DNA of 64,000 nt, taken from positions 124,001 through 188,000 of the forward strand of contig JAUIAB010000002.1 in the NCBI GenBank assembly GCA_030425505.1. The letters are read 5' to 3'. Origin of the DNA: Bacteroidia bacterium (GTDB lineage Bacteria > Bacteroidota > Bacteroidia > Cytophagales > Flammeovirgaceae). The notes under the pieces were generated by a model. The model was not told where the DNA came from, made no database searches, and saw nothing but the letters and a program-made list of their open reading frames with translations. Shown piece after piece: positions 1-64,000 of the stretch. Positions within the stretch are counted from its first letter, which is position 1, and each line of letters opens with the position of its first letter. The translations under genes were made by a program, and so were the position numbers.

Positions 1-520
1 AAAAAATCTAGTTGATGAAGCTGGGCAAAGCATAGTACATGCAGATCAAGTTGGTATTTTGGGTTTTTCTGATGGTGCAACAGCAGTGGCTGCCACATTA
101 TTTGATGCTAATTTTACTCCATCAGTTTGGGAGTGGACACAAAAGTACGATGGAGAGGAGTTTACTAAACCAGATGGAGTTGAAGCTCCCTATGTAAGGG
201 AAGCAGGAGAAAGTTTTGCATGTGGAATCTTTTACTATGGAGGATCTGTAGGGAATTCATATTGGGGAGGGAATCCTTGTAGTAGTCCAGATTATATTTA
301 CTCTAATTACGCACCACTACTTTATCATTTGCCAGAAAATGGCTATTTGACGGAAAATACTTTGTGTTCTTATGATAAATTAAAAAATAGAGGGGCTCAA
401 GTAGAAAAATATATTTATGAAAATGCCACCCATGGATTTGATGGAGATAAAGGTGATGAAAAAGAACATAGCGACCTAGCCAGAGCTCGTACCATTGAAT
501 GGCTTAGGTCTCACTTCTAG
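1..520 (+). CDS. Alpha/beta hydrolase (dienelactone-hydrolase-like), C-terminal part
   Basis: The reading frame is open from the window edge, so the gene begins upstream and only about 172 C-terminal residues are visible. The visible part has a nucleophile elbow, GFSDG, with serine as the likely nucleophile, and a late histidine in ATHGFDGDKG placed as in the catalytic His of dienelactone-hydrolase-type alpha/beta hydrolases. It ends with a helix typical of this fold. No Shine-Dalgarno or start can be judged because the 5' end is missing. The family hydrolyses esters or lactones, often periplasmic or cytosolic; the substrate cannot be inferred. The fold is fairly certain, the precise subfamily is not. 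Confidence 0.7.
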   Translation, partial: KNLVDEAGQSIVHADQVGILGFSDGATAVAATLFDANFTPSVWEWTQKYDGEEFTKPDGVEAPYVREAGESFACGIFYYGGSVGNSYWGGNPCSSPDYIYSNYAPLLYHLPENGYLTENTLCSYDKLKNRGAQVEKYIYENATHGFDGDKGDEKEHSDLARARTIEWLRSHF

Positions 521-528
521 CTATAAAG

Positions 529-1053
529 TTAAATAGAATCTTTAAAAGCCAGGCTAAGATCAAAAAAGCCAAAGGCTTCTTGGTAAGACTTAAATAAGTT
601 TGACATATAGGCTTCATAGTTATCTGCCATAGCAGTCATTACCTTAGCTTTGATGGACTTATTTTCTTCAAACATCTGCAAAATATTATTACTAGGAATA
701 ATATAGATGTCAGCCAATTCTGAAAAGCAAATAGCATTATATATTCTAGATCGTTGCTCCAGAAGAGCATTGTCGCCAAAAGACTCAGAAGCTTTTAATC
801 GGTTTAATTCTTCAAACTTATCTTCAATATCAATAGTAAGAGACACAACCCCTCTTTTAATAATATAGATTCCCTGGCTCGGGTCTCCACGAAAGAAAAT
901 AACTTCTCCTTTTCTGTAATTTCTAAGAAAAAGGTATGGCAACAGTTCATGCACTTCATCGTCTTTCAAGTGCCTAAAAAGATGGCATCTTTGCAAAAAC
1001 CTGATTTTCTTTTTTTCTTCAGGTGTATAACTTTTCTTAAAAAAATGTAGCAT
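529..1053 (-). CDS. Cyclic-nucleotide-binding domain protein without DNA-binding domain
   Basis: This 174-residue protein is almost entirely one cNMP-binding beta-roll (about residues 25-140). It carries the expected pattern of FFRGDPSQGIYIIKRG early in the roll and a phosphate-binding-cassette-like stretch, FGDNALLEQRSR. The C-terminal helix (about 140-174) has no helix-turn-helix, so it is not a Crp/Fnr transcription factor. Such stand-alone cNMP domains are common in Bacteroidota and are of unknown role. It converges on the hydrolase gene with only 8 bp between their stops, and is divergent from the Nif3-family gene. Whether it binds a nucleotide cannot be told from sequence. Confidence 0.8.
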   Translation of the reverse strand: MLHFFKKSYTPEEKKKIRFLQRCHLFRHLKDDEVHELLPYLFLRNYRKGEVIFFRGDPSQGIYIIKRGVVSLTIDIEDKFEELNRLKASESFGDNALLEQRSRIYNAICFSELADIYIIPSNNILQMFEENKSIKAKVMTAMADNYEAYMSNLFKSYQEAFGFFDLSLAFKDSI

Positions 1054-1121
1054 AAACTTTTCTTTCCTTTCAAAGAAAGAAAATTAGTAACAATTTTACA
1101 TGAAGTAAAACACTTTTAGTT

Positions 1122-2222
1122 ATGATTATTGGAGATGTAATTAAAAAACTAGAAAAAATAGCCCCATTGCAGTATCAAGAATCTTATGACAATTCAGGAT
1201 TGCTTGTGGGAAATCCAAAAGAAAAGTTTCAAAAAGCACTTGTGACTTTGGATTGTACTGAAGAAGTTGTTGAAGAAGCAATAAATGAGTCTTGTAATCT
1301 AATTATTTCGCATCATCCAATAATTTTTAAAGGTTTAAAGCAAATAACAGGAAAAAACTATGTGGAAAGAGTTGTTTTAAGTGCAATCAAAAATGACATT
1401 GCTATCTACTCTATTCATACTAACCTCGACAATGTTAACACTGGAGTTAATAAAGAAATATGCGATAGGCTTGGTTTAAATAACCTCTCTATTTTGTCAA
1501 ATAAGCCTTCAACTCTCTATAAACTAGAATTTTTTGTACCTGCTCAAGATAAAGAAAAGGTTATTTCTTCATTATTTGAAGTAGGAGCAGGGGAGATTGG
1601 TAATTACAGCAATTGTAGCTTCCAAGTGAGTGGTAAGGGCACATTTAAGCCAAATGATAAAGCAAGCCCTCATGTTGGACAAAAAAACAAATTAGAAGAA
1701 GCAGATGAAGTTAAAGCAGAGATTCTATTTCCCTTTTATCTGCAGCAAAAAATAATCAATACTCTTTTTGAAGCTCATCCTTACGAAGAAGTTGCATACT
1801 ATATTCATAAACTGGAGAATATAAATCAAGAAATAGGAGCGGGGATGATCGGAAGTATGGAAAATCCATTAGGGATTTCTGAGTTTCTTCAGCGTCTTAA
1901 AGAAAAAATGGATTTAAGGTGCATAAAGTATACAAAACCAATAGATAGAAAAATATCTAAAGTGGCAGTATGTGGAGGATCAGGAAGCTTTCTGATTAAA
2001 GATGCAAAAAGAAAGGGGGCGGATGCTTATATAACTTCTGATATTAAATATCATGAATTTTTTGATGCAGAAGATCAGCTCACTATTATTGATATAGGTC
2101 ATTATGAGAGTGAAAAATATACAAAGGAACTACTTTTTAGACACCTAGTAGAAAGCGGAATTACTACAAAAAGTATAAAAATATCTGATACGAATACAAA
2201 CCCTGTTCAGTACTATTTATAA
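1122..2222 (+). CDS. Nif3-family dinuclear-metal hexameric protein (DUF34/YbgI-like)
   Basis: A 366-residue protein of the NIF3/YbgI family. Metal-binding residues are visible: His64-His65 in SHHPIIFKG, His99 and Asp103 in SIHTNLD, and a C-terminal His/Glu pair in DIGHYESEKY. It has the long central insert (about residues 130-235, including AHPYEEVAYY) typical of the 360-370-residue version found in Bacteroidota and Firmicutes. The family forms toroidal hexamers with a dinuclear metal site; its biochemical role is unsettled, with proposals including a GTP cyclohydrolase-type activity. In many Bacteroidota a C4 zinc-ribbon protein gene follows; here a repeat element and convergent recQ follow instead. 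The ATG is the only sensible start. Confidence 0.93.
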   Translation: MIIGDVIKKLEKIAPLQYQESYDNSGLLVGNPKEKFQKALVTLDCTEEVVEEAINESCNLIISHHPIIFKGLKQITGKNYVERVVLSAIKNDIAIYSIHTNLDNVNTGVNKEICDRLGLNNLSILSNKPSTLYKLEFFVPAQDKEKVISSLFEVGAGEIGNYSNCSFQVSGKGTFKPNDKASPHVGQKNKLEEADEVKAEILFPFYLQQKIINTLFEAHPYEEVAYYIHKLENINQEIGAGMIGSMENPLGISEFLQRLKEKMDLRCIKYTKPIDRKISKVAVCGGSGSFLIKDAKRKGADAYITSDIKYHEFFDAEDQLTIIDIGHYESEKYTKELLFRHLVESGITTKSIKISDTNTNPVQYYL

Positions 2223-2225
2223 TCT

Positions 2226-2317
2226 GCATTATTCATGAGGAGGTTATCTTGCATGATCAATTACTTTGTAATCAGAGAGTGTCTGTTCCATTAAATAAGT
2301 CCTGAATTATTCGGGTT
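2226..2317 (+). repeat. Interspersed repeat family A, short copy
   Basis: This stretch between the Nif3-family gene and recQ matches, in reverse complement, the region at 5361-5550. Shared blocks include CATTATTCATGAGGAGGT at one end, a core around the words TCAGAGAG and CTGTTCCATTAAAT, and GAATTATTcGGGTTA at the other end. Relative to the copy beyond gmhA it lacks an internal segment of about 95 bp. No coding potential is evident. The two copies lie in opposite orientation and bracket recQ and gmhA. I saw the match by eye; the exact boundaries are approximate. Confidence 0.75.
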
Positions 2318-2326
2318 AAAAGCTTT

Positions 2327-4525
2327 TTACATAGCAACCTCAGATAAAAACTTAATTCTGGCTAGTCGTATTTCTTCTTCGGAATAGTCCTCTTCAAACT
2401 CATCTAAGGCTAGAGAAATGCTATCTGATTCAGCCTCAAGGAAATAACTGTAAAGCTCGTCAAGCTTTTCTTCGTCTAAAACATTATATATATAATAATC
2501 TAAGTTAAGCTTAGTACCGGAATAGCAAATTGCTTCTAGTTCCTTGATCAGCTCTTCATAGCTTACGCCTATAGATTCTGAAATGTCTTCCAAATCAATT
2601 TTTCTATCTATTTGCTGAATAATAGCAATCTTATTCTTTGATTTTTTTACAGAACTTTTGATCACCAAGTCATTTCCAGTGATTATTTCATTTTCTTCAG
2701 TATACTTTTTAATCAGACCACAAAACGGTTGCCCATACCTTTCTGCTTTACTTTTTCCAACTCCATTTATTTGACTGAGCTGATCTAAATCAGTAGGATA
2801 TATTGTAGCCATCTCTTCCAATGATGGATCTTGAAAAATTACATAAGGAGGTAAGTTTTTCTTTTTAGCTATATCCTTCCTCAAAGACTTTAATAGGATC
2901 TTTAGCTGATTATCAGCTGCTCCTCCAGATCCTGATCCATTAGTAGAGTTGAGTTCAGTGGTATCGGTATCAAATTCTTCTGAAGAAAAATCTACCCCCT
3001 TAAAAAAGTTTATAGCATAGGGGTTATCCAAGTATTTAACTCCTTTTTTGCTAAGTCTCAGTTCTCCAGTAGAAAAATCTTCTCTTATTAAAAAACCTGC
3101 AATTAAACTTTGTCTGATTATGTCTTCCCAAAGTTGTTTCTCCTCAAATAAGTCTTTTCCTTTTCCAAAAACCTCAAGCTTATCATGCTCATAGCTGGAA
3201 ACATAATCATCGTGAGTGCCAAGTATTATCTTAATTATATGGTCAATCCCAAATTTTTCCTGAGTTAGCCGTATTGAATTTAGCAAAAGCAGTAAAGCTA
3301 CCTCACCATCAATGGTTACCCTTTTTCTTTTGCAGTTGTCACATTTGCTACAGTCTTGAACCATTTCCTCACCAAAGTAATGCAATAAAAGTTTAGGTCT
3401 GCATACAGAAGATTTTGCGTAAGCTTCCATCTCCTTCAAAAGAACAAGGAAATTATCTCTTTCAGAAACGGTTTTATCTTGACCAAACTTGCTAAGCTTA
3501 GAAACATCTTTAGGATTATAAAATAGTAAACATTCGCCTGACAACCCATCTCTACCAGCTCTTCCAGTTTCCTGATAATAGCCTTCAATAGATTTTGGTA
3601 TATCATAGTGAATCACAAAACGTACATCAGGTTTATCAATACCCATTCCAAAGGCTATTGTTGCTACAATTACATCTACATCTTCATTAAGAAAAGCATC
3701 CTGGTTTTTTGCTCTTTCAGAAGCTTCTAGACCTGCATGATAAGGTAGAGCTTTGATCCCATTTAAGCTTAAAAATCCTGCTAAGTTTTCCACCTGCTTT
3801 CTGCTTAAGCAGTATATAATACCTGAGCTTCCATGTCTATCTTTAATAAACTTAATAATCTCCCTTTTTGCATCCTTTTTAGGGCGAACTGAGTAGACAA
3901 GGTTATCTCTAAAAAAAGAAGAAATGAAAACCTCCGCTGTTTCAATCTTTAATGCTTTTTGAATGTCAGACCGTACTTTTTGAGTAGCAGTAGCAGTCAA
4001 GGCAATTATCGGAATATTACCAAAAGGAGAAATGAAATCTTTAATTTTTCTATATTCTGGTCTAAAATCGTGTCCCCATTCAGAAATACAATGAGCCTCA
4101 TCTATAGCAATCAAATCAACTTTACATTGCTTAAGAAAACCAAGGTTTTTTTCTTTGGAGAGAGACTCAGGAGATATATATATCATTTTAACCTTTCCAG
4201 ATATGGAATCTTCCTTTAAACTCTTAAGCTGAGTATTACTTAAAGTAGAGTTTAAAAACCTAGCATCAATACCATTAGCCCTTAACTGATCTACCTGATT
4301 TTTCATAAGAGCAATTAATGGGGAAATTATAATAGATACCCCACCCAGCATAACGGCTGGTAATTGATAACACAAAGACTTACCACCTCCAGTCGGCATC
4401 AATACGAATGTATCTTTCCCTGACAATACATTATGTATTACATTTTCCTGAAGTCCTTTAAACTGAGTGAACCCAAAAGTTTTCTTTAAAATCTTGTGTA
4501 TGTTCGAATTTTGTTCAACTATCAT
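2327..4525 (-). CDS. recQ: ATP-dependent DNA helicase RecQ
   Basis: A 732-residue superfamily 2 helicase that unwinds DNA 3' to 5' in recombination and replication-fork repair. Motif I (PTGGGKS, residues 44-50), the DEAH box (142-145, followed by the RecQ aromatic-rich loop region around ISEWGHDFRPEY), and motif VI (QETGRAGRDG) are all visible. The RecQ C-terminal zinc site is present (Cys in SVCRPKL and CSKCDNCKRK), followed by the winged-helix region and an HRDC domain at about residues 545-620 (LPPYVIFQDPSLEEMA). A further acidic C-terminal extension of about 100 residues is usual in Bacteroidota RecQ. It is divergent from gmhA. Repeat family A lies next to its 3' end. Confidence 0.97.
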   Translation of the reverse strand: MIVEQNSNIHKILKKTFGFTQFKGLQENVIHNVLSGKDTFVLMPTGGGKSLCYQLPAVMLGGVSIIISPLIALMKNQVDQLRANGIDARFLNSTLSNTQLKSLKEDSISGKVKMIYISPESLSKEKNLGFLKQCKVDLIAIDEAHCISEWGHDFRPEYRKIKDFISPFGNIPIIALTATATQKVRSDIQKALKIETAEVFISSFFRDNLVYSVRPKKDAKREIIKFIKDRHGSSGIIYCLSRKQVENLAGFLSLNGIKALPYHAGLEASERAKNQDAFLNEDVDVIVATIAFGMGIDKPDVRFVIHYDIPKSIEGYYQETGRAGRDGLSGECLLFYNPKDVSKLSKFGQDKTVSERDNFLVLLKEMEAYAKSSVCRPKLLLHYFGEEMVQDCSKCDNCKRKRVTIDGEVALLLLLNSIRLTQEKFGIDHIIKIILGTHDDYVSSYEHDKLEVFGKGKDLFEEKQLWEDIIRQSLIAGFLIREDFSTGELRLSKKGVKYLDNPYAINFFKGVDFSSEEFDTDTTELNSTNGSGSGGAADNQLKILLKSLRKDIAKKKNLPPYVIFQDPSLEEMATIYPTDLDQLSQINGVGKSKAERYGQPFCGLIKKYTEENEIITGNDLVIKSSVKKSKNKIAIIQQIDRKIDLEDISESIGVSYEELIKELEAICYSGTKLNLDYYIYNVLDEEKLDELYSYFLEAESDSISLALDEFEEDYSEEEIRLARIKFLSEVAM

Positions 4526-4620
4526 AAACTCAATTGAAGTAAAAAACAGCTAGTTGCTTTAAGTTACTAATTTTTTTCTTTTAAAAAACTTTTAACCAAA
4601 CGCTTTATACTTTTCTAAAT

Positions 4621-4628
4621 TATTTTTG
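4621..4628 (+). promoter_or_regulatory. Candidate -7 box, gmhA
   Basis: TATTTTTG matches the Bacteroidota -7 consensus TAnnTTTG. It ends only 4 bp before the gmhA ATG, so a transcript initiated from it would start at or next to the start codon (leaderless). No clear TTG at the -33 position was found, so the call rests on the -7 box alone. Confidence 0.35.
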
Positions 4629-4632
4629 TCCC

Positions 4633-5217
4633 ATGAATTTTGAAAATCTAATTCAGGATCATCTCAAAGAAGCGCACAAAGTTTTACAAAACTGTATAGA
4701 GTCGCCTGATTTTACACATAAAGTTAATGAAGCTTCTGAAGTAATAGTCAATTCTTTACAAAAAGATGGTAAAATAATCTCTTGTGGAAACGGCGGCTCA
4801 CATTGCGACGCAATGCATTTTGCCGAAGAACTTACAGGAAGATATAGAGAAAGCAGGCCAGGAATAGCAGCAATAGCAGTTTCTGATCCTAGTCATATCA
4901 CCTGCGTAAGCAATGACTTTGGTTTCAAGTATATATTTTCGAGATATATTGAATCCATTGGAAGAGAAGGAGATGTCTTACTAGCAATAAGTACTAGCGG
5001 AAACTCTGAAAATTTAATTGAAGCTGTAAGAGTTGCAAAGAAGAAGGGAATCTTTACTGTAGGTTTAACAGGAAAAGATGGAGGTAAAATGGCAGACTTG
5101 CTTGATTATGAAATCCGAGTGCCACACTTTGGATACGCAGACAGAATTCAGGAAATTCATATTAAAATCATTCACATTCTAATCGATCTTATTGAATCTA
5201 AGCTGGGATATAAGTAA
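4633..5217 (+). CDS. gmhA: Phosphoheptose isomerase GmhA
   Basis: A 194-residue SIS-domain sugar isomerase converting sedoheptulose 7-phosphate to glycero-manno-heptose 7-phosphate, the first step toward the heptose of lipopolysaccharide cores. The substrate loop [17 protein letters not shown] is intact, as are STSGNS and the tail [17 protein letters not shown]. Catalytic residues by alignment from memory with E. coli GmhA are Glu66 and His181. The length equals that of the E. coli protein and many blocks are identical to it, unusually close for a Bacteroidota protein. No other heptose genes are next to it. It is divergent from recQ and is followed by a long intergenic region with repeats. 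Confidence 0.93.
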
Positions 5218-5240
5218 CTTAATACTATTCGATAAATAAA

Positions 5241-5340
5241 GAATGGGCACCCTCCTGCAAGGCTCTTCCCGGCGCAGCAAGCCTACCTCCCCACATGGCT
5301 CATTCGGTCTTGCCGTTCGCCTCTTTCCCTAGGGTGCTGA
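5241..5340. repeat. GC-rich intergenic block with terminal inverted repeat
   Basis: A block of about 100 bp that is much richer in G and C than the surrounding DNA. It is bounded by GCACCCT (5247-5253) and its reverse complement AGGGTGC (5331-5337), and contains further short complementary words such as AAGGCT and AAGCCT. It directly abuts the long copy of repeat family A, and the two may be parts of one larger element. It is similar in style, though not clearly in sequence, to the block at 36421-36530. Confidence 0.5.
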
Positions 5341-5360
5341 TCATGCATAAAATAATGTGA

Positions 5361-5550
5361 TAACCCAAATAATTCGAGGCTTAATTTAATGGAACAGGCA
5401 ACTCTCTGACTACAAAGCAATTGATTATGCATGACTTGAGCTAAATGATTCCCAAATTTGGAGAATAAAATATTGTACAATTTAAAATATAAGCACATAA
5501 TAATCAATTACTTGACCTAGAATAAACGACCTCCTCATGAATAATGTAGG
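5361..5550 (-). repeat. Interspersed repeat family A, long copy
   Basis: Read on the minus strand, this segment begins with CATTATTCATGAGGAGGT and ends with GAATTATTtGGGTTA, matching the copy at 2226-2317, with the shared core around 5375-5433. It carries about 95 bp (roughly 5434-5528) absent from the shorter copy. Differences between the copies in shared parts are mostly single-base, suggesting they diverged from one sequence. It lies in inverse orientation to the other copy, about 3 kb away. Confidence 0.75.
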
Positions 5551-5746
5551 ATAATATGCTAATGTGAGAATGTAATTATATAATGGCTTCCTATTTTTCT
5601 TATAGAGTGCGTTTTTAATGCATTCTTTTGTAGTCTGCTATTGGTGCAAGCACATCATTTTATTTGGTGAATTGCTAGAATTCCTTTCCTAGAAATTGTT
5701 TAAGGCTTACTTTTGAATTCATTTATTAAAAATACAACAAACCAAA

Positions 5747-7030
5747 ATGAGAAAATTTTTTGAAGAGCTAAGTTGGAGAGGTTTAATTCATGATTACACG
5801 CCTGCTATTAAAGAACTCTCAGAAGATAAAATAATAAAAGCATATATTGGTTTTGATCCGACAGCAGACTCACTCCATGTTGGCAGCTTGGTACAGATAA
5901 TGCTTTTAGTACATCTTCAACGAGCAGGACATTCACCAGTAGCACTAGTCGGAGGCGCTACAGGTATGGTAGGAGACCCATCAGGCAAGTCAAAAGAAAG
6001 AAATCTCTTGGGCGAAGAAGAAATTTCACATAACCTCCAATGTATAGAAAAGCAATTGAGAAAATTCTTACGCTTTGAGGGAGTTGAGAACAAAGCAGAA
6101 GTTGTTAATAATTTTGATTGGTTTGGCGGTATGTCTTTTCTGAATTTCATAAGAGATGTGGGTAAACATATGACAATTAGCTATATGATAGCAAAAGACT
6201 CCGTGCAAAAAAGATTAGAAACAGGAATGTCTTTTACAGAGTTTAGCTATCAGCTAGTACAAGGTTATGATTTTCTGAGACTCTATGAAGACAAAGGCTG
6301 CATACTTCAACTGGGAGGATCAGACCAGTGGGGAAATATGCTTACAGGTACAGAACTCATTAGAAGAATGCTTGGCAAAGAAGCTTATGCCATTACCAGC
6401 CCTCTAATTACGAAAGCAGATGGAGGAAAATTTGGAAAAACAGAAGAAGGAAATATCTGGCTCGATCCTGAAAAAACATCACCATATCATTTTTACCAGT
6501 TTTGGATCAATGCTTCAGATGAAGATGCTCCAAAATACATCAGAATCTTTACCATACTTGAAAAAGAGGAGATTGAAGCTTTAGAAAAAGAACATAATGA
6601 AGCTCCGCACCTTAGAATCTTGCAAAAACAATTAGCTAAAGAAATTACCAGTTTGGTTCATGGAGAGAGTGAATACGAAAATGCGGTTAAAGCATCCAAT
6701 CTTTTATTTGGAAAGTCTACTTTAAATGACCTCAAGTCAATAAATGAGCAAACACTGCTACAGGTATTTGAAGGAGTTCCTAAAATAACCCTTTCAAAAA
6801 GTGAACTTTCGGAAGCAAAAGATATTTGCGAATTTCTTTCTACTACTACCCAAAACATTATCTTTCAGTCCAAGGGTGAAGCAAGAAGAATGATACAGGG
6901 TGGGGGAGTAAGCATCAATAAAGAGAAGATATCTGGCATTGAAGATCCTATAAACAAAGAACTGCTTCAAGGTAAATACCAGCTTATACAAAAAGGAAAG
7001 AAAAATTACTATTTGGTCGAGTATGCTTAA
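5747..7030 (+). CDS. tyrS: Tyrosyl-tRNA synthetase
   Basis: A 427-residue class I aminoacyl-tRNA synthetase that charges tRNA-Tyr. The HIGH signature appears as HVGS in [15 protein letters not shown], the tyrosine-binding region includes [12 protein letters not shown], and the KMSKS loop appears as KFGKTE. A C-terminal S4-like RNA-binding domain spans about residues 350-427 ([17 protein letters not shown]). The length is as expected for bacterial TyrS. It stands alone after the repeat-rich region. The start ATG follows an A-rich leader; a -7-like box lies at 5708-5715. Confidence 0.98.
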
Positions 7031-7074
7031 AATAGGATTTTAGTATTGATGAATCTATAAGTGAAATTTAAATA

Positions 7075-7104
7075 TTGTGATTTTCCTTATAAAATTTAGA
7101 TTTG
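7075..7104 (+). promoter_or_regulatory. Bacteroidota-type promoter for the DUF2846-like gene
   Basis: TTG at 7075-7077 followed after exactly 19 bp by TAGATTTG at 7097-7104. This fits the Bacteroidota sigma-A pattern TTG-N19-TAnnTTTG fully. Transcription would start near 7110, leaving a short leader before the ATG at 7128. It also argues that the upstream in-frame codons from 7077 are not translated. Confidence 0.65.
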
Positions 7105-7127
7105 TACAAAATTTTAACTTAATAGTT

Positions 7128-7547
7128 ATGAAGAGAAAACTTTTAGCTTTTATAGTAGTGTGTTTTTTTACAGGGATAAGCTTCTCATACTCGCAAGGTG
7201 AAAGAACTTCAACAGTTTATTTTATTCGTTCAACAGGCTTTAGTGGATCGGCTACCTCTTTTAAGGCATTTATTGATGATAATTTTGTGTGTAATTTAAA
7301 TAATAAGCGTTACTCTATTCATGAGATAGAACCAGGAGAACATAAATTTACAGTACAGTTTGCTGGGAAAAAATCTAAAAAGAAAGCTGAGCCTATAATG
7401 ATAGAAATGGAAGCAGGAAAAACATACTACGTTCAGATGATTTTTCAGACTGGCCTAATAAAAAACAACCTCTATTGCCAAGAAGTTACTAAAAGCTCTG
7501 CTGATGCAATGATTAAAGACTTAAAGGAAGATACCAAATGCAAATAG
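7128..7547 (+). CDS. Secreted DUF2846-like protein
   Basis: A protein of 139 residues when started at the ATG at 7128, which gives a clean signal peptide (MKRKLLAFIVVCFFTGISFS then YSQ). An earlier in-frame start at 7077 would place non-signal residues ahead of it and overlap the promoter. The mature part resembles DUF2846: a short beta-rich domain with TVYFIRSTGF near its start, a turn around IEPGEHKFTV, and EAGKTYYVQM, a pattern seen in secreted or lipid-anchored proteins of unknown role. There is no lipobox cysteine. It converges on the next small gene. No function is proposed. Confidence 0.75.
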   Translation: MKRKLLAFIVVCFFTGISFSYSQGERTSTVYFIRSTGFSGSATSFKAFIDDNFVCNLNNKRYSIHEIEPGEHKFTVQFAGKKSKKKAEPIMIEMEAGKTYYVQMIFQTGLIKNNLYCQEVTKSSADAMIKDLKEDTKCK

Positions 7548-7631
7548 TAGTAGTTAAAATCTTAAATGGTAAAACCTGATTTTTTTACTACGTATAGATG
7601 ACTAGCACAACAAATTTCTTTTTAATTGATA

Positions 7632-7904
7632 CTAAAACATCCATACAAAGAAAATTACTGCTAACCCTAAAAATAGAAAAAATGTGATGATTGTAACTTT
7701 AGTTTTTTCGTAGTTTTCTTTTTTTCGGAATTCAGCTTTAAATTTTTCTAACTCTTCAGGAGAGACTTCATTGAACTTTAGCTTAAGTGGCTTAGTAAAT
7801 GTATTACTATTCAATTTGTCAAAAGGAAAACCCCTCTTGAGTAAAAGTCGATTTTGCTCAAAGCTTTTCTGTGCATCTTTTAAAAAACCAATTCCACCAC
7901 TCAT
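7632..7904 (-). CDS. Small tail-anchored membrane protein, Bacteroidota hypothetical
   Basis: About 90 residues when started at the Met that opens MSGGIGFLKDAQKSFEQNR. A longer frame reaches 7934, but the downstream Met gives the form I associate with similar small proteins of this phylum. The middle is hydrophilic with a charged helix (SPEELEKFKAEFRKKENYEK), and the C terminus is a single transmembrane helix (VTIITFFLFLGLAVIFFVWM). The layout suggests a cytoplasmic domain anchored at the C terminus. It sits alone between a convergent DUF2846-like gene and the divergent susC gene. Function unknown. Confidence 0.65.
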   Translation of the reverse strand: MSGGIGFLKDAQKSFEQNRLLLKRGFPFDKLNSNTFTKPLKLKFNEVSPEELEKFKAEFRKKENYEKTKVTIITFFLFLGLAVIFFVWMF

Positions 7905-8076
7905 ATATAGGGTTATATGCGAGTATGCATACACAATGGTTGAATCATTATTGCATGTATTTTCTCATATACTTATTACTCAGCATGTAGCCATATTCCT
8001 AAAAAGATTACTAAATTCGCCACACCGATAATTAGTATAATAACATTTTTACCTAAACACACTATTTATTCAAAGT

Positions 8077-11000
8077 ATGGAAATTTTTAAACTCGTTCGA
8101 AGGCACGTTTTAATGTGTGTCTTCATGTTGTCGTTTATTCATGCTTTTTCCCAAGAAAGAAACCTAAGTGGGAAAGTGTATGATGAAAACAATGAGCCTA
8201 TGCCTGGCGCTAGTGTCATAATCAAAGGGACTACCCAAGGCACAGTAACTAACATTGATGGAGAGTTCCGAATCGTTTTGTCATCAGATCAAACTACCAT
8301 TGTTGTTTCTTATATTGGTTATAAGTCAAAAGAAATTGAAGTTGGAACGCAATCTCAAATTGACGTTCGCTTAGAGCTTGACCAGGAGACACTAGATGAG
8401 GTAATTGTAGTAGGATATGGAACGCAGGAAAAAAGTGATTTGACAGGAGTGGTTACTTCTGTAGACTCTAAAAACTTTAATGCTGGTGCAATAACATCAC
8501 CTGATAACTTGATAGCTGGAAAAGTAGCAGGAGTTCAGATAACACCAAGTAGTGGAGAGCCAGGTGGTCAAGTTAGTGTACGAATAAGGGGAGGTACTTC
8601 CATTACAGCTAGCAATGAGCCTTTATTTGTTATAGATGGGGTGCCTATAGATAACTCAGCGCATAATCCAGGCGGTTTTTCCAGAGGAAGAAACCCACTG
8701 AATTTTTTAAATCCAGATGATATAGAGAATATAACTGTATTGAAAGATGCTTCGGCTGCAGCAATTTATGGAGCAAGAGGGGCAAATGGGGTTATCATTA
8801 TTAACACAAAAAAAGGAGATGGGTCTGGTAAAATAACCTACAATGGATATGTTTCAATGGCAAACCTTGCTACAGATCACGATATGCTAAGTGCTGATGC
8901 ATTTAGAAATGTAGTAACTGCTAAGCAGCCTAATAAACTCAATTTATTAGGAAACAATAATACAGATTGGTACGATCAGATCTTACAAACGGGTATAGGA
9001 CATAATCACTATTTGAGCTTTTCAGGAGGAGGTAAAAATTCTAACTTTAGATTTTCACTAGGTCACCAAGATATTGAAGGAATTGTCCAAAAATCAAGGA
9101 CACAGAGAACTAGCTTATCAACAAACTTTAGCAAGTCTTTTTTCGATGATAGACTAAATATAAATGCTAATATAAAGGCAGCATATACTAAAGATAAATT
9201 TGATGCTAACCCGATTGGAGCTGCATTGGCTTTTGACCCAACTCAAAAAATATTTGATTCTGAGAATAATGCTCTTGGAGGTTACTTCGAATATCCAATT
9301 TCAATATTAGCTCCTGACAATCCAGTTTCATTAAATGATCAAACGCAAGATGTTGGAGATAACATAAGGAATATAGGAAATATTCAATTAGAGTATAAAC
9401 TACCTTATATTGAAGGGTTGTCCGCAAAAGCTAATCTAGGTTATGATATGACTTTTGGAGAAAGAAAAAGATTTAAACCAAATACTCTTCGAAATCAGGC
9501 GACTAGTGACTCTGGAGAAGTAAAAATTGAAAACTATAAAAGAATAAACCCTCTTTTTAATTTCTACTTCAATTACAAAAGAGATTTACCTTCGATTAAT
9601 AGCAATCTAGACGTTACAGCTGGTTATGAATATCAAGATTTTAAATCAGACTATCCAAGTTATAGGGCTTACGGTTTGTCAACTAATGCTTTTGGCTTCT
9701 ACAGTGCATTTTCAGCTAGAAATTCTGAAGCTTTTAATACAAATGAAGAAAATAGATTAATTTCCTTTTTTGGCCGAGTTAATTATTCTTTGCATGATAA
9801 ATATCTTTTGACTTTTACTCTAAGAAGAGATGGGTCATCTAGGTTTGGGGAAAATAATAGATGGGGCTTATTCCCATCAGTAGCTATTGGTTGGAGATTG
9901 ATAGAAGAAGATTTTATGAGCTTCTTACAGCCTACCTTTTCTGATTTAAAATTACGATTTGCATATGGAGTAACGGGTAGTCAGGAAATTGGAAATTACC
10001 TTTATTTATCTACGTATGAAGCAGGGCAAAGTACTGCTGCAATACAACAAGGTAATCAATTTATTAATACTTTACGCCCTAATGGCTATGATGCAAATAT
10101 TAAGTGGGAGGAGACAAATTCATTAAATATAGGGCTTGACTTTGCATTACTAGATGGTAAATTAGGAGGTTCATTAGAATATTATCAAAAGAATACAAAA
10201 GATCTCCTTTTTGAAGTTGGTGTAGCAAGTGGTTCTAACTTATCGAATAGAGTAGTTACTAACATTGGAGAAATGCAGAATAGCGGGGTGGAGTTGGCAT
10301 TAGATGCATTTGTAATAGACCAGAAAGATTTGAGTTGGAATTTAGGGTTTAATGCATCTTATAATAAAAATGAAATAAAAGCACTAGATCAATCCAATGA
10401 GCCTGATTTCGAAGGCTATCTTGCTGGAGGAATCGCTGGAGGAACGGGTAATAATGTTCAAATTTTAAGAGTAGGAGAGTCTGTTAATACATTTTATGTG
10501 TATGAACATATTGTAGACCCCGCAACTGGAAATCCTGTGTCGGATAATGTGGACTTTAATGGAGATGGAATTATTGATCAGGCAGATATGTATAGAGATA
10601 CTAATGGAGATGGAGGAGTGAACAGTGAAGATAGAAGACCATATAAAAATGCTAACCCAGATGTGATTTTAGGTTTAACTTCAAGCCTTACCTATAAAGA
10701 TTTTGATTTAAACCTTACATTGAGAAGTAATATTGGAAATTATGTTTACAACAATATTGCCTCAGACAATGGCTATTATAACAAGTTAGCCAATGGAGAA
10801 GGTTATATTAATAACATACATGAGTCAGTACTGGAAAGTGGATATCAAAGCGCACAATTTTTCTCTGACTACTATGTAGAAAATGCATCTTTTTTAAGAA
10901 TGGATAATATTACTTTAGGGTATCGAGTACGTCAACTAAGTAATATAGATTTAAGAGTTTATGCAACGATGCAAAACCTTTTTGTACTTACTAACTATAC

Positions 11001-11124
11001 TGGAATGGATCCTGAAGTAGGTTACACTAATAGAAACTCTGATGCAATTGGTGGCTTAGGAATTGATGATAAACCTTATCCTAAAGCAAGGACGATATTA
11101 TTTGGGGTTAACTTAAGCTTTTAA
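8077..11124 (+). CDS. SusC/RagA-family TonB-linked outer-membrane transporter
   Basis: A 1015-residue outer-membrane importer that, with its SusD partner, moves oligosaccharides or peptides into the periplasm using TonB energy. After a signal peptide (about 1-25) come a carboxypeptidase-D-like regulatory domain (about 28-105, LSGKVYDENNEPMPGASV), the SusC signature and plug (LDEVIVVGYGTQEKSDLTG, then IRGGTSI and AAIYGARGANGVI), and a 22-strand-type barrel ending in the usual aromatic residue (NLSF). A loop near residues 825-850 contains two Ca-binding-like stretches, DFNGDGIIDQAD and DTNGDGGVNSED. The susD-like gene starts 11 bp downstream. The substrate is unknown because no enzyme gene lies nearby. 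Confidence 0.96.
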   Translation: MEIFKLVRRHVLMCVFMLSFIHAFSQERNLSGKVYDENNEPMPGASVIIKGTTQGTVTNIDGEFRIVLSSDQTTIVVSYIGYKSKEIEVGTQSQIDVRLELDQETLDEVIVVGYGTQEKSDLTGVVTSVDSKNFNAGAITSPDNLIAGKVAGVQITPSSGEPGGQVSVRIRGGTSITASNEPLFVIDGVPIDNSAHNPGGFSRGRNPLNFLNPDDIENITVLKDASAAAIYGARGANGVIIINTKKGDGSGKITYNGYVSMANLATDHDMLSADAFRNVVTAKQPNKLNLLGNNNTDWYDQILQTGIGHNHYLSFSGGGKNSNFRFSLGHQDIEGIVQKSRTQRTSLSTNFSKSFFDDRLNINANIKAAYTKDKFDANPIGAALAFDPTQKIFDSENNALGGYFEYPISILAPDNPVSLNDQTQDVGDNIRNIGNIQLEYKLPYIEGLSAKANLGYDMTFGERKRFKPNTLRNQATSDSGEVKIENYKRINPLFNFYFNYKRDLPSINSNLDVTAGYEYQDFKSDYPSYRAYGLSTNAFGFYSAFSARNSEAFNTNEENRLISFFGRVNYSLHDKYLLTFTLRRDGSSRFGENNRWGLFPSVAIGWRLIEEDFMSFLQPTFSDLKLRFAYGVTGSQEIGNYLYLSTYEAGQSTAAIQQGNQFINTLRPNGYDANIKWEETNSLNIGLDFALLDGKLGGSLEYYQKNTKDLLFEVGVASGSNLSNRVVTNIGEMQNSGVELALDAFVIDQKDLSWNLGFNASYNKNEIKALDQSNEPDFEGYLAGGIAGGTGNNVQILRVGESVNTFYVYEHIVDPATGNPVSDNVDFNGDGIIDQADMYRDTNGDGGVNSEDRRPYKNANPDVILGLTSSLTYKDFDLNLTLRSNIGNYVYNNIASDNGYYNKLANGEGYINNIHESVLESGYQSAQFFSDYYVENASFLRMDNITLGYRVRQLSNIDLRVYATMQNLFVLTNYTGMDPEVGYTNRNSDAIGGLGIDDKPYPKARTILFGVNLSF

Positions 11125-11135
11125 ACTTGACAAAA

Positions 11136-12713
11136 ATGAAAACAAGAATTATATATTTTTCTCTGATCTTTTTAATGTCTCTAGGGGCATGTACAGATCT
11201 TGATGTAGAACCAAATGATTTAGTAACAGCTGATGCAGTTTTGACAGATGTTAATGCATATCAGTCTTTTTTGGCAAAGCTATATGCTGGTTTTTCTGTT
11301 TCGGGTCAACAAGGTCCAGCAGGGAATGCAGATATTAAAGGTTATGATGAAGGTTCATATCAATATTTGCGATTATACTGGAAATTACAAGAACTATCTA
11401 CAGAAGAAGCTATTGTAGCTTGGGCAGATGGAAACTTGCCAAAGATCAATACTCAGGAATGGACAGATGATAACGAGTTTGTAGCAGGTTTATTTGATAG
11501 GCTCTTTTATCAAATTTCATTGGCAAATGAGTTTTTGAGAGAGTCAACAAGTGCAAAATTGAGCTCAAAAGGTTTTTCTGAAGGAGAAATAAGTGCTGTA
11601 GCTCAATTTAGAGCGGAAGCAAGATTTATTAGAGCATTAGTTTATTGGCATGCTATTGATCTTTATGCCAATGTTCCATTTGCTACAGAAGAAGACGCCT
11701 TAGGAGCTGAAGCTCCAAGTCAGGCTACTCGTCAAGAAGTTTTTAATTACATCGATTCAGAGCTACAGGCAATAGAAAGCCAGCTGGCAGAACCAAAATC
11801 AGTAGGTTATTATGGTAGAGCAGATAAAGGGGCACTATGGGCTTTACAAGCTAAGCTTTATCTGAACTCAGAGGTTTATACTGGTGTTTCTCGCTATACT
11901 GAATGTATTACAGCTTGTAATAAAATAATAAACTCAAGCGCTTATCAGCTAACAGCAAATTATCAAAACAACTTTCAGGCAGACAATCACAACTCTCCAG
12001 AAATGATTTTTGCTGCAACTTTTGATGGGCAGAATACACAGACTTACGGGGGTACAACATTTATTATTCATGCTTCGGTAGGAGGCTCAATGTCTCCAGA
12101 AAACTATGGAATAAATAGTGGATGGGGTGGATTAAGAGTTCGAAGAGAGTTGGTGAATTTATTTGACGACCCTTCAGGCTTGACAGATAGTAGGGCTTTA
12201 TTTTTTACGGAAGGGCAGTCCTTGAATATAAGTGATGTTTCTTCATTTACAGATGGTTATGCTTGTGTTAAGTTTACAAATATCACTTCAGATGGAAACC
12301 CAGGTTCTGATGCAGTATTTACAGATACCGACTTCCCAATCTTTAGATTGGCGGATGTATACTTAATGTATGCGGAGGCAGTTTTGAGAGGTGGAGCAGG
12401 AGGAGACCAAGCTACCGCTCTTAGTTATATTAATAGCTTAAGACAAAGAGCATATGGAAATAATAGTGGTGAAATAGCTTTAGGAGATATGAGTTTAGAT
12501 TTTATACTAGATGAAAGAGCTAGAGAGCTTTATTGGGAGGGACATAGAAGAACAGATCTAGTTCGTTTTGAGAAATTCACCACAGGGGCTACTTGGCAGT
12601 GGAAAGGTGGTGTTGAAGGAGGTATGACAACAGAATCTTTTAGAGATGTATACCCAATACCTTCTGGTCAGCTAATAGCAAATCCTAAATTAACACAGAA
12701 TACAGGTTATTAA
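11136..12713 (+). CDS. SusD/RagB-family nutrient-binding lipoprotein
   Basis: A surface lipoprotein that caps the SusC barrel and binds the substrate. I start it at the ATG at 11136, giving 525 residues with a clean lipoprotein signal (MKTRIIYFSLIFLMSLGAC, Cys19); a TTG 9 bp upstream is in frame but unnecessary. The SusD family features are visible: TPR-like helices in the N-terminal half (AVAQFRAEARFIRALVYWH), and the C-terminal region with LADVYLMYAEAVLRGG, LDERARELYWEGHRRTDLVRF and the closing DVYPIPSGQLIANPKLTQN. It is co-directional with the SusC gene before it and the SusE-like gene after it, so the three are probably one operon. Confidence 0.96.
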   Translation: MKTRIIYFSLIFLMSLGACTDLDVEPNDLVTADAVLTDVNAYQSFLAKLYAGFSVSGQQGPAGNADIKGYDEGSYQYLRLYWKLQELSTEEAIVAWADGNLPKINTQEWTDDNEFVAGLFDRLFYQISLANEFLRESTSAKLSSKGFSEGEISAVAQFRAEARFIRALVYWHAIDLYANVPFATEEDALGAEAPSQATRQEVFNYIDSELQAIESQLAEPKSVGYYGRADKGALWALQAKLYLNSEVYTGVSRYTECITACNKIINSSAYQLTANYQNNFQADNHNSPEMIFAATFDGQNTQTYGGTTFIIHASVGGSMSPENYGINSGWGGLRVRRELVNLFDDPSGLTDSRALFFTEGQSLNISDVSSFTDGYACVKFTNITSDGNPGSDAVFTDTDFPIFRLADVYLMYAEAVLRGGAGGDQATALSYINSLRQRAYGNNSGEIALGDMSLDFILDERARELYWEGHRRTDLVRFEKFTTGATWQWKGGVEGGMTTESFRDVYPIPSGQLIANPKLTQNTGY

Positions 12714-12739
12714 TCTACTTATCTAAAATGATAGTTATT

Positions 12740-14611
12740 ATGAAACGAATTCTTTTTTATTTATTCTCAATAGCATTGATTGCTCTATTTTCCTGTGAAG
12801 ATAGAGATGTTGATGTCGACGCACTTACAGACTTTAGTCCTGGTATTCTTAGTGCTACACCAGCGGATGGTGGAAAAGTTGTAAAAGGTGATTTCGATAT
12901 CAGTGTATATTTCGTTGATGGTTCAATTTCTCCTTTGTCTGAAGGAACTGTTAGTTTATATGATGCTGCCGATAACCAGTTAGCAACGGCTACAAAAAGT
13001 CTATCTGGCACAAGAGACTCTATCATAGTTTCTGGTAGTTCCTTTTCAGCTGCTTCACTAGAAGTTGGCATGTATAAGCTTACTATCTCTGTATCCGATA
13101 CCAAAAACCAGGTTACAGAAGTAACAAATACATTTGAAATAAGCAATTTGCCTTTTGCAGCTAATAACAATGAAATGTATGCAGCTGGAGAGTTCAATGA
13201 TTGGGGAGCAACTGCTATGACATTGGTTGCAGATTACACATGGAAGTTGTATGAAGTAGAGTTGGCAGGGCAATGGAAATTCAAAAATACTGTGGATTGG
13301 AGTGATGTAGACTGGGGTGATTCTGATTGTAATGGAGTAGTAGAAGTAGCGACTGGCGGAGGGGCTAATACTAATTGTGGACATGTAGGATTAGTAAATA
13401 TTACCTTTAATGACAGGACATTGGCATATTCTGTGGAACCTGCTATTGAGTATGAAACGAATGTTTCTAGTTTATACTTATTAGGAACATTTAACTCATT
13501 TCAAGGAGCAGAATACGAGTTTAATCTGACGGATAATAACACTTGGGTGCTGGATGAAGTTTTCTTAGCTGCCAATGATCAGTTCAAATTTGCAGAAAAC
13601 GCAGACTTTTCTGGTGTCAACTTCGGAGATGATGATGCAGATGGAAAGGCTGAACAATTTGGGGCTAATATTCAAATGCCTTCCGATGTAAGTGATGCCT
13701 ATTACTCCATTACGTTCAATGACAAAAGCTTAGCGTACGATATTAACTTCTTGCGACTACCTTCTATTGGTATTATTGGTAGTGCTACTCCTACAGGTTG
13801 GGATAGTGATACAGACTTAGAAGATAATGGTGATGGTACATTTAGCATTGTTGTTTATCTAGTTGAGGGAGAACTGAAATTTAGGTCAAATGATTCTTGG
13901 AGTGTAAACTGGGGAGGAGCTGATTTCCCTGTTGGTGTTGGAACTCAAGATGGTCCTAACATAGTTATCCCAGAAGAAGGTAACTACAGAATTACATTTA
14001 ACCCTGAGACAGGTGAGTATTCATTTGCTATTGTCCCTCTTTATGAAAGTATTGGTATAATAGGTAGTGCTACTCCTTCTGGCTGGGATGCAGATACGGA
14101 TCTTGCAGACAATGGTGAAGGTGTTTTTACTATTACACTTTACTTATCTGAAGGTGAAGCTAAGTTTAGAGCTAATGACGCATGGGATACAAACTGGGGC
14201 AGTGCTGATTTTCCAGAGGGTACAGCTGTACAGGATGGTGCTAATATTTCTATAGCTATAGCGGGTTACTATGTAATCACTTTTACTCCTGAAACTGGAG
14301 AATACTCCTTTGTAGATGCTCCAACATATGAAACAGTTGGCATAATAGGAAGTGCTACTCCAAATGGTTGGGATGCTTCTACTCCTATGATGCAGAGTGA
14401 AGAAGATGCTCATGTTTGGATGCTAACAGTTGAGCTGGTAGATGGCGAAGCAAAGTTCAGAGCAAATGATGCATGGGATATAAACTGGGGTAGTACTGAT
14501 TTTCCAATGGGAACAGCTGTACAAGATGGTCCTAACATTCCTGTCACAGCAGGTACATATGAGATTATGGTTAATGATGCTACTGGAGAGTACAGTTTTA
14601 CATTGCAGTAA
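12740..14611 (+). CDS. SusE/SusF-like outer-membrane glycan-binding lipoprotein
   Basis: About 623 residues from the ATG at 12740, which gives a lipoprotein signal ending LFSC (Cys19). A SusE-like N-terminal domain (about 25-140) is followed by two diverged carbohydrate-binding-like modules (opening with YAAGEFNDWGA and LYLLGTFNSFQGA) and then three near-identical modules of 95 residues, each opening with IGIIGSATPxGWD and containing KFRANDAWDxNWG. Such modules resemble the starch-binding domains of SusE and SusF, whose aromatic residues contact alpha-glucans. That suggests, but does not prove, an alpha-glucan ligand. It is the last gene of the susC-susD cluster and is followed by a terminator. 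Confidence 0.88.
   Translation: MKRILFYLFSIALIALFSCEDRDVDVDALTDFSPGILSATPADGGKVVKGDFDISVYFVDGSISPLSEGTVSLYDAADNQLATATKSLSGTRDSIIVSGSSFSAASLEVGMYKLTISVSDTKNQVTEVTNTFEISNLPFAANNNEMYAAGEFNDWGATAMTLVADYTWKLYEVELAGQWKFKNTVDWSDVDWGDSDCNGVVEVATGGGANTNCGHVGLVNITFNDRTLAYSVEPAIEYETNVSSLYLLGTFNSFQGAEYEFNLTDNNTWVLDEVFLAANDQFKFAENADFSGVNFGDDDADGKAEQFGANIQMPSDVSDAYYSITFNDKSLAYDINFLRLPSIGIIGSATPTGWDSDTDLEDNGDGTFSIVVYLVEGELKFRSNDSWSVNWGGADFPVGVGTQDGPNIVIPEEGNYRITFNPETGEYSFAIVPLYESIGIIGSATPSGWDADTDLADNGEGVFTITLYLSEGEAKFRANDAWDTNWGSADFPEGTAVQDGANISIAIAGYYVITFTPETGEYSFVDAPTYETVGIIGSATPNGWDASTPMMQSEEDAHVWMLTVELVDGEAKFRANDAWDINWGSTDFPMGTAVQDGPNIPVTAGTYEIMVNDATGEYSFTLQ
13766..14611 (+). repeat. Three tandem 285-bp coding repeats in the SusE-like gene
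   Basis: Units begin at 13766, 14051 and 14336, a constant period of 285 bp (95 codons); the last is slightly short at the stop. The second and third units are the most alike, sharing long runs around the codons for KFRANDAWD and GTAVQDG. Exact in-frame spacing indicates recent duplication or gene conversion of a binding module. Confidence 0.9.
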
Positions 14612-14630
14612 GAAATCTTAACTTGCAACT

Positions 14631-14667
14631 AAAAGAGGCTAGTCTTTTCAGGTAGCCTCTTTTTTTA
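14631..14667 (+). terminator. Rho-independent terminator after the susC-susD-susE-like cluster
   Basis: AAAAGAGGCTA (14631-14641) pairs with TAGCCTCTTTT (14653-14663) around an 11-nt loop and is followed by a run of T. It lies 19 bp past the SusE-like stop. The short A run on the other side means it might also act on the opposite strand for ridA, less strongly. Confidence 0.85.
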
Positions 14668-14688
14668 TGCAGTCATGTATATATTTTC

Positions 14689-15072
14689 CTAATCAAGAGA
14701 AGCTATGCATGATATTTCTACATTGACATTTTTTGGTAGTTTGCTAACCTCTACAGTTTCCCTTACTGGGAAATCTTTTTCAAAATAACTTCCATAGACT
14801 TCATTAACTACAGTAAAATCATCCATATTCTTAAGAAAAATCGAAGACTTAATAATATTAGAAAAATTTAACCCACATTCTTTTAGGATTGCACCTAAAT
14901 TTCCCATTACTTGATTTGTTTCATCTTCAATAGAAGTTTGAACTAATAGGTTGGTTTGAGGAGACAGTGCAATCTGACCAGATACAAATAAAAATCCACC
15001 TATTTTAATTGCCTGATTGTAAGGACCAATAGGTTGGGGAGCATTGTTTGTATTAATTATTTCTTTTTTCAT
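14689..15072 (-). CDS. ridA: RidA-family enamine/imine deaminase
   Basis: A 127-residue YjgF/YER057c/UK114 protein. The family hydrolyses reactive enamine and imine intermediates such as 2-aminoacrylate released by PLP enzymes. The invariant arginine is present (Arg104 in PVRETVEVSKLPKN), together with GPYNQAI near the N terminus and the closing VEISCIA. Length is typical for the trimeric enzymes. It follows glmS by 18 bp on the same strand, so the two are probably co-transcribed. The pairing with an amidotransferase is of unclear meaning. Confidence 0.93.
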   Translation of the reverse strand: MKKEIINTNNAPQPIGPYNQAIKIGGFLFVSGQIALSPQTNLLVQTSIEDETNQVMGNLGAILKECGLNFSNIIKSSIFLKNMDDFTVVNEVYGSYFEKDFPVRETVEVSKLPKNVNVEISCIASLD

Positions 15073-15090
15073 AATTGTTGATTACTTTTC

Positions 15091-16941
15091 TTATTCTACA
15101 GTAACTGATTTTGCCAAATTTCTAGGTTGATCTACATTACAACCTCTCATAAGAGCTATATGGTAGGATAATAATTGAAGAGGAATAACAGATACCATTG
15201 GCATTAGCGCATCTGACGTATTGGGCACTTCAATTACATAATCAACCATTTTAGGTAATAACGCATCTCCCTCTGTTACTATAGCTATAACCTTACCTTT
15301 TCGAGCTTTTACCTCTTGTATGTTAGAAACTATTTTATCATAAGAGCTATCTCTTGTAGCTATAAAAACAACAGGCATTTCCTCATCTATTAGGGCAATG
15401 GGGCCATGTTTCATTTCAGCAGCAGGATAGCCTTCAGCATGTATATAGGATATCTCTTTTAGTTTAAGAGCACCTTCAAGTGCTACAGGGAAATTATATC
15501 CTCTACCCAAATAAAGAAAGTTTGTAGCATCCTTATAAATCTCAGCTATTTTCTGGATAGCTGTAGAAAGCTCTAATACTTTTCTGACTTTTTCAGGGAT
15601 CAGAGTTAACTCTTTAAGTAGTTCTTCAAAATGACCTTCAGTAATTGTTTTTTTGTATCTAGCAACTTTCAATGCCATCATAGTTAGCACAATAAGTTGA
15701 GCAGTGAATGCTTTGGTGCTTGCTACACCTATTTCAGGACCTGCATGAGTATAGACACCTTCATCAGAAAGTCTGGCAATGGATGAGCCAACTACATTAC
15801 AAATACCAAGATTAATAGCGCCTTTTCTTTTAGCCAGCTCCATTGCTGCAAGGGTATCTGCCGTTTCTCCAGATTGAGAAATTGCAATAACAATATCCCC
15901 TTTATTAATAATAGGGTTTCTATACCTAAACTCTGACGCATACTCAACTTCAACAGGTATCCTGGCAAATTCTTCAAATATATATTCGGCAACCAGACCA
16001 GAATGCCAAGAAGTACCACATGCTATTAAAATAATTCTTTTAGCATTGATTAAATTGTCAATATTTTTCTGAATACCTCCAAGAACTATTTTCTTTTCCT
16101 TCAATCTCACCCTTCCTCGCATACAGTCTTTTATAGATCTTGGCTGCTCAAAAATTTCTTTGAGCATATAGTGGTCGTAACCACCTTTTTCTATAGCTTC
16201 TAACTCAATATCGAGACTCTGAATATAAGGGGTAAGCTCAATGTCTTTTATGCTTTTTATTTGAATATCATTTCCTCTTAGAACAGCAATTTCTTCATCA
16301 TTCAAATAAACAACTTCCCTAGTATACTCGATTATGGGGGTGGCATCAGATGCAATAAAAAACTCTTCTTTATTTTTTCCTATGCCAATAACCAAGGGAC
16401 TTCCTTTTCTTGCTGCAATAAGCTGATCAGGTTGATCTTTAGATAAAATAACTATTGCATAAGCCCCAACAACTTTTGTTAATGCAAGCCTTACAGCTTC
16501 TTCTAAAGTGCAGCCATTATTTTGTTGAATATGTTCTATAAAGTGAATAAAAACTTCAGTGTCTGTTTCACTATCAAATTTGTGTCCTTTTGAAATTAGT
16601 TCTTTTTTGATAGAGCTATAATTTTCAATAATGCCATTATGGATCATTGCCAGTTTCTTGCTAGGAGAAAAATGAGGATGCGCATTAACATCATTCGGTT
16701 CTCCATGAGTAGCCCATCTAGTATGACCAATCCCTATTTTTCCTTTAGAAGATTTTCCACTAATAGCCTTCTCTAAATCAGCGACTTTACCTTTTTTTTT
16801 AAATGCAGTAAAACTATTAGAAGGTGTATCTATAGTAACAATTCCTGCGCTATCGTAGCCTCTATATTCTAATCGTTTGAGTCCGTTTATAAGAATGCTG
16901 TGAGCTTCTCTTTTTCCAATATAGCCTACTATTCCACACAT
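15091..16941 (-). CDS. glmS: Glutamine-fructose-6-phosphate aminotransferase GlmS
   Basis: A 616-residue cytosolic enzyme making glucosamine 6-phosphate from fructose 6-phosphate and glutamine, the entry to peptidoglycan and lipopolysaccharide amino sugars. The N-terminal nucleophile is Cys2 (MCGIVGYIGKRE), followed by the glutaminase domain (to about 225; GHTRWATHGEPN) and two SIS domains (about 285-600; CGTSWHSG, ISQSGETADT). It ends in the conserved DQPRNLAKSVTVE. A perfect inverted repeat lies 13 bp upstream of the start (16955-16982). There is no sign of a glmS ribozyme of the Firmicutes kind. It is the first gene of a glmS-ridA unit. Confidence 0.98.
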   Translation of the reverse strand: MCGIVGYIGKREAHSILINGLKRLEYRGYDSAGIVTIDTPSNSFTAFKKKGKVADLEKAISGKSSKGKIGIGHTRWATHGEPNDVNAHPHFSPSKKLAMIHNGIIENYSSIKKELISKGHKFDSETDTEVFIHFIEHIQQNNGCTLEEAVRLALTKVVGAYAIVILSKDQPDQLIAARKGSPLVIGIGKNKEEFFIASDATPIIEYTREVVYLNDEEIAVLRGNDIQIKSIKDIELTPYIQSLDIELEAIEKGGYDHYMLKEIFEQPRSIKDCMRGRVRLKEKKIVLGGIQKNIDNLINAKRIILIACGTSWHSGLVAEYIFEEFARIPVEVEYASEFRYRNPIINKGDIVIAISQSGETADTLAAMELAKRKGAINLGICNVVGSSIARLSDEGVYTHAGPEIGVASTKAFTAQLIVLTMMALKVARYKKTITEGHFEELLKELTLIPEKVRKVLELSTAIQKIAEIYKDATNFLYLGRGYNFPVALEGALKLKEISYIHAEGYPAAEMKHGPIALIDEEMPVVFIATRDSSYDKIVSNIQEVKARKGKVIAIVTEGDALLPKMVDYVIEVPNTSDALMPMVSVIPLQLLSYHIALMRGCNVDQPRNLAKSVTVE

Positions 16942-16954
16942 AAAATTTTATTTA

Positions 16955-16982
16955 TAAAGTTGTTTATAAAAGTACAACTTTA
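16955..16982 (-). promoter_or_regulatory. Inverted repeat in the glmS leader
   Basis: TAAAGTTGT (16955-16963) and ACAACTTTA (16974-16982) form a perfect 9-bp inverted repeat with a 10-bp spacer, ending 13 bp before the glmS start codon. It could be an operator or an mRNA hairpin near the translation start. There is no direct evidence of either. Confidence 0.4.
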
Positions 16983-17030
16983 CGTGCAAAAAAATATAAA
17001 ATGAAACTTTATAACTTATGCTTAAGTATA

Positions 17031-17042
17031 ATATGATCATAT
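17031..17042. promoter_or_regulatory. 12-bp palindrome upstream of the tetR-type gene
   Basis: ATATGATCATAT is a perfect palindrome about 90 bp ahead of the TetR-family gene, in the divergent region shared with glmS. TetR-family proteins bind palindromes and often control their own promoters, so it is a candidate operator. It is AT-rich, so chance occurrence is possible. Confidence 0.3.
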
Positions 17043-17100
17043 AGTCATTAATAAAGTATGAATACCTAGCTGTAGCACAATTTTAACATATTTTAATTCA

Positions 17101-17108
17101 TAAATTTG
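17101..17108 (+). promoter_or_regulatory. Candidate -7 box of the tetR-type operon
   Basis: TAAATTTG fits TAnnTTTG and lies 21 bp before the ATG at 17130, a good distance for a short leader. No clear TTG at -33. Confidence 0.4.
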
Positions 17109-17129
17109 TAATTAAAATACTTATGCGAT

Positions 17130-17750
17130 ATGTCGCCTAGAACAAAAGAACAATTTCAGAAAATGCGAGAAGCAGGAAGGGCAAAAATACTTGATGCTGC
17201 GATATTTGAATTTTCCCGCAAAGGTTATAATGGAACAAAAATCGATGATATCGCAACAACGGCGAAAGTAGCAAAGGGTAGTATTTACCATTATTATAAA
17301 AGTAAAGAAGAACTGCTAGAAGCTGTTTTAGATTTAGGTTTACAAAAGTCTGATGAAATTATGCAGCAATCTTTTGCTGCAAGTGATGGTGAAACTTTTA
17401 TGGAAAAGTTCATTGATAGTACTCTTTCAAAACCTCTAGATGATTTAAAATTCTGGCGCCTTTTCACTTCTGTTTTAATTCAAGCAGATATTCCTGAAAA
17501 GGTCACAAAAAAATTTAAAAGCTACATGCGCAATTCATTTGATCAGCTAGCAGATCTTTTTGCCTTGCCTGGTGAAGATAAAGAAAAAACAAAAGAAAGA
17601 ACAAGTATGATAGCAGCCTCTATAGATGGTATATGGCTTCATGCGATTGTATTTGGAGTGGAAAATTACAATGAAGAAACTACTAAAAAGATATTTAAAA
17701 AAATTTTCTTGAAAAGGAATGATAGTAAAGGAACGGCGTATGTAAAATAG
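17130..17750 (+). CDS. TetR-family transcriptional regulator
   Basis: A 206-residue regulator. The N-terminal helix-turn-helix is clear at about residues 17-63 (ILDAAIFEFSRKGYNGTKI then VAKGSIYHYYKSKEELLEAV), and the C-terminal domain is all-helical, as expected for ligand-binding dimerisation. It is the first of six co-directional genes encoding a LolA-like protein, two permeases, an ATPase and a barrel protein, so it probably controls them in response to some envelope or lipid signal. An ATG at 17123 in another frame stops at once, so the ATG at 17130 is used. A palindrome at 17031 is a possible binding site. Confidence 0.93.
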   Translation: MSPRTKEQFQKMREAGRAKILDAAIFEFSRKGYNGTKIDDIATTAKVAKGSIYHYYKSKEELLEAVLDLGLQKSDEIMQQSFAASDGETFMEKFIDSTLSKPLDDLKFWRLFTSVLIQADIPEKVTKKFKSYMRNSFDQLADLFALPGEDKEKTKERTSMIAASIDGIWLHAIVFGVENYNEETTKKIFKKIFLKRNDSKGTAYVK

Positions 17751-17824
17751 AAGGTTTTTCTAAATTGCTTTTTTAAGAAGTTCTAAAATATGTTATATTT
17801 ACTATATCGACCTATAAGTCAATA

Positions 17825-18586
17825 ATGGAAAAATTTATTTTCGGATATTTAATGTCCTTGTTTTTTATAAGCTCTAATATTTACAGCCAGAGTTCAAACT
17901 TGAGTGCAAAGGAAATAGTTGCAAAAGCAGATCAAAAGCTAAGAGGTAAATCTAATAAAGCTGAAATATCAATGGAGATAATCAGACCTTCCTGGAAAAG
18001 AGAAATGTCGCTAAAAAGCTGGTCAAAAGGTGAAGATTTCTCACTAGTACTAATAACAGCACCTGCAAAAGATAAAGGAACTGTTTCTTTGAAAAGAGAA
18101 AATGAGTTATGGAACTGGATGCCATCTATTGAGCGAACGATTAAAATCTCTCCATCGATGATGTCGCAATCGTGGATGGGTTCTGACTTCACAAATGATG
18201 ATCTGCTAAAGCAGTCTTCTATAGTACTGGACTATAACCATGAAATAGTAGGAGAAGAGAAAATAGATGAGTTGGACTGCTACAAAATAAAATTAATTCC
18301 AAAAGAAGATGCTGCAGTAGTTTGGGGAAAAATTTTAATGTGGGTTTCTAAAGAAGGTTTTCATCAGTTAAAAACAGAGTTTTATGATGAAGATGAAATT
18401 CTAATTAATAGAATGTTAGGCAAAGAGATTAGGCAGATGGGCGATAGGGAGATTATTACAAAAATGATAATGATTCCTGTAGAAGATGAAGGACACAAAA
18501 CAGTTATAACCTATCACAAAATTGAATTTGATATATCGTTAAATGATAATTTTTTTTCTATGCAAAATATGAAAAGAGTACGATAG
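17825..18586 (+). CDS. LolA-like outer-membrane lipoprotein-sorting family protein
   Basis: A 253-residue periplasmic protein with a signal peptide ending near IYSQ. The body matches the LolA-like family usually annotated 'outer membrane lipoprotein-sorting protein': an open beta-barrel with the signatures LWNWMPSIERTIKI and SWMGSDFTNDDL. The fold binds acyl chains in LolA and LolB. In other bacteria members of this group sit next to MMPL/RND or FtsX-type transporters and DUF1302-like barrels, which agrees with the genes that follow here. The likely role is carrying a lipid or lipid-linked molecule between membranes. It is not LolA itself. Confidence 0.85.
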   Translation: MEKFIFGYLMSLFFISSNIYSQSSNLSAKEIVAKADQKLRGKSNKAEISMEIIRPSWKREMSLKSWSKGEDFSLVLITAPAKDKGTVSLKRENELWNWMPSIERTIKISPSMMSQSWMGSDFTNDDLLKQSSIVLDYNHEIVGEEKIDELDCYKIKLIPKEDAAVVWGKILMWVSKEGFHQLKTEFYDEDEILINRMLGKEIRQMGDREIITKMIMIPVEDEGHKTVITYHKIEFDISLNDNFFSMQNMKRVR

Positions 18587-18614
18587 TATCTAGAGTAGAA
18601 GTATTGAAAGAAGA

Positions 18615-19835
18615 ATGAAAAATGTAATCATACTAGCTTGGAGAAATATTTGGAGAAATAAAAAGAGAACGATAATTACAGTTTTATCTGTTCTTTTTTC
18701 AGTTTTTTTGGCTTTAATTATGCGATCTCTTCAGCTGGGAACATATGGGCAGATGATCGACTCAAGTGTTAAGCTTTCTACGGGCTATATGCAAATTCAT
18801 GAAAAAGGCTATTGGGAAAAAAAATCTATAAACAAGCTAGTTTCAAATCCACAAGAAGTTATAAATACCCTAAGTAAGAAGGGAGATATAGAATATGTAG
18901 TTCCAAGATTGGAAGTTTTTAGTTTAGCGGCCTCAGATAGCCTTTCGAAAGGTGTTGCTATAACTGGGGTAGATCCTTCTCAAGAGAATAGATTTAATGG
19001 TCTGGGAGACAAAGTTGTACAAGGAGAATTTCTAAAAGAAAACAGTGAGGGTATTTTGATTGCCAAAGGTTTGTCAAGCTACCTAAAACTAGGAATAAAT
19101 GATACCCTAGTGATGATAGGGCAAGGGTATCATGGTATTAATGCAGTTGGAAAATATGCCATTGAAGGAATAATAAAACATGCTAACCCTAAGCTAAACA
19201 AAATGGCAGTTTATATGACAATACCTGTAATGCAAACCTTTATAGGTGCACCTAACCACCTATCAGCTCTTTTGGTAACTCCTAAAAACCCAAAAACACT
19301 TGAAGCTTTGAGAGCTAATCTTGAAAAAGATTTAGGAGAAGAGTTTGAAGTTATGACATGGAAGGATATGCTGCCAGAGGTAGTACAAACCATAGAGTCA
19401 GACAATATGGGTGGGATAATCATGCTAGTAATACTTTATATGGTAGTAGGTTTTGGAATCTTTGGGACAGTAATGATGATGACCATGGAAAGGATTAAAG
19501 AGTTTGGAGTATTAGTGGCAGTAGGTATGAAGAAAATAAAAATAGAATTAATGCTATTTTTTGAAATACTAATGATGACTGTACTGGGACTTTTCTTAGG
19601 TATAGCTTTAGCTTTTCCTATTGTTTTTTATTATCACAAAAATCCAATAAAACTGAGTGGGGACTTTTCAAGCTCTATGGAAGAAATGGGACTTGAGGCA
19701 ATCCTTCCGTTTGCACTAGATTCGTCCTCTTTTCTAGCTCAAGGAGTAGTTATTTTGTTGATCTCAATATTTTGTCTAACATATCCATTCTACACAATTG
19801 GGAAGTTGAAGATAGTTAAAGCACTAAAAGGATAA
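18615..19835 (+). CDS. FtsX/MacB-like ABC transporter permease (first)
   Basis: A 406-residue permease of the type VII ABC group (MacB, LolCE, FtsX). It has a start typical of the family (AWRNIWRNKKRTIITVLSV), one transmembrane helix at about residues 20-40, a large periplasmic domain (about 45-260), and three C-terminal helices (about 265-290, 315-340, 375-400), with MTMERIKEFGVLVAVGM between the second and third helices contacting the ATPase. It starts 28 bp after the LolA-like gene. It forms a heterodimer, by inference, with the next permease, and uses the ATPase encoded at 21078. The arrangement resembles LolCDE. Confidence 0.92.
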   Translation: MKNVIILAWRNIWRNKKRTIITVLSVLFSVFLALIMRSLQLGTYGQMIDSSVKLSTGYMQIHEKGYWEKKSINKLVSNPQEVINTLSKKGDIEYVVPRLEVFSLAASDSLSKGVAITGVDPSQENRFNGLGDKVVQGEFLKENSEGILIAKGLSSYLKLGINDTLVMIGQGYHGINAVGKYAIEGIIKHANPKLNKMAVYMTIPVMQTFIGAPNHLSALLVTPKNPKTLEALRANLEKDLGEEFEVMTWKDMLPEVVQTIESDNMGGIIMLVILYMVVGFGIFGTVMMMTMERIKEFGVLVAVGMKKIKIELMLFFEILMMTVLGLFLGIALAFPIVFYYHKNPIKLSGDFSSSMEEMGLEAILPFALDSSSFLAQGVVILLISIFCLTYPFYTIGKLKIVKALKG

Positions 19836-19855
19836 GAAAATTTATATATAAAATA

Positions 19856-21073
19856 ATGTTACTGAAGCTTGCATGGAAAAATCTTTGGAGAAATAAAGTT
19901 AGAAGTAGAACTATCATACTTTCAATAATTTTAGGCCTTACTGGGGGTATTTTTTCAGTAGCACTATTTAATGGACTTACAGAGCAAAAGTTAAGTAATG
20001 CTATAGAAACCCAAACTGCACACATTCAAATCCACAAGAAAAAATTTCTGGATGACTATGATATAAGAAAAAGCATTCATAATCATAATTTAGTTAGCAA
20101 AACCATTAAAGAAAATCCTTTAGTAAAAGGGTATGTCACCAGAGTGGTTACAACAGGAATGATGACCTCTGCTTCAGGAGGTTCTGGAGTACAAGCTTTT
20201 GGAGTAGATCCGAAAGAAGAAAAAAAAGTAAGTAAGATCTACGATAGAATAATTGACGGAAAATATTTTGAAGGAATAAAAAAAAATCCTATAGTAATTG
20301 GAGAGAAGCTTGCAGAAAAGCTGGATGCAAAAGTTAGGAGTAAAATTGTTTTAAATACTCAAGATAAAGAAGGGAATATAGTTGGGTCTGCATTTAGAGT
20401 TGTCGGAATTTTTAAAACGAACTCTTCAAACTTTGATGAAGCTAATGTATTTGTTAAGAAAAAAGATTTATGGAAGTTGCTGAAAGCAAATGGAAGCATT
20501 CATGAAATAGCAGTTGTAGTAGAAGATGAAGATTTAAGCGATAAAGTAAAAGAAGGTTTTGTAAGTAAACTTGATAGTAAGCTGGAAATAGAGACGTGGA
20601 AGGAGATTCAACCTGAGTTAGCAGTGATGAGTGATTTTTCTGAAAGAGTATACCTGTTTTTTATAGCAATAATTTTAATAGCACTTGGTTTTGGTATTTT
20701 GAATACCATGTTGATGGCCATTTTTGAAAGGACAAAAGAGATAGGAGTCTTAATGGCAGTGGGTATGAGCAAGTCAAAGGTATTTGGAATGATTATTTTA
20801 GAGAGCACATTCCTTGCACTTATAGGAGCCACCTTAGGAATGATATTGAGCATTACCCTTATCAGTTGGACAGGGAGTAGTGGTATTAATCTTAGTGCTT
20901 TTCAACAAGGCTTTGAATCTTTTGGCGTTGGAACAATTATTTATCCTCAGCTTTCTATCGGTTTTTACTTTCAGCTAATGCTAATGGTTATACTATCGGC
21001 AATTTTATTTTCAATTTACCCTGCATTTAAAGCATTGAAATTAAACCCAGTAGAAGCAATAAGAAGCAAATAA
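19856..21073 (+). CDS. FtsX/MacB-like ABC transporter permease (second)
   Basis: A 405-residue paralogue of the permease just upstream, with the same topology: N-terminal helix (LAWKNLWRNKVRSRTIILSI), periplasmic domain, and three C-terminal helices with the cytosolic loop MLMAIFERTKEIGVLMAVGM. The C terminus LKLNPVEAIRSK matches the FtsX/MacB ending. Two distinct permeases plus one ATPase is the LolCDE composition. In type VII systems the permeases do not move substrates through a channel but power periplasmic work such as lifting lipids or lipoproteins from the membrane. The two genes are 20 bp apart. Confidence 0.92.
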   Translation: MLLKLAWKNLWRNKVRSRTIILSIILGLTGGIFSVALFNGLTEQKLSNAIETQTAHIQIHKKKFLDDYDIRKSIHNHNLVSKTIKENPLVKGYVTRVVTTGMMTSASGGSGVQAFGVDPKEEKKVSKIYDRIIDGKYFEGIKKNPIVIGEKLAEKLDAKVRSKIVLNTQDKEGNIVGSAFRVVGIFKTNSSNFDEANVFVKKKDLWKLLKANGSIHEIAVVVEDEDLSDKVKEGFVSKLDSKLEIETWKEIQPELAVMSDFSERVYLFFIAIILIALGFGILNTMLMAIFERTKEIGVLMAVGMSKSKVFGMIILESTFLALIGATLGMILSITLISWTGSSGINLSAFQQGFESFGVGTIIYPQLSIGFYFQLMLMVILSAILFSIYPAFKALKLNPVEAIRSK

Positions 21074-21077
21074 AAAG

Positions 21078-21767
21078 ATGGAAAATAGCATAATTAAAAT
21101 TCAAGGTCTTAAAAAAGTTTATAACCCGGATACTATTCCTGTATTTGCTTTGAATGGAATAAACCTGGAGATTGAGGAAGGGGAGTTTATTGCAATAGTT
21201 GGTCCTTCCGGTTCAGGAAAGTCTACACTGCTAAACATGATTGGTGGATTAGACTCTCCAAGTGAAGGATCAGTAGAAATAGGAGGAATAAAGATAGATG
21301 AATTAGACTCTAAAAAGCTCATAGATTTTCGGTTGAAAAATATTGGTTTTGTATTTCAAGATTACAGCTTACTGCCTGTATTAACTGCAAAAGAGAATGT
21401 TGCATTTGTGATGCAGCTTCAGGGGCAAGCAGATCAAAAATGTAATAAAAGAGCAGAGGAGCTGCTCACAGCTGTTGGTTTGCAAGAAAGAATGAACAAT
21501 AGACCTGCAAAACTTTCAGGAGGGCAGCAGCAACGAGTTGCAGTAGCCCGGGCACTGGCATCTAAACCGAAGTTTATTCTCGCTGATGAGCCAACTGCCA
21601 ATTTAGACTCTAAGTCAACCTCTGATTTGCTTGATATTATGCTACAGCTAAATAAAGAAGAAAAGATAACCTTCATTTTTTCGACGCATGATCAGAGAGT
21701 GATAGACAAAGCAAGAAGAGTTGTTTGGGTAGTAGATGGGAAAATTGACAAGGATGAAAGAAAATAA
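21078..21767 (+). CDS. LolD/MacB-like ABC transporter ATPase
   Basis: A 229-residue ATPase powering the two upstream permeases. Walker A is GPSGSGKST (42-50), the signature is [16 protein letters not shown], and Walker B is [12 protein letters not shown], all intact. The sequence best fits the LolD/MacB subfamily. It begins 4 bp after the second permease stop, and its 3' end overlaps the start of the next gene by 14 bp, so the set is tightly coupled. Confidence 0.95.
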
Positions 21768-22959
21768 GAATAGAGTGACCATATGTAGTTACTTGTCTTT
21801 CACACTAAAAAGCCTTTGGATATTTGCTTGTTTTGCAACTTCTTTAAGTTTAAGCGCACAAGAAGAAAAACCTAAAAACTATAGTTTAAGTGGGTATTTA
21901 AAATCATTGCAAACAGTTTCTTTTCAAGATATTAATGGAGATTGGTTAACCAATAACTTTTTGCACAATAGGTTGAATTTCAAATGGTATCCCAGCCAGT
22001 CTCTAACTGTAGTGGCAGAACTTCGGAATCGCTTTTTTTATGGAGAGTTTGTAAAGGGATTTCCCCAATATGCTGATTTACTAGAAGAAGATAATGGTTT
22101 TTTTAACCTTTCTCATAACATTGTAGAAGAAAAATCTTTTTTTCTACATACCATTTTGGATAGAGCTTATTTGGACTGGTCTTCTGGAAAATGGCAGGTA
22201 CGCTTAGGAAGACAACGGATTAACTGGGGACAAAACTTTGTTTGGAATCCTAATGACATATTTAATACCTACTCCTTTTTTGATTTTGACTACGAAGAAC
22301 GACCTGGTTCAGATGCTTTGCTCATTCGTTTTTACTCTGGCTTGACTTCATCTATAGAGTTTGCTAGCACAATTGCAGACAATGTGGGTGATTGGACTGC
22401 TGCTGCATTATTTAAAATAAATAAATGGGAGTATGATTTTCAGTTTTTAGGAGGTAAGAATAAAAAAGACCTTGTTGTGGGTACGGGATGGTCTGGTCAG
22501 CTAGGTCAGGCGGGGTTTAAGGGTGAAGTAACGTACTTTTACCCTTATGAGGAGCAAGACAAATTTGAAAATAGTGTAATAGTCGCAACAACATCCGTTG
22601 ATTACACTTTTTCCAGTTCTCTTTTCCTTCATGGAGAGTTTATTTTTAATAATAAGGGAAAGTCTAAAGAAGCAGGTCCATTTAATGTAAATGAGCCTTT
22701 AACAGCCAAAACATTAACACAAACTAAGTTTTCTCTTTTTGCAGAAAGTAGTTACCAGATTACTCCATTATTAAAGTCTGGTGTAAGCGGCATCTTTAAC
22801 CCAGGAGATAACTCTTATTTCATTGGTCCTTCCATAGATCTCTCTATTACAGATAACCTATCTCTTTTTTTAATAGGGCAAATTTTTGATGGGCCTAATC
22901 AATCTTTGTATAATGGTATAGGAACATTCATTTTTTCACGGTTTAAATGGAGTTTTTAG
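21754..22959 (+). CDS. Outer-membrane beta-barrel protein of the ABC operon (DUF1302-like)
   Basis: About 401 residues from the ATG at 21754, which overlaps the ATPase gene by 14 bp. A long N-terminal hydrophobic stretch ends near SLSLSAQEEK and is a plausible signal peptide. The rest alternates polar and aromatic residues as in a beta barrel and ends with an aromatic residue (FKWSF). The stretch VRLGRQRINWGQNFVWNPND resembles the DUF1302/porin-like proteins found with LolA-like proteins and lipid transporters in Proteobacteria. That, plus the operon, suggests it is the outer-membrane end of the transport route. The family assignment is tentative; the barrel call is firmer. Confidence 0.75.
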   Translation: MKENKNRVTICSYLSFTLKSLWIFACFATSLSLSAQEEKPKNYSLSGYLKSLQTVSFQDINGDWLTNNFLHNRLNFKWYPSQSLTVVAELRNRFFYGEFVKGFPQYADLLEEDNGFFNLSHNIVEEKSFFLHTILDRAYLDWSSGKWQVRLGRQRINWGQNFVWNPNDIFNTYSFFDFDYEERPGSDALLIRFYSGLTSSIEFASTIADNVGDWTAAALFKINKWEYDFQFLGGKNKKDLVVGTGWSGQLGQAGFKGEVTYFYPYEEQDKFENSVIVATTSVDYTFSSSLFLHGEFIFNNKGKSKEAGPFNVNEPLTAKTLTQTKFSLFAESSYQITPLLKSGVSGIFNPGDNSYFIGPSIDLSITDNLSLFLIGQIFDGPNQSLYNGIGTFIFSRFKWSF

Positions 22960-23028
22960 TACGAGCTCCTGTTTATTTACAATGATCCTTACCATATATT
23001 TAAACTTTTTATCCTAGCTTAAAAATGT

Positions 23029-23061
23029 AACAATTGTTTCATATATTCTATTATTACTTTG
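23029..23061 (+). promoter_or_regulatory. Candidate umuDC promoter with palindromic operator
   Basis: AACAATTGTT (23029-23038) is a perfect 10-bp palindrome whose TTG (23034-23036) could be a -33 element. A near-consensus -7 box, TTACTTTG, lies at 23054-23061. The ATG is 22 bp further on. The spacing (17 bp) is shorter than the usual 19. The palindrome could be a damage-responsive operator, but no Bacteroidota SOS box is recognised here. Confidence 0.35.
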
Positions 23062-23082
23062 TGGTAATGATAAAATAAGGCT

Positions 23083-23511
23083 ATGAATAAAGAAGTTGAA
23101 ATTTTTTCTTCAGATACAAATCAAAAGTGCGAGTTGCCTTTTGCACAATCAGGTATATCAGCGGGATTTCCTTCTCCAGCTGATGATTACCTAGAACCAA
23201 CTTTAGACTTAAATAAGGAGTTGGTAAAAAACCCAGATGCCACCTTCTATGGAAGGGTAAGAGGTACTTCTATGCAGGATCTAAACATTGAAGATGGAGA
23301 TCTCTTAGTGATTGATAAGTCATTAGAAGCAAAGGATGGAGTTGTGGCAGTATGTGTTGTGGATGGGGAGTTTACTATCAAAAAGGTTAGCGTAAAAAGA
23401 GATAAAGTTTTGCTAGTACCAGCAAATACTAAATTTAAAACTATTGAAGTTACAGAAGAAAATAGTTTTGTGGTTTGGGGCATAGTTACCTATGTAATCA
23501 AGAAAGTATGA
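23083..23511 (+). CDS. umuD: UmuD-like S24 peptidase, polymerase V accessory protein
   Basis: A 142-residue LexA-superfamily autoprotease. The self-cleavage site is Ala27-Gly28 in ISAGFPSPADDYLE (E. coli UmuD has Cys-Gly at this point). The catalytic pair is Ser63 (GTSMQD) and Lys100 (FTIKK); spacings between site, Ser and Lys (36 and 37 residues) equal those in E. coli UmuD. Cleavage after RecA-filament contact would activate the partner polymerase. The stop codon overlaps the umuC start (ATGA), so the two are translationally coupled. It has no DNA-binding domain and is therefore not LexA. Confidence 0.93.
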   Translation: MNKEVEIFSSDTNQKCELPFAQSGISAGFPSPADDYLEPTLDLNKELVKNPDATFYGRVRGTSMQDLNIEDGDLLVIDKSLEAKDGVVAVCVVDGEFTIKKVSVKRDKVLLVPANTKFKTIEVTEENSFVVWGIVTYVIKKV

Positions 23512-24755
23512 TAGCACTAGTCGACTGCAATAACTTTTACACTTCTTGCGAAAAAGTTTTTCGACCTGATTTAAGAAAAAAGCCAGTAGTTATTCTCTCT
23601 AATAATGATGGCTGTGTGATTTCGAGATCCCAAGAAGCAAAAGAAGCTGGAATCCCTATGGGAGTACCTGCTTTTAAAGCAATAAATCTTTTTAAGAAAA
23701 ATAATGTAGAAGTTTTCTCTTCTAATTACCCTCTCTATGGAGATATGTCGAGGAGGATAATGAATACCCTTTCAAAGTTTACTCCCAATATAGAAGTATA
23801 TTCTATTGATGAAGCATTTTTAGACTTATCTCATGCTAAAGATATTTATGCCTATACACGAGATGTGCATCAATACTCTGAGAGATCGACAGGCATCTCC
23901 TTGAGTATAGGGGTAGGGCATACCAAAACTTTAGCAAAGGTTGCTAGCTATATTTCTAAGAAAAAGGGAGATAACATTTTTATAATAGACTCCAATAACA
24001 GAAGTAACTGCTTACGAAAAGTACCTATAGATAAAGTGTGGGGAATAGGCAGAGGGCATCTTGAGCGACTTTTATCTATACAAGTAAAAACTGCATGGGA
24101 ATTTACTCAGGTTTCAGACGGTTGGGTGAAAAAGCACATGTCTGTAATAGGACTTCGTATAAAGAAAGAGCTGGAAGGGTATCCTTGCATAGAAATAGAG
24201 TCTGATATTTTACCTAAAAAAGCTATTTGTACTTCCAGGTCTTTTGGAAAAGCACAAAAAGATCTGAAAAGTATTGAAGAAGCAGTTTCTACTTTTGCTG
24301 CCAGATGCGCTTCAAAGCTCAGAAAACAGAAATCTTGCGCGCAGACAGTATCTGTTTATTTAAGAACCAATAGGTTTATGCAAAGCCTCCCTCAAGATAG
24401 AGGTATAAACTACACTTATTTGCCAACAGCTACTGATAGTACTTTTGATATAGTTGCAAGCGCTCTGAAGATTACCAGAAAAATGTATAAAAAAGGATTT
24501 TATTATAAAAAAGCTGGAGTGGTTCTTTCTGGAATAGTCCCTAAAACTCATATTCAGGGAAGCTTATTTTCTTCTGACTCAAACTCTGGAAAGCTATCAA
24601 ATACCATAGATAATATTCATAATAAATATGGATTTGATTCTATAAAAATAGCATCACAGGGAGTAGGAGAGAGGAAAGGATGGCACTTACTTCAAGAGAA
24701 GCTTTCAAAGAAATATACTACGTCCTGGAATGATATAGTTACGGTTTTTGCTTGA
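23508..24755 (+). CDS. umuC: UmuC-like Y-family translesion DNA polymerase
   Basis: A 415-residue error-prone polymerase. I start it at the ATG at 23508, overlapping the umuD stop as ATGA; upstream in-frame codons are part of umuD in another frame. Palm motifs are MIALVDCNNFYTSCEKVF (first catalytic Asp6) and YSIDEAFLDLS (Asp-Glu pair), with VILSNNDGCVISRS between. The little-finger domain follows and the UmuC-type C-terminal region (IDNIHNKYGFDSIKIASQG) closes the protein. It acts with cleaved UmuD to copy damaged DNA. Its 3' end overlaps the convergent TPR-CHAT gene by 17 bp. Confidence 0.95.
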   Translation: MIALVDCNNFYTSCEKVFRPDLRKKPVVILSNNDGCVISRSQEAKEAGIPMGVPAFKAINLFKKNNVEVFSSNYPLYGDMSRRIMNTLSKFTPNIEVYSIDEAFLDLSHAKDIYAYTRDVHQYSERSTGISLSIGVGHTKTLAKVASYISKKKGDNIFIIDSNNRSNCLRKVPIDKVWGIGRGHLERLLSIQVKTAWEFTQVSDGWVKKHMSVIGLRIKKELEGYPCIEIESDILPKKAICTSRSFGKAQKDLKSIEEAVSTFAARCASKLRKQKSCAQTVSVYLRTNRFMQSLPQDRGINYTYLPTATDSTFDIVASALKITRKMYKKGFYYKKAGVVLSGIVPKTHIQGSLFSSDSNSGKLSNTIDNIHNKYGFDSIKIASQGVGERKGWHLLQEKLSKKYTTSWNDIVTVFA

Positions 24756-27700
24756 CTATATTCAACATATCTTTTAAAGGTTTTGAAAATAGTATCATTA
24801 TGCTAATTCCAACTATTAAGCTTATTAAAAGCCAAAGAACGACTTTAGAGAGTTTCTGGTTTTGACTACTGACTTCTTCTATATTTCCCATATGAATGAA
24901 GTTCGCCCAAAAGAATGGATTCGCTAACACCTGGTCAGAAGATTGAATATATTTTATTTTAGCATTTCGCAAAGCCAAATCTTTTTCTACCCCTTTGCCT
25001 AACTCTGTATAAAAGAACTTCATGATATGCTCAGTATTAGCATCACTAGCTTTCCAAAGGCTTAGTACTACACTTGAGCTGCCTGCGTACATAAAGGCTC
25101 GTGCAATACTAACTATTCCCTCTCCCTGTTCTAGTTTCCCATCTCCAGTTTGACAAGCACTCAGCACTACTAACTCTGCCGGAATATTCATATTATAAAT
25201 TTCATAAACATGCAGAGAGTCATCTTGTATTGAATCCTTAGATGGATAAAAAAGTAGGTTAGAGTATTCAGGGTTCTGGTCATTAATACTTCCATGCATG
25301 GCAAGATGAATAATCTGATGATCTTCCACTAATTTTTTGAAATTAGTTTCAGTAGCTTTTTTCTCTAACAAGAAATTTCCAGAAAAAACTTTAGATAGAT
25401 TTTCTACTTCATTACGTGCTCCAATTAGGCTTGATAAATCATTGTAAGACGTATTGTTTCTAAAAACATCATTATTTGGACTTTGCGAATTTCTGTAAGA
25501 TGGAGCAAGAGCCAGGCATTGCTTTTTGTAATTGATAGATTTCGTTTTATTATTTTTCTCTGCCCAAAGGTTAGCGGAAAGGTCGTATGCTATAGAGAAT
25601 TTTTTAATAAGAAAAGGTAGTTGATCATACGAGGTATACTGATGAGCATCTGTGTTTAGCATCTCAAAGGGTAAATAATGAAGGATTCCATCTGGGACTA
25701 TAACTAGCCTGGGTACAGCACCATTTGATACTTCAAGTATATCGATATTAGGTAAAAGCTTTTTGCAAATGGAATAGCTAAGCTGTTTTAGGCTTTTAAA
25801 ATTGTTAGGGTTATTTTCTGATACAACTTCTATAAGGCTATTGATATTTTGGTATAATGTGGAGTCAGCATCTATAGTAGTAATAGACACATTCTTTTTA
25901 GATATTGTAAATAGAAAGATACAATTTTGATTTACGAAGTATTCTAAGATACAAGTATTGGAGTCAGGTATTGCATTTTGGATTTGCTGTAGACTTGGTT
26001 CACTTATTTGATATTTCAGCTGAAAATATTTTGGATATTGATTTTCTACATAGTCTATTAAGGAGTCTAGATTACTTTTTTTTGTAAATAAGTAGTTTTG
26101 ATATTTAGTAATTTTAATAGAATCCCTCTTTGAAGTGGAAATATTGAGTTGTTTTCGATAAAATGCAATTTGTAGTTTTAATTGATCTTCTAGTTGAATA
26201 ATAGAATCTGGTACATTAGCAAACTTTGAAGCATTAGTTTCCCTAAGAGCTTTTTGCATGAAAAAGGCTTTGCTTCTTTCGGCAAGTGAAAATGCAGTAT
26301 TAATGTAACTTGAGTCATTAGTTAGATGGAATAATGTATAGGCAGATTGTATGCCTGCCTCATATGAATCTTTAATACTTTGATTTATAGAAAAAAGATT
26401 ATCTCTTCCTAGTTCAAACTTTATAGAGTCGATAAGTTTAGATGCAAGCAGTGAGGTATTAAGCGCTGTATTGAGGTATTCCTTTTTAGTATCAGAGGTT
26501 GATAGTAAGAGGTTTGATTTAGCGTTTAGGCATTTAAAAAGTAAAGTTTTAGAAGAAATATGGTTAAGATTAGGGAGGCTTAACATATTCGTATCGATAA
26601 AGTTATTTGTTAAGCTAACAATGGCTTTTTGATAGAGTTTCAAAGACCTTTTGGATAGTTTCATTTTTTCATAAATTACTCCCTTGTTAAATAAAGATAA
26701 GCTGTATTGTGGGTGGTTTTTTCCTAAAGTTTTTTCACGTATTTTAAGTGCTTTATTTAAATAATTAAGAGCATTATGGTAATCTTCTTTTTTTATATAA
26801 TGTCCTGAAATATTATTATAACTTGTGGCAGTTAAAGGGCTGCTTTTTCCGATGATTCCATTTTCTCTAATCCTTAAAGCTTTGAACGAATAATATAACG
26901 CACTATCAATCATTTCCAGTTCTGAAAAACATGAACCAATATTAGTATACGTTACAGCTATATAAGGATGATCTTTTTCTAAAATTTTCATTCTTACTTT
27001 TAGAACTTTTAAATGAATATTTAGAGCTTGCTTAAATTTTTTCTGATGTGATAAACATAAACCTATGTTATTTAATATTATAGTTGTAGTGTAGTGATTT
27101 TCTCCAAGAAACTTTTTGATAATTGTTAAGGCTTTTTGAAAATACGGAAATGCATCTGAGTACATTTTAAGAGCTTCAAAGCACATACCGATGTTATTAT
27201 AGATATAGGCTACTTTAAGGTCTTCAGATTTGATGCTTTCAAGCCTTATTTTTAATGCTTTTTTATAAAATGTAAGCGCTTCTTTGTAATTACCAAGTTT
27301 TTTTAAGCATAGCGCAACATTATTATAGCAAATACCTGTTTCAGGATGCTTTTTACCAGATATTTCAAGCCTTATTTCTAAAGATTTTTGATGTGCTAAT
27401 AATGCACTATCATAAAGACCTTGTTTTGATAAGCAGAAGCCAATACTTCCATAGGTACTTGAAGTCTTGGAGTTATAAAAACCAACTGTTCTGGTAATGA
27501 CATTAAGGTCTTCTTGATAATATTGAAGAGCATCATTGTACTTTCCTAATCTTACATAGCATAAACCAATATTATTGTAAATAGTCGATATTTCAGGGTG
27601 ATTATTACCAGAAACTTTTATTCTAGTCGAAAGAGCTTTTTCTAAATAACTTAATGCTTCCTTATATTTTCCTAAGCTTTGCAGAGCATTTCCGATATTA

Positions 27701-28290
27701 TTAAGGCAAATAGAAGATTTTGAATGGTTTTGCCCAAGTTGATTATCTGAAATCTCTAGTGCCTTTTTGTTATAAGCTATGGTGTTTTGAAACTCTCCTT
27801 TTTCTGAAAAATATCTTCCTATATTATTATATGTTGTAATTACATCACTGTTATTCGCCTTTTTTTTCTTTTTTAATTGAATCTTTAATGCTTTCTGGAA
27901 GTATTTGTAAGCTTTATCAAGATTTCCTTTGCAAATGTAAAAACTACCTAAATTATTAAAAGCATTAGCTATTTCAGGGGAGTCTCTTTTTTTTAATAAT
28001 AGTGTATCCTTGAGTGTTTTCTGAATTACTATAAAAGCTGAGTCATATTTTGATAGTTCTAGCAGCGATGAGCTTTTAATATTTAATGATTTAAGATAAT
28101 TGCTATAATCTTGTTTATCATAAAAATAACCTATAGCCTTATCCGAATATAAAATAGCACTGTCATATTTCCCTTTATCGTATAAGACAGTAGCTATTTC
28201 TAATGTGTTTTTATTGCTATTGAGAATAGTAAAACTCAAAGAAAAAATACAAAGAATACCAATAATGCAATTTTTTAAGCTATAGGACAT
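24739..28290 (-). CDS. TPR-repeat CHAT-domain protease-like protein, membrane anchored
   Basis: A 1183-residue protein. An N-terminal hydrophobic segment (about 5-24) looks like a signal or anchor. Eleven TPR units of about 42 residues follow (about 100-570), each with words like YNNIGxC and a KALxIR helix, the kinesin-light-chain type. After a helical linker comes a CHAT caspase-like domain (about 840-1135) with the catalytic dyad His999 (HLAMHGS) and Cys1046 (LSACQTGDG). A transmembrane helix at 1150-1168 and a short basic tail end the protein. CHAT proteins act in cell death, defence or proteolysis in other bacteria; no gasdermin-like or other substrate gene is adjacent. If the N-terminal segment is cleaved, the CHAT domain lies in the periplasm. 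Confidence 0.93.
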   Translation of the reverse strand: MSYSLKNCIIGILCIFSLSFTILNSNKNTLEIATVLYDKGKYDSAILYSDKAIGYFYDKQDYSNYLKSLNIKSSSLLELSKYDSAFIVIQKTLKDTLLLKKRDSPEIANAFNNLGSFYICKGNLDKAYKYFQKALKIQLKKKKKANNSDVITTYNNIGRYFSEKGEFQNTIAYNKKALEISDNQLGQNHSKSSICLNNIGNALQSLGKYKEALSYLEKALSTRIKVSGNNHPEISTIYNNIGLCYVRLGKYNDALQYYQEDLNVITRTVGFYNSKTSSTYGSIGFCLSKQGLYDSALLAHQKSLEIRLEISGKKHPETGICYNNVALCLKKLGNYKEALTFYKKALKIRLESIKSEDLKVAYIYNNIGMCFEALKMYSDAFPYFQKALTIIKKFLGENHYTTTIILNNIGLCLSHQKKFKQALNIHLKVLKVRMKILEKDHPYIAVTYTNIGSCFSELEMIDSALYYSFKALRIRENGIIGKSSPLTATSYNNISGHYIKKEDYHNALNYLNKALKIREKTLGKNHPQYSLSLFNKGVIYEKMKLSKRSLKLYQKAIVSLTNNFIDTNMLSLPNLNHISSKTLLFKCLNAKSNLLLSTSDTKKEYLNTALNTSLLASKLIDSIKFELGRDNLFSINQSIKDSYEAGIQSAYTLFHLTNDSSYINTAFSLAERSKAFFMQKALRETNASKFANVPDSIIQLEDQLKLQIAFYRKQLNISTSKRDSIKITKYQNYLFTKKSNLDSLIDYVENQYPKYFQLKYQISEPSLQQIQNAIPDSNTCILEYFVNQNCIFLFTISKKNVSITTIDADSTLYQNINSLIEVVSENNPNNFKSLKQLSYSICKKLLPNIDILEVSNGAVPRLVIVPDGILHYLPFEMLNTDAHQYTSYDQLPFLIKKFSIAYDLSANLWAEKNNKTKSINYKKQCLALAPSYRNSQSPNNDVFRNNTSYNDLSSLIGARNEVENLSKVFSGNFLLEKKATETNFKKLVEDHQIIHLAMHGSINDQNPEYSNLLFYPSKDSIQDDSLHVYEIYNMNIPAELVVLSACQTGDGKLEQGEGIVSIARAFMYAGSSSVVLSLWKASDANTEHIMKFFYTELGKGVEKDLALRNAKIKYIQSSDQVLANPFFWANFIHMGNIEEVSSQNQKLSKVVLWLLISLIVGISIMILFSKPLKDMLNIVKQKP

Positions 28291-28365
28291 GAACTAGTGT
28301 TTTATGTTTAATTATCCAAAATAATAGTTTGACTATACTAATTCATATTGCTTACTCTGACTTTC

Positions 28366-28797
28366 TTAAATGACTTCTATTTTATTTACTCTTTTCTCAT
28401 GCCTTCCTCCTTCAAATTGAGTATTCAAAAAGGCAGTAACTATTTTTATCGCTAACTCTTCAGAGATAAACCTTGCTGGCAGACATAATATATTTGCATT
28501 ATTATGTCGTCGGGATAATTCGGCAAGTTCTACTTTCCAGCACAAAGCAGCTCTAATTCCAGTATGTTTATTAGCCGAAATAGATACTCCAATTCCACTT
28601 CCACAAATAAGAATTCCGAATTCTGTTTCTTTACTTTCAACAGAGCGGGCTACTTCGTGAGCATAATCTGGATAATCGACAGACTCCTCGGTGTGGGTGC
28701 CTTTGTCTACAACTAAAATACCTTTCTCTTTAAGCATATTGCTTATTAACTCTTTGTACTGGTAACCTGCATGATCACTTCCAATGGATAATTTCAT
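28366..28797 (-). CDS. rpiB: Ribose 5-phosphate isomerase B
   Basis: A 143-residue enzyme interconverting ribose 5-phosphate and ribulose 5-phosphate in the pentose phosphate pathway. I start at MKLSIGSDHAGYQ, the conserved N terminus of RpiB; 13 more in-frame codons upstream encode nothing conserved and fall inside a repeat element. Asp8-His9, the catalytic Cys65 in ICGSGIGVS, and NKHTGIRAALC are visible. It shares orientation with the TPR-CHAT gene downstream. A repeat of about 95 bp (family B) ends exactly at its ATG. Confidence 0.94.
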   Translation of the reverse strand: MKLSIGSDHAGYQYKELISNMLKEKGILVVDKGTHTEESVDYPDYAHEVARSVESKETEFGILICGSGIGVSISANKHTGIRAALCWKVELAELSRRHNNANILCLPARFISEELAIKIVTAFLNTQFEGGRHEKRVNKIEVI

Positions 28798-28893
28798 CTG
28801 TTTCAAAATTTGTGGCCTATCTAATTTATTTGACATACATCTTAACCATTACTTCGTGTGTGTCTCAATTTTAAATCAGACATGGTCTGTTTC
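28798..28893 (-). repeat. Repeat family B copy upstream of rpiB
   Basis: On the minus strand this 96-bp stretch runs from GAAACAGACCatGTCTG to the base before the rpiB ATG. It matches 53134-53227 over its whole length (roughly 80 percent by eye, mostly transitions), the second copy also ending exactly at an ATG. It contains CAGAC-N3-GTCTG, a short inverted repeat kept in both copies, and the block ATTTAAAATTGAG. It might be a mobile or duplicated regulatory leader. Confidence 0.8.
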
Positions 28894-28921
28894 ATATATA
28901 ATTTTTTAGAATAAAATACTC

Positions 28922-29698
28922 CTATTGAAAATCTTGAAAAACGATTTCTTTAATATCATAAGCTCTAGTTTCACCTTCCTTATTTACTAAAGCTCTTCCA
29001 TATTCATCTAAACCTGTAATTTCTCCCAAAAACTCATGGTTTGACTCTTTTTCAAGAAGCTTAATACTTTTTTTGTATCCGTAAAGAGAGTTTAAATATT
29101 GAGCTTTTAAGTTCTCCTTTTGATTATTACATAATTGTAGATATAATCTTTCAAAATTACTAATTAACCTTTCTAAAACATCGAAGAGCTCCAATGCCCT
29201 CCCTTTAACTAAAGAAAGAGATGTTGCAGTATTCCCAAATTTAAACTGAGTTTGATTAACATTAAACCCTACACCAACAATACTGTAATCTACATAAGTA
29301 TCCCTGATATTATTTTCGACTAAAATTCCTGCAATTTTTTTGTTATTAGCATAAATGTCATTAGGCCATTTTATAAAAGAGTTTTGCATGTCAAAGTCAT
29401 CTTGTAGCGTATTTAAAAGACTAATAGAAGAAATGGTATTGAGAAAAAAACCGTTTTTTGCTTTCAATTCTTTAGGTTTCAAAATAATAGATAGAAGAAG
29501 GTTTTTGCCGTCCTCTGATTCCCAAAATTGACCCCTTTGACCTTTACCTTTGCTTTGGTAGCTAGTTAATACTATGTCGCCATCAAACCCTTTTTTTTCT
29601 TCAACCATTTGATGAGCTATCTCGTTAGTAGAATGACAAGTTGGCAGATAATAAATTGTTTTTCCTCTAATTAAATAGCTTGTACTTATTTTGTCCAA
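28922..29698 (-). CDS. birA: Biotin-[acetyl-CoA-carboxylase] ligase BirA, short form
   Basis: A 258-residue enzyme that attaches biotin to carboxyl-carrier proteins. The biotin/AMP-binding loop (YQSKGKGQRGQFWES, equal to the GRGRRG region), KWPNDIYANNKKIAGILVE and the IVGVGFNVNQT block are present, with a small C-terminal SH3-like domain. It lacks the N-terminal helix-turn-helix of E. coli BirA, so it is an enzyme only, not a repressor. It is divergent from rsfS with 52 bp between, a gene neighbourhood common in Bacteroidota. Confidence 0.95.
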   Translation of the reverse strand: MDKISTSYLIRGKTIYYLPTCHSTNEIAHQMVEEKKGFDGDIVLTSYQSKGKGQRGQFWESEDGKNLLLSIILKPKELKAKNGFFLNTISSISLLNTLQDDFDMQNSFIKWPNDIYANNKKIAGILVENNIRDTYVDYSIVGVGFNVNQTQFKFGNTATSLSLVKGRALELFDVLERLISNFERLYLQLCNNQKENLKAQYLNSLYGYKKSIKLLEKESNHEFLGEITGLDEYGRALVNKEGETRAYDIKEIVFQDFQ

Positions 29699-29750
29699 TA
29701 TTTGATAGCTTTGTTTGCAGTAATTATAAGTAAAATATCAATATATTCAT

Positions 29751-30137
29751 TTGAATACTAAAACAGCAAGAAAAGATACAGAAGAAAGCAAAGACCAAGC
29801 TTTAATTAGTTGTATTGTAGACGGTATGCAGGAAAAAAAAGCTACAGATATAACTATAATTAATTTTAGTAAAATTGGCAATTCAGTTGCAGATTATTTT
29901 ATAATCTGTTCTGGTAGTTCTGATAGACAAGTCGAAGCTATTGCCGATAGTGTTGAAGAGTTTGCTTCAAAAAAGTTGAAGGAAGAACCTTGGAAAAAAG
30001 AGGGTAAAACAAATAGAGAGTGGATAATAATTGATTATGTTAATGTTATTGTTCATGTTTTCCAGACAAAAGCAAGAGCAAGATACTCCATTGAAGATCT
30101 GTGGGGAGATGCAGATATTAAAAATATAGATGAGTAA
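29751..30137 (+). CDS. rsfS: Ribosome silencing factor RsfS
   Basis: A 128-residue Iojap/RsfS protein that binds ribosomal protein uL14 and blocks subunit joining under starvation. The domain starts at about residue 14 (ALISCIVDGMQEKKATDI) and includes ADYFIICSGSSDRQVEAIADSV, WIIIDYVNVIVHVF and RARYSIEDLWGDA. The frame is bounded upstream by a stop at 29727 with no ATG between, so TTG at 29751 appears to be the start. It lies 20 bp before ftsH, as in many Bacteroidota. Confidence 0.95.
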   Translation: MNTKTARKDTEESKDQALISCIVDGMQEKKATDITIINFSKIGNSVADYFIICSGSSDRQVEAIADSVEEFASKKLKEEPWKKEGKTNREWIIIDYVNVIVHVFQTKARARYSIEDLWGDADIKNIDE

Positions 30138-30157
30138 TTATTATAATTTAAGACTAA

Positions 30158-32182
30158 ATGACGGAAGCTAATAAAAAGAAAAATATAACAAGAAAACCAA
30201 ATCCTAAAAAACCAAAAAATAACTTTCAAATTTGGCTTCTTTCCTTGGTATTACTGATCGTAATCTCACTAACTTATTTTAATAGGAATAATTCAGCACT
30301 GGAAACAACGCAGAAGCGTCTAGAAACAATGCTAATAAACGGTCAAGTAAAAAGGTTAGTAGTTGTTAACGAGAAAGTTGTTGAGATAACACTTACAGAG
30401 GAGGCTTTAAATGACCCAAAATACGATCAGGAATTAAATCAGCGACTTGTTCTCTTTTCTCCAAAAGGACCTCACTATCAGGTGCGGTTTTTTTCAGGAG
30501 ACCATTTTCGAGAGTTTGTAAATAAGGTAGAAAAGAGTCTCCCTGAAGGAGAAAGAGTAGATTTTGTAGCAGACGAACGGCAGGATTTTAGTACCTGGTT
30601 TTTTAGTTGGGGATTCTTTTTTGTGTTAATATTAGGTTTTTGGTTTTTAATGCGCCGAATGACTGGGGCTGGAGGTCCTGGTGGACAACTCTTTAGTATT
30701 GGAAAGTCTAAAGCAGCACTATTTGATGCGCAAAATAAGATTAAAATTACGTTTAAAGATGTAGCAGGTCTTGATGAAGCAAAAGAAGAAATAGAAGAGA
30801 TAGTTCAGTTTTTAAAGAATCCTACCAAGTATACAGACCTCGGAGGAAAAATTCCTAAAGGAGCGCTGCTTGTAGGTCCTCCAGGAACTGGTAAAACATT
30901 ATTGGCAAAAGCAGTTGCTGGAGAGTCTGGAGTGCCATTTTTTAGCCTATCAGGATCAGATTTTGTTGAGATGTTTGTCGGAGTTGGGGCCGCTAGAGTA
31001 AGAGACTTATTCAAACAAGCAAAAGAGAAAGCTCCTTGTATCATATTCATTGATGAAATAGATGCTATAGGTAGATCAAGGGGAAAAGGGCAAATGATGG
31101 GTTCTAATGACGAAAGAGAAAATACGCTCAACTCACTTTTAGTAGAGATGGATGGATTCTCTACAGACTCAGGGGTAATTATTCTTGCTGCTACAAATAG
31201 ACCTGACGTTTTAGATAATGCACTTTTAAGACCTGGTAGATTTGACAGGCAGATTAGCATTGACAAACCAGATATTAAAGGTCGTGAGCAAATATTTAGA
31301 GTTCATTTAAAGCCAATAAAGGTTGCAAAAGATATTGATTCTAAAAAATTAGCAGCTCAAACTCCTGGATTTGCTGGAGCGGAGATAGCCAATGTTTGTA
31401 ATGAGGCAGCATTAATTGCTGCACGGAAAAATAAGAAGCAGGTTGATATGCAAGACTTCCAAGATGCTATAGATAGAGTAATTGGAGGACTTGAAAAAAA
31501 GAATAAAATAATCTCACCTGAGGAAAAAAAAATAGTAGCATATCATGAAGCAGGACATGCTGTAGCTGGTTGGTTTTTAGAACATGCAGACCCTTTGGTA
31601 AAAGTAAGTATTGTGCCAAGGGGAGTAGCTGCATTAGGATATGCACAGTATTTGCCAAAAGAACAGTTTCTTTATACTACAGAGCAGATGATAGATGAGA
31701 TCTGCATGGCTTTGGGAGGAAGAGCAGCTGAAGATATTATTTTTGACAAAATTTCAACTGGAGCGCTTAGTGACCTTGAGCGAACTACCAAAATGGCGTA
31801 TAGCATGGTTACTATTTATGGCATGAACAAAGAGATAGGAAATATTTCTTTTTATGATCCTGCTAGAAATGACTACATATCAAAACCGTACTCTGAAGCT
31901 ACTTCTGAAAAGATAGATCAGGAAGTTAAAAAGATGATAGAAAAAGCGTATGAAAGAACAAAAGAGCTTTTAAATCAAAAGAAAGAAGAACTTGAAAAGT
32001 TAGCACAGGCACTTCTGAAAAGAGAAATTTTGTTTCAAACTGACCTTGAAGCTATCATTGGAAAAAGACCGTTTGAAACAAAAACAACCTATCAGGATTT
32101 TGTTGATAATAGTGATGACGAAAACCAGAAAGAAGACACAAAAAGCGAGCTAAAAACAAAAAAAGAAAGTGTAGAAAAGTAA
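30158..32182 (+). CDS. ftsH: ATP-dependent zinc metalloprotease FtsH
   Basis: A 674-residue inner-membrane AAA protease that degrades misfolded and regulatory membrane proteins. Transmembrane helices are at about 24-41 and 150-167, enclosing a periplasmic domain. The AAA domain has Walker A GPPGTGKT (about 240), Walker [14 protein letters not shown], and the second region of homology ([20 protein letters not shown]). The zinc site is HEAGH (463-467). The C-terminal charged tail is typical. It is co-directional with rsfS. Confidence 0.98.
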
Positions 32183-32231
32183 AGCATACACTTTATTCTT
32201 TCTTTACAAAAATTGATAGCTGCTTTTGCAA

Positions 32232-32786
32232 ATGGAAAATGATAAGATTGATAAGTCCGAACATGTTTTAGAAGAGGATAAGTTTTGGAATATAATATCT
32301 AATTCTCTCATAAGAAGTGGAGGTGATTATTTGCAGCAACAAAAAGAGTTGAAAGAAGAGCTGTTGAAGCTTTCCCCGAAGGATATATATAGGTTTGATA
32401 ATAGATTTCATTTTTATCACGACCAGGCGTATACTTGGGATTTGTGGGCAGCAGCTGAAATAATAGGAAAGGGTTGTTCTGATGATGGTTTTCATGACTT
32501 TAGAGGTTGGTTAATTGGAAAAGGAAAAGAGGTTTTTTTTAATGCTTTGAAAGATCCTGAAACTTTAATCTCCTTAGATTTTAAAGAAGGAGGAAATAGT
32601 GCTTACTGGGAAGGCTTAAGCTATATAGCATATGATGTTTATGAAGATAAAACAGACGATGAAATGCCTATTGCACCAGATGGAGTATTTAGCCGCGATG
32701 ATATAGAAGGAGAAGAGTATCCATCTACAAAAAGTTTTTTAAAAAATAAATACCCCAAACTTTGGGAAAAATGGATAGGGGATTAA
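32232..32786 (+). CDS. DUF4240 domain-containing protein
   Basis: A 184-residue acidic cytosolic protein started at the ATG at 32232; a TTG 6 bp earlier is in frame but not needed. The family's characteristic words appear: WDLWAAAEIIGKGCSDDGFHDFRGWLIGKG and WEGLSYIAYDVYED in order. DUF4240 proteins occur in many bacteria, sometimes beside toxin-immunity genes, but their role is unknown. It sits 49 bp after ftsH on the same strand, and no toxin is next to it. Confidence 0.88.
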   Translation: MENDKIDKSEHVLEEDKFWNIISNSLIRSGGDYLQQQKELKEELLKLSPKDIYRFDNRFHFYHDQAYTWDLWAAAEIIGKGCSDDGFHDFRGWLIGKGKEVFFNALKDPETLISLDFKEGGNSAYWEGLSYIAYDVYEDKTDDEMPIAPDGVFSRDDIEGEEYPSTKSFLKNKYPKLWEKWIGD

Positions 32787-32854
32787 CAGTTCTAATTTAG
32801 CTTGCTGTCAAATAAATCTTACTTATAGAAAAGTATTTCGTACTAAGAGATTTA

Positions 32855-35317
32855 TCATGATTGGCTCATTGGATTTAACTTAATTATTTTATGGTGGTGT
32901 AGCTTATTTCCAATTGCTTTCCATCCTTTAATACCTACAAAAGATATAACATCTAGTATGTCGTGCTTTTCAGCACCACTCTTTTCTTTATATTTGATTT
33001 GAACAAGTAAATTCCCTTGCGTTGATGCCAAGATGAGCTTGGAGTTTTTGTGATCAGTTAAAAACTGAAATTTCTTTTGGATAGTACTTGTTTCTACCTT
33101 AAATCTTTTTACATAAAAACTTTTTGTGCTTCCATCAAAATGCACTGCAGAAATTGCTTTTTCAGTATCAAACTTTTCTATTAGAGCTACTTTCTTGGAC
33201 TCTAATTTGAGGTTATAGTCAATAGGCAAAATTTCATAATTCCCATCCGTATAAATACAAATGATCTGATCCTCTAGCTGGAACTCACCTAGCTCTTTTC
33301 CTATGGAGTCTTTATTGATACGACCAGTGGCATCATCAAAATAGAGGTTAAATGCCCCAAGGGTTGACTTACCTTCTTTTTTTAATTGAATTTTTTTAAC
33401 AGGATATTTTGTTACAATATTTCCCTGAGAACCTCTACCTTTAATTTCTAAATCAGAAAAATCATATTCAAATACTTTATTCCGTGCTTTACTACTAGGG
33501 CTTAGGTAAATACCAACTAGTTCTGCCTCTCCATTGAGATTGGAAGTAAAGTATAAAACTTTAGAGTTTTTCTCACCTTTAGTAAGATCATACTCCTTAT
33601 CTCTAGTAATACCTAATATTTGAAAACGCTTTGCTCTGGTGACTCCTGTTTTTCCGTCCAGGTAAATTAGATTAAACACTTTTCGGTCATCGTCTTTTCG
33701 GTGAACTTCAACGTGAAGAATTCCTTTTCCGACAAAAGTCTTATCACTGATTTTGGTTACCACAAACTTGCCATCCTTTCTAAATACAATAATGTCATCT
33801 ATATCGGAGCAATCGCAGACAAATTCATCTTTTTTAAGACCATAACCAATAAAGCCATCTTTTGCGTTGACATATAGCTTAACATTATTGGCGGCAACCT
33901 GAGTAATGGCAATACTATCAAAAGTAGAAATGACTGTTTTTCTTTCTCTTCCTTTACTGTATTTCTCTAAGAGATCTTTAAAGTAGGAGATAGCATAGTC
34001 TGTTAGGTGGTTTAGGTGATGCTCAGTTTGCTCTAACTCATCGGTCAATCGCTTCATCAACTCATCTGCTTTGAAGGAGTCAAACTTTGAAATCCTCTTG
34101 ATCTTTATTTCTGTAAGACGAACGATATCGTCAGTAGTAATTTCTCTGTAGAATTGTGGTTTAAAAGGCTCCAGTCCTTTGTCAATAGTAGCAATCACCG
34201 CTTCCCATGTCTCACACTCTTCAATGTCTCTATAAATTCTATTTTCAATAAAAATCTTTTCCAAAGAGGAAAATAAAATCTTTTCGAGTAATTCTCCCTT
34301 CAAGATTTTTAGCTCCAACTCAAGAAGATCAACTGTCTTTTTGGTGCTAATTTCAAGAATTTCATTTACAGATAGAAAATGAGGTTTTTCATCTATGATA
34401 ATACATGCATTTGGAGAAATACTAGTCTCGCAATCTGTAAATGCATATAAAGCGTCAATAACGACACTAGGAGACTGTCCAGAAGCTAACTGTACCTCAA
34501 CTTCTACATCTTTAGCAGTATTATCTGTTATTTTTTTTACTTTGATTTTACCAGCATCATTTGCCTTTACAATAGATTCTGTAAGAGATTGAGTAGTAGT
34601 ACCAAAGGGAATCTCTTTAATTAAAAGTGTTTTGTTATCAGAAGCTTCAATTTTGGCTCTTACTTTTACTTTACCTCCTCTTTTTCCTCCATTATAGTTT
34701 TCCACATCAATTGATCCTCCTGTAGGAAAATCAGGATAAAGGCTAAAATTTTTGCCTTGCAGCACCTTTATAGAAGCATCTATTAGCTCAATAAAATTAT
34801 GAGGCAAAACTTTAGTAGAAAGCCCAACAGCAATACCTTCAACTCCCTGAGCTAGTAATAAAGGAAACTTTATAGGTAAAGTAACAGGCTCTTTCTTTCT
34901 TCCATCATAAGATTGTTGCCACTCTGTAGTTTTTGGATTAAAAACTACATCCAATGCAAACTTAGAAAGCCTTGCTTCAATATATCTAGGAGCAGCAGCA
35001 CCATCACCAGTTCTTATATCTCCCCAGTTTCCCTGTGTTTCTATAAGCAAATCCTTCTGACCCAGATTGACTATAGCATCACCAATAGAAGCATCACCAT
35101 GTGGATGGTATTGCATCGTACTTCCGATCACATTAGCCACTTTGTTAAACCTTCCATCATCCATTTCCTTCATCGCATGCAAAATTCTCCTTTGAACAGG
35201 CTTTAACCCATCTTCAATAGCAGGAACAGCCCTTTCTAAGATTACGTAAGAAGCATAATCTAAAAACCAGCTCTCATACATGCCAGATATGGGAAGGGTA
35301 GAATAGTCTTTATCCAT
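32855..35317 (-). CDS. parC: DNA gyrase/topoisomerase IV subunit A (ParC-like)
   Basis: An 820-residue type IIA topoisomerase cleavage subunit. The N terminus (LPISGMYESWFLDYASYVILERAVPAIED), the DNA-gate region ending with the catalytic tyrosine Tyr112 in PRYIEARLSKF, and a C-terminal pinwheel-like domain (from about 480) are visible. The N-terminal motif ALDGL appears as IEDGLKPVQRRIL, matching the Bacteroidota decatenase subunit rather than the main GyrA. No parE-type gene is next to it in the window, although the two are often adjacent. Symbol chosen on that basis; gyrA-like naming is the alternative. Confidence 0.9.
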   Translation of the reverse strand: MDKDYSTLPISGMYESWFLDYASYVILERAVPAIEDGLKPVQRRILHAMKEMDDGRFNKVANVIGSTMQYHPHGDASIGDAIVNLGQKDLLIETQGNWGDIRTGDGAAAPRYIEARLSKFALDVVFNPKTTEWQQSYDGRKKEPVTLPIKFPLLLAQGVEGIAVGLSTKVLPHNFIELIDASIKVLQGKNFSLYPDFPTGGSIDVENYNGGKRGGKVKVRAKIEASDNKTLLIKEIPFGTTTQSLTESIVKANDAGKIKVKKITDNTAKDVEVEVQLASGQSPSVVIDALYAFTDCETSISPNACIIIDEKPHFLSVNEILEISTKKTVDLLELELKILKGELLEKILFSSLEKIFIENRIYRDIEECETWEAVIATIDKGLEPFKPQFYREITTDDIVRLTEIKIKRISKFDSFKADELMKRLTDELEQTEHHLNHLTDYAISYFKDLLEKYSKGRERKTVISTFDSIAITQVAANNVKLYVNAKDGFIGYGLKKDEFVCDCSDIDDIIVFRKDGKFVVTKISDKTFVGKGILHVEVHRKDDDRKVFNLIYLDGKTGVTRAKRFQILGITRDKEYDLTKGEKNSKVLYFTSNLNGEAELVGIYLSPSSKARNKVFEYDFSDLEIKGRGSQGNIVTKYPVKKIQLKKEGKSTLGAFNLYFDDATGRINKDSIGKELGEFQLEDQIICIYTDGNYEILPIDYNLKLESKKVALIEKFDTEKAISAVHFDGSTKSFYVKRFKVETSTIQKKFQFLTDHKNSKLILASTQGNLLVQIKYKEKSGAEKHDILDVISFVGIKGWKAIGNKLHHHKIIKLNPMSQS

Positions 35318-35446
35318 TTTTTGAGTGCCTAATAAACTTTAGAAATCAAAAATATAGGGTTTTATTGTTTAGAGTAAATAATTAAAGGAAATACTTTTAA
35401 AAAATTTATTTGCACTATTAAAATAAGGCATAATTGAATAGTTTGC

Positions 35447-36382
35447 TTATGAGAGATTAATCTCATAAATATTGTGAGGCCATGTTCTAGCACCAAAACT
35501 TTCTTTCCACTTTAAAAGACCTTCGTTTATAGTATTTTTTTCTCTTTGATTACTTATACCAAAGCTTAAATATTGAAAAGGAAAAGTGTGAAATATAAAA
35601 TGAATAAGAGCATCTGAAGCCCTTAAACTAGTCCCTTCTGAGTTAGAGGCTTGGTACTGGATGTGCAAAATGGTTCTATAAAAGAAAACAACAGCTCCAG
35701 AAATAATTTTATCATCTTTCTTAGCAGTAATTAGAAGAATGTTCTCTGGAAAGTGCTCTTGTAAGTAAAAAATATCTTCTAAGGAATGGGTGGGTTGTGT
35801 GTTGTGTTTTTGGTGGAGAACCGTTTTTAAAACCTCCCAAAAATTAACCCAATCATTTGAAAAATTAACAGAGATATTTTCCTTGATAGACTTTTTTATT
35901 CCATAATCCCAATCTCTTTTTCCTTTAATTAAACCACTCATCGAAATTACGGAGTTAACCTCTTTGGCTATAAGTTTTGCATTACAAGCAAATAAGGGAT
36001 ATTCATCTTCAAAAGAGGGTACGCTATGATAAAAAGAAGGGATCTGCTTGTAGACTAGTTTTGTAAAACCTGTAGATTGGTAATAGTCAAGCATAGCTGA
36101 GAAGCAGGCTTCTCCAGCAAAAAAATCAATGGTATTAGAAAATATAATTCCTCCAAAAGATAATCCCTGATGCGAAAAAATAGTTTTCCCATTTTCATTA
36201 GCAGGGAAAACGGCAATAATTTTATTTGCCTTGTAAAAAACTAAAGAATGATCCTGAAATCTGTCTTTGTGATACTCCATGAAATCTCTCTTAAAAAAGA
36301 AAAGACCATTCTTTGCAGTTTCAACAAATTGATCCCACTGATTTTTTAGAGAAGGTTTATATCGAACAACAGTGACACTCAT
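35447..36382 (-). CDS. GNAT/FemAB-like acetyltransferase-fold protein
   Basis: A 311-residue protein with two tandem GNAT-like folds of the FemAB/Acetyltransf_6 (BioF2-like) type. Visible words are ANKIIAVFPANENGKTIFSHQ, the central LLITAKKDDKIISGAVVFFY (a GNAT beta-strand/turn), and a C-terminal KESFGARTWPHNIYE. Family members transfer acyl or aminoacyl groups, often onto cell-wall or lipopolysaccharide sugars; the substrate here is unknown. The gene lies downstream of the thyA gene on the same strand, separated by a structured repeat block. Confidence 0.75.
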   Translation of the reverse strand: MSVTVVRYKPSLKNQWDQFVETAKNGLFFFKRDFMEYHKDRFQDHSLVFYKANKIIAVFPANENGKTIFSHQGLSFGGIIFSNTIDFFAGEACFSAMLDYYQSTGFTKLVYKQIPSFYHSVPSFEDEYPLFACNAKLIAKEVNSVISMSGLIKGKRDWDYGIKKSIKENISVNFSNDWVNFWEVLKTVLHQKHNTQPTHSLEDIFYLQEHFPENILLITAKKDDKIISGAVVFFYRTILHIQYQASNSEGTSLRASDALIHFIFHTFPFQYLSFGISNQREKNTINEGLLKWKESFGARTWPHNIYEINLS

Positions 36383-36420
36383 CTTAATCTTTTCAAGCTA
36401 TTTTATTATTCAAAAACAAA

Positions 36421-36530
36421 AAAATAAAGTGGTGGGCGAATGTCCAGCGAGGTGAGGGAAGGAATGCAGGGAGGAAGCTTTGGACATTCTTGAGCTTTTC
36501 GCCCTTTTGGGTCAAGCCAAAAGGGTAATA
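36421..36530. repeat. Structured GC-richer intergenic block
   Basis: The block holds a perfect hairpin, CCCTTTTGG (36502-36510) with CCAAAAGGG (36517-36525) around a 6-nt loop. It also has nested inverted pairs: GAATGTCCA (36438-36446) with TGGACATTC (36481-36489), and GGGCGAA (36434-36440) with TTCGCCC (36498-36504). The middle is purine-rich (GAGGTGAGGGAAGG). It resembles the palindromic intergenic repeats often met in Bacteroidota. A minus-strand frame of 81 codons across it (36393-36638) is not credible as a gene. Confidence 0.6.
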
Positions 36531-36634
36531 AAAGAAAAAATAAGTAAAAGAAGAGACTAAAATATATACGATAGAAATAATAGATAAAGACATACTAGGT
36601 AAATACAATAAACAAGATAAAAACGTAAGCGATA

Positions 36635-37429
36635 TCAAACTGCAACAGCAGCTTTAATATGCGGATGAGGATCATAATCTATTAACTCAAAATCTTCATA
36701 GCAAAAGTCATCAATACCTTCTACATTTCTTTTAATCTTCATTTTGGGAAGGTTTCTTGGAGTTCTCGATAGCTGTAAATGAGCTTGTTCCATATGGTTT
36801 GAGTACAAATGAGCATCCCCAAGCGTATGGACAAAATCGCCAGTTTCTAACTTACAAACATGGGCAATCATCATCGTGAGAAGAGCATACGAAGCTATAT
36901 TGAAAGGCACACCCAAGAATACATCTGCACTTCTCTGATATAATTGGCAGGAAAGTCTACCCTTAGCAACATAAAACTGAAACAAAGCATGGCAGGGTGG
37001 GAGAGCCATCTTTTCAATCTCTCCGACATTCCATGCACTGACAATCATTCTCCTAGAATCCGGGTTATTTTTTATTTGGTTTATTACATTTCGGAGTTGA
37101 TCGATTTGCTCTCCATTCGAAGCACTCCAAGATCTCCATTGCTTCCCATAAACAGGTCCAAGGTTACCATTTTCATCTGCCCACTCATCCCATATAGAAA
37201 CACCATTTTCTTTCAGATACTTAATATTGGTATCGCCTTTTGCAAACCACAAAAGCTCGTGAATGATAGAGCGTAAATGTACTTTCTTGGTAGTTACTAG
37301 TGGAAATCCTTTGGAAAGGTCATATCGCATTTGGTAACCGAAAATACTTTTCGTTCCAGTTCCAGTTCTATCACTCTTTTCCTCTCCATTATGGATAATT
37401 TCCTGTAGTAAATCAAGGTATTGTTTCAT
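36635..37429 (-). CDS. thyA: Thymidylate synthase ThyA
   Basis: A 264-residue enzyme methylating dUMP to dTMP with methylene-tetrahydrofolate. The active-site cysteine is Cys146 in [14 protein letters not shown], numbered as in E. coli, and the N-terminal DRTGTGT, central [10 protein letters not shown] and C-terminal [14 protein letters not shown] are all present. Length equals E. coli ThyA. The frequent partner folA (dihydrofolate reductase) is not next to it. The gene is divergent from icmF. Confidence 0.98.
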
Positions 37430-37486
37430 AAATAGAAATCTAAACAGTTATTTTTACTTTTACAGCAACTAAAATGTGAATAAAAA

Positions 37487-40400
37487 ATGGAAACAGCAGC
37501 ACCATATAAAGCTAAAAATAAAATACGTATCGTTACAGCAGCATCCTTATTTGATGGACATGATGCTGCCATAAACATCATGCGTAGAATAATTCAAGCT
37601 TCGGGAGCTGAAGTAATCCATTTGGGTCACAACAGAACAGCAAAAGACATAGTAGATTGTGCTATCCAGGAAGACGTTCAAGCGATTGCAATAACCTCGT
37701 ACCAGGGAGGACATGTGGAATACTTTAAATACATTTATGATTTATTAAAAGAAAATGGATATGGTCATATAAAAATTTTTGGAGGAGGAGGCGGAACTAT
37801 ACTGCCTAGTGAAATTGAAGAGTTACACAATTATGGTATAACAAGGATATACTCCCCTGATGATGGAAGAAATATGGGACTTCAGGGTATGATTAATGAT
37901 TTACTAGAAAAGTCTGATTTTCCTATTGGAAAGAAATTAAATGGAGAGTTAAGAAAACTTAAAGGTGATGAGGTTTTAAGCCCAAAAGAAATAGCAAGGT
38001 TAATATCTACTGCAGAAAACTACCCCGATGAATTAGATATAAAACTGTCAGGTTCAGAACAAAAAACAGATAAAATACCTGTGCTTGGAATTACGGGAAC
38101 AGGAGGGGCAGGTAAATCTAGTTTAGTAGATGAATTGGTTAGACGTTTTCTCAATGACTTTGAGGAAAAGCAAGTAGCGATTCTATCTGTAGACCCTTCT
38201 AAAAGGAAAACAGGAGGAGCACTTTTGGGAGATAGAATCAGGATGAACTCTATCTCCAATGATCGCGTATATATGCGTTCATTGGCTACCAGACAGTCCA
38301 ATCTTGCACTTTCTAAACATATATCCGTTGCTTTAAGCTTACTCCAGGATTCTAATTTTGATTTAATCATTTTAGAAACATCAGGGATAGGGCAGTCAGA
38401 CACAGAAATTGTGGATCATTCCGATGTATCGTTATATGTAATGACTCCTGAATATGGAGCAGCAACTCAGTTGGAAAAAATTGATATGCTGGACTATGCA
38501 GATCTCATAGCAATAAATAAGTTTGATAAAAAAGGAGCATTGGATGCCTTGCGTGACGTTCAAAAGCAATACCAGAGAAACCATCAATTATGGACTAGCA
38601 AACCCGAAGAAATGCCAGTATATGGTACAATGGCTTCACAGTTTAATGATGATGGCATGAATGCTCTATACCATGCAACAATAGAGAAGATAAAAGACAA
38701 GTTTAACCTCCACTGGGGTACATCATTAGAAAAGAATAAAGAGAAGGAAAAACACTATATCATACCTCCAAGTAGAACGAGGTACTTATCTGAAATTTCG
38801 GAAAAAATAAGAGATTACGATCACTGGGTAGAAGAGCAAGCAGATAAAGCTGACAAAGCTTATTCTCTTAAAAACTCGATAGAACTTGTTAAAGAGAAAA
38901 AATCCATCACTCTGGATGCTCTTGAGGATCTTTACAAGTCGCAAAGAAGAGAAATAGCACCTGTTAATATTGACATAATTGATTCATGGGATGAGAAAAA
39001 AGAAAAGTACAAAGCAGATGAGTTTATCTTCACTGTTAGAGACAAACAGATCAAAATACAGACCAAAACAGAATCGCTATCTCATCTTAAAATACCGAAA
39101 GTAGCACTTCCTCAATACAAAAACTGGGGAGACATTTTAAAATGGCACTTACAGGAAAATGTTCCTGGAGAGTTTCCTTACACAGCAGGAGTATTTCCTT
39201 TCAAAAGGGCAGGGGAGGATCCAACTAGAATGTTCGCTGGAGAAGGAGGTCCAGAAAGAACCAATAAAAGATTTCACTATTTATCTGAAAATCAACCTTC
39301 TATACGATTATCTACAGCATTTGACTCTGTAACTCTTTATGGCGAAGACCCAGATCACAGACCTGATATATATGGAAAAATTGGTAATTCCGGAGTGAGT
39401 ATCTGTACACTAGATGATGCCAAAAAATTGTACTCTGGTTTTGATCTGGCAGATCCTAAAACGTCTGTATCCATGACTATCAATGGTCCTGCTGCAACTA
39501 TATGCGCCTTCTTTATGAATGCTGCTATAGATCAACAATGCGAACTTTACATAAAAGAACAAGGAATAGAAGCTGATACGCAAGAGAAAATTAAAAAGAT
39601 ATTTCAAGAGCGAGGTTCAAATGCACCATCTTATAATAGTAAACTGCCTAATAGCCATAACAAACTGGGTTTATCACTATTAGGGGTAACTGGAGATCAG
39701 GTATTGCCTCAAGAAGTATATGAAAAAATAAAGTCCAAAACCCTAAGTCAGGTGAGAGGTACTGTTCAGGCCGATATTCTCAAAGAAGATCAGGCACAAA
39801 ATACCTGTATATTTTCCACAGAATTCTCTCTAAGACTTATGGGAGATATGCAGCAATATTTCATAGATAAGAGCATCAAAAACTTCTATTCTGTTTCCAT
39901 CTCTGGATACCACATTGCAGAAGCAGGGGCAAACCCAATATCGCAGTTAGCCTTCACACTAAGTAATGGATTTACTTTCGTAGAATATTACCTAAGTAGG
40001 GGAATGCACATCGACAATTTTGCTCCGAACTTTTCATTCTTCTTTTCCAATGGATTAGATCCCGAATATTCGGTGATAGGCCGGGTGGCAAGAAGAATAT
40101 GGGCCAAAGCTATAAAACTCAAGTATGGTGGAAATGCGAGATCTCAGAAGCTAAAATACCACATACAGACCTCTGGAAGATCGCTGCATGCTCAAGAAAT
40201 TGCATTTAATGATATAAGAACGACCTTGCAGGCACTTTATGCGATTTATGATAACTGTAATTCGTTACATACTAATGCTTATGACGAAGCTATAACTACT
40301 CCTACTGAAGAATCTGTTCGACGAGCTGTAGCTATCCAGTTGATTATCAATAAAGAATTGGGTTTAGCTAAGAACGAAAATCCATTGCAGGGCTCCTTTA

Positions 40401-40855
40401 TTATAGAAGAGTTGACGGATTTGGTAGAAGAAGCAGTACTATTAGAATTTGACAGAATTACAGAAAGAGGAGGAGTTCTTGGAGCAATGGAGACTATGTA
40501 CCAGAGAACCAAGATACAGGAAGAGTCACTATACTACGAATCATTGAAACATGACGGAAAACTGCCTGTAATTGGTGTGAATACATTCTTATCTAAAGAA
40601 GGGTCGCCAACCATCATTCCTCAGGAAATTATCCGATCAACAAAAGAAGAAAAAGAAAACCAGATTAGTTCACTACAAAACTTTAAAAAGGCTAATAGTA
40701 GTACTTCTGAAATGCAACTCAAAGAGTTGCAAAAGGCTGCCATAAATGATGAAAATCTTTTTGGACAGCTGATGGAGGCTACAAAACATTGTTCTCTGGG
40801 AGAAATAACCCATGCACTATTTGAAGTTGGCGGTCAATATAGAAGAAATATGTAG
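37487..40855 (+). CDS. icmF: Fused isobutyryl-CoA mutase IcmF
   Basis: A 1122-residue fusion: a B12-binding domain (about 12-145; DGHDAA with the cobalt ligand His25, then SYQGGH and GGGGGT), a MeaB-like G-protein chaperone (about 200-400; [14 protein letters not shown]), and an acyl-CoA mutase barrel (about 560-1090). It interconverts isobutyryl-CoA and butyryl-CoA and repairs its own cofactor through the GTPase. Some IcmF proteins also act on pivalyl-CoA. The full domain order is intact. It is divergent from thyA; its terminator lies between it and the convergent leuS. Confidence 0.95.
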
Positions 40856-40871
40856 ACATACGAGTAATAAA

Positions 40872-40907
40872 AAAGCAGCCAAGAATAAGAAAGAGGCTGC
40901 TTTTTTT
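40872..40907. terminator. Bidirectional terminator between icmF and leuS
   Basis: AAAGCAGCC (40872-40880) pairs with GGCTGCTTT (40895-40903) around a 14-nt loop. A T run follows on the + strand and an A run precedes it, so it can stop transcripts of both convergent genes. Confidence 0.85.
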
Positions 40908-40925
40908 ATTTACTAGGGGTAGGGG

Positions 40926-43703
40926 TTATCCTATAACCACATTCACTATCCTTTTGGGTACTACAATTACCTTCCTAATGGATTTTCCTTCTACCCATTT
41001 CTGTACAATCTCATTTTTCACAACATCGGCTTCAATATTTTCAACTGCGTAATCTGCTGAAAACGTCATTTTTGTTCTCACCTTCCCATTAATAGAAATT
41101 GGGTATTCTAACATAGACTCTACCAAATAACTATTATCCCATTTAGGGAAAGAGGCATTGCAAATGCTATCCTTATTACCTAGTGCATGCCAAAGTTCTT
41201 CGCATATATGAGGGGCAAAAGAAGACAAGATAATTAGCAAAGATTCTAGAATTTCTTTTTTATGACACTTCAGTGATGTTAGCTCATTTACGCAAACCAT
41301 AAAAGCACTAATAGAAGTATTCAGGGATAAACTCTCAATATCTTCTTCTATTTTTTTGATCGTTTTATGCAAAACTTTTAGTTCTTCATTAGAAGGGTTA
41401 TCTTCCGAAATAGATAATGTACCACTATCGTTATAAAATAATCTCCAAAGCTTCTTTAAAAACTTTGAAACTCCATCAATACCATGTGTATTCCAGGGCT
41501 TAGACTGTTCTATAGGGCCAAGAAACATCTCATACATCCGCAGAGTATCTGCACCGTATTTATCTACAACGTGATCTGGGTTTACCACATTATATTTTGA
41601 CTTAGACATCTTTTCTACCAAATGTCCACATTCAAACTTACCCTCATCATTTAATACAAACTCAGAATTGGTATACTCTGGTCTCCACTGCTTAAATTTT
41701 TCAATATCTAATATATCCTTATCCGCTAATTGGATATCGATATGAATTTCAGAAACCTCATATTGATCTTTTTTAGAATGAGTAACAAACTTATCCTCCC
41801 CTTTAACTTTATAAATTAGATTAGACCTTCCCTGAATCATTCCTTGATTAACTAACTTCTTGAAAGGCTCTTCATGAAAAATGAAACCTCTGTCATACAA
41901 GAACATATTCCAAAACCTGGAGTAGAGTAAGTGTCCCGTCGCATGCTCCGTACCACCCAGGTAAAAATCAACTGCATTCCAATATTTTACTACATCCTTA
42001 TCAACAAAATCCTTTTCATTATTAGAATCCATATATCTCAAAAAATACCAACTAGAACCTGCCCAACCAGGCATTGTCGTCAACTCAAAAGGATACTTAT
42101 CTTGATATAACCAGTCTTCTGCTCTTCCCAAAGGAGGTTTACCATCCGAAGTTGGTTTGTACTCACTAATTTCAGGTAAAGTAACTGGAAGGTCTTCTTC
42201 CGAAACAGGTTGCGGGAAATCATTTTCATCAAAATAAACAGGAACTGGTTCTCCCCAATACCTCTGTCTGCTGAAAACTGCATCTCTGATTTTATAATTT
42301 ATCTTTCGTTTTCCAATTCCTTTCGTTTCTGCTTCTTTGATAGCAGCCTCAATAGCATCTGTTGATTCTAATCCATCTAAGAAGCCAGAATTAATCATAA
42401 TGCCATGCTTTTTCTCTGTAGGATCTTCCATTCCTTCCGTTCCATCGATTACATTAATTATTGGTAAGTCAAAATGAGTAGCAAACTTAAAATCTCTATC
42501 ATCGGAAGAAGGAACAGCCATTACCACACCAGTACCATATCCTGCTAAAACATAATCTGCAACCCAAAGAGGTATTCTCTTTCCATTGAATGGATTAACC
42601 ACATAAGAGCCTGTAAATACACCAGAAACTTGCTTCACATCGCTCATCCTTTCCCTCTCTGATCTGTTTTTTGCAATTTCTAAATATTCAGATACGCTTT
42701 CTTTTTGTGCTTCTGTAACTAACTCTTGTACTAGTTCATGCTCTGGAGCAATTACTAAATAAGTAACCCCAAAAATGGTATCAGGTCTTGTTGTGAAAGC
42801 CGTAAGAATTGTGTCTTTTCCTTCAACAGCAAAGTTAATTTCACATCCATTAGACTTTCCAATCCAATTTCTCTGCATTTCTTTCAAAGAATCTGACCAC
42901 TCTAAAGTATCCAGATTAGACAAAAGTCGATCAGCATAAGCGGTAATACGCATCATCCACTGCTTCATCTTTTTCCTTTCTACTGGATACCCACCTCTTT
43001 CAGAGAAGCCATCTTTTACTTCATCATTTGCCAGAACAGTGCCGAGCTCAGGACACCAGTTTACAACAGCATCTGCTAAGTAGGTTAGCCTATATTTAAG
43101 TAAGATACCATCCTTCTCTTTTTTGCTGTAACTACTCCATTCTTCTGCTGTAAAATGAGGAGTACCTTCATCACATTCTGCTTTAATATTCTTGTTGCCC
43201 TCTTTTTCAAATATTTTGATTAATAAACCTATAGACTCAGCTTTGCCACTTTCTTTATTATACCAGGAATTAAAAAGCTGGATAAAAATCCATTGTGTCC
43301 ACTTGTAAAAACCAGGATCAGAAGTTCTGATTTCTTTTGACCAATCGTATGAGAAGCCTATTTTGAACAATTGTTTTTTAAATGTTTTAATATTTTCTTC
43401 TGTAGTTTTTGCTGGGTGTTGACCTGTTTCAATGGCATATTGCTCTGCTGGCAAACCAAATGAATCAAATCCCATTGGATGAAGAACATTAAAACCTTTC
43501 AACTTTTTATAGCGCGAGACTATATCAGAAGCAATGTATCCAAGAGGATGCCCCACATGAAGTCCTGCTCCAGAAGGGTAAGGAAACATATCTAAGACAT
43601 AATACTTAGGTTTATTTACATCAACTTCTGTCTGATATGTATTCATATCATTCCAGTAACCTTGCCACTTCTCCTCAATTTTTTTATGATCGTATGAACT
43701 CAT
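40926..43703 (-). CDS. leuS: Leucyl-tRNA synthetase
   Basis: A 925-residue class I synthetase. The HIGH motif is HVGH (49-52, in PYPSGAGLHVGHPLGY), the editing domain (CP1) occupies roughly residues 270-450 with TAFTTRPDTIFGVTYL, and KMSKS appears as VEKMSKSKYNVVNPD. The 'leucine-specific' and anticodon-binding regions follow. An insertion near residues 150-200 (with GTPHFTAEEWSSYSKKEK) is found in Bacteroidota LeuS. It is divergent from the polysaccharide export operon, with a perfect inverted repeat in between. Confidence 0.97.
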   Translation of the reverse strand: MSSYDHKKIEEKWQGYWNDMNTYQTEVDVNKPKYYVLDMFPYPSGAGLHVGHPLGYIASDIVSRYKKLKGFNVLHPMGFDSFGLPAEQYAIETGQHPAKTTEENIKTFKKQLFKIGFSYDWSKEIRTSDPGFYKWTQWIFIQLFNSWYNKESGKAESIGLLIKIFEKEGNKNIKAECDEGTPHFTAEEWSSYSKKEKDGILLKYRLTYLADAVVNWCPELGTVLANDEVKDGFSERGGYPVERKKMKQWMMRITAYADRLLSNLDTLEWSDSLKEMQRNWIGKSNGCEINFAVEGKDTILTAFTTRPDTIFGVTYLVIAPEHELVQELVTEAQKESVSEYLEIAKNRSERERMSDVKQVSGVFTGSYVVNPFNGKRIPLWVADYVLAGYGTGVVMAVPSSDDRDFKFATHFDLPIINVIDGTEGMEDPTEKKHGIMINSGFLDGLESTDAIEAAIKEAETKGIGKRKINYKIRDAVFSRQRYWGEPVPVYFDENDFPQPVSEEDLPVTLPEISEYKPTSDGKPPLGRAEDWLYQDKYPFELTTMPGWAGSSWYFLRYMDSNNEKDFVDKDVVKYWNAVDFYLGGTEHATGHLLYSRFWNMFLYDRGFIFHEEPFKKLVNQGMIQGRSNLIYKVKGEDKFVTHSKKDQYEVSEIHIDIQLADKDILDIEKFKQWRPEYTNSEFVLNDEGKFECGHLVEKMSKSKYNVVNPDHVVDKYGADTLRMYEMFLGPIEQSKPWNTHGIDGVSKFLKKLWRLFYNDSGTLSISEDNPSNEELKVLHKTIKKIEEDIESLSLNTSISAFMVCVNELTSLKCHKKEILESLLIILSSFAPHICEELWHALGNKDSICNASFPKWDNSYLVESMLEYPISINGKVRTKMTFSADYAVENIEADVVKNEIVQKWVEGKSIRKVIVVPKRIVNVVIG

Positions 43704-43738
43704 TTACCTCTATTTCGATAATAATGATTAATATTGAC

Positions 43739-43774
43739 CAAAATTGTAAATGTTTTTTTTGGTTTACAATTTTG
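43739..43774. promoter_or_regulatory. 12-bp inverted repeat between leuS and the wza-like gene
   Basis: CAAAATTGTAAA (43739-43750) and TTTACAATTTTG (43763-43774) are perfect complements with a 12-bp spacer containing a T run. It lies between divergent starts, 33 bp before the wza-like start, and could be an operator or a hairpin. By size it is unlikely to arise often by chance. Confidence 0.5.
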
Positions 43775-43807
43775 AGAGCAAATAGAAATTAAATTCTTTT
43801 TTAAAGT

Positions 43808-44689
43808 TTGAGCAAGTTCATAGTTTATTCATTTTTTTTAATAAGTGTAATAGGGGGTTATAGTTGTAAAAGCTTTAAGCAAGACATACTTTTTGAGTCA
43901 GATACGGATATTAACCCAGAGCTATTTCAAAAGACTCTAAAGGAGGCAGAGGAAGGCTATAGAGTTGCTCCTATGGATTATTTGGCAATTTCTGTATTCA
44001 CAAATAAAGGAGAGGTTTTAGTAGATCCTAATGCAGAGTTTGAAATAGGATTTGATGGTTTAAGATCTAATGGAAGAAATAATAACTCTCAAATGAATAA
44101 TAGAATTGGAGCGAGTGGGTATAATGGTCTCTTTAACATGCCTTTAATGGAAAGCGGTTCAAATCCTCGCTTTTATTTGGTAGATGCTAATGGAGAAGTG
44201 AACTTACCTCTTATTGGCAAACAAAAATTATCAGAAAAAACAGTACATGAAGTAGATTATATACTAGAACAAGCATATGCAGAATATTACAAAGAGCCTT
44301 ATGTAAAATCTCAAATTGTAAATAAGAGAGTAACGATATTAAAGCCTAATGGAAATGTGAGCCTTCCTTTGCGAAATGAGAGAATGACATTAATCGAAGT
44401 TTTAGCTCTTACTAGCGAATCATCCACAGGAAATGTTTTTCAATCTATTGGCAAAGCAAGGAGAATAAAGCTTGTGAGAGGAGGTAGCATGAAGGTAATT
44501 GATCTAACAGCTAAAGATAATAGTCTTTTACTTGCTCAAACTATTATACAACCTAATGATATCGTTTACATCGAGCCAAGGAGAAGAATAGCTCCAGCAG
44601 AATTGACAGAACCTTTCCGAATTATTGGAACTGTTGCTTCGGTAGTACTTTCATTGTTTGGTATTTATCAGGTGACAAAAGGGCTGTAA
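43808..44689 (+). CDS. Polysaccharide export outer-membrane lipoprotein (Wza-like)
   Basis: A 293-residue export channel component. The start is TTG at 43808: no ATG lies upstream in frame before a stop, and this start supplies a lipoprotein signal with Cys20 (VIGGYSC). A polysaccharide-export domain (YRVAPMDYLAISVFT, then FYLVDANGEVNLPLIGK) is followed by a soluble-ligand-binding beta-grasp domain (about 180-260). A C-terminal transmembrane helix (IIGTVASVVLSLFGIYQ) is present. It is followed 10 bp later by the Wzc-like kinase. A second, longer loop rich in Asn (NGRNNNSQMNNR) is unusual. Confidence 0.9.
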   Translation: MSKFIVYSFFLISVIGGYSCKSFKQDILFESDTDINPELFQKTLKEAEEGYRVAPMDYLAISVFTNKGEVLVDPNAEFEIGFDGLRSNGRNNNSQMNNRIGASGYNGLFNMPLMESGSNPRFYLVDANGEVNLPLIGKQKLSEKTVHEVDYILEQAYAEYYKEPYVKSQIVNKRVTILKPNGNVSLPLRNERMTLIEVLALTSESSTGNVFQSIGKARRIKLVRGGSMKVIDLTAKDNSLLLAQTIIQPNDIVYIEPRRRIAPAELTEPFRIIGTVASVVLSLFGIYQVTKGL

Positions 44690-44699
44690 AGAGGTTAAA

Positions 44700-47090
44700 A
44701 TGAGTGCGAATCAAAATACATCCAGTTTGTCTAATTCAAATTCTAGCGATGATTTTTTTGCCAATGTAGAATTTGATCCAGCAAAGTTTTTCTTTTTATT
44801 AAAAAGAAGCCTTTGGTGGATTTTGATTATACTCTTCGCTGGTTTAGTAGGGTCTTATTTGTATTTAAGATATACGGAGAAAATATTTGAAGCATCTGCT
44901 GTAATTAAGCTAGAAATTAAGAATGATGCTGATCTTTTAGATATTTCTGTTAACCCTCTTGGAGATGGAAAGGATAAAAACAAGCTGGCTGGAGAAATAG
45001 AATTAATAAAATCCGAAATAATATATGACCGATTAATTGACTCTTTGGGTTTAGGTATAAGCTATTATGCAAAAGGAAACATATTAAATTCTGAGCGTTT
45101 TGAATCTTCTTCATTTAAAGTGATAGTTAAAAATGCTTCAAATCAAGAAGATCGACCTATTTATATTGTTTTTAAAGATGAAAACTCATTTTTAATAAGT
45201 AAAAATGAAAGTTTTGAATCTGCTACTCAGCAGAGAGTTAATCAATGGTTTGTATTTGGTAGAGATTCCCTAAAGGTAATAAAAAGTAGTTTATTTGATG
45301 AGAGTAATATTAATGAGAACTACTACTTTGTGTTTAATAGTGATAGAAGTTTATACTCCTATTTCAACCGAAACTTAGGAGTTGCTATTGAAAGTTTTGC
45401 TGCTAATACTTTAAAGTTAATATTTAAGGATCCCAATAGATCAAAAGCAATCAAGATTATTGAAAATGTAATTGAAATTTATAAATCACAGTCTATAGAA
45501 AGCAAAAACCAAGTTTTTGAGCAATCCTTACAATACCTAGAAGATCAATTAGTTATCACAAAGGATACACTATCTTTTTATGAAGACTTAATAGCCAAAC
45601 TTACAGAAGTAAACAAAATTCCAGAGGTTCAAGAAGTGGGAGAGGCGATTAGTACTATCCGCTCTTTAGAAGAACAAATGACAAATTTGAAATTCAAGAT
45701 AGATCAGTATGAAAAGCTAGAGAACTACATATACAATGACTCTTCGTCTATATATTTATACGGTCTCTCATCTGTTATTGGGAACTCCCAATTAAGCACA
45801 CTAATTACTCGACTAGTAGAGATAGAAAGTAACTTTAAAAGAGCATCAAGTGCCTATAAAAACTCAACAGAAGCTTTAAAAAATAAGCTGGCAAGTTTAA
45901 CAATTATAAAAGAAGAATTATTTGAGTTAATTAAGTTTAATAAATCCTTTTTAGAGAAAAACTTAAAAAGAGTAAAAAGAAGCATTCGAGATCTTGAAAC
46001 TGAGTTTTATGAATTAGCAAAAGGAAACCCCGAGCTGAGAAAAATCAATAAAAATTATAGCATATATGAGAAAGTATCTGATCTAATTCTCAATAAGAAA
46101 ATAGAAATAAGCATTGCTAAAGCAGGAACAGTTCCAAATTTTAAAGTAATATCTCAAGCAAACGCTTCATCTAATCCTATATCACCAATTCCTTTGATAA
46201 TTTATGGTATTGGCTTTGGAGTTGGATTATTTATTTCATCTATACTTATTATCATAAAATACCTTCTCCAAAACAGGATAAATAGCATGAGCGAGCTAGA
46301 AAAAAGGCTCAAAATTCCTGTAATTGGCGTTGTTCCTCTTTATAGAAAAAGAAAGCTGGAACACTCAGAACTTATAATTGATCAAAACCCTAAATCATCT
46401 ATCAGCGAAGCATTTCGATCCATAAGAACAAGCTTGGATTTTGTATCAGAAGGAAAAAAGCAAAAATTGATATCTGTAACTTCTACAGTGAGTGGAGAGG
46501 GAAAAACGTTTGTTGCTCTTAATTTAGCGGGGGTAATTGCACTCTCTGGATTAAAAGTTGTTCTAATAGACCTCGACTTAAGAAAACCTAAGGTTCATTT
46601 AGGAATGGGTGTAATGAATCAATTTGGAATCACTTCTTACCTTGTCAAAAAAGCTGGCTTAGAAGAGATTATCAATAAATCTAAATTGGATTCATTAGAT
46701 TTTATAACTGCAGGGCCAACACCGCCTAACCCATCAGAGCTTCTCATGTCGGAGTCATTCAAAGATTTGATTTCAAAATTGAAAGAAACATATGATGTCA
46801 TTTTGATGGATTCACCACCAGTAGGCTTGGTTACAGATGGTATTCAAGCAATGAAAATGGCTGATATCCCTGTTTTTGTATTTAGGACAGATTATTCCAA
46901 GTTAGCATATACAATAGCGGCTAATAAACTGGTATCTGATGGAAATTTTAAACATGCAGTTGCTATTTTAAATGGTGTAGGAGCTAAAAACTCTTATGGC
47001 TATGGCTATGGATATACATATGGCGGAAGTTATGGATATGGTTACGGGACAAAACATGGAGGATATGCCGGAGGCTATTATGAAGAATAA
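44700..47090 (+). CDS. Wzc-like chain-length regulator and BY-kinase
   Basis: A 796-residue inner-membrane protein controlling exopolysaccharide length and export. An N-terminal Wzz domain has transmembrane helices at about 38-55 and 500-522 with a coiled-coil periplasmic part. The cytosolic tyrosine autokinase has Walker A SGEGKT (598-603), Walker A' VVLIDLDLRKP and Walker B VILMDSPP. The C-terminal tail is a cluster of Tyr-Gly repeats (YGYGYGYTYGGSYGYGYG), the usual autophosphorylation tail. Its stop overlaps the next gene by 1 bp. Confidence 0.93.
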   Translation: MSANQNTSSLSNSNSSDDFFANVEFDPAKFFFLLKRSLWWILIILFAGLVGSYLYLRYTEKIFEASAVIKLEIKNDADLLDISVNPLGDGKDKNKLAGEIELIKSEIIYDRLIDSLGLGISYYAKGNILNSERFESSSFKVIVKNASNQEDRPIYIVFKDENSFLISKNESFESATQQRVNQWFVFGRDSLKVIKSSLFDESNINENYYFVFNSDRSLYSYFNRNLGVAIESFAANTLKLIFKDPNRSKAIKIIENVIEIYKSQSIESKNQVFEQSLQYLEDQLVITKDTLSFYEDLIAKLTEVNKIPEVQEVGEAISTIRSLEEQMTNLKFKIDQYEKLENYIYNDSSSIYLYGLSSVIGNSQLSTLITRLVEIESNFKRASSAYKNSTEALKNKLASLTIIKEELFELIKFNKSFLEKNLKRVKRSIRDLETEFYELAKGNPELRKINKNYSIYEKVSDLILNKKIEISIAKAGTVPNFKVISQANASSNPISPIPLIIYGIGFGVGLFISSILIIIKYLLQNRINSMSELEKRLKIPVIGVVPLYRKRKLEHSELIIDQNPKSSISEAFRSIRTSLDFVSEGKKQKLISVTSTVSGEGKTFVALNLAGVIALSGLKVVLIDLDLRKPKVHLGMGVMNQFGITSYLVKKAGLEEIINKSKLDSLDFITAGPTPPNPSELLMSESFKDLISKLKETYDVILMDSPPVGLVTDGIQAMKMADIPVFVFRTDYSKLAYTIAANKLVSDGNFKHAVAILNGVGAKNSYGYGYGYTYGGSYGYGYGTKHGGYAGGYYEE

Positions 47091-47812
47091 TGATTTCACT
47101 TTTTAGAAAAAAAATACAGCCAAAAGAAATCAAAATAGATATTCACTCTCACCTTTTGCCGGGGTTAGATGATGGTGTTAGCTCTTTAGAGGAATCAGAA
47201 AGTATTTTAAAAAGATTTATTGATTTAGGTTACGAAAAAGTAATTACCACACCTCATATAATGAGTGACTTCTATCAAAACACTCCTGAAAAAATCAATG
47301 AATCTTATCAAAAACTAATCAAGCATCTCAAGGAAAAAGAAATAGCTATAAAAGTAGAGTTTGCTGCAGAATACTATTTAGATGATTATTTTCTGAAACT
47401 ATTAATGGGCAAAGAAGATCTATTAACTTTTGGAGATAAATATCTATTATTTGAAATGCCTATGATAAGCCAAAGTTTAGTACTGGAAGAAACCATTTTC
47501 AACTTACAGTCAATGGGGTATAAGCCAGTGCTTGCTCATCCAGAACGATATCCGTATTACTTTGGCGATTATAAAAAATTAAAATCTATTTATGATAGGG
47601 GAGTCCTTTTTCAAGTAAATATTAACTCCATTGGAGAATATTACTCAAAACCTTCTAAAATGATAGTTCAAAAACTAGCAAAAGACAAAATGATTGACTT
47701 TATTGGAAGTGACTGCCATGGAAGAAAGCATATTGAATTTACTCAAAAAGTAAGAAGTTCAAGACTTTATGCTGAAATATCTAATCTCGAATTGAAAAAC
47801 AATACTCTTTAG
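47090..47812 (+). CDS. CpsB/YwqE-like tyrosine phosphatase (PHP family)
   Basis: A 240-residue metal-dependent PHP phosphatase that removes phosphate from the Wzc-like kinase tail. Metal ligands are His19 and His21 in DIHSHLLPGLDDG, and later HPERY and GSDCHG. It begins at the last base of the kinase gene's stop, so the pair is translationally coupled. Gram-negative systems often use a Wzb-type low-molecular-weight phosphatase; the PHP type is usual in Firmicutes and Bacteroidota. Confidence 0.92.
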   Translation: MISLFRKKIQPKEIKIDIHSHLLPGLDDGVSSLEESESILKRFIDLGYEKVITTPHIMSDFYQNTPEKINESYQKLIKHLKEKEIAIKVEFAAEYYLDDYFLKLLMGKEDLLTFGDKYLLFEMPMISQSLVLEETIFNLQSMGYKPVLAHPERYPYYFGDYKKLKSIYDRGVLFQVNINSIGEYYSKPSKMIVQKLAKDKMIDFIGSDCHGRKHIEFTQKVRSSRLYAEISNLELKNNTL

Positions 47813-47824
47813 AGGCCTACTTTT

Positions 47825-49207
47825 ATGGCTAAACTGAAAACTACATTTATTTGCCAATCATGTGGATATCAATCCGCAAATTGGCTTGGGAAATGTCCTT
47901 CTTGCTCTAGTTGGAATAGTTTTCAAGAGGAAATAATTCAAGATATTAAATCTAAACAAACTGGTACAAATGATGCGTCAAAACCTAAGGCGTTAGCAGA
48001 AATTAATGCTAATGAGGTAGATAGAATTAAGTTATTAGACTCTGAATTGAATCGAACTCTTGGAGGAGGAATAGTTCCAGGAGCGATAACGTTGATAGGA
48101 GGAGAGCCAGGAATTGGAAAATCAACCCTTCTTTTACAGTTAGCATTATCTCTAGAAAACAAAAAAGTCCTTTATGTTTCAGGGGAAGAAAGCGAATATC
48201 AAATAAAACTAAGGGCTGAAAGATTTGAAAAATATCTCAGCGATTGTTTTATACATTCTTCTACAAATCTAGAGATCATTATAGAAGAAATAAAAAACAT
48301 TCATCCAGCTATTGTCATCATAGACTCTATACAAACAATAGTTTCCCAGCAAGTAGAATCAACCATAGGTAGTGTCTCCCAAATAAGATATTGTGCTTCC
48401 CAATTAATAGAAATTGGTAAAAGCCTACAAATTCCAATATTTATCATTGGCCATATAAACAAAGAAGGGCTTCTTGCTGGGCCAAAAGTCTTAGAGCATA
48501 TGGTGGATTCTGTTTTGCAGTTTGAAGGAGAAAGAAATACCAACTACAGAATTTTGCGGACATTAAAGAATAGATTTGGCTCTACATCGGAGCTAGGCAT
48601 ATATGAAATGACCTCTTCTGGGTTAGTTGGAATTCAGTCGCCATCAAAAATTCTGATCTCACGACGAGACGAAGACTTGAGTGGTGTTGCAGTTGGAGTT
48701 TCCTTGCAAGGTAATAGACCTCTTCTTGTTGAAGTACAATCATTGGTTAGTAGAACAGCCTATGGTACACCTCAAAGAAATGCTACTGGATTTGACCAAA
48801 AAAGATTGAGTATGCTAATAGCCGTATTAGAAAAAAGGTTAAAATTAAAACTTGGCTTCAGCGATATCTTTCTAAACATTACTGGAGGAATTAGAGTAGA
48901 TGACCCATCTTTAGATTTAGCGGTCTGTGCTTCTTTACTATCTTCCTTTCAAGAAAAGTCAATATCTAAAAATAAATGCTTTATCGGTGAAGTTGGTTTA
49001 GGGGGAGAAATAAGACCTTCTACAAGAGTGAGCAAAAGAATAAGCGAAGCTAAGAATATGGGTTTTTCAGAGGTTTTTATTTCAAAACATTCTGATTTAT
49101 CAGAAAATAAAAATAACCGAACAACTATCAAACTTTCAAAGCTTAATGATTTAGTGAACTTATACAGTATTGATAAGATTTCGAGTGATATAAAATCGAA
49201 TAATTAA
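47825..49207 (+). CDS. radA: DNA repair protein RadA (Sms)
   Basis: A 460-residue branch-migration helicase. The N-terminal four-cysteine zinc finger is CQSCGYQSANWLGKCPSC; Walker A is GEPGIGKST (93-101); the RadA motif KNRFGST is present; and the C-terminal Lon-like domain (about 335-450) carries GGIRVDDPSLDLAVCASLLS. It starts 12 bp after the phosphatase gene, so it may share the polysaccharide operon's transcript. Confidence 0.97.
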   Translation: MAKLKTTFICQSCGYQSANWLGKCPSCSSWNSFQEEIIQDIKSKQTGTNDASKPKALAEINANEVDRIKLLDSELNRTLGGGIVPGAITLIGGEPGIGKSTLLLQLALSLENKKVLYVSGEESEYQIKLRAERFEKYLSDCFIHSSTNLEIIIEEIKNIHPAIVIIDSIQTIVSQQVESTIGSVSQIRYCASQLIEIGKSLQIPIFIIGHINKEGLLAGPKVLEHMVDSVLQFEGERNTNYRILRTLKNRFGSTSELGIYEMTSSGLVGIQSPSKILISRRDEDLSGVAVGVSLQGNRPLLVEVQSLVSRTAYGTPQRNATGFDQKRLSMLIAVLEKRLKLKLGFSDIFLNITGGIRVDDPSLDLAVCASLLSSFQEKSISKNKCFIGEVGLGGEIRPSTRVSKRISEAKNMGFSEVFISKHSDLSENKNNRTTIKLSKLNDLVNLYSIDKISSDIKSNN

Positions 49208-49322
49208 TTTCGAAAAAAGACAAAGTGTGTTACTGATAACCAGATACTTGCTAATATTTATCATGTAATTATCTCATAGATTCTATGTAATATTGTAGAA
49301 CAATTAGACTAAATAAAAAAAC

Positions 49323-49787
49323 ATGTATAGCTTTCTTCTTCATTTACACTCTTGGAACAGGTGGTTAATAATTATAACTGGAGTATTAGCAATAGTTACC
49401 TCCTTTATGGGATGGCAACAAAAGCGAAGTGAGTTTTTAAAAAAAGATCATATAATAGCAGCTTCCTTCATAGGCTTTTTACATCTACAGCTAATTATTG
49501 GTTTATTACTTCAGTTTGTATATAGTCCAATTGCTAAAGCTGCTATGAGTGATTTTGGAGCTGCAATGAAAAATACTGAGCTAAGATTCTGGGCAGTAGA
49601 GCATTTGATAGCTATGGTATTAGTTGTTGCAATAGCTCAAATAGGAAGAATAAAGTCTAAGAAAAACAGTGCTCCGTCTAAAGGATATAAGCAAGCATTT
49701 GTATTCTATTTGGTTTCAGCGATAATTATGCTGGCTTCTATTCCTTGGGGTTTAATACACCCTGCTCGTCCATTATTTAGGTTTTAG
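49323..49787 (+). CDS. Four-helix membrane protein, cytochrome-like hypothetical
   Basis: A 154-residue integral membrane protein with four hydrophobic segments (about 13-30, 45-65, 90-107, 127-145). Several histidines lie within or near the helices (HLHSWNRW at the N terminus, FLHLQL, VEHLIAM, LIHPARP), a pattern suggestive of haem or metal binding; Bacteroidota homologues are sometimes named cytochrome-B-like. The N-terminal HLHSWNRW is characteristic. It converges with the aminotransferase gene. Confidence 0.7.
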   Translation: MYSFLLHLHSWNRWLIIITGVLAIVTSFMGWQQKRSEFLKKDHIIAASFIGFLHLQLIIGLLLQFVYSPIAKAAMSDFGAAMKNTELRFWAVEHLIAMVLVVAIAQIGRIKSKKNSAPSKGYKQAFVFYLVSAIIMLASIPWGLIHPARPLFRF

Positions 49788-49797
49788 CTAGAATCCT

Positions 49798-51000
49798 TTA
49801 TCTAAGTTTTTCTAGAGAAGATCTAATCTTAGATAAACCCTCAACTAAATCTTCATCCGATGCAGCGAAGGAAATTCGTATGCAATTTTCTTCACCAAAA
49901 GCACCTCCATCTACTACGGCAACATGAGCGTCATTTAGAAGGTACATAGCTAGGTCACTAGAGCTTTTAATTACTGTATGGTTGTTCTTCTTTCCGAAAT
50001 AGAAGCTAACATCAGGAAATATATAAAATGCTCCTTCTGGGTTATTACACTTAACTCCAGGTATCTTGGTCAAAAGATCAATCACTAACCTTTTCCTTCT
50101 TTTATAGGCTTCAAGCATAATGTTAGTATCCTTAAGACTTCCATTAACAGCTGCATTGCCAGCTCTTTGAGAAATACCACAAGTTGCAGAAGTAACCTGG
50201 CCTTGCAGCTTAGTACAAGCTTTTGCTAACCATATTGGAGCAGCAATATATCCTAATCTCCATCCAGTCATGGCAAAGCCCTTCGAAAAACCATTTACAA
50301 TAACTGTCTGGCCTTTAACTTCATCGAACTGAGCTATACTTTCATGTTTTTTATTATAATTAATATATTCATAAATCTCATCAGAGATAATTATAATATC
50401 CTTATCTTTTAAAATATTAGCGATCTCTTTCAGTTCTTCTTTAGAAAAAACAGCTCCAGTAGGGTTGCAAGGAGAGGAAAAAAGCACAGCCTTAGTTTTA
50501 GGGGTAATAGCCTTAGCCAATTGGTTCGCAGTAACTTTAAAATCATTAGAAAGCTCCCCTTTAATTAATATAGGAGTACCTTCTGCTAATCTTACCTGCT
50601 CGATGTAAGTAACCCAATACGGTGTAAAAATAATAACCTCATCATCAGGGTTTAAGATACTCAAAAGAATGTTGGCGATTGATTGTTTTGCTCCTGTGGA
50701 AACTACAACCTGTTCAAAGCTATAATCCAGATTATTATCTCGTTTTAGCTTTTTTGCTATAGCTTCTCTCAAGTCTTTGTAACCAGGTACAGGTGGATAT
50801 GAGAAGTACTTACCACTATTTATAGCATCAATAGCAGCTTTTTGGATAAACTCTGGAGTTTCAAAGTCTGGTTCACCCAAATTCAGCTTAATAACTTTGC
50901 GCCCTTTTTCTTGCAATTCTCGAGCTTTTGACGCCATAGCAAGAGTTGCAGACTCAGAGAGGCTTAATAATCTTCGAGATAAAACAGAGGGTGTATCCAT
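49798..51000 (-). CDS. Class I aspartate-type aminotransferase
   Basis: A 400-residue PLP aminotransferase of the aspartate family (class I, subgroup I-gamma). The PLP lysine lies in VNGFSKGFAMTGWRLGY, the substrate arginine region at the C terminus is CIRISFAAS, and the nucleotide-like GAKQSIANILLSILNPDD and NPTGAVFSKEEL are present. It probably transfers amino groups between aspartate (or other amino acids) and 2-oxoglutarate; the specificity cannot be fixed. The name aspC or aspB would be a guess. Confidence 0.92.
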   Translation of the reverse strand: MDTPSVLSRRLLSLSESATLAMASKARELQEKGRKVIKLNLGEPDFETPEFIQKAAIDAINSGKYFSYPPVPGYKDLREAIAKKLKRDNNLDYSFEQVVVSTGAKQSIANILLSILNPDDEVIIFTPYWVTYIEQVRLAEGTPILIKGELSNDFKVTANQLAKAITPKTKAVLFSSPCNPTGAVFSKEELKEIANILKDKDIIIISDEIYEYINYNKKHESIAQFDEVKGQTVIVNGFSKGFAMTGWRLGYIAAPIWLAKACTKLQGQVTSATCGISQRAGNAAVNGSLKDTNIMLEAYKRRKRLVIDLLTKIPGVKCNNPEGAFYIFPDVSFYFGKKNNHTVIKSSSDLAMYLLNDAHVAVVDGGAFGEENCIRISFAASDEDLVEGLSKIRSSLEKLR

Positions 51001-51102
51001 TAGTAAAAGTTTTTAAGCAAAATAAATGGGTAATTTGATAGGGAAAAATAGAAATCAAATAACTTATTACAATTACTTTTGTAAGAATACAAAAAAACAA
51101 AT

Positions 51103-52068
51103 ATGATTAGAAAACATCTACTAGCAATGGGCGTTCTTTTTTCTTCAACAATATGCTTTAGTCAGCAAACTCAAACAGATTCTACTAATACAGAAGAAAA
51201 ACTTTGGCAAAAAGGAATGAGTGGTAATATAAATTTTTCTCAAGTAAGTTTTTCTAATTGGGCATCAGGGGGAGATAACTCCATATCATTAAATGCATTT
51301 ACGCACTTCTTTGCTAACTATGAAAAAGAAAAAACGTCATGGAGCAATACTTTAGAGCTAGGTTATGGTTTGATGAAACAAGGGTCTAAAGGTTTTGAGA
51401 AAACAGATGACAAGATCAACTTCATCACAGAGTACAATAGGCAGATTTCTAAGAAAAAAAAATGTCTTTTTTTCCACACCCTAATCGATTTTAGAACTCA
51501 GTTTGCAGATGGTTTCTCAAGTGAGGAAGAAGAAAGGTCTATTTCAGGATTTATGGCACCAGGGTATTTGGTATTTGCCGTTGGTCTAAACTACAAGCCC
51601 GCCAAATTTTTCAATCTAAACTTTTCACCAGCTACGGGTAAGAGTACTTTTGTTTTAAATCAAAAACTAGCAAATGCTGGTGCATTTGGAGTCAAAAAAG
51701 CATTAGTAGATGATAATGGAAATATTTTGGAAGAGGGAGAAAAATACAGACTAGAAATTGGTAGTTTTCTTAAAGCTAACTTTAATAAAGAAATTTTTAA
51801 AAATGTAACCTTAAAATCCAGAGTGGAACTGTTTACCAATTATCTTAAGAACTTTGGTAATATAGATGTCAACTGGGATAATACCGTATTAATGAAAATA
51901 AATAGCGTTTTATCGGCAAGTCTTATAATGCAGTTAATCTACGATGATGACATTACAATAGCAGAACTCAATGATCAGGGTGATATTATATCAGAAGCCC
52001 CAAAAATACAGCTTAAACAAATATTTGGACTGGGGATTAGTTATTCTTTTGGAGAAAAAATAAAATAA
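51103..52068 (+). CDS. DUF3078 outer-membrane protein
   Basis: A 321-residue secreted protein with a signal peptide ending near TICFSQ. The beta-rich body matches DUF3078: it opens with WQKGMSGNINFSQVSFSNWASGGDNSISLNAF, then LELGYGLMKQG and FLKANFNKEIFKNVTLKSRVELFTNYLKNFG, with barrel-like alternation throughout. These proteins are restricted to Bacteroidota and have no known function. A TACTTTTG box (51074-51081) 21 bp upstream fits a -7 element. It is followed by the first GldM-like gene. Confidence 0.85.
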   Translation: MIRKHLLAMGVLFSSTICFSQQTQTDSTNTEEKLWQKGMSGNINFSQVSFSNWASGGDNSISLNAFTHFFANYEKEKTSWSNTLELGYGLMKQGSKGFEKTDDKINFITEYNRQISKKKKCLFFHTLIDFRTQFADGFSSEEEERSISGFMAPGYLVFAVGLNYKPAKFFNLNFSPATGKSTFVLNQKLANAGAFGVKKALVDDNGNILEEGEKYRLEIGSFLKANFNKEIFKNVTLKSRVELFTNYLKNFGNIDVNWDNTVLMKINSVLSASLIMQLIYDDDITIAELNDQGDIISEAPKIQLKQIFGLGISYSFGEKIK

Positions 52069-52146
52069 AAGATCTCCTATTTGGGTCTGAGTTATAAATT
52101 AAGTTAAAATAATAGCAGTATAATCCATTTGAATCACTGTAATTTT

Positions 52147-52154
52147 TAACTTTG
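52147..52154 (+). promoter_or_regulatory. Candidate -7 box of the first GldM-like gene
   Basis: TAACTTTG is a perfect TAnnTTTG. A TTTG at 52128-52131 is the nearest -33 candidate, with 15 bp spacing instead of 19. The box overlaps a possible TTG start (52152), so translation begins downstream. Confidence 0.45.
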
Positions 52155-52184
52155 CGCTTCCTTACAAAAAATATGCTGGTAAAT

Positions 52185-53129
52185 ATGAAAAAAATTAGAA
52201 TACAACTTCTCATCATTGCTATAATCTTGGCAGGAACAATGATTTACCGATGGACTAAGCCGAGACAATTAAATAAACTAGAGCATGAAACAGTAGTAGA
52301 AGCTGCAAAAACACTATCTCATTTTGCAGACTTAAAAAAGCAGAATAACAATTTCCATATTCGATCCATAGCAGAAATTGCTGATAGAAGAAAGGAAAAC
52401 GTTTTTCTCTCGCAAGTAAAAGAAAATGTAGTAAAAATTGATTCTCTTACAATTAATATTTTACAAAGTACAAATAGCCTTTGGGATAAGGCAGTCAAAT
52501 CAGTAGATGGGTACACAAAATCGATGCGTATCACAAAGGTTGACAAAAAAGTAGAAGCCTCAAAAGAAGAAATCAAAGATTGGATTCATCACATTGATAA
52601 ATACTTAGCCCAAATAGCTGAAATTTCAAACATGGATTCCTCCTCTATTTATTTTGATACTAAAGGTAATGCAGTTAGCAAAGCGGAGTTTGCTAACCTT
52701 TACCTCATGAATAAGCCATTATCTATTTTACTATCTAATCTCAGTAGAATAAAATCAGATATTATAGAAGCAGAAGAAAAAGCAATTTTAAGACTTGGAA
52801 AAAATGTAAGCTACTTCCCGATGGAGTTTGAGGAGCTAGTACCAGTAGTAATTCCAGAGAAAAGAGAAATAAAGGAAGGCGAAGAGTACAAAGCTACAGT
52901 TGCTGTTTACCCTAAACTCTCAACGCAATACCCTATGATAGCATTTAAAGATAGTAAAAGTATTTCTGTAGAAGATGGTTATGCTGAAGTAAAAATAAAG
53001 GCAGAAAAGCCTTACAAGAAAAAAGATAAACAAATCTATGAAAAAGAATGGAATGCTAGCCTTACCATCAACGGTCCATATGGAAATCAGACATTCACAA
53101 AAAAAGATAAATTTTTAATAGAAAAATAA
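52185..53129 (+). CDS. Short GldM-like inner-membrane protein 1
   Basis: About 314 residues. The Met at 52185 gives an N-terminal signal-anchor helix (IRIQLLIIAIILAGTMIY); earlier in-frame starts overlap the promoter. A helical periplasmic region (about 25-210) ends in MNKPLSILLSNLSRIKSDIIEAE, a pattern seen at the end of the first GldM domain. It is followed by a beta domain (about 220-314) with PEKREIKEGEEYKATVAVYP, as in the second GldM domain, after which the protein stops. Full GldM has about 510 residues and two further domains. GldM is the rotor shaft of the T9SS motor. The assignment rests on recalled family patterns. A second such gene follows. Confidence 0.6.
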   Translation: MKKIRIQLLIIAIILAGTMIYRWTKPRQLNKLEHETVVEAAKTLSHFADLKKQNNNFHIRSIAEIADRRKENVFLSQVKENVVKIDSLTINILQSTNSLWDKAVKSVDGYTKSMRITKVDKKVEASKEEIKDWIHHIDKYLAQIAEISNMDSSSIYFDTKGNAVSKAEFANLYLMNKPLSILLSNLSRIKSDIIEAEEKAILRLGKNVSYFPMEFEELVPVVIPEKREIKEGEEYKATVAVYPKLSTQYPMIAFKDSKSISVEDGYAEVKIKAEKPYKKKDKQIYEKEWNASLTINGPYGNQTFTKKDKFLIEK

Positions 53130-53133
53130 ACTT

Positions 53134-53227
53134 GAAACAGACCGTGTCTGATTTAAAATTGAGGCATATACGAAGCAATGATTAAGATGCTTACCAAATA
53201 AACAGACAGGTTATAAATTTTAAATAG
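53134..53227 (+). repeat. Repeat family B copy before the second GldM-like gene
   Basis: This 94-bp stretch, starting GAAACAGACCgtGTCTG, matches 28798-28893 (reverse strand) end to end. It fills all but 4 bp of the gap between the two GldM-like genes and stops at the ATG of the second. The CAGAC-N3-GTCTG inverted repeat and the ATTTAAAATTGAG block are conserved. Confidence 0.8.
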
Positions 53228-54094
53228 ATGAAAATCCTTCAATACATCCTAAATATTCTTGCAGTTACCCTTTTAGTATCTATTGTATACTATTATGGGT
53301 TTCAAAAAGCGTATATCACTGAAAGTGACTATGAGTCAATACAAAAAACATCTGATGAGATCAAAGAACTGGTTCATAGCTCTAGGTTAAATCTTTTGAA
53401 AAAATATGATTTTGCTCAAAGGCAATCAAAAGCTTGTGGTACAGATAAAGCAAAAGCAATTTACTCAAGTCTTAAAGCTGCTAGAGTACTATCTGTAAAT
53501 GCATTGGTGAAAAATAAAACATTAGTTGAGGGGGGTAACAAACTTGAAGAGTCAACACTAAAAAGTCTTTCGGAAACTATGAAAGACTATACTGCACAAC
53601 TAAATAAGTTGGGCTTGACAGCAAGTTTTGAGCCTCCTGTGCCTATTTATTTAAAAGAGGCAAACAGAGCAGTTGAGTTAGAAACATACCAAAATACTTC
53701 CCCTGAAATGTGGTCATTGGTTTCTCAACTAAACAATGCTACCATATACGAGATGGAAAACTTATGCTTTGCAAATGTGATGGATGTACTTTCCTGTATG
53801 CGAATAGGTAATGGAATAAAAGTAATCTCTGTTCCTGACCAGGAAGTAGTAGCTAAAGATGAGGTGTTCAATACAAAACTATTTTTATCTAACAGTCAAT
53901 ATTATATTCCTCAAATAGATGTAAGATTTATGGAACAGGCAGCTTCTATTGAATATACAGACAATAGCGTAGCTAAAATTGTCATCAAACCCGAGGCAGG
54001 TGTTGGAGAAAAAGAATGGAAAGCAAAAATTACTATTATGGGTATTGATGACTACAAAACATTTGATATCTCAGAAAAATTTACAGTAAATTAA
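53228..54094 (+). CDS. Short GldM-like inner-membrane protein 2
   Basis: A 288-residue protein built like its upstream neighbour: an N-terminal anchor helix (IAVTLLVSIVYYYGF region), a helical region (about 28-190; includes MWSLVSQLNNATIYEMENL), and one beta domain (about 195-288) with SVPDQEVVAKDEVFNTKLFL that ends ISEKFTVN. Sequence identity between the two is low, but the order and length of parts are the same. It has an odd set of cysteines (Cys in KACGTDK, NLCFANV, LSCMRIG). The peptidyl-prolyl isomerase gene starts 4 bp later. Confidence 0.5.
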   Translation: MKILQYILNILAVTLLVSIVYYYGFQKAYITESDYESIQKTSDEIKELVHSSRLNLLKKYDFAQRQSKACGTDKAKAIYSSLKAARVLSVNALVKNKTLVEGGNKLEESTLKSLSETMKDYTAQLNKLGLTASFEPPVPIYLKEANRAVELETYQNTSPEMWSLVSQLNNATIYEMENLCFANVMDVLSCMRIGNGIKVISVPDQEVVAKDEVFNTKLFLSNSQYYIPQIDVRFMEQAASIEYTDNSVAKIVIKPEAGVGEKEWKAKITIMGIDDYKTFDISEKFTVN

Positions 54095-54097
54095 AAA

Positions 54098-54979
54098 ATG
54101 GGGACTCTTAGCTTTTTATTAAAAAAAGTAATCGCTTTTTTTTCATTAACACTGTTTTTACTCTCATGCTCTGATGATAAAAAAGATTATCTCGTGACTA
54201 TTAAAACTCCTCATGGAGACATGAAGGCAATTCTTTATGATGAAACTCCAAAACATAAAGAAAACTTCCTCAAGCTCGCAAAAGAAGGTTTTTATGACAG
54301 TCTTTTATTTCATCGAATAATTGATGGCTTTATGATACAAGGCGGAGATCCTGAATCTAAAAATGCAGAGCAAGGGCAAAGGCTGGGGCAGGGAAGCCCT
54401 GGGTACACAATTCCTGCTGAGTTCAATAAAAAATTTATTCACGAAAAAGGAGCTTTAGCTGCAGCAAGAAAAGGAGGTGCAGGTAATCCAACAAAAGCAT
54501 CTAGTGGAAGTCAATTTTATATAGCTCAAGGAAAAAAGTATACAGAAAAGGAGTTGAAAAAAATGACAATTGACTACAACAACTTATATAGACTATTTTC
54601 TCAGCTAATACAAGATCCTGAGTTTTCAGATATCAAAAATAGCTATATGGAAGCTCAGCAAAGTGGAGATGGCAACAAAGTACAAGAAATAATTATAGAA
54701 GCTAAAGAAGAAATCGAAAAAAAGTTTTCTATAGAGTTAGATACCCCTTTAACAGAGAAGCAAATAGAAGTTTATACTTCAATAGGAGGAGTTCCTCATT
54801 TAGACAATGAATATACCGTATTTGGAAAAGTAATTGATGGATTAGAAGTTTTAGATAAAATAGCAAGCCAGAAAAAAGATAGATCTGACAGACCATTGGA
54901 AGATATTAGAATGGAGATCTCAGTAGAGCAATTGCCCAAAAAGAAGATAACGAAACTTTATGGGTACAAATATGAGTAA
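54098..54979 (+). CDS. Cyclophilin-type peptidyl-prolyl isomerase lipoprotein
   Basis: A 293-residue periplasmic lipoprotein (lipobox ending LLSC, Cys24). The cyclophilin domain begins at about 33 (VTIKTPHGDMKAILYDETP) with active-site words FHRIIDGFMIQGGDP and SSGSQFYIAQG. An insertion of about 85 residues (about 155-240) splits the domain before GGVPHLDNEYTVFGKVIDG; such insertions are common in Bacteroidota. The family speeds proline isomerisation in exported proteins. It starts 4 bp after the second GldM-like gene. Confidence 0.93.
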   Translation: MGTLSFLLKKVIAFFSLTLFLLSCSDDKKDYLVTIKTPHGDMKAILYDETPKHKENFLKLAKEGFYDSLLFHRIIDGFMIQGGDPESKNAEQGQRLGQGSPGYTIPAEFNKKFIHEKGALAAARKGGAGNPTKASSGSQFYIAQGKKYTEKELKKMTIDYNNLYRLFSQLIQDPEFSDIKNSYMEAQQSGDGNKVQEIIIEAKEEIEKKFSIELDTPLTEKQIEVYTSIGGVPHLDNEYTVFGKVIDGLEVLDKIASQKKDRSDRPLEDIRMEISVEQLPKKKITKLYGYKYE

Positions 54980-54994
54980 AACACTGGGTGCATA

Positions 54995-55906
54995 ATGAAA
55001 AAAGTGAGTCTCTGGCTTTCTGCGATCATTATTGCAATCTTTTTGATATTGTCAAAAACTGGGCTTTCCCAAAACTTACAAACAATTACCCCATCTGTCG
55101 CAATAAAGGAAAAAAGCTTTCAGTTTAAAAGTTTTTTAAACATATATACTCAGAAGAAAACTTTTGGTGAAGATGGAAGAGACTACTACACTACATATAT
55201 CAATCAATTTAGTTTTGGGCTAAACGAAAGGCTAAATATTGGAGTTGACTTTTGGAGTAAGTATTCTTCTTCTACTTCTAATAAAAACTTCGATTTTATT
55301 GGATCATTTGAAAGTAATAATTTCAGGTCAGGAGTTACTGGACTTGGTCCAAGCATAAAATACCAATTCAAAAAAAGAGAAGGAATATTTAAATATCTTT
55401 CTTTAGAATCTACGATTTTACTTTCATTAGTTAATGATCCTGAATCCAGAGGTGTAGAAAACTCGGAAAATACATTTTTGGAGTATAATCGTAACCTAAT
55501 GATAAACAAAATCTTATGGGATCTCAAACTCTCTGATAAATCAAATATCTTTACACAGTTTTCTGCCTGGGTTTCGTTCCCCAAAAAGGATAGTTATCGA
55601 AAAAATATTTTTCTAGAAACGCCTTTAAGTATATTTTACAATTACTTTCCAAGTAAAAGATTAACTCTTTATAGTATGCTAGAATACTGGGGAAGACAAG
55701 TTGAAGATATTTCTACAGATAATAGTAGGAGTGATAATAAGCTAAAACTATTTAATGACTTTTTTGTACAAACTGGCTTAGGGATAAAGTACCAGATAAT
55801 ATCTGGAAAATTAGAGCTGGAAACTTCTTACACCCGATTTATACTAGGTTCTGGGGCTAGGGCAAATGCTACCACAATAAACTTTGGATTTCGTCTGATA
55901 CGATAA
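54995..55906 (+). CDS. Hypothetical secreted beta-barrel-like protein
   Basis: A 303-residue protein with a signal peptide (MKKVSLWLSAIIIAIFLILS, then GLSQ). The body alternates polar and aromatic residues in short strands and ends FGFRLIR, as in an outer-membrane barrel. I do not recognise a family. Words such as FSFGLNERLNIGVDFWSKY and GLGPSIKYQF fit transporter-like barrels of unknown function. It follows the isomerase gene by 15 bp, so both may be co-transcribed. Confidence 0.65.
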   Translation: MKKVSLWLSAIIIAIFLILSKTGLSQNLQTITPSVAIKEKSFQFKSFLNIYTQKKTFGEDGRDYYTTYINQFSFGLNERLNIGVDFWSKYSSSTSNKNFDFIGSFESNNFRSGVTGLGPSIKYQFKKREGIFKYLSLESTILLSLVNDPESRGVENSENTFLEYNRNLMINKILWDLKLSDKSNIFTQFSAWVSFPKKDSYRKNIFLETPLSIFYNYFPSKRLTLYSMLEYWGRQVEDISTDNSRSDNKLKLFNDFFVQTGLGIKYQIISGKLELETSYTRFILGSGARANATTINFGFRLIR

Positions 55907-55909
55907 GCT

Positions 55910-56164
55910 CTATCTTACAGAAGCAGGTAATAATTTGGTATTTTGTGCTGTATGACTTAACCTATCCATGGAATTAATTTTTTTAGATGCAAAATCAAAG
56001 ACAAAATAATCTATGGTTAAAAGAGAAACAACAATAAAGAAACTGGCAATGTACCCTTTTACAGGACTCATATATTTCAAAGAAGACTTATACAGTTTAG
56101 CTACTACTGCCAAATTTGAAATAAGTAAATAAAGAAGTATAAAAGATAAATATAAATATGCCAT
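55910..56164 (-). CDS. Small two-helix membrane protein, hypothetical
   Basis: An 84-residue protein with two hydrophobic helices (about 4-24 and 38-54: IASFFIVVSLLTIDYFVF) and a short basic C-terminal tail. It is isolated between a convergent barrel gene (3 bp between stops) and an AT-rich upstream region. There is no family match; it could be a chance frame, though the clean membrane topology argues for a gene. Confidence 0.45.
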   Translation of the reverse strand: MAYLYLSFILLYLLISNLAVVAKLYKSSLKYMSPVKGYIASFFIVVSLLTIDYFVFDFASKKINSMDRLSHTAQNTKLLPASVR

Positions 56165-56282
56165 AATCTAGGTTGATCTATTCTACAATACTACATTTTT
56201 GATGAAAAACATGCAAAAATTACTTGCAATAATTTACTAAAAAATACGTTGTTGTGCGTATGAATGTTTTAGAAAAAATCTT

Positions 56283-56358
56283 AAAAAAACTTAATAAATT
56301 CCTGACAAACCTTCTTCTTTTGAAGTTTGACCCTTAAGGTTACTTGTTAAGTTTTTTT
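56283..56358. promoter_or_regulatory. Long-range inverted repeat upstream of the T9SS protein gene
   Basis: AAAAAAACTTAA (56283-56294) and TTAAGTTTTTTT (56347-56358) are perfect 12-bp complements with 52 bp between. Inside lies a nested imperfect hairpin (CAAAcCTTC with GAAGTTTG) and the palindrome CCTTAAGG. The region is 66 bp ahead of the start codon and may form a structured leader or a terminator-like stem. Confidence 0.4.
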
Positions 56359-56423
56359 AACTTTTATTTTATCCTCATTTAATATTCCTTTGGTATATTA
56401 CTTAAGTTAAAAATCACTTGTTA

Positions 56424-59400
56424 ATGATGAAACCTTTTTATAATTTTTTCTTTTTACTAGTCTTGGTACTTTCATTTACCAACATTTCAAAAAGCCAAGT
56501 TTCAAATGAAGGTCTAACCATAACCAGTGCAGCAAACTTAGATGGTGTAGTTATAAGTCGGGTAGCAATTGATGGGGATTTTGAAGGAAATATTTATGGT
56601 ATTACCTACTACTATGAAGTTACTCCTCCAGCTCAAAATGAAAACTTAGATGCTCAATTAGATTTTGATTATAATGAAGTTGATGTTGTGGGAGTTTCTG
56701 AGGCTAGCTTGAGAGTTTTCAAATCTTTTGATGGTATTACATGGTACTACATTGGGGGAAGTGTTGATGAAGACAATAATTCAGTAACAGTATCTAATAT
56801 TGATGACCTAAGCTACTTTGCAATAGGCGTCCGAAAACCTTCTCCAGGTGATGTAGTAATCAATGAGATTGTAACAGACCCTCAGCAAAACTGGAATCAG
56901 GTAGGAGCAAGGTTTACCGACGATAGACCTGGAGGAAGTTCTGGGCAAGATGATGAGTGGGTAGAGTTGTATATTAAGAGAAATGGTTTAGACCTTACAG
57001 GTTGGACTATTGAATTAAATGATGGAACGGATGTAATAGGAAGTTTAGTTGAAAATTCTGCTTTTGAAGAGTCCATTTATTTAAGTGGCTTGGGAGGTAG
57101 CTTTATTAGTTCAAGGGCTGGTGATTACCTGGTATTAGGTAATGTAGATTCAGACGATTTGATGAATAATGATATCGATCTGATTTTGAGAGATCCTGAA
57201 GGAAATATAATAGATAGAGTAGAAGTTGGTGCAGCTGATAATGACGGCATTGCTGGAAATGAAGCCCCTGATGGAAATGCAAATAGTATTTTGAATGAAT
57301 CCTTGATTAGATATCCTAATGGGGTAGACTCAGATAACTCTGCTAGTGACTTTATTCATAGCTCTTCTAGTTTAGGGAAATCTAACTCAAAAGTTGGATC
57401 TGTAAAGATTAATGAAATTGTTACAGATCCTCAGCAAGATTGGAGTACAAATAACTTCAATGGTATACCTTCAAATCAAGTAGTAAGTAGTGTTGATGAA
57501 TGGGTAGAGCTATATATAGTGGATGCAGATATCAACTTACATAATTGGATCTTAGAATTTAAGAATGATGGTGGAGAATTGGTTTCAGGAATTTTGACAG
57601 AAGGGGGAGCATTTGAAGAGTCTATCTATTTTACTAAAAATAATGGAAATGTATTTTTTGCAAATCAGGGAGATTACTTAGTTCTTGGTAATCCAACTGG
57701 AGCAAATGCACTAAACAACAACATTCTAGTTACTCTAAAAGATCCTAACGGAAATATAATAGACCAGGTAGAAATTGGTAGTGATCTACAAGAAGATGGA
57801 GAAGGTGATGAAGCGCCAGGAGGAAACGCAACTAATTTATCTGATGAGTCTATTTCCAGAATAAACGATGGTGTTGACTCTGATGATGATAGTAATGACT
57901 TCGTAAAAACAATAGCTACTTTGGGAAAAGCAAATATCTACTCTGAAAGTACTCAGACTCTAATAAGTCAAGCTACTTTTGTTAACGGCAATACGCTATG
58001 GCTCAAAGCAGATGACCTATTGGGTTATTTAAATAATAATGATGCTACTTCGTATTGGTCTAGCGCAAACTCTGCGTCTAATCAAGTTATATTTAACTCT
58101 CAAGGAAATCCGGAATTTCTTGAAAATACAATAAATGGATTTCCAACTATAAGTTTTGATGGTGTTGATGATGTATTTACTGCTGACGGGCTAAATCTTC
58201 AGAATATTATTGACGCTGGCGCCTATAGTATTGTTATTGTATCAAAAGTAAACTCTTCAGACAACAATGCTAATGTAACTGAAAGTGCAGCAATGCTTAG
58301 CAGTAGTGAGTCAGGGTTTAGTATAAATACTTTTGATAACGCTGGACAAGCTGAAATGCACTTATTTAATAATGATGATAATGCTACTGCAAATAGTGTT
58401 GACGGCGACTTTAATGTATGGACATTTTCTCATACAACAGCTCCAAATCAACTAAACCTGTATAAAGATGGGGTTTTAATAAACTCTGCTGTGACAGAAA
58501 ATACGCTAGCTAACACATTGGGAGGTGCTTTCCAAATAGGCAGAAGTAGCGCAAATAGATATTTTAATGGAGAAATTGCAGAAATTATCGCTTTCCGTAA
58601 TGCCCTTAATCCCACCGAGCGAACAATAGTTGAAAACTACTTAGAAGCCAAATATGGAGGCGTAGATAATAATGTATTTGATATCCAAAATGACAAATAC
58701 GCCCAACTAGGAGATCGAGATTACATTTATGGCTTATCAGGTATTGGTAAAGAAGTGGCTAGTGAAGTTACAGAGAGTTCTTCAAGCGGAGGGATGAGTA
58801 TTGATGACCTTGGCTTTCTGCAAGATGCTGGAGACTATATTCTTTTCGCACATAATAATCAAATAAATGAAGAGGTGTATGATCGTTTACCACAAGGAGT
58901 ACTTTCTTTGGCTACAGCTAGATGGAATAAAACATGGTACATAGATAAAACAGATATAAATGTTGATGAAGAAGATAATGGTGACAACATTAAAATCGCT
59001 TTTAACTTCAAAGAAAGTGGTTTAAACACTTTTGGGAATAAAGACCATACATATTATTTACTATTCAGTGCTAATGGGGTTGATGATTTTGAAGTAGTAG
59101 AAGTAAAAGGATCTTACCTAACATCTGAAAATGGCACAGTAGAAGAAGCAGTTTTTGATATAGATTCAGATAAAATATTGGATGGATATTATACGCTAGG
59201 AAGGTCGGATAATGGTAGTGGAAATGCTATAGCATTTGATGGAATAGATGACTATATGTCTGCAACTATATCTAATGTAAATAGCATAGATGCATATACC
59301 ATTTCTCTATGGTTTTCGGTGACAGATAAAGAAGCAGGTGGAGATTCGCCAGTTTTAATAACTTTCGGTAATGTCAGACCTGGAATACTATTGAAAGCCT

Positions 59401-62072
59401 CAGGAGGAAATGATGTAGTATTTAAATCTGCTAATTTTGCCAACCCTGAAGTATTATTCTCTTATGACAAAATAGAAGAGGGACAATGGTATCATTTAGC
59501 ATTGACGAATGAAGGTGGGGCTCCAGGGACAATAAAATGTTACTTAAATGGTATCCTAGAATCAACGTTTGAAAATGGAAGAAACCTTGATCCCCAACTT
59601 CTCTCAAATACTAGATTTATTGGATCTAAGCCGACATCAAATAACCAGTGGGAAGGAGCTTTAGATGAGATTTCTATTTGGAATAGAGATTTATCCGAAT
59701 TAGAAATAAGGGATATTATGTCAAAAAAACTGTCAGGTGAAGAAAACAACCTGGTAGCATATTATCAGTTTAATGGTTGGAATGAGCCTAATCATAGTTC
59801 TGACCCGTTTAAATCTAAAAATAATAATTCTAACCCAGTCCAATTTTTTGATGGATTCGATGATGCTAACCCTGGAGATCCTAGTAATCAGAATGATGTA
59901 CCTCCTTTATATGTTCCTTCTGGAGCACTAATAACAGGAGAAAGTGTTACAGCTTTTACAAATGCTTTAGAGCTTAATGGTGTTGATCAATATGCTGATA
60001 TCTCTGACCTAGGAATTATACTTAATGCAGATCGATTATTTACAATTGAAGGATGGATTAAAAACGATGCCTTACAAAATGCTGATGGAACCATATTTTC
60101 TTCTCAGGGAATAAATATTGGTTATTCTAATGCAGATGACTTTCTACATTTTACAGTTGCAGATGATGGAGCCAATACTGTCGACTTAGCAAGTAAAACA
60201 GCTTTAAAAGCAGATTTAGACAGATGGAACTATTTTGCTGCAGTTATTGATGGAGCAATAATGCAAATTTATATCAATGGAGCACTAGAAGGAGAGAGAA
60301 TAACTGCTCCTGGTCAAGTTTCGATAAGTGGAAATCAGTTTTTTGGAAAAAAACAAGATAATTCAGGTTTCTTTAGAGGAAAGATAGATGAGTTTAGAAT
60401 TTGGACGACTGTAAGAACGCATGACCAGCTACAAAAAAATGTATTTGGTAGCTTAGAACCTGATGCAGCTGGTTTATTTGCATACTATAATTTTGATCTG
60501 ACTAGCGGAGAAGAATTGCCTGATGCCACCAATAACCTTAATATTGGAACAGTTGAAGTAGCTGACGGAGATCAGCCGATGTGGGTAATAGCTAATGAAA
60601 GAATCCCTAAACGTCCTGTAATAATAAAAGGAGCTTTCTCTGAAGGTTCAACATGGTTTGGTCAAACAGTTCCAGTAAACTCTAGTGATCTAGAGCTTAC
60701 TCAGGATATAACCTTAGATCAGGATTATTCTACAAATATTTTAGCTATTAGAGAGGGAGTTACGCTTACGGTTAATGATGGGGTTACATTAACCATAGAA
60801 AACAACTTAATCAATGAAGGCACAATTACTGGAGAAGGAAGCGTAGTGGTAGAAGGTCAGTACATTTATGGAGGGACTTATGATAATTTAAATCTCAATA
60901 CAGCAGATATTGAAATACAAAATGATATTAATATTACAAATGATTTACGTTTATTGCAGGGAGATGTTCTTTTAGGAGAAAGCGATGTAACAGTTTTTAG
61001 TCGTATAAGACGATCTTCCAGCGATATGAAGATAATAACCAACTCTCTTAGCACTTCTGAGAAAGGCTTTCTAAACAGATACGTTCCTGATTTTGAGAGT
61101 CCTATCTTATTTCCTTTAGGAAACTCTTCAAGTAGTTATACACCTTTAACTATAATTAACTCTGCTCAAGAAGGCTTCATCAAAGCAAAAATTGTTGATG
61201 GCTTGGTTCTTGGAAATAACGTTACTCCTGCTGAGGAGGCATATGAGTCCGTTACTAAAACTTGGACAATAGAATCAAACGACGATGTAGATGTAGCTAT
61301 CACATTCCACTGGAGTAATTTGGAAGAGTTTAACGATCCAGGCAACCCTGGAAGGAACTTTGATATAGGGGATGTATTTCTTACCAAAAGAAGTGATATA
61401 GAAGGTTATCGTGAGTTTAGAGGAGATGAAATTGCTGTAGCTTCCAATGGAAATACACGAACGTTAACTGTTGAGGGAATTACATCTTTTTCTGATTGGG
61501 GAATAGGTAGTGGCAATTCTGTTCTTCCTGTGTCGTGGGTTAGTTTTTACCCAGTGAAAACCAAAGAGTTTGTAGTGCTGCACTGGGAGACAGCCACAGA
61601 AGTAAACAATAAAGGATTTTCTTTAGAAAAATCAATGGATGGGAAAAACTATGAGACAATTAGATGGGTAGATGGAGTAGGAGAGAGTACAACTCTTCAA
61701 AAATATACTGCTACAGACTCTTCCCCTTATACTGGACTAAATTATTACCGCTTAAAACAGATAGATCATGATGGCAAGTTTGAATATTCTAAAGTAGTCT
61801 CTATTTATTTCGATCACTCTATCTCAGAGCATAACTTTCAGATATACCCTAACCCTACGAGTTCTCACCTAAATATTATAAGTACAAAATCGTTAAATGG
61901 TGATTTTACAATATCTATTCATGGATTATCTGGGAAAGAGATCTTAAAAATCAACGATCTTAACTTATCGTCAAAAAATCAAATTGACATATCTAATCTA
62001 AATAACGGAATATATCTTTTGAGACTTTATCAAGAAAATGAAGTGGAAACATTTCGCATACTTAAAAACTAA
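56424..62072 (+). CDS. Giant multidomain T9SS-secreted protein with LamG-like domains
   Basis: About 1882 residues from the ATG at 56424, with a signal peptide (MMKPFYNFFFLLVLVLSF). In order: an N-terminal beta region (about 30-140); two tandem lamin-tail-like modules (INEIVTDPQQ at about 143 and 326); a LamG/concanavalin-like module (524-750); a module opening DYIYGLSGIGKE (765-925); two more LamG modules (935-1150, 1180-1400); a beta region (1449-1690); the C-terminal VLPVSWVSFYPVK module (1699-1800); and a type A T9SS sorting domain from about 1805 (FQIYPNPTSSHLN) that ends YLLRLYQENEVETFRILKN. It is likely exported and attached to the surface; adhesin or glycan-binding use is plausible, no catalytic domain is seen. 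It overlaps the kinase gene by 4 bp at the 3' end. Confidence 0.92.
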   Translation: MMKPFYNFFFLLVLVLSFTNISKSQVSNEGLTITSAANLDGVVISRVAIDGDFEGNIYGITYYYEVTPPAQNENLDAQLDFDYNEVDVVGVSEASLRVFKSFDGITWYYIGGSVDEDNNSVTVSNIDDLSYFAIGVRKPSPGDVVINEIVTDPQQNWNQVGARFTDDRPGGSSGQDDEWVELYIKRNGLDLTGWTIELNDGTDVIGSLVENSAFEESIYLSGLGGSFISSRAGDYLVLGNVDSDDLMNNDIDLILRDPEGNIIDRVEVGAADNDGIAGNEAPDGNANSILNESLIRYPNGVDSDNSASDFIHSSSSLGKSNSKVGSVKINEIVTDPQQDWSTNNFNGIPSNQVVSSVDEWVELYIVDADINLHNWILEFKNDGGELVSGILTEGGAFEESIYFTKNNGNVFFANQGDYLVLGNPTGANALNNNILVTLKDPNGNIIDQVEIGSDLQEDGEGDEAPGGNATNLSDESISRINDGVDSDDDSNDFVKTIATLGKANIYSESTQTLISQATFVNGNTLWLKADDLLGYLNNNDATSYWSSANSASNQVIFNSQGNPEFLENTINGFPTISFDGVDDVFTADGLNLQNIIDAGAYSIVIVSKVNSSDNNANVTESAAMLSSSESGFSINTFDNAGQAEMHLFNNDDNATANSVDGDFNVWTFSHTTAPNQLNLYKDGVLINSAVTENTLANTLGGAFQIGRSSANRYFNGEIAEIIAFRNALNPTERTIVENYLEAKYGGVDNNVFDIQNDKYAQLGDRDYIYGLSGIGKEVASEVTESSSSGGMSIDDLGFLQDAGDYILFAHNNQINEEVYDRLPQGVLSLATARWNKTWYIDKTDINVDEEDNGDNIKIAFNFKESGLNTFGNKDHTYYLLFSANGVDDFEVVEVKGSYLTSENGTVEEAVFDIDSDKILDGYYTLGRSDNGSGNAIAFDGIDDYMSATISNVNSIDAYTISLWFSVTDKEAGGDSPVLITFGNVRPGILLKASGGNDVVFKSANFANPEVLFSYDKIEEGQWYHLALTNEGGAPGTIKCYLNGILESTFENGRNLDPQLLSNTRFIGSKPTSNNQWEGALDEISIWNRDLSELEIRDIMSKKLSGEENNLVAYYQFNGWNEPNHSSDPFKSKNNNSNPVQFFDGFDDANPGDPSNQNDVPPLYVPSGALITGESVTAFTNALELNGVDQYADISDLGIILNADRLFTIEGWIKNDALQNADGTIFSSQGINIGYSNADDFLHFTVADDGANTVDLASKTALKADLDRWNYFAAVIDGAIMQIYINGALEGERITAPGQVSISGNQFFGKKQDNSGFFRGKIDEFRIWTTVRTHDQLQKNVFGSLEPDAAGLFAYYNFDLTSGEELPDATNNLNIGTVEVADGDQPMWVIANERIPKRPVIIKGAFSEGSTWFGQTVPVNSSDLELTQDITLDQDYSTNILAIREGVTLTVNDGVTLTIENNLINEGTITGEGSVVVEGQYIYGGTYDNLNLNTADIEIQNDINITNDLRLLQGDVLLGESDVTVFSRIRRSSSDMKIITNSLSTSEKGFLNRYVPDFESPILFPLGNSSSSYTPLTIINSAQEGFIKAKIVDGLVLGNNVTPAEEAYESVTKTWTIESNDDVDVAITFHWSNLEEFNDPGNPGRNFDIGDVFLTKRSDIEGYREFRGDEIAVASNGNTRTLTVEGITSFSDWGIGSGNSVLPVSWVSFYPVKTKEFVVLHWETATEVNNKGFSLEKSMDGKNYETIRWVDGVGESTTLQKYTATDSSPYTGLNYYRLKQIDHDGKFEYSKVVSIYFDHSISEHNFQIYPNPTSSHLNIISTKSLNGDFTISIHGLSGKEILKINDLNLSSKNQIDISNLNNGIYLLRLYQENEVETFRILKN

Positions 62073-63643
62073 AACTTTTTGAAGTAGACTTTAAAGCAGG
62101 TGCCTTCACCTAATTTAGAGTCTGCTTCTACTTTTCCTCCCATTTTTTCAATATAAAGCTTCGTCATATACATTCCCAAACCGCTTCCAGTTTTAATGGC
62201 ATGGGCTTTCTTAAACATTCCAAAAACCTTGGTTAAATTTTTTGCTTCAAAACCAATACCATTATCTTTGATACTCAGGCAAATAAAGTTTTTTTCTGCT
62301 TTAGATGATATTTCTACCTCAGGTTTGCGCTCCATAGACCTGAAGCGTATAGCATTGCTTATAATATTGCTCAAAATGCTTTCAGTGTGAAGCTTAGAAG
62401 CCAAAATAGAAGGGGCTTTGCTAAAATCAGATTTGATGATTATTTGAGAAGCATTGATGGAAGCAAGCAAACTGTCTTTTACAGAGCTCAATAAACTTTC
62501 AAAAGAAAGCTCCTCAAACCTATCAGGTATTTCTGTAATTTTTGCTTTTAAAACTCTTGACAAATCATCTATTGTATTGATAGATTTATTAATAGACTTC
62601 TCCATCCATGATAATGCCTCTTGCGCACCTTCACTCAATGCACCTTTTTCCGCTTTGATAAAATTTAAAAAACTGGCTACATTAACAACAGGAGATTTCA
62701 GATCATGAGTGGCTACATAAGCAAACTCTTTCAAATCAGTATTAGCTTTTTTAAGCTCTTCTTCTATTTTTTTAAGCGAAGTAATATCGACATGGCTTCC
62801 AACCATTCTTATTGGATTTTTTCTTTCATCCCACTCAATAACTTTCCCTCTGCAATAGACCCAAACTATAGATCCATCTTTATGATAATATCTTACTATA
62901 TTATCATAGGGTATTTGTCCTTTACTTTTTACATGGCTTTCAAAAACTTCAAAAACCCCTGGTAAATCATCAGGGTGAATTTGGTTTTGCCACCATGAAG
63001 GATGATTTGGCACCTCGCTATCTTCAAAACCAAACATTTTTTTAAAAGTAGGACTCATATATTCATATTCTTCTGTGATGTGCCAGTCCCAGTAACCTGC
63101 CATTGTACCTTCTAAAATAATATTATTGATTCTCTCTTTATCAAGAAGCTCTTCTTCCATTATTTTTTTTGTATGAATATCTGAGATAGCACCAGCCATT
63201 CTTTTCACATTGCCTTTACTATCTCTTATCACATTAGCTTTTCCTCTAAACCATTTGTGGCCTTCTTCTTTTGTCTTTAATCTATACTCAATGTCAAAAG
63301 GTATACTTTTATTAAAACATTTGTTAATTGCATCAAATGTTTTTTCTAAATCACCAGGATGTAAAAGTTTCTTGAATGTACTTAGGCTAGCTTCAATTTC
63401 CTTATTTTTATAACCGAGCAATTCATAAAATCTTGGTGACCACCACTCGTCTTCTTTGCTAACGTCTGCCCAATCCCAAATACCATCCAATGTTCCATTA
63501 ATGACTAAATTTAGTCTAGCTTCTTTTTCTTTAAGTAATTCATTTTCATACTTTAACTTAGCTATTTTATCTTCAAGGGTTTTTAGTTTTTTTTCAATAC
63601 CACCGTTCAGATTAACCGGAGCTATTTTTTCCTTATAACTCAT
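62069..63643 (-). CDS. PAS-domain sensor histidine kinase
   Basis: A 524-residue cytosolic kinase without a transmembrane helix. A coiled coil (about 15-45) precedes two PAS domains (about 45-165 and 172-292, each with WDW near its start and a PAC-like RMxGxxxDI end). The H box holds the phospho-accepting His313 in YVATHDLKSPVV, followed by the ATPase N and G boxes (NIISNAIRF; DNGIGF; GSGLGMYMTKLYIEKMGG). It lacks a receiver, and no response regulator is next to it, so it is an orphan kinase. It converges on the large T9SS protein gene. Confidence 0.93.
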   Translation of the reverse strand: MSYKEKIAPVNLNGGIEKKLKTLEDKIAKLKYENELLKEKEARLNLVINGTLDGIWDWADVSKEDEWWSPRFYELLGYKNKEIEASLSTFKKLLHPGDLEKTFDAINKCFNKSIPFDIEYRLKTKEEGHKWFRGKANVIRDSKGNVKRMAGAISDIHTKKIMEEELLDKERINNIILEGTMAGYWDWHITEEYEYMSPTFKKMFGFEDSEVPNHPSWWQNQIHPDDLPGVFEVFESHVKSKGQIPYDNIVRYYHKDGSIVWVYCRGKVIEWDERKNPIRMVGSHVDITSLKKIEEELKKANTDLKEFAYVATHDLKSPVVNVASFLNFIKAEKGALSEGAQEALSWMEKSINKSINTIDDLSRVLKAKITEIPDRFEELSFESLLSSVKDSLLASINASQIIIKSDFSKAPSILASKLHTESILSNIISNAIRFRSMERKPEVEISSKAEKNFICLSIKDNGIGFEAKNLTKVFGMFKKAHAIKTGSGLGMYMTKLYIEKMGGKVEADSKLGEGTCFKVYFKKF

Positions 63644-63731
63644 AGAGTATTATTAGTAAATCGTATAGGTAAAAAAAAGAAATTTTTTGAACAAATCACT
63701 CAAAAAAAAGTTCATACTAAAATTATGAAGT

Positions 63732-63920
63732 ATGTTTAATTTTTTCAAAAAGAAAGACAAACTAAAGTCTCTTCAAAAAAAAAAAGAAAAATTACTTGAA
63801 AAAGCTTTTAAAATTTCACACTCTAACCGAAAAGAGGCAGATCTGCTTACTAGTAAAGCAGAGGAAATACAAAAAGAAATTGATAACTTGATTAATGAAA
63901 AATTAGATCTGAAAATATAG
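63732..63920 (+). CDS. Lacal_2735-type small coiled-coil protein
   Basis: A 62-residue basic, almost wholly helical protein (MFNFFKKKDKLKSLQKKKEK start, HSNRKEADLLTSKAEEIQKEI later). It resembles the Lacal_2735 family of 55-65-residue Bacteroidota proteins, which have no known function. It is divergent from the histidine kinase and precedes an iron-sulfur protein gene by 15 bp. Confidence 0.8.
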   Translation: MFNFFKKKDKLKSLQKKKEKLLEKAFKISHSNRKEADLLTSKAEEIQKEIDNLINEKLDLKI

Positions 63921-63935
63921 AGACAAATACATCCT

Positions 63936-64000
63936 ATGGAAATAAAAAAAGAATATTCAAACGGAGAAGTTACTGTTATCTGGAAGCCAAAAAAGTGCAT
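63936..64000 (+). CDS. Divergent 4Fe-4S mono-cluster protein, N-terminal end
   Basis: Only 21 residues are visible before the window ends: ATG at 63936, then EIKKEYSNGEVTVIWKPKKC. This opening is typical of the short Fer4_19/YjdI-like proteins, in which WKPxxCxH supplies the first cluster cysteine. The remainder lies outside the window. Assignment is from the N terminus alone. Confidence 0.7.
   Translation, partial: MEIKKEYSNGEVTVIWKPKKC

Follow-up and report, generated by a model that had tools for sequence, protein, structure and literature searches.

The locus described here lies within a 64,000-nucleotide stretch of DNA that was analyzed as a whole and is referred to as the window. An earlier note on this DNA had placed two tandem genes at positions 52185 to 54094, and these coordinates are right, with both genes being complete open reading frames on the + strand. 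The first gene, P0001 (52185..53129), begins with an ATG at 52185, has its stop at 53129 and encodes a protein of 314 aa that its ORF, profile matches, fold and tree position identify as a short GldM-family protein composed of an anchor, a D1 domain and a D2 domain. Its single anchor helix (residues 2-24; 52188..52256), which is an AlphaFold2 helix that a motif count found to be without the GldM motif RxxM[IV]xxMY, is followed by a helical D1-like region (residues 31-206; 52275..52802) and by a beta D2-like domain (residues 214-314; 52824..53126). After 98 bases the second gene, P0002 (53228..54094), runs on the same strand from an ATG at 53228 to a stop at 54094 and encodes a more diverged, probable short GldM-family protein of 288 aa, as judged from its ORF, HHalign comparisons with decoys and the tree. 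It has an anchor helix (residues 2-24; 53231..53299) according to hydropathy and a low-confidence model, a putative D1-like helical region (residues 30-183; 53315..53776) and a putative D2-like beta domain (residues 200-287; 53825..54088). The Bacteroidota -7 promoter element has the consensus TAnnTTTG, and upstream of P0001 on the + strand the sequence TAACTTTG (52147..52154), on direct reading, resembles it and is a candidate for such an element. A scan for sigma-70-type promoters gave no excess of sites (13 versus 12.9 expected).

Downstream of P0002 there follow, in order, a cyclophilin-type peptidyl-prolyl isomerase (PPIase; PF00160; 54098..54979, + strand) with a start that by eye looks like that of a lipoprotein, a protein of 303 aa that matches no Pfam entry and an 1884-aa protein with a T9SS sorting tail. 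The PPIase begins 3 bases after P0002 and is thus possibly co-transcribed with it, and the earlier note had taken this neighborhood as a clue. A PPIase match is present in all 17 other genomes of the family and is near full-length in 16 of them, and no short GldM-like gene was seen near the PPIase in those 16 within about 1.5 kb on each side (roughly 3.8 kb read, with ORFs taken by eye). Additionally, a profile check of 194 frames, taken from the PPIase stretch of the window and from those 16 genomes, returned no frames other than the window genes with both profiles. Two TetR-like helical frames near the PPIase scored E 0.0007 and 0.015 with a six-row profile and were rejected, since a 49-row profile gave 0.77 for one and nothing for the other. 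Consequently, the PPIase is no guide to function. The isomerase gene itself has two separate Pfam stretches and so probably carries an insertion, and its long form is matched in the 16 other genomes besides shorter matches. Elsewhere in the window, the 1884-aa protein (56418-62072) contains lamin-tail and laminin-G-like domains in addition to its sorting tail, and positions 44700-47812 encode a Wzz/AAA_31 protein and then a CpsB/CapC protein, a pair of the kind that controls capsule or exopolysaccharide.

Profile searches place P0001 within the GldM superfamily while keeping it well apart from standard GldM. It matches TIGR03517 with an E-value of 2.6e-11 and 43 bits, residues 51-305 aligning on positions 50-311 of a profile of 524, which is far below the equivalog cut-off of 180 bits. 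Its D2 matches GldM_2nd (PF21601) at residues 214-305 with 26.1 bits, over the cut-off of 24.4, and in the same Pfam scan there was no match to GldM_3rd or GldM_4th at E 1. GldM and PorM are defined by four domains, D1 to D4, and P0001 has a match to GldM_2nd only and stops there; the full GldM of the same genome, which served as control, matches all four GldM domains. In the domain search proposed in the earlier note, P0001 matches GldM_2nd over its cut-off and P0002 remains below it. In alignments with full GldM the identity of P0001 is 18-23%, and an HHalign comparison with the N-terminal halves of 40 full GldM proteins gave a probability of 98.7% over residues 43-312. A scan of genome contigs with P0001 gave 53 pattern stretches with no relative among them.

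The predicted structure of P0001 agrees with these assignments. AlphaFold2 was supplied with seven rows, including four short relatives and the N-terminal parts of two full-length GldM proteins, and gave an anchor helix at residues 2-24, five helices within 31-206 and strands within 220-313. The model is of middling confidence (mean pLDDT 69.7, with D2 blocks at about 48-70) and is not independent of GldM because two of the seven input rows come from full-length GldMs. When this model was used in a VIA-align fold search the top eight rows were all GldM or PorM, with Z scores of 13.8-17.2 against 8.5 for the first unrelated row, and residues 1..208 aligned on 2..220 of 7sau with the anchor included, so that it falls on the transmembrane part of GldM. 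The helical region was aligned to GldM D1 in 7sau, 7sax, 7saz, 6ys8 and 6ey4. Foldseek likewise placed GldM or PorM in the first six rows, with a phage tail protein and STAT3 at ranks 7 and 8 (E 6-8e-4). Ig-like and complement or macroglobulin domains (Z 7-8.5) were rejected as relatives, as they mostly matched the D2 part and were taken to reflect a common sandwich. The D1 and D2 folds of the GldM superfamily are present in P0001 in that order after one anchor, and since the published limits of the GldM domains are 32-232 for D1, 233-320 for D2, 321-405 for D3 and 406-513 for D4 (PMC5790014), P0001 ends near the border of D2 and D3. These results establish P0001 as a member of a short branch of the GldM/PorM superfamily that has one inner-membrane anchor, D1 and D2, and nothing further.

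The relationship of P0002 to GldM is more remote. HMMER gave E 0.04 against PF21601 (under the cut-off), E 0.0089 and 14.8 bits against TIGR03517 (the 180-bit cut-off not being reached) and E 0.054 among the 194 frames with a 49-row profile of full and short GldMs; no profile that left P0002 out gave a significant HMMER match, and its high score with a profile containing it follows by construction. Against the 49-row profile, which combines the 40 N-terminal halves of full GldM with nine short relatives and leaves out P0001, HHalign gave a probability of 88.2% and a score of 47.3 for residues 30-287 on 29-328, while the best of 260 decoys scored 23.5. Against full GldM alone, with residues 200-287 lying on GldM D2, the score was 31.9 and the probability 22.6%, a weak result that became strong with the combined profile, the profile having been changed between the two runs. 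None of the 260 true decoys scored as high in that run (best 27.1), the nominal one of 261 that equaled or exceeded P0002 being P0001 read from an earlier start. As decoys, 200 other proteins were used together with 60 shuffled versions of P0002, and the architecture of P0002 is rare among them; members of the second-gene family of Bernardetia described below, which do have a similar architecture, singly reached at most 23.9 in the run with full GldM alone. An AlphaFold2 model from the single sequence shows the order anchor, long helices (within the D1-like region) and C-terminal strands (within 214-286) with a pLDDT of only 36. The structural comparison with GldM D1 and D2 proposed in the earlier note favors GldM and PorM for P0001, whose model ranks them first. 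P0001 is above chance by every test and P0002 by profile-profile comparison only. That P0002 is a second, fast-evolving GldM-family member in tandem with P0001 is supported, not proven, by these comparisons, and the earlier description of two tandem half-length proteins of GldM fold without D3 and D4 holds for P0001 by all tests and for P0002 by HHalign against decoys.

In the genome (2.95 Mb in 41 contigs) a single full GldM carrying the complete set of four domains is encoded on contig C19 next to GldL, GldK and GldN, and the latter three each exceed their curated cut-offs. The window pair is thus not encoded with gldL, gldK and gldN. The earlier claim that the pair occurs without GldL or GldN is correct for this locus and incorrect for the genome, and the separate full-length gldKLMN locus for which that note suggested looking does exist. 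GldL is found over the cut-off once, in the gldKLMN locus; two further GldL matches (E 0.18 and 0.44) were under the cut-off and were taken as noise. A 50-row tree separates the ten short proteins, P0001 included, from the 40 full GldMs by a branch with support of 100/100. AU tests, in which groups were named after inspection of the tree, rejected a grouping of P0001 with the GldM of its own genome (p-AU 0.0047) and with the GldMs of its family (0.0016). A further tree included P0002 and dropped eight near-duplicate full GldMs, which left 32 of the 40; the 11 short rows again formed one group (100/99), and a placement of P0002 beside the genome's own GldM was rejected (p 0.0059). Branches in these trees are very long (2.4 and 3.3 for P0001 and 5.2 for P0002), and the tool warns that joins of this kind can be false.

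Relatives of the short form occur in another family of the same order. Of 11 genomes in this family, 9 encode a solo short GldM-like protein that has the same architecture and measures 330-358 aa; we call the family Bernardetiaceae because four of the proteins are identical to proteins of Bernardetiaceae bacterium, Bernardetia sp., Flexibacter sp. and uncultured Cytophagales bacterium. All nine match TIGR03517 and GldM_2nd, and two match GldM_1st too. At the Bernardetia-type loci that were read, purC flanks the solo gene on one side and a tyrosine recombinase gene on the other, neighbors that point to no envelope function. Seven short proteins of one genus gave dN/dS values of about 0.12-0.37 in 21 of 21 pairs, and the short form in this genus is under purifying selection. 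To call the window proteins truncated, as was done earlier, is therefore misleading, as the short form constitutes a distinct family. These data also bear on whether the two genes are decaying or frameshifted copies of gldM. Such an origin would account for the presence of half of GldM and no more, and it is scarcely conceivable in view of the open frames, the separate tree branch with its AU rejections, the similar length of the proteins in Bernardetiaceae and the purifying selection seen there; the earlier note had itself raised frameshifted copies as the result that would overturn it.

The occurrence of the short form was surveyed more widely. In the window's own family (18 genomes), a profile containing P0001 and P0002 recovered short members from the window genome alone, and elsewhere in the family it recovered full-length GldMs with open frames of 534-567 aa in 16 of the 17 other genomes; two further matches, both weak, fall within longer frames (876 and 882 aa), and one of these belongs to the window genome. 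P0002 alone, run against 58 genomes, listed three, namely its own and two at E about 0.005, one of these inside an 1127-aa frame and one with four stops. The window pair itself was therefore found in no other genome among the 58 searched with P0002 and the 18 searched with the joint profile, and as these searches gave no close relative of P0002, conservation of the pair is not seen in its own lineage. Across the order, a nine-row solo-short profile found short proteins with E-values no weaker than 5.9e-121 in at least 10 of 390 genomes among the matches listed, nine of those ten having supplied the profile rows and at most five candidates being scored per genome. The next rows among the matches listed were at E 3.7e-38 or weaker and were nearly all full length, the exceptions being seven open frames of 312-403 aa, two with stops. 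In a sample of 375 genomes from the phylum, 12 match at E 1e-15, with a short protein in the window's own genome only. Viral contigs contained no relative of P0002, and a GldM alignment run against them gave 41 stretches with no relative among them.

These surveys also turned up several features of other GldM proteins. Genomes G062 and G113 of genus g43 have seven and six GldM_2nd matches, most others having one or two among the matches listed. The full GldMs of Roseivirga spongicola (locus L113, 4125-5936) and a Cytophagia bacterium (locus L114, 4107-5903) carry an insertion of ~70 residues near the D1/D2 border that is Ser/Thr/Pro-rich by eye, and in genome G003, a member of the window's family, two frames for full-length GldM lie about 3 kb or less apart (contig C9, about 3445536-3448903).

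The anchor region distinguishes short from full proteins. Hennell James 2021 reportedly describes the GldM residues that face GldL. The motif RxxM[IV]xxMY occurs at the N-terminus of all 40 full GldMs and in none of the nine solo shorts, the 18 first genes and 23 second genes of the tandem families described below, P0001 or P0002, an absence that does not prove loss of GldL binding. Protonation of GldL E49 controls contact between the transmembrane helices of GldL and GldM (PMC8986121). As there is neither a GldM anchor motif nor a second GldL, the window proteins are probably not turned by the proton motor. The suggestion in the earlier note of alternative motor shafts, in which the pair would replace GldM in the GldL ring and drive another target, draws on the GldM-like succession of one anchor and then D1, and on the alignment of the modeled anchor with the GldM transmembrane part of 7sau. 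It is very improbable, with the motif missing from the nine solo shorts and both window proteins and with the only GldL over the cut-off sitting in the gldKLMN locus.

A different role in type 9 secretion or gliding would be that of a modulator, whereby the short proteins pair with full GldM via D1/D2 and form one-armed mixed dimers that tune or block the motor. The short proteins have the same dimerizing domains as GldM, and 9 of the 10 genomes that encode a short protein also show full GldM (the remaining assembly has a completeness of 84%), so that a T9SS role would also fit the distribution. Against this, without a shared anchor motif a mixed dimer would fit the GldL ring poorly, the identity of P0001 to full GldM is low, and the pair is unlinked to gldKLMN in the window genome. 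We regard modulation as possible, if on the unlikely side.

A tandem arrangement that resembles the window pair is present in Bernardetia. A first-gene family (about 280-320 aa with one anchor) occurs in 5 of 390 genomes of the order, all of one genus, with 2-6 match rows per genome, some of which are two pieces of one gene. Read by eye, 17 of the 19 loci have one or two second-type genes (two in six loci) after the first gene and on its strand, and one of the two loci without a second gene ends soon after the first gene. Several of these pairs and triples, which encode anchored proteins of periplasmic type, have overlapping gene ends, and no common neighboring gene was noticed at the tandem loci. 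The first-gene family matched the solo short GldMs over its whole length by HHalign with 96.9%, and in a second run with 96.1% and a score of 70.2, compared with at most 20.6 in 25 column-shuffle controls. Its HHalign matches were weak with full GldM alone (7.0%) and with P0001 alone (3.8%), while the second genes gave a weak match on D2 (27%) and P0002 gave 5% versus the second genes. Pfam showed no GldM domain at E 0.1 in either family (14 first-gene and 17 second-gene members), the alignments holding 14 of 18 first-gene members, 17 of 23 second-gene members and, in alignment A7, 6 of 9. On this sequence evidence the first-gene family is likely to be remotely related to the short GldMs, and a relationship of the second-gene family to GldM may be taken as a lead. 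The pairing across Cytophagales that the earlier note proposed to look for is consequently seen in part: the window pair has no counterpart in the genomes searched, and what does exist is single short proteins in Bernardetiaceae and tandem pairs with a probably remotely related first gene in one genus.

These tandem loci bear on the idea of a separate envelope machine built on the GldM fold, unrelated to T9SS and with partners of its own, of which the Bernardetia tandem pairs would be the expanded form. Whole-length resemblance of the first genes to the solo shorts, their 2-6 match rows in each of five genomes and the second-type genes that follow in 17 of 19 loci speak for such a machine. The weak scores of the first-gene family against full GldM and P0001, those of the second genes against GldM and of P0002 against the second genes, and the fact that no common neighbor was noticed at the loci all speak against it, and we hold this machine to be rather improbable. 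A related proposal, that the GldM fold split from the proton motor into its own family of tandem-encoded half-struts that form a separate envelope structure, became multiplied in Bernardetia and works independently of T9SS, is also rather doubtful.

The explanation that we prefer, to which we give roughly even credence, is that P0001 and P0002 are passive paired half-struts, uncoupled from the motor, which serve to hold or to regulate a component of the envelope. According to PMC5790014, GldM packs via helix alpha1 of D1 and has swapped strands in D2, and because GldM dimerizes in this manner P0001 and P0002 may dimerize as well, most likely with each other; the oligomerizing PorM construct in that paper is D2-D3, not D2 alone. 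According to PMC9389320, the four domains of GldM make up a shaft about 18 nm long through which force may pass from the GldL motor to the outer ring. A pair of the short proteins would stand as a strut reaching roughly half as far. As reported in PMC5790014, D4 alone suffices for PorN binding while PorK needs D2-D3 and D4, and in PMC12635249 a 2025 AF3 model, whose confidence metrics are weak, has PorN contacted mainly by PorM D4. The known D4 contact to the GldN ring is thus impossible for the window proteins, which have no D3-D4. Since the short proteins keep the pairing parts, lose the ring-reaching parts and appear to be uncoupled from the motor, we infer passive half-struts, which would hold or regulate a component of the envelope in the inner periplasm; the chief rivals of this reading are modulation of GldM through mixed dimers and a separate machine. 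A conserved half-length form of GldM without the anchor motif and the ring-contacting domains raises the question of what D1-D2 alone does, and short GldMs are natural tools with which dimerization, coupling to the motor and contact with the ring could be told apart in gliding and type 9 secretion.

For completeness, we compare the window proteins with known systems. The axle proteins ExbD, TolR and MotB carry an acidic residue in the anchor helix, and there is no D or E within the most hydrophobic 19 residues of P0001 or P0002, nor did Pfam and TIGR profile scans match either protein to the ExbD/TolR/MotB families. According to PMC9389320, axles of this kind sit as a dimer inside the 5:2 motors MotAB and ExbBD. 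With GldM and PorM (TIGR03517; 6ey4, 7cmg, 6ys8, 7sau) P0001 shares, and P0002 probably shares, the order of N-terminal anchor, helical D1 and beta D2, and the window proteins differ in being without D3, D4 and RxxM[IV]xxMY, in not lying beside gldL, gldK or gldN and in scoring far under the cut-off. In a UniProt survey the lengths of GldM form a single narrow peak (PMC9389320), and literature searches for a short or paralogous GldM listed no description of one. The Bernardetia tandem families resemble the window in having two or three anchored genes in a row, the first being a probable remote relative over its whole length, and differ from it in being multi-copy. The solo short GldMs of Bernardetiaceae differ from the window pair in being encoded by a single gene, with purC and tyrosine recombinase neighbors in the Bernardetia-type loci read, and in having a tail after D2, and they have the same anchor, D1 and D2 only and belong to the same tree branch as P0001.
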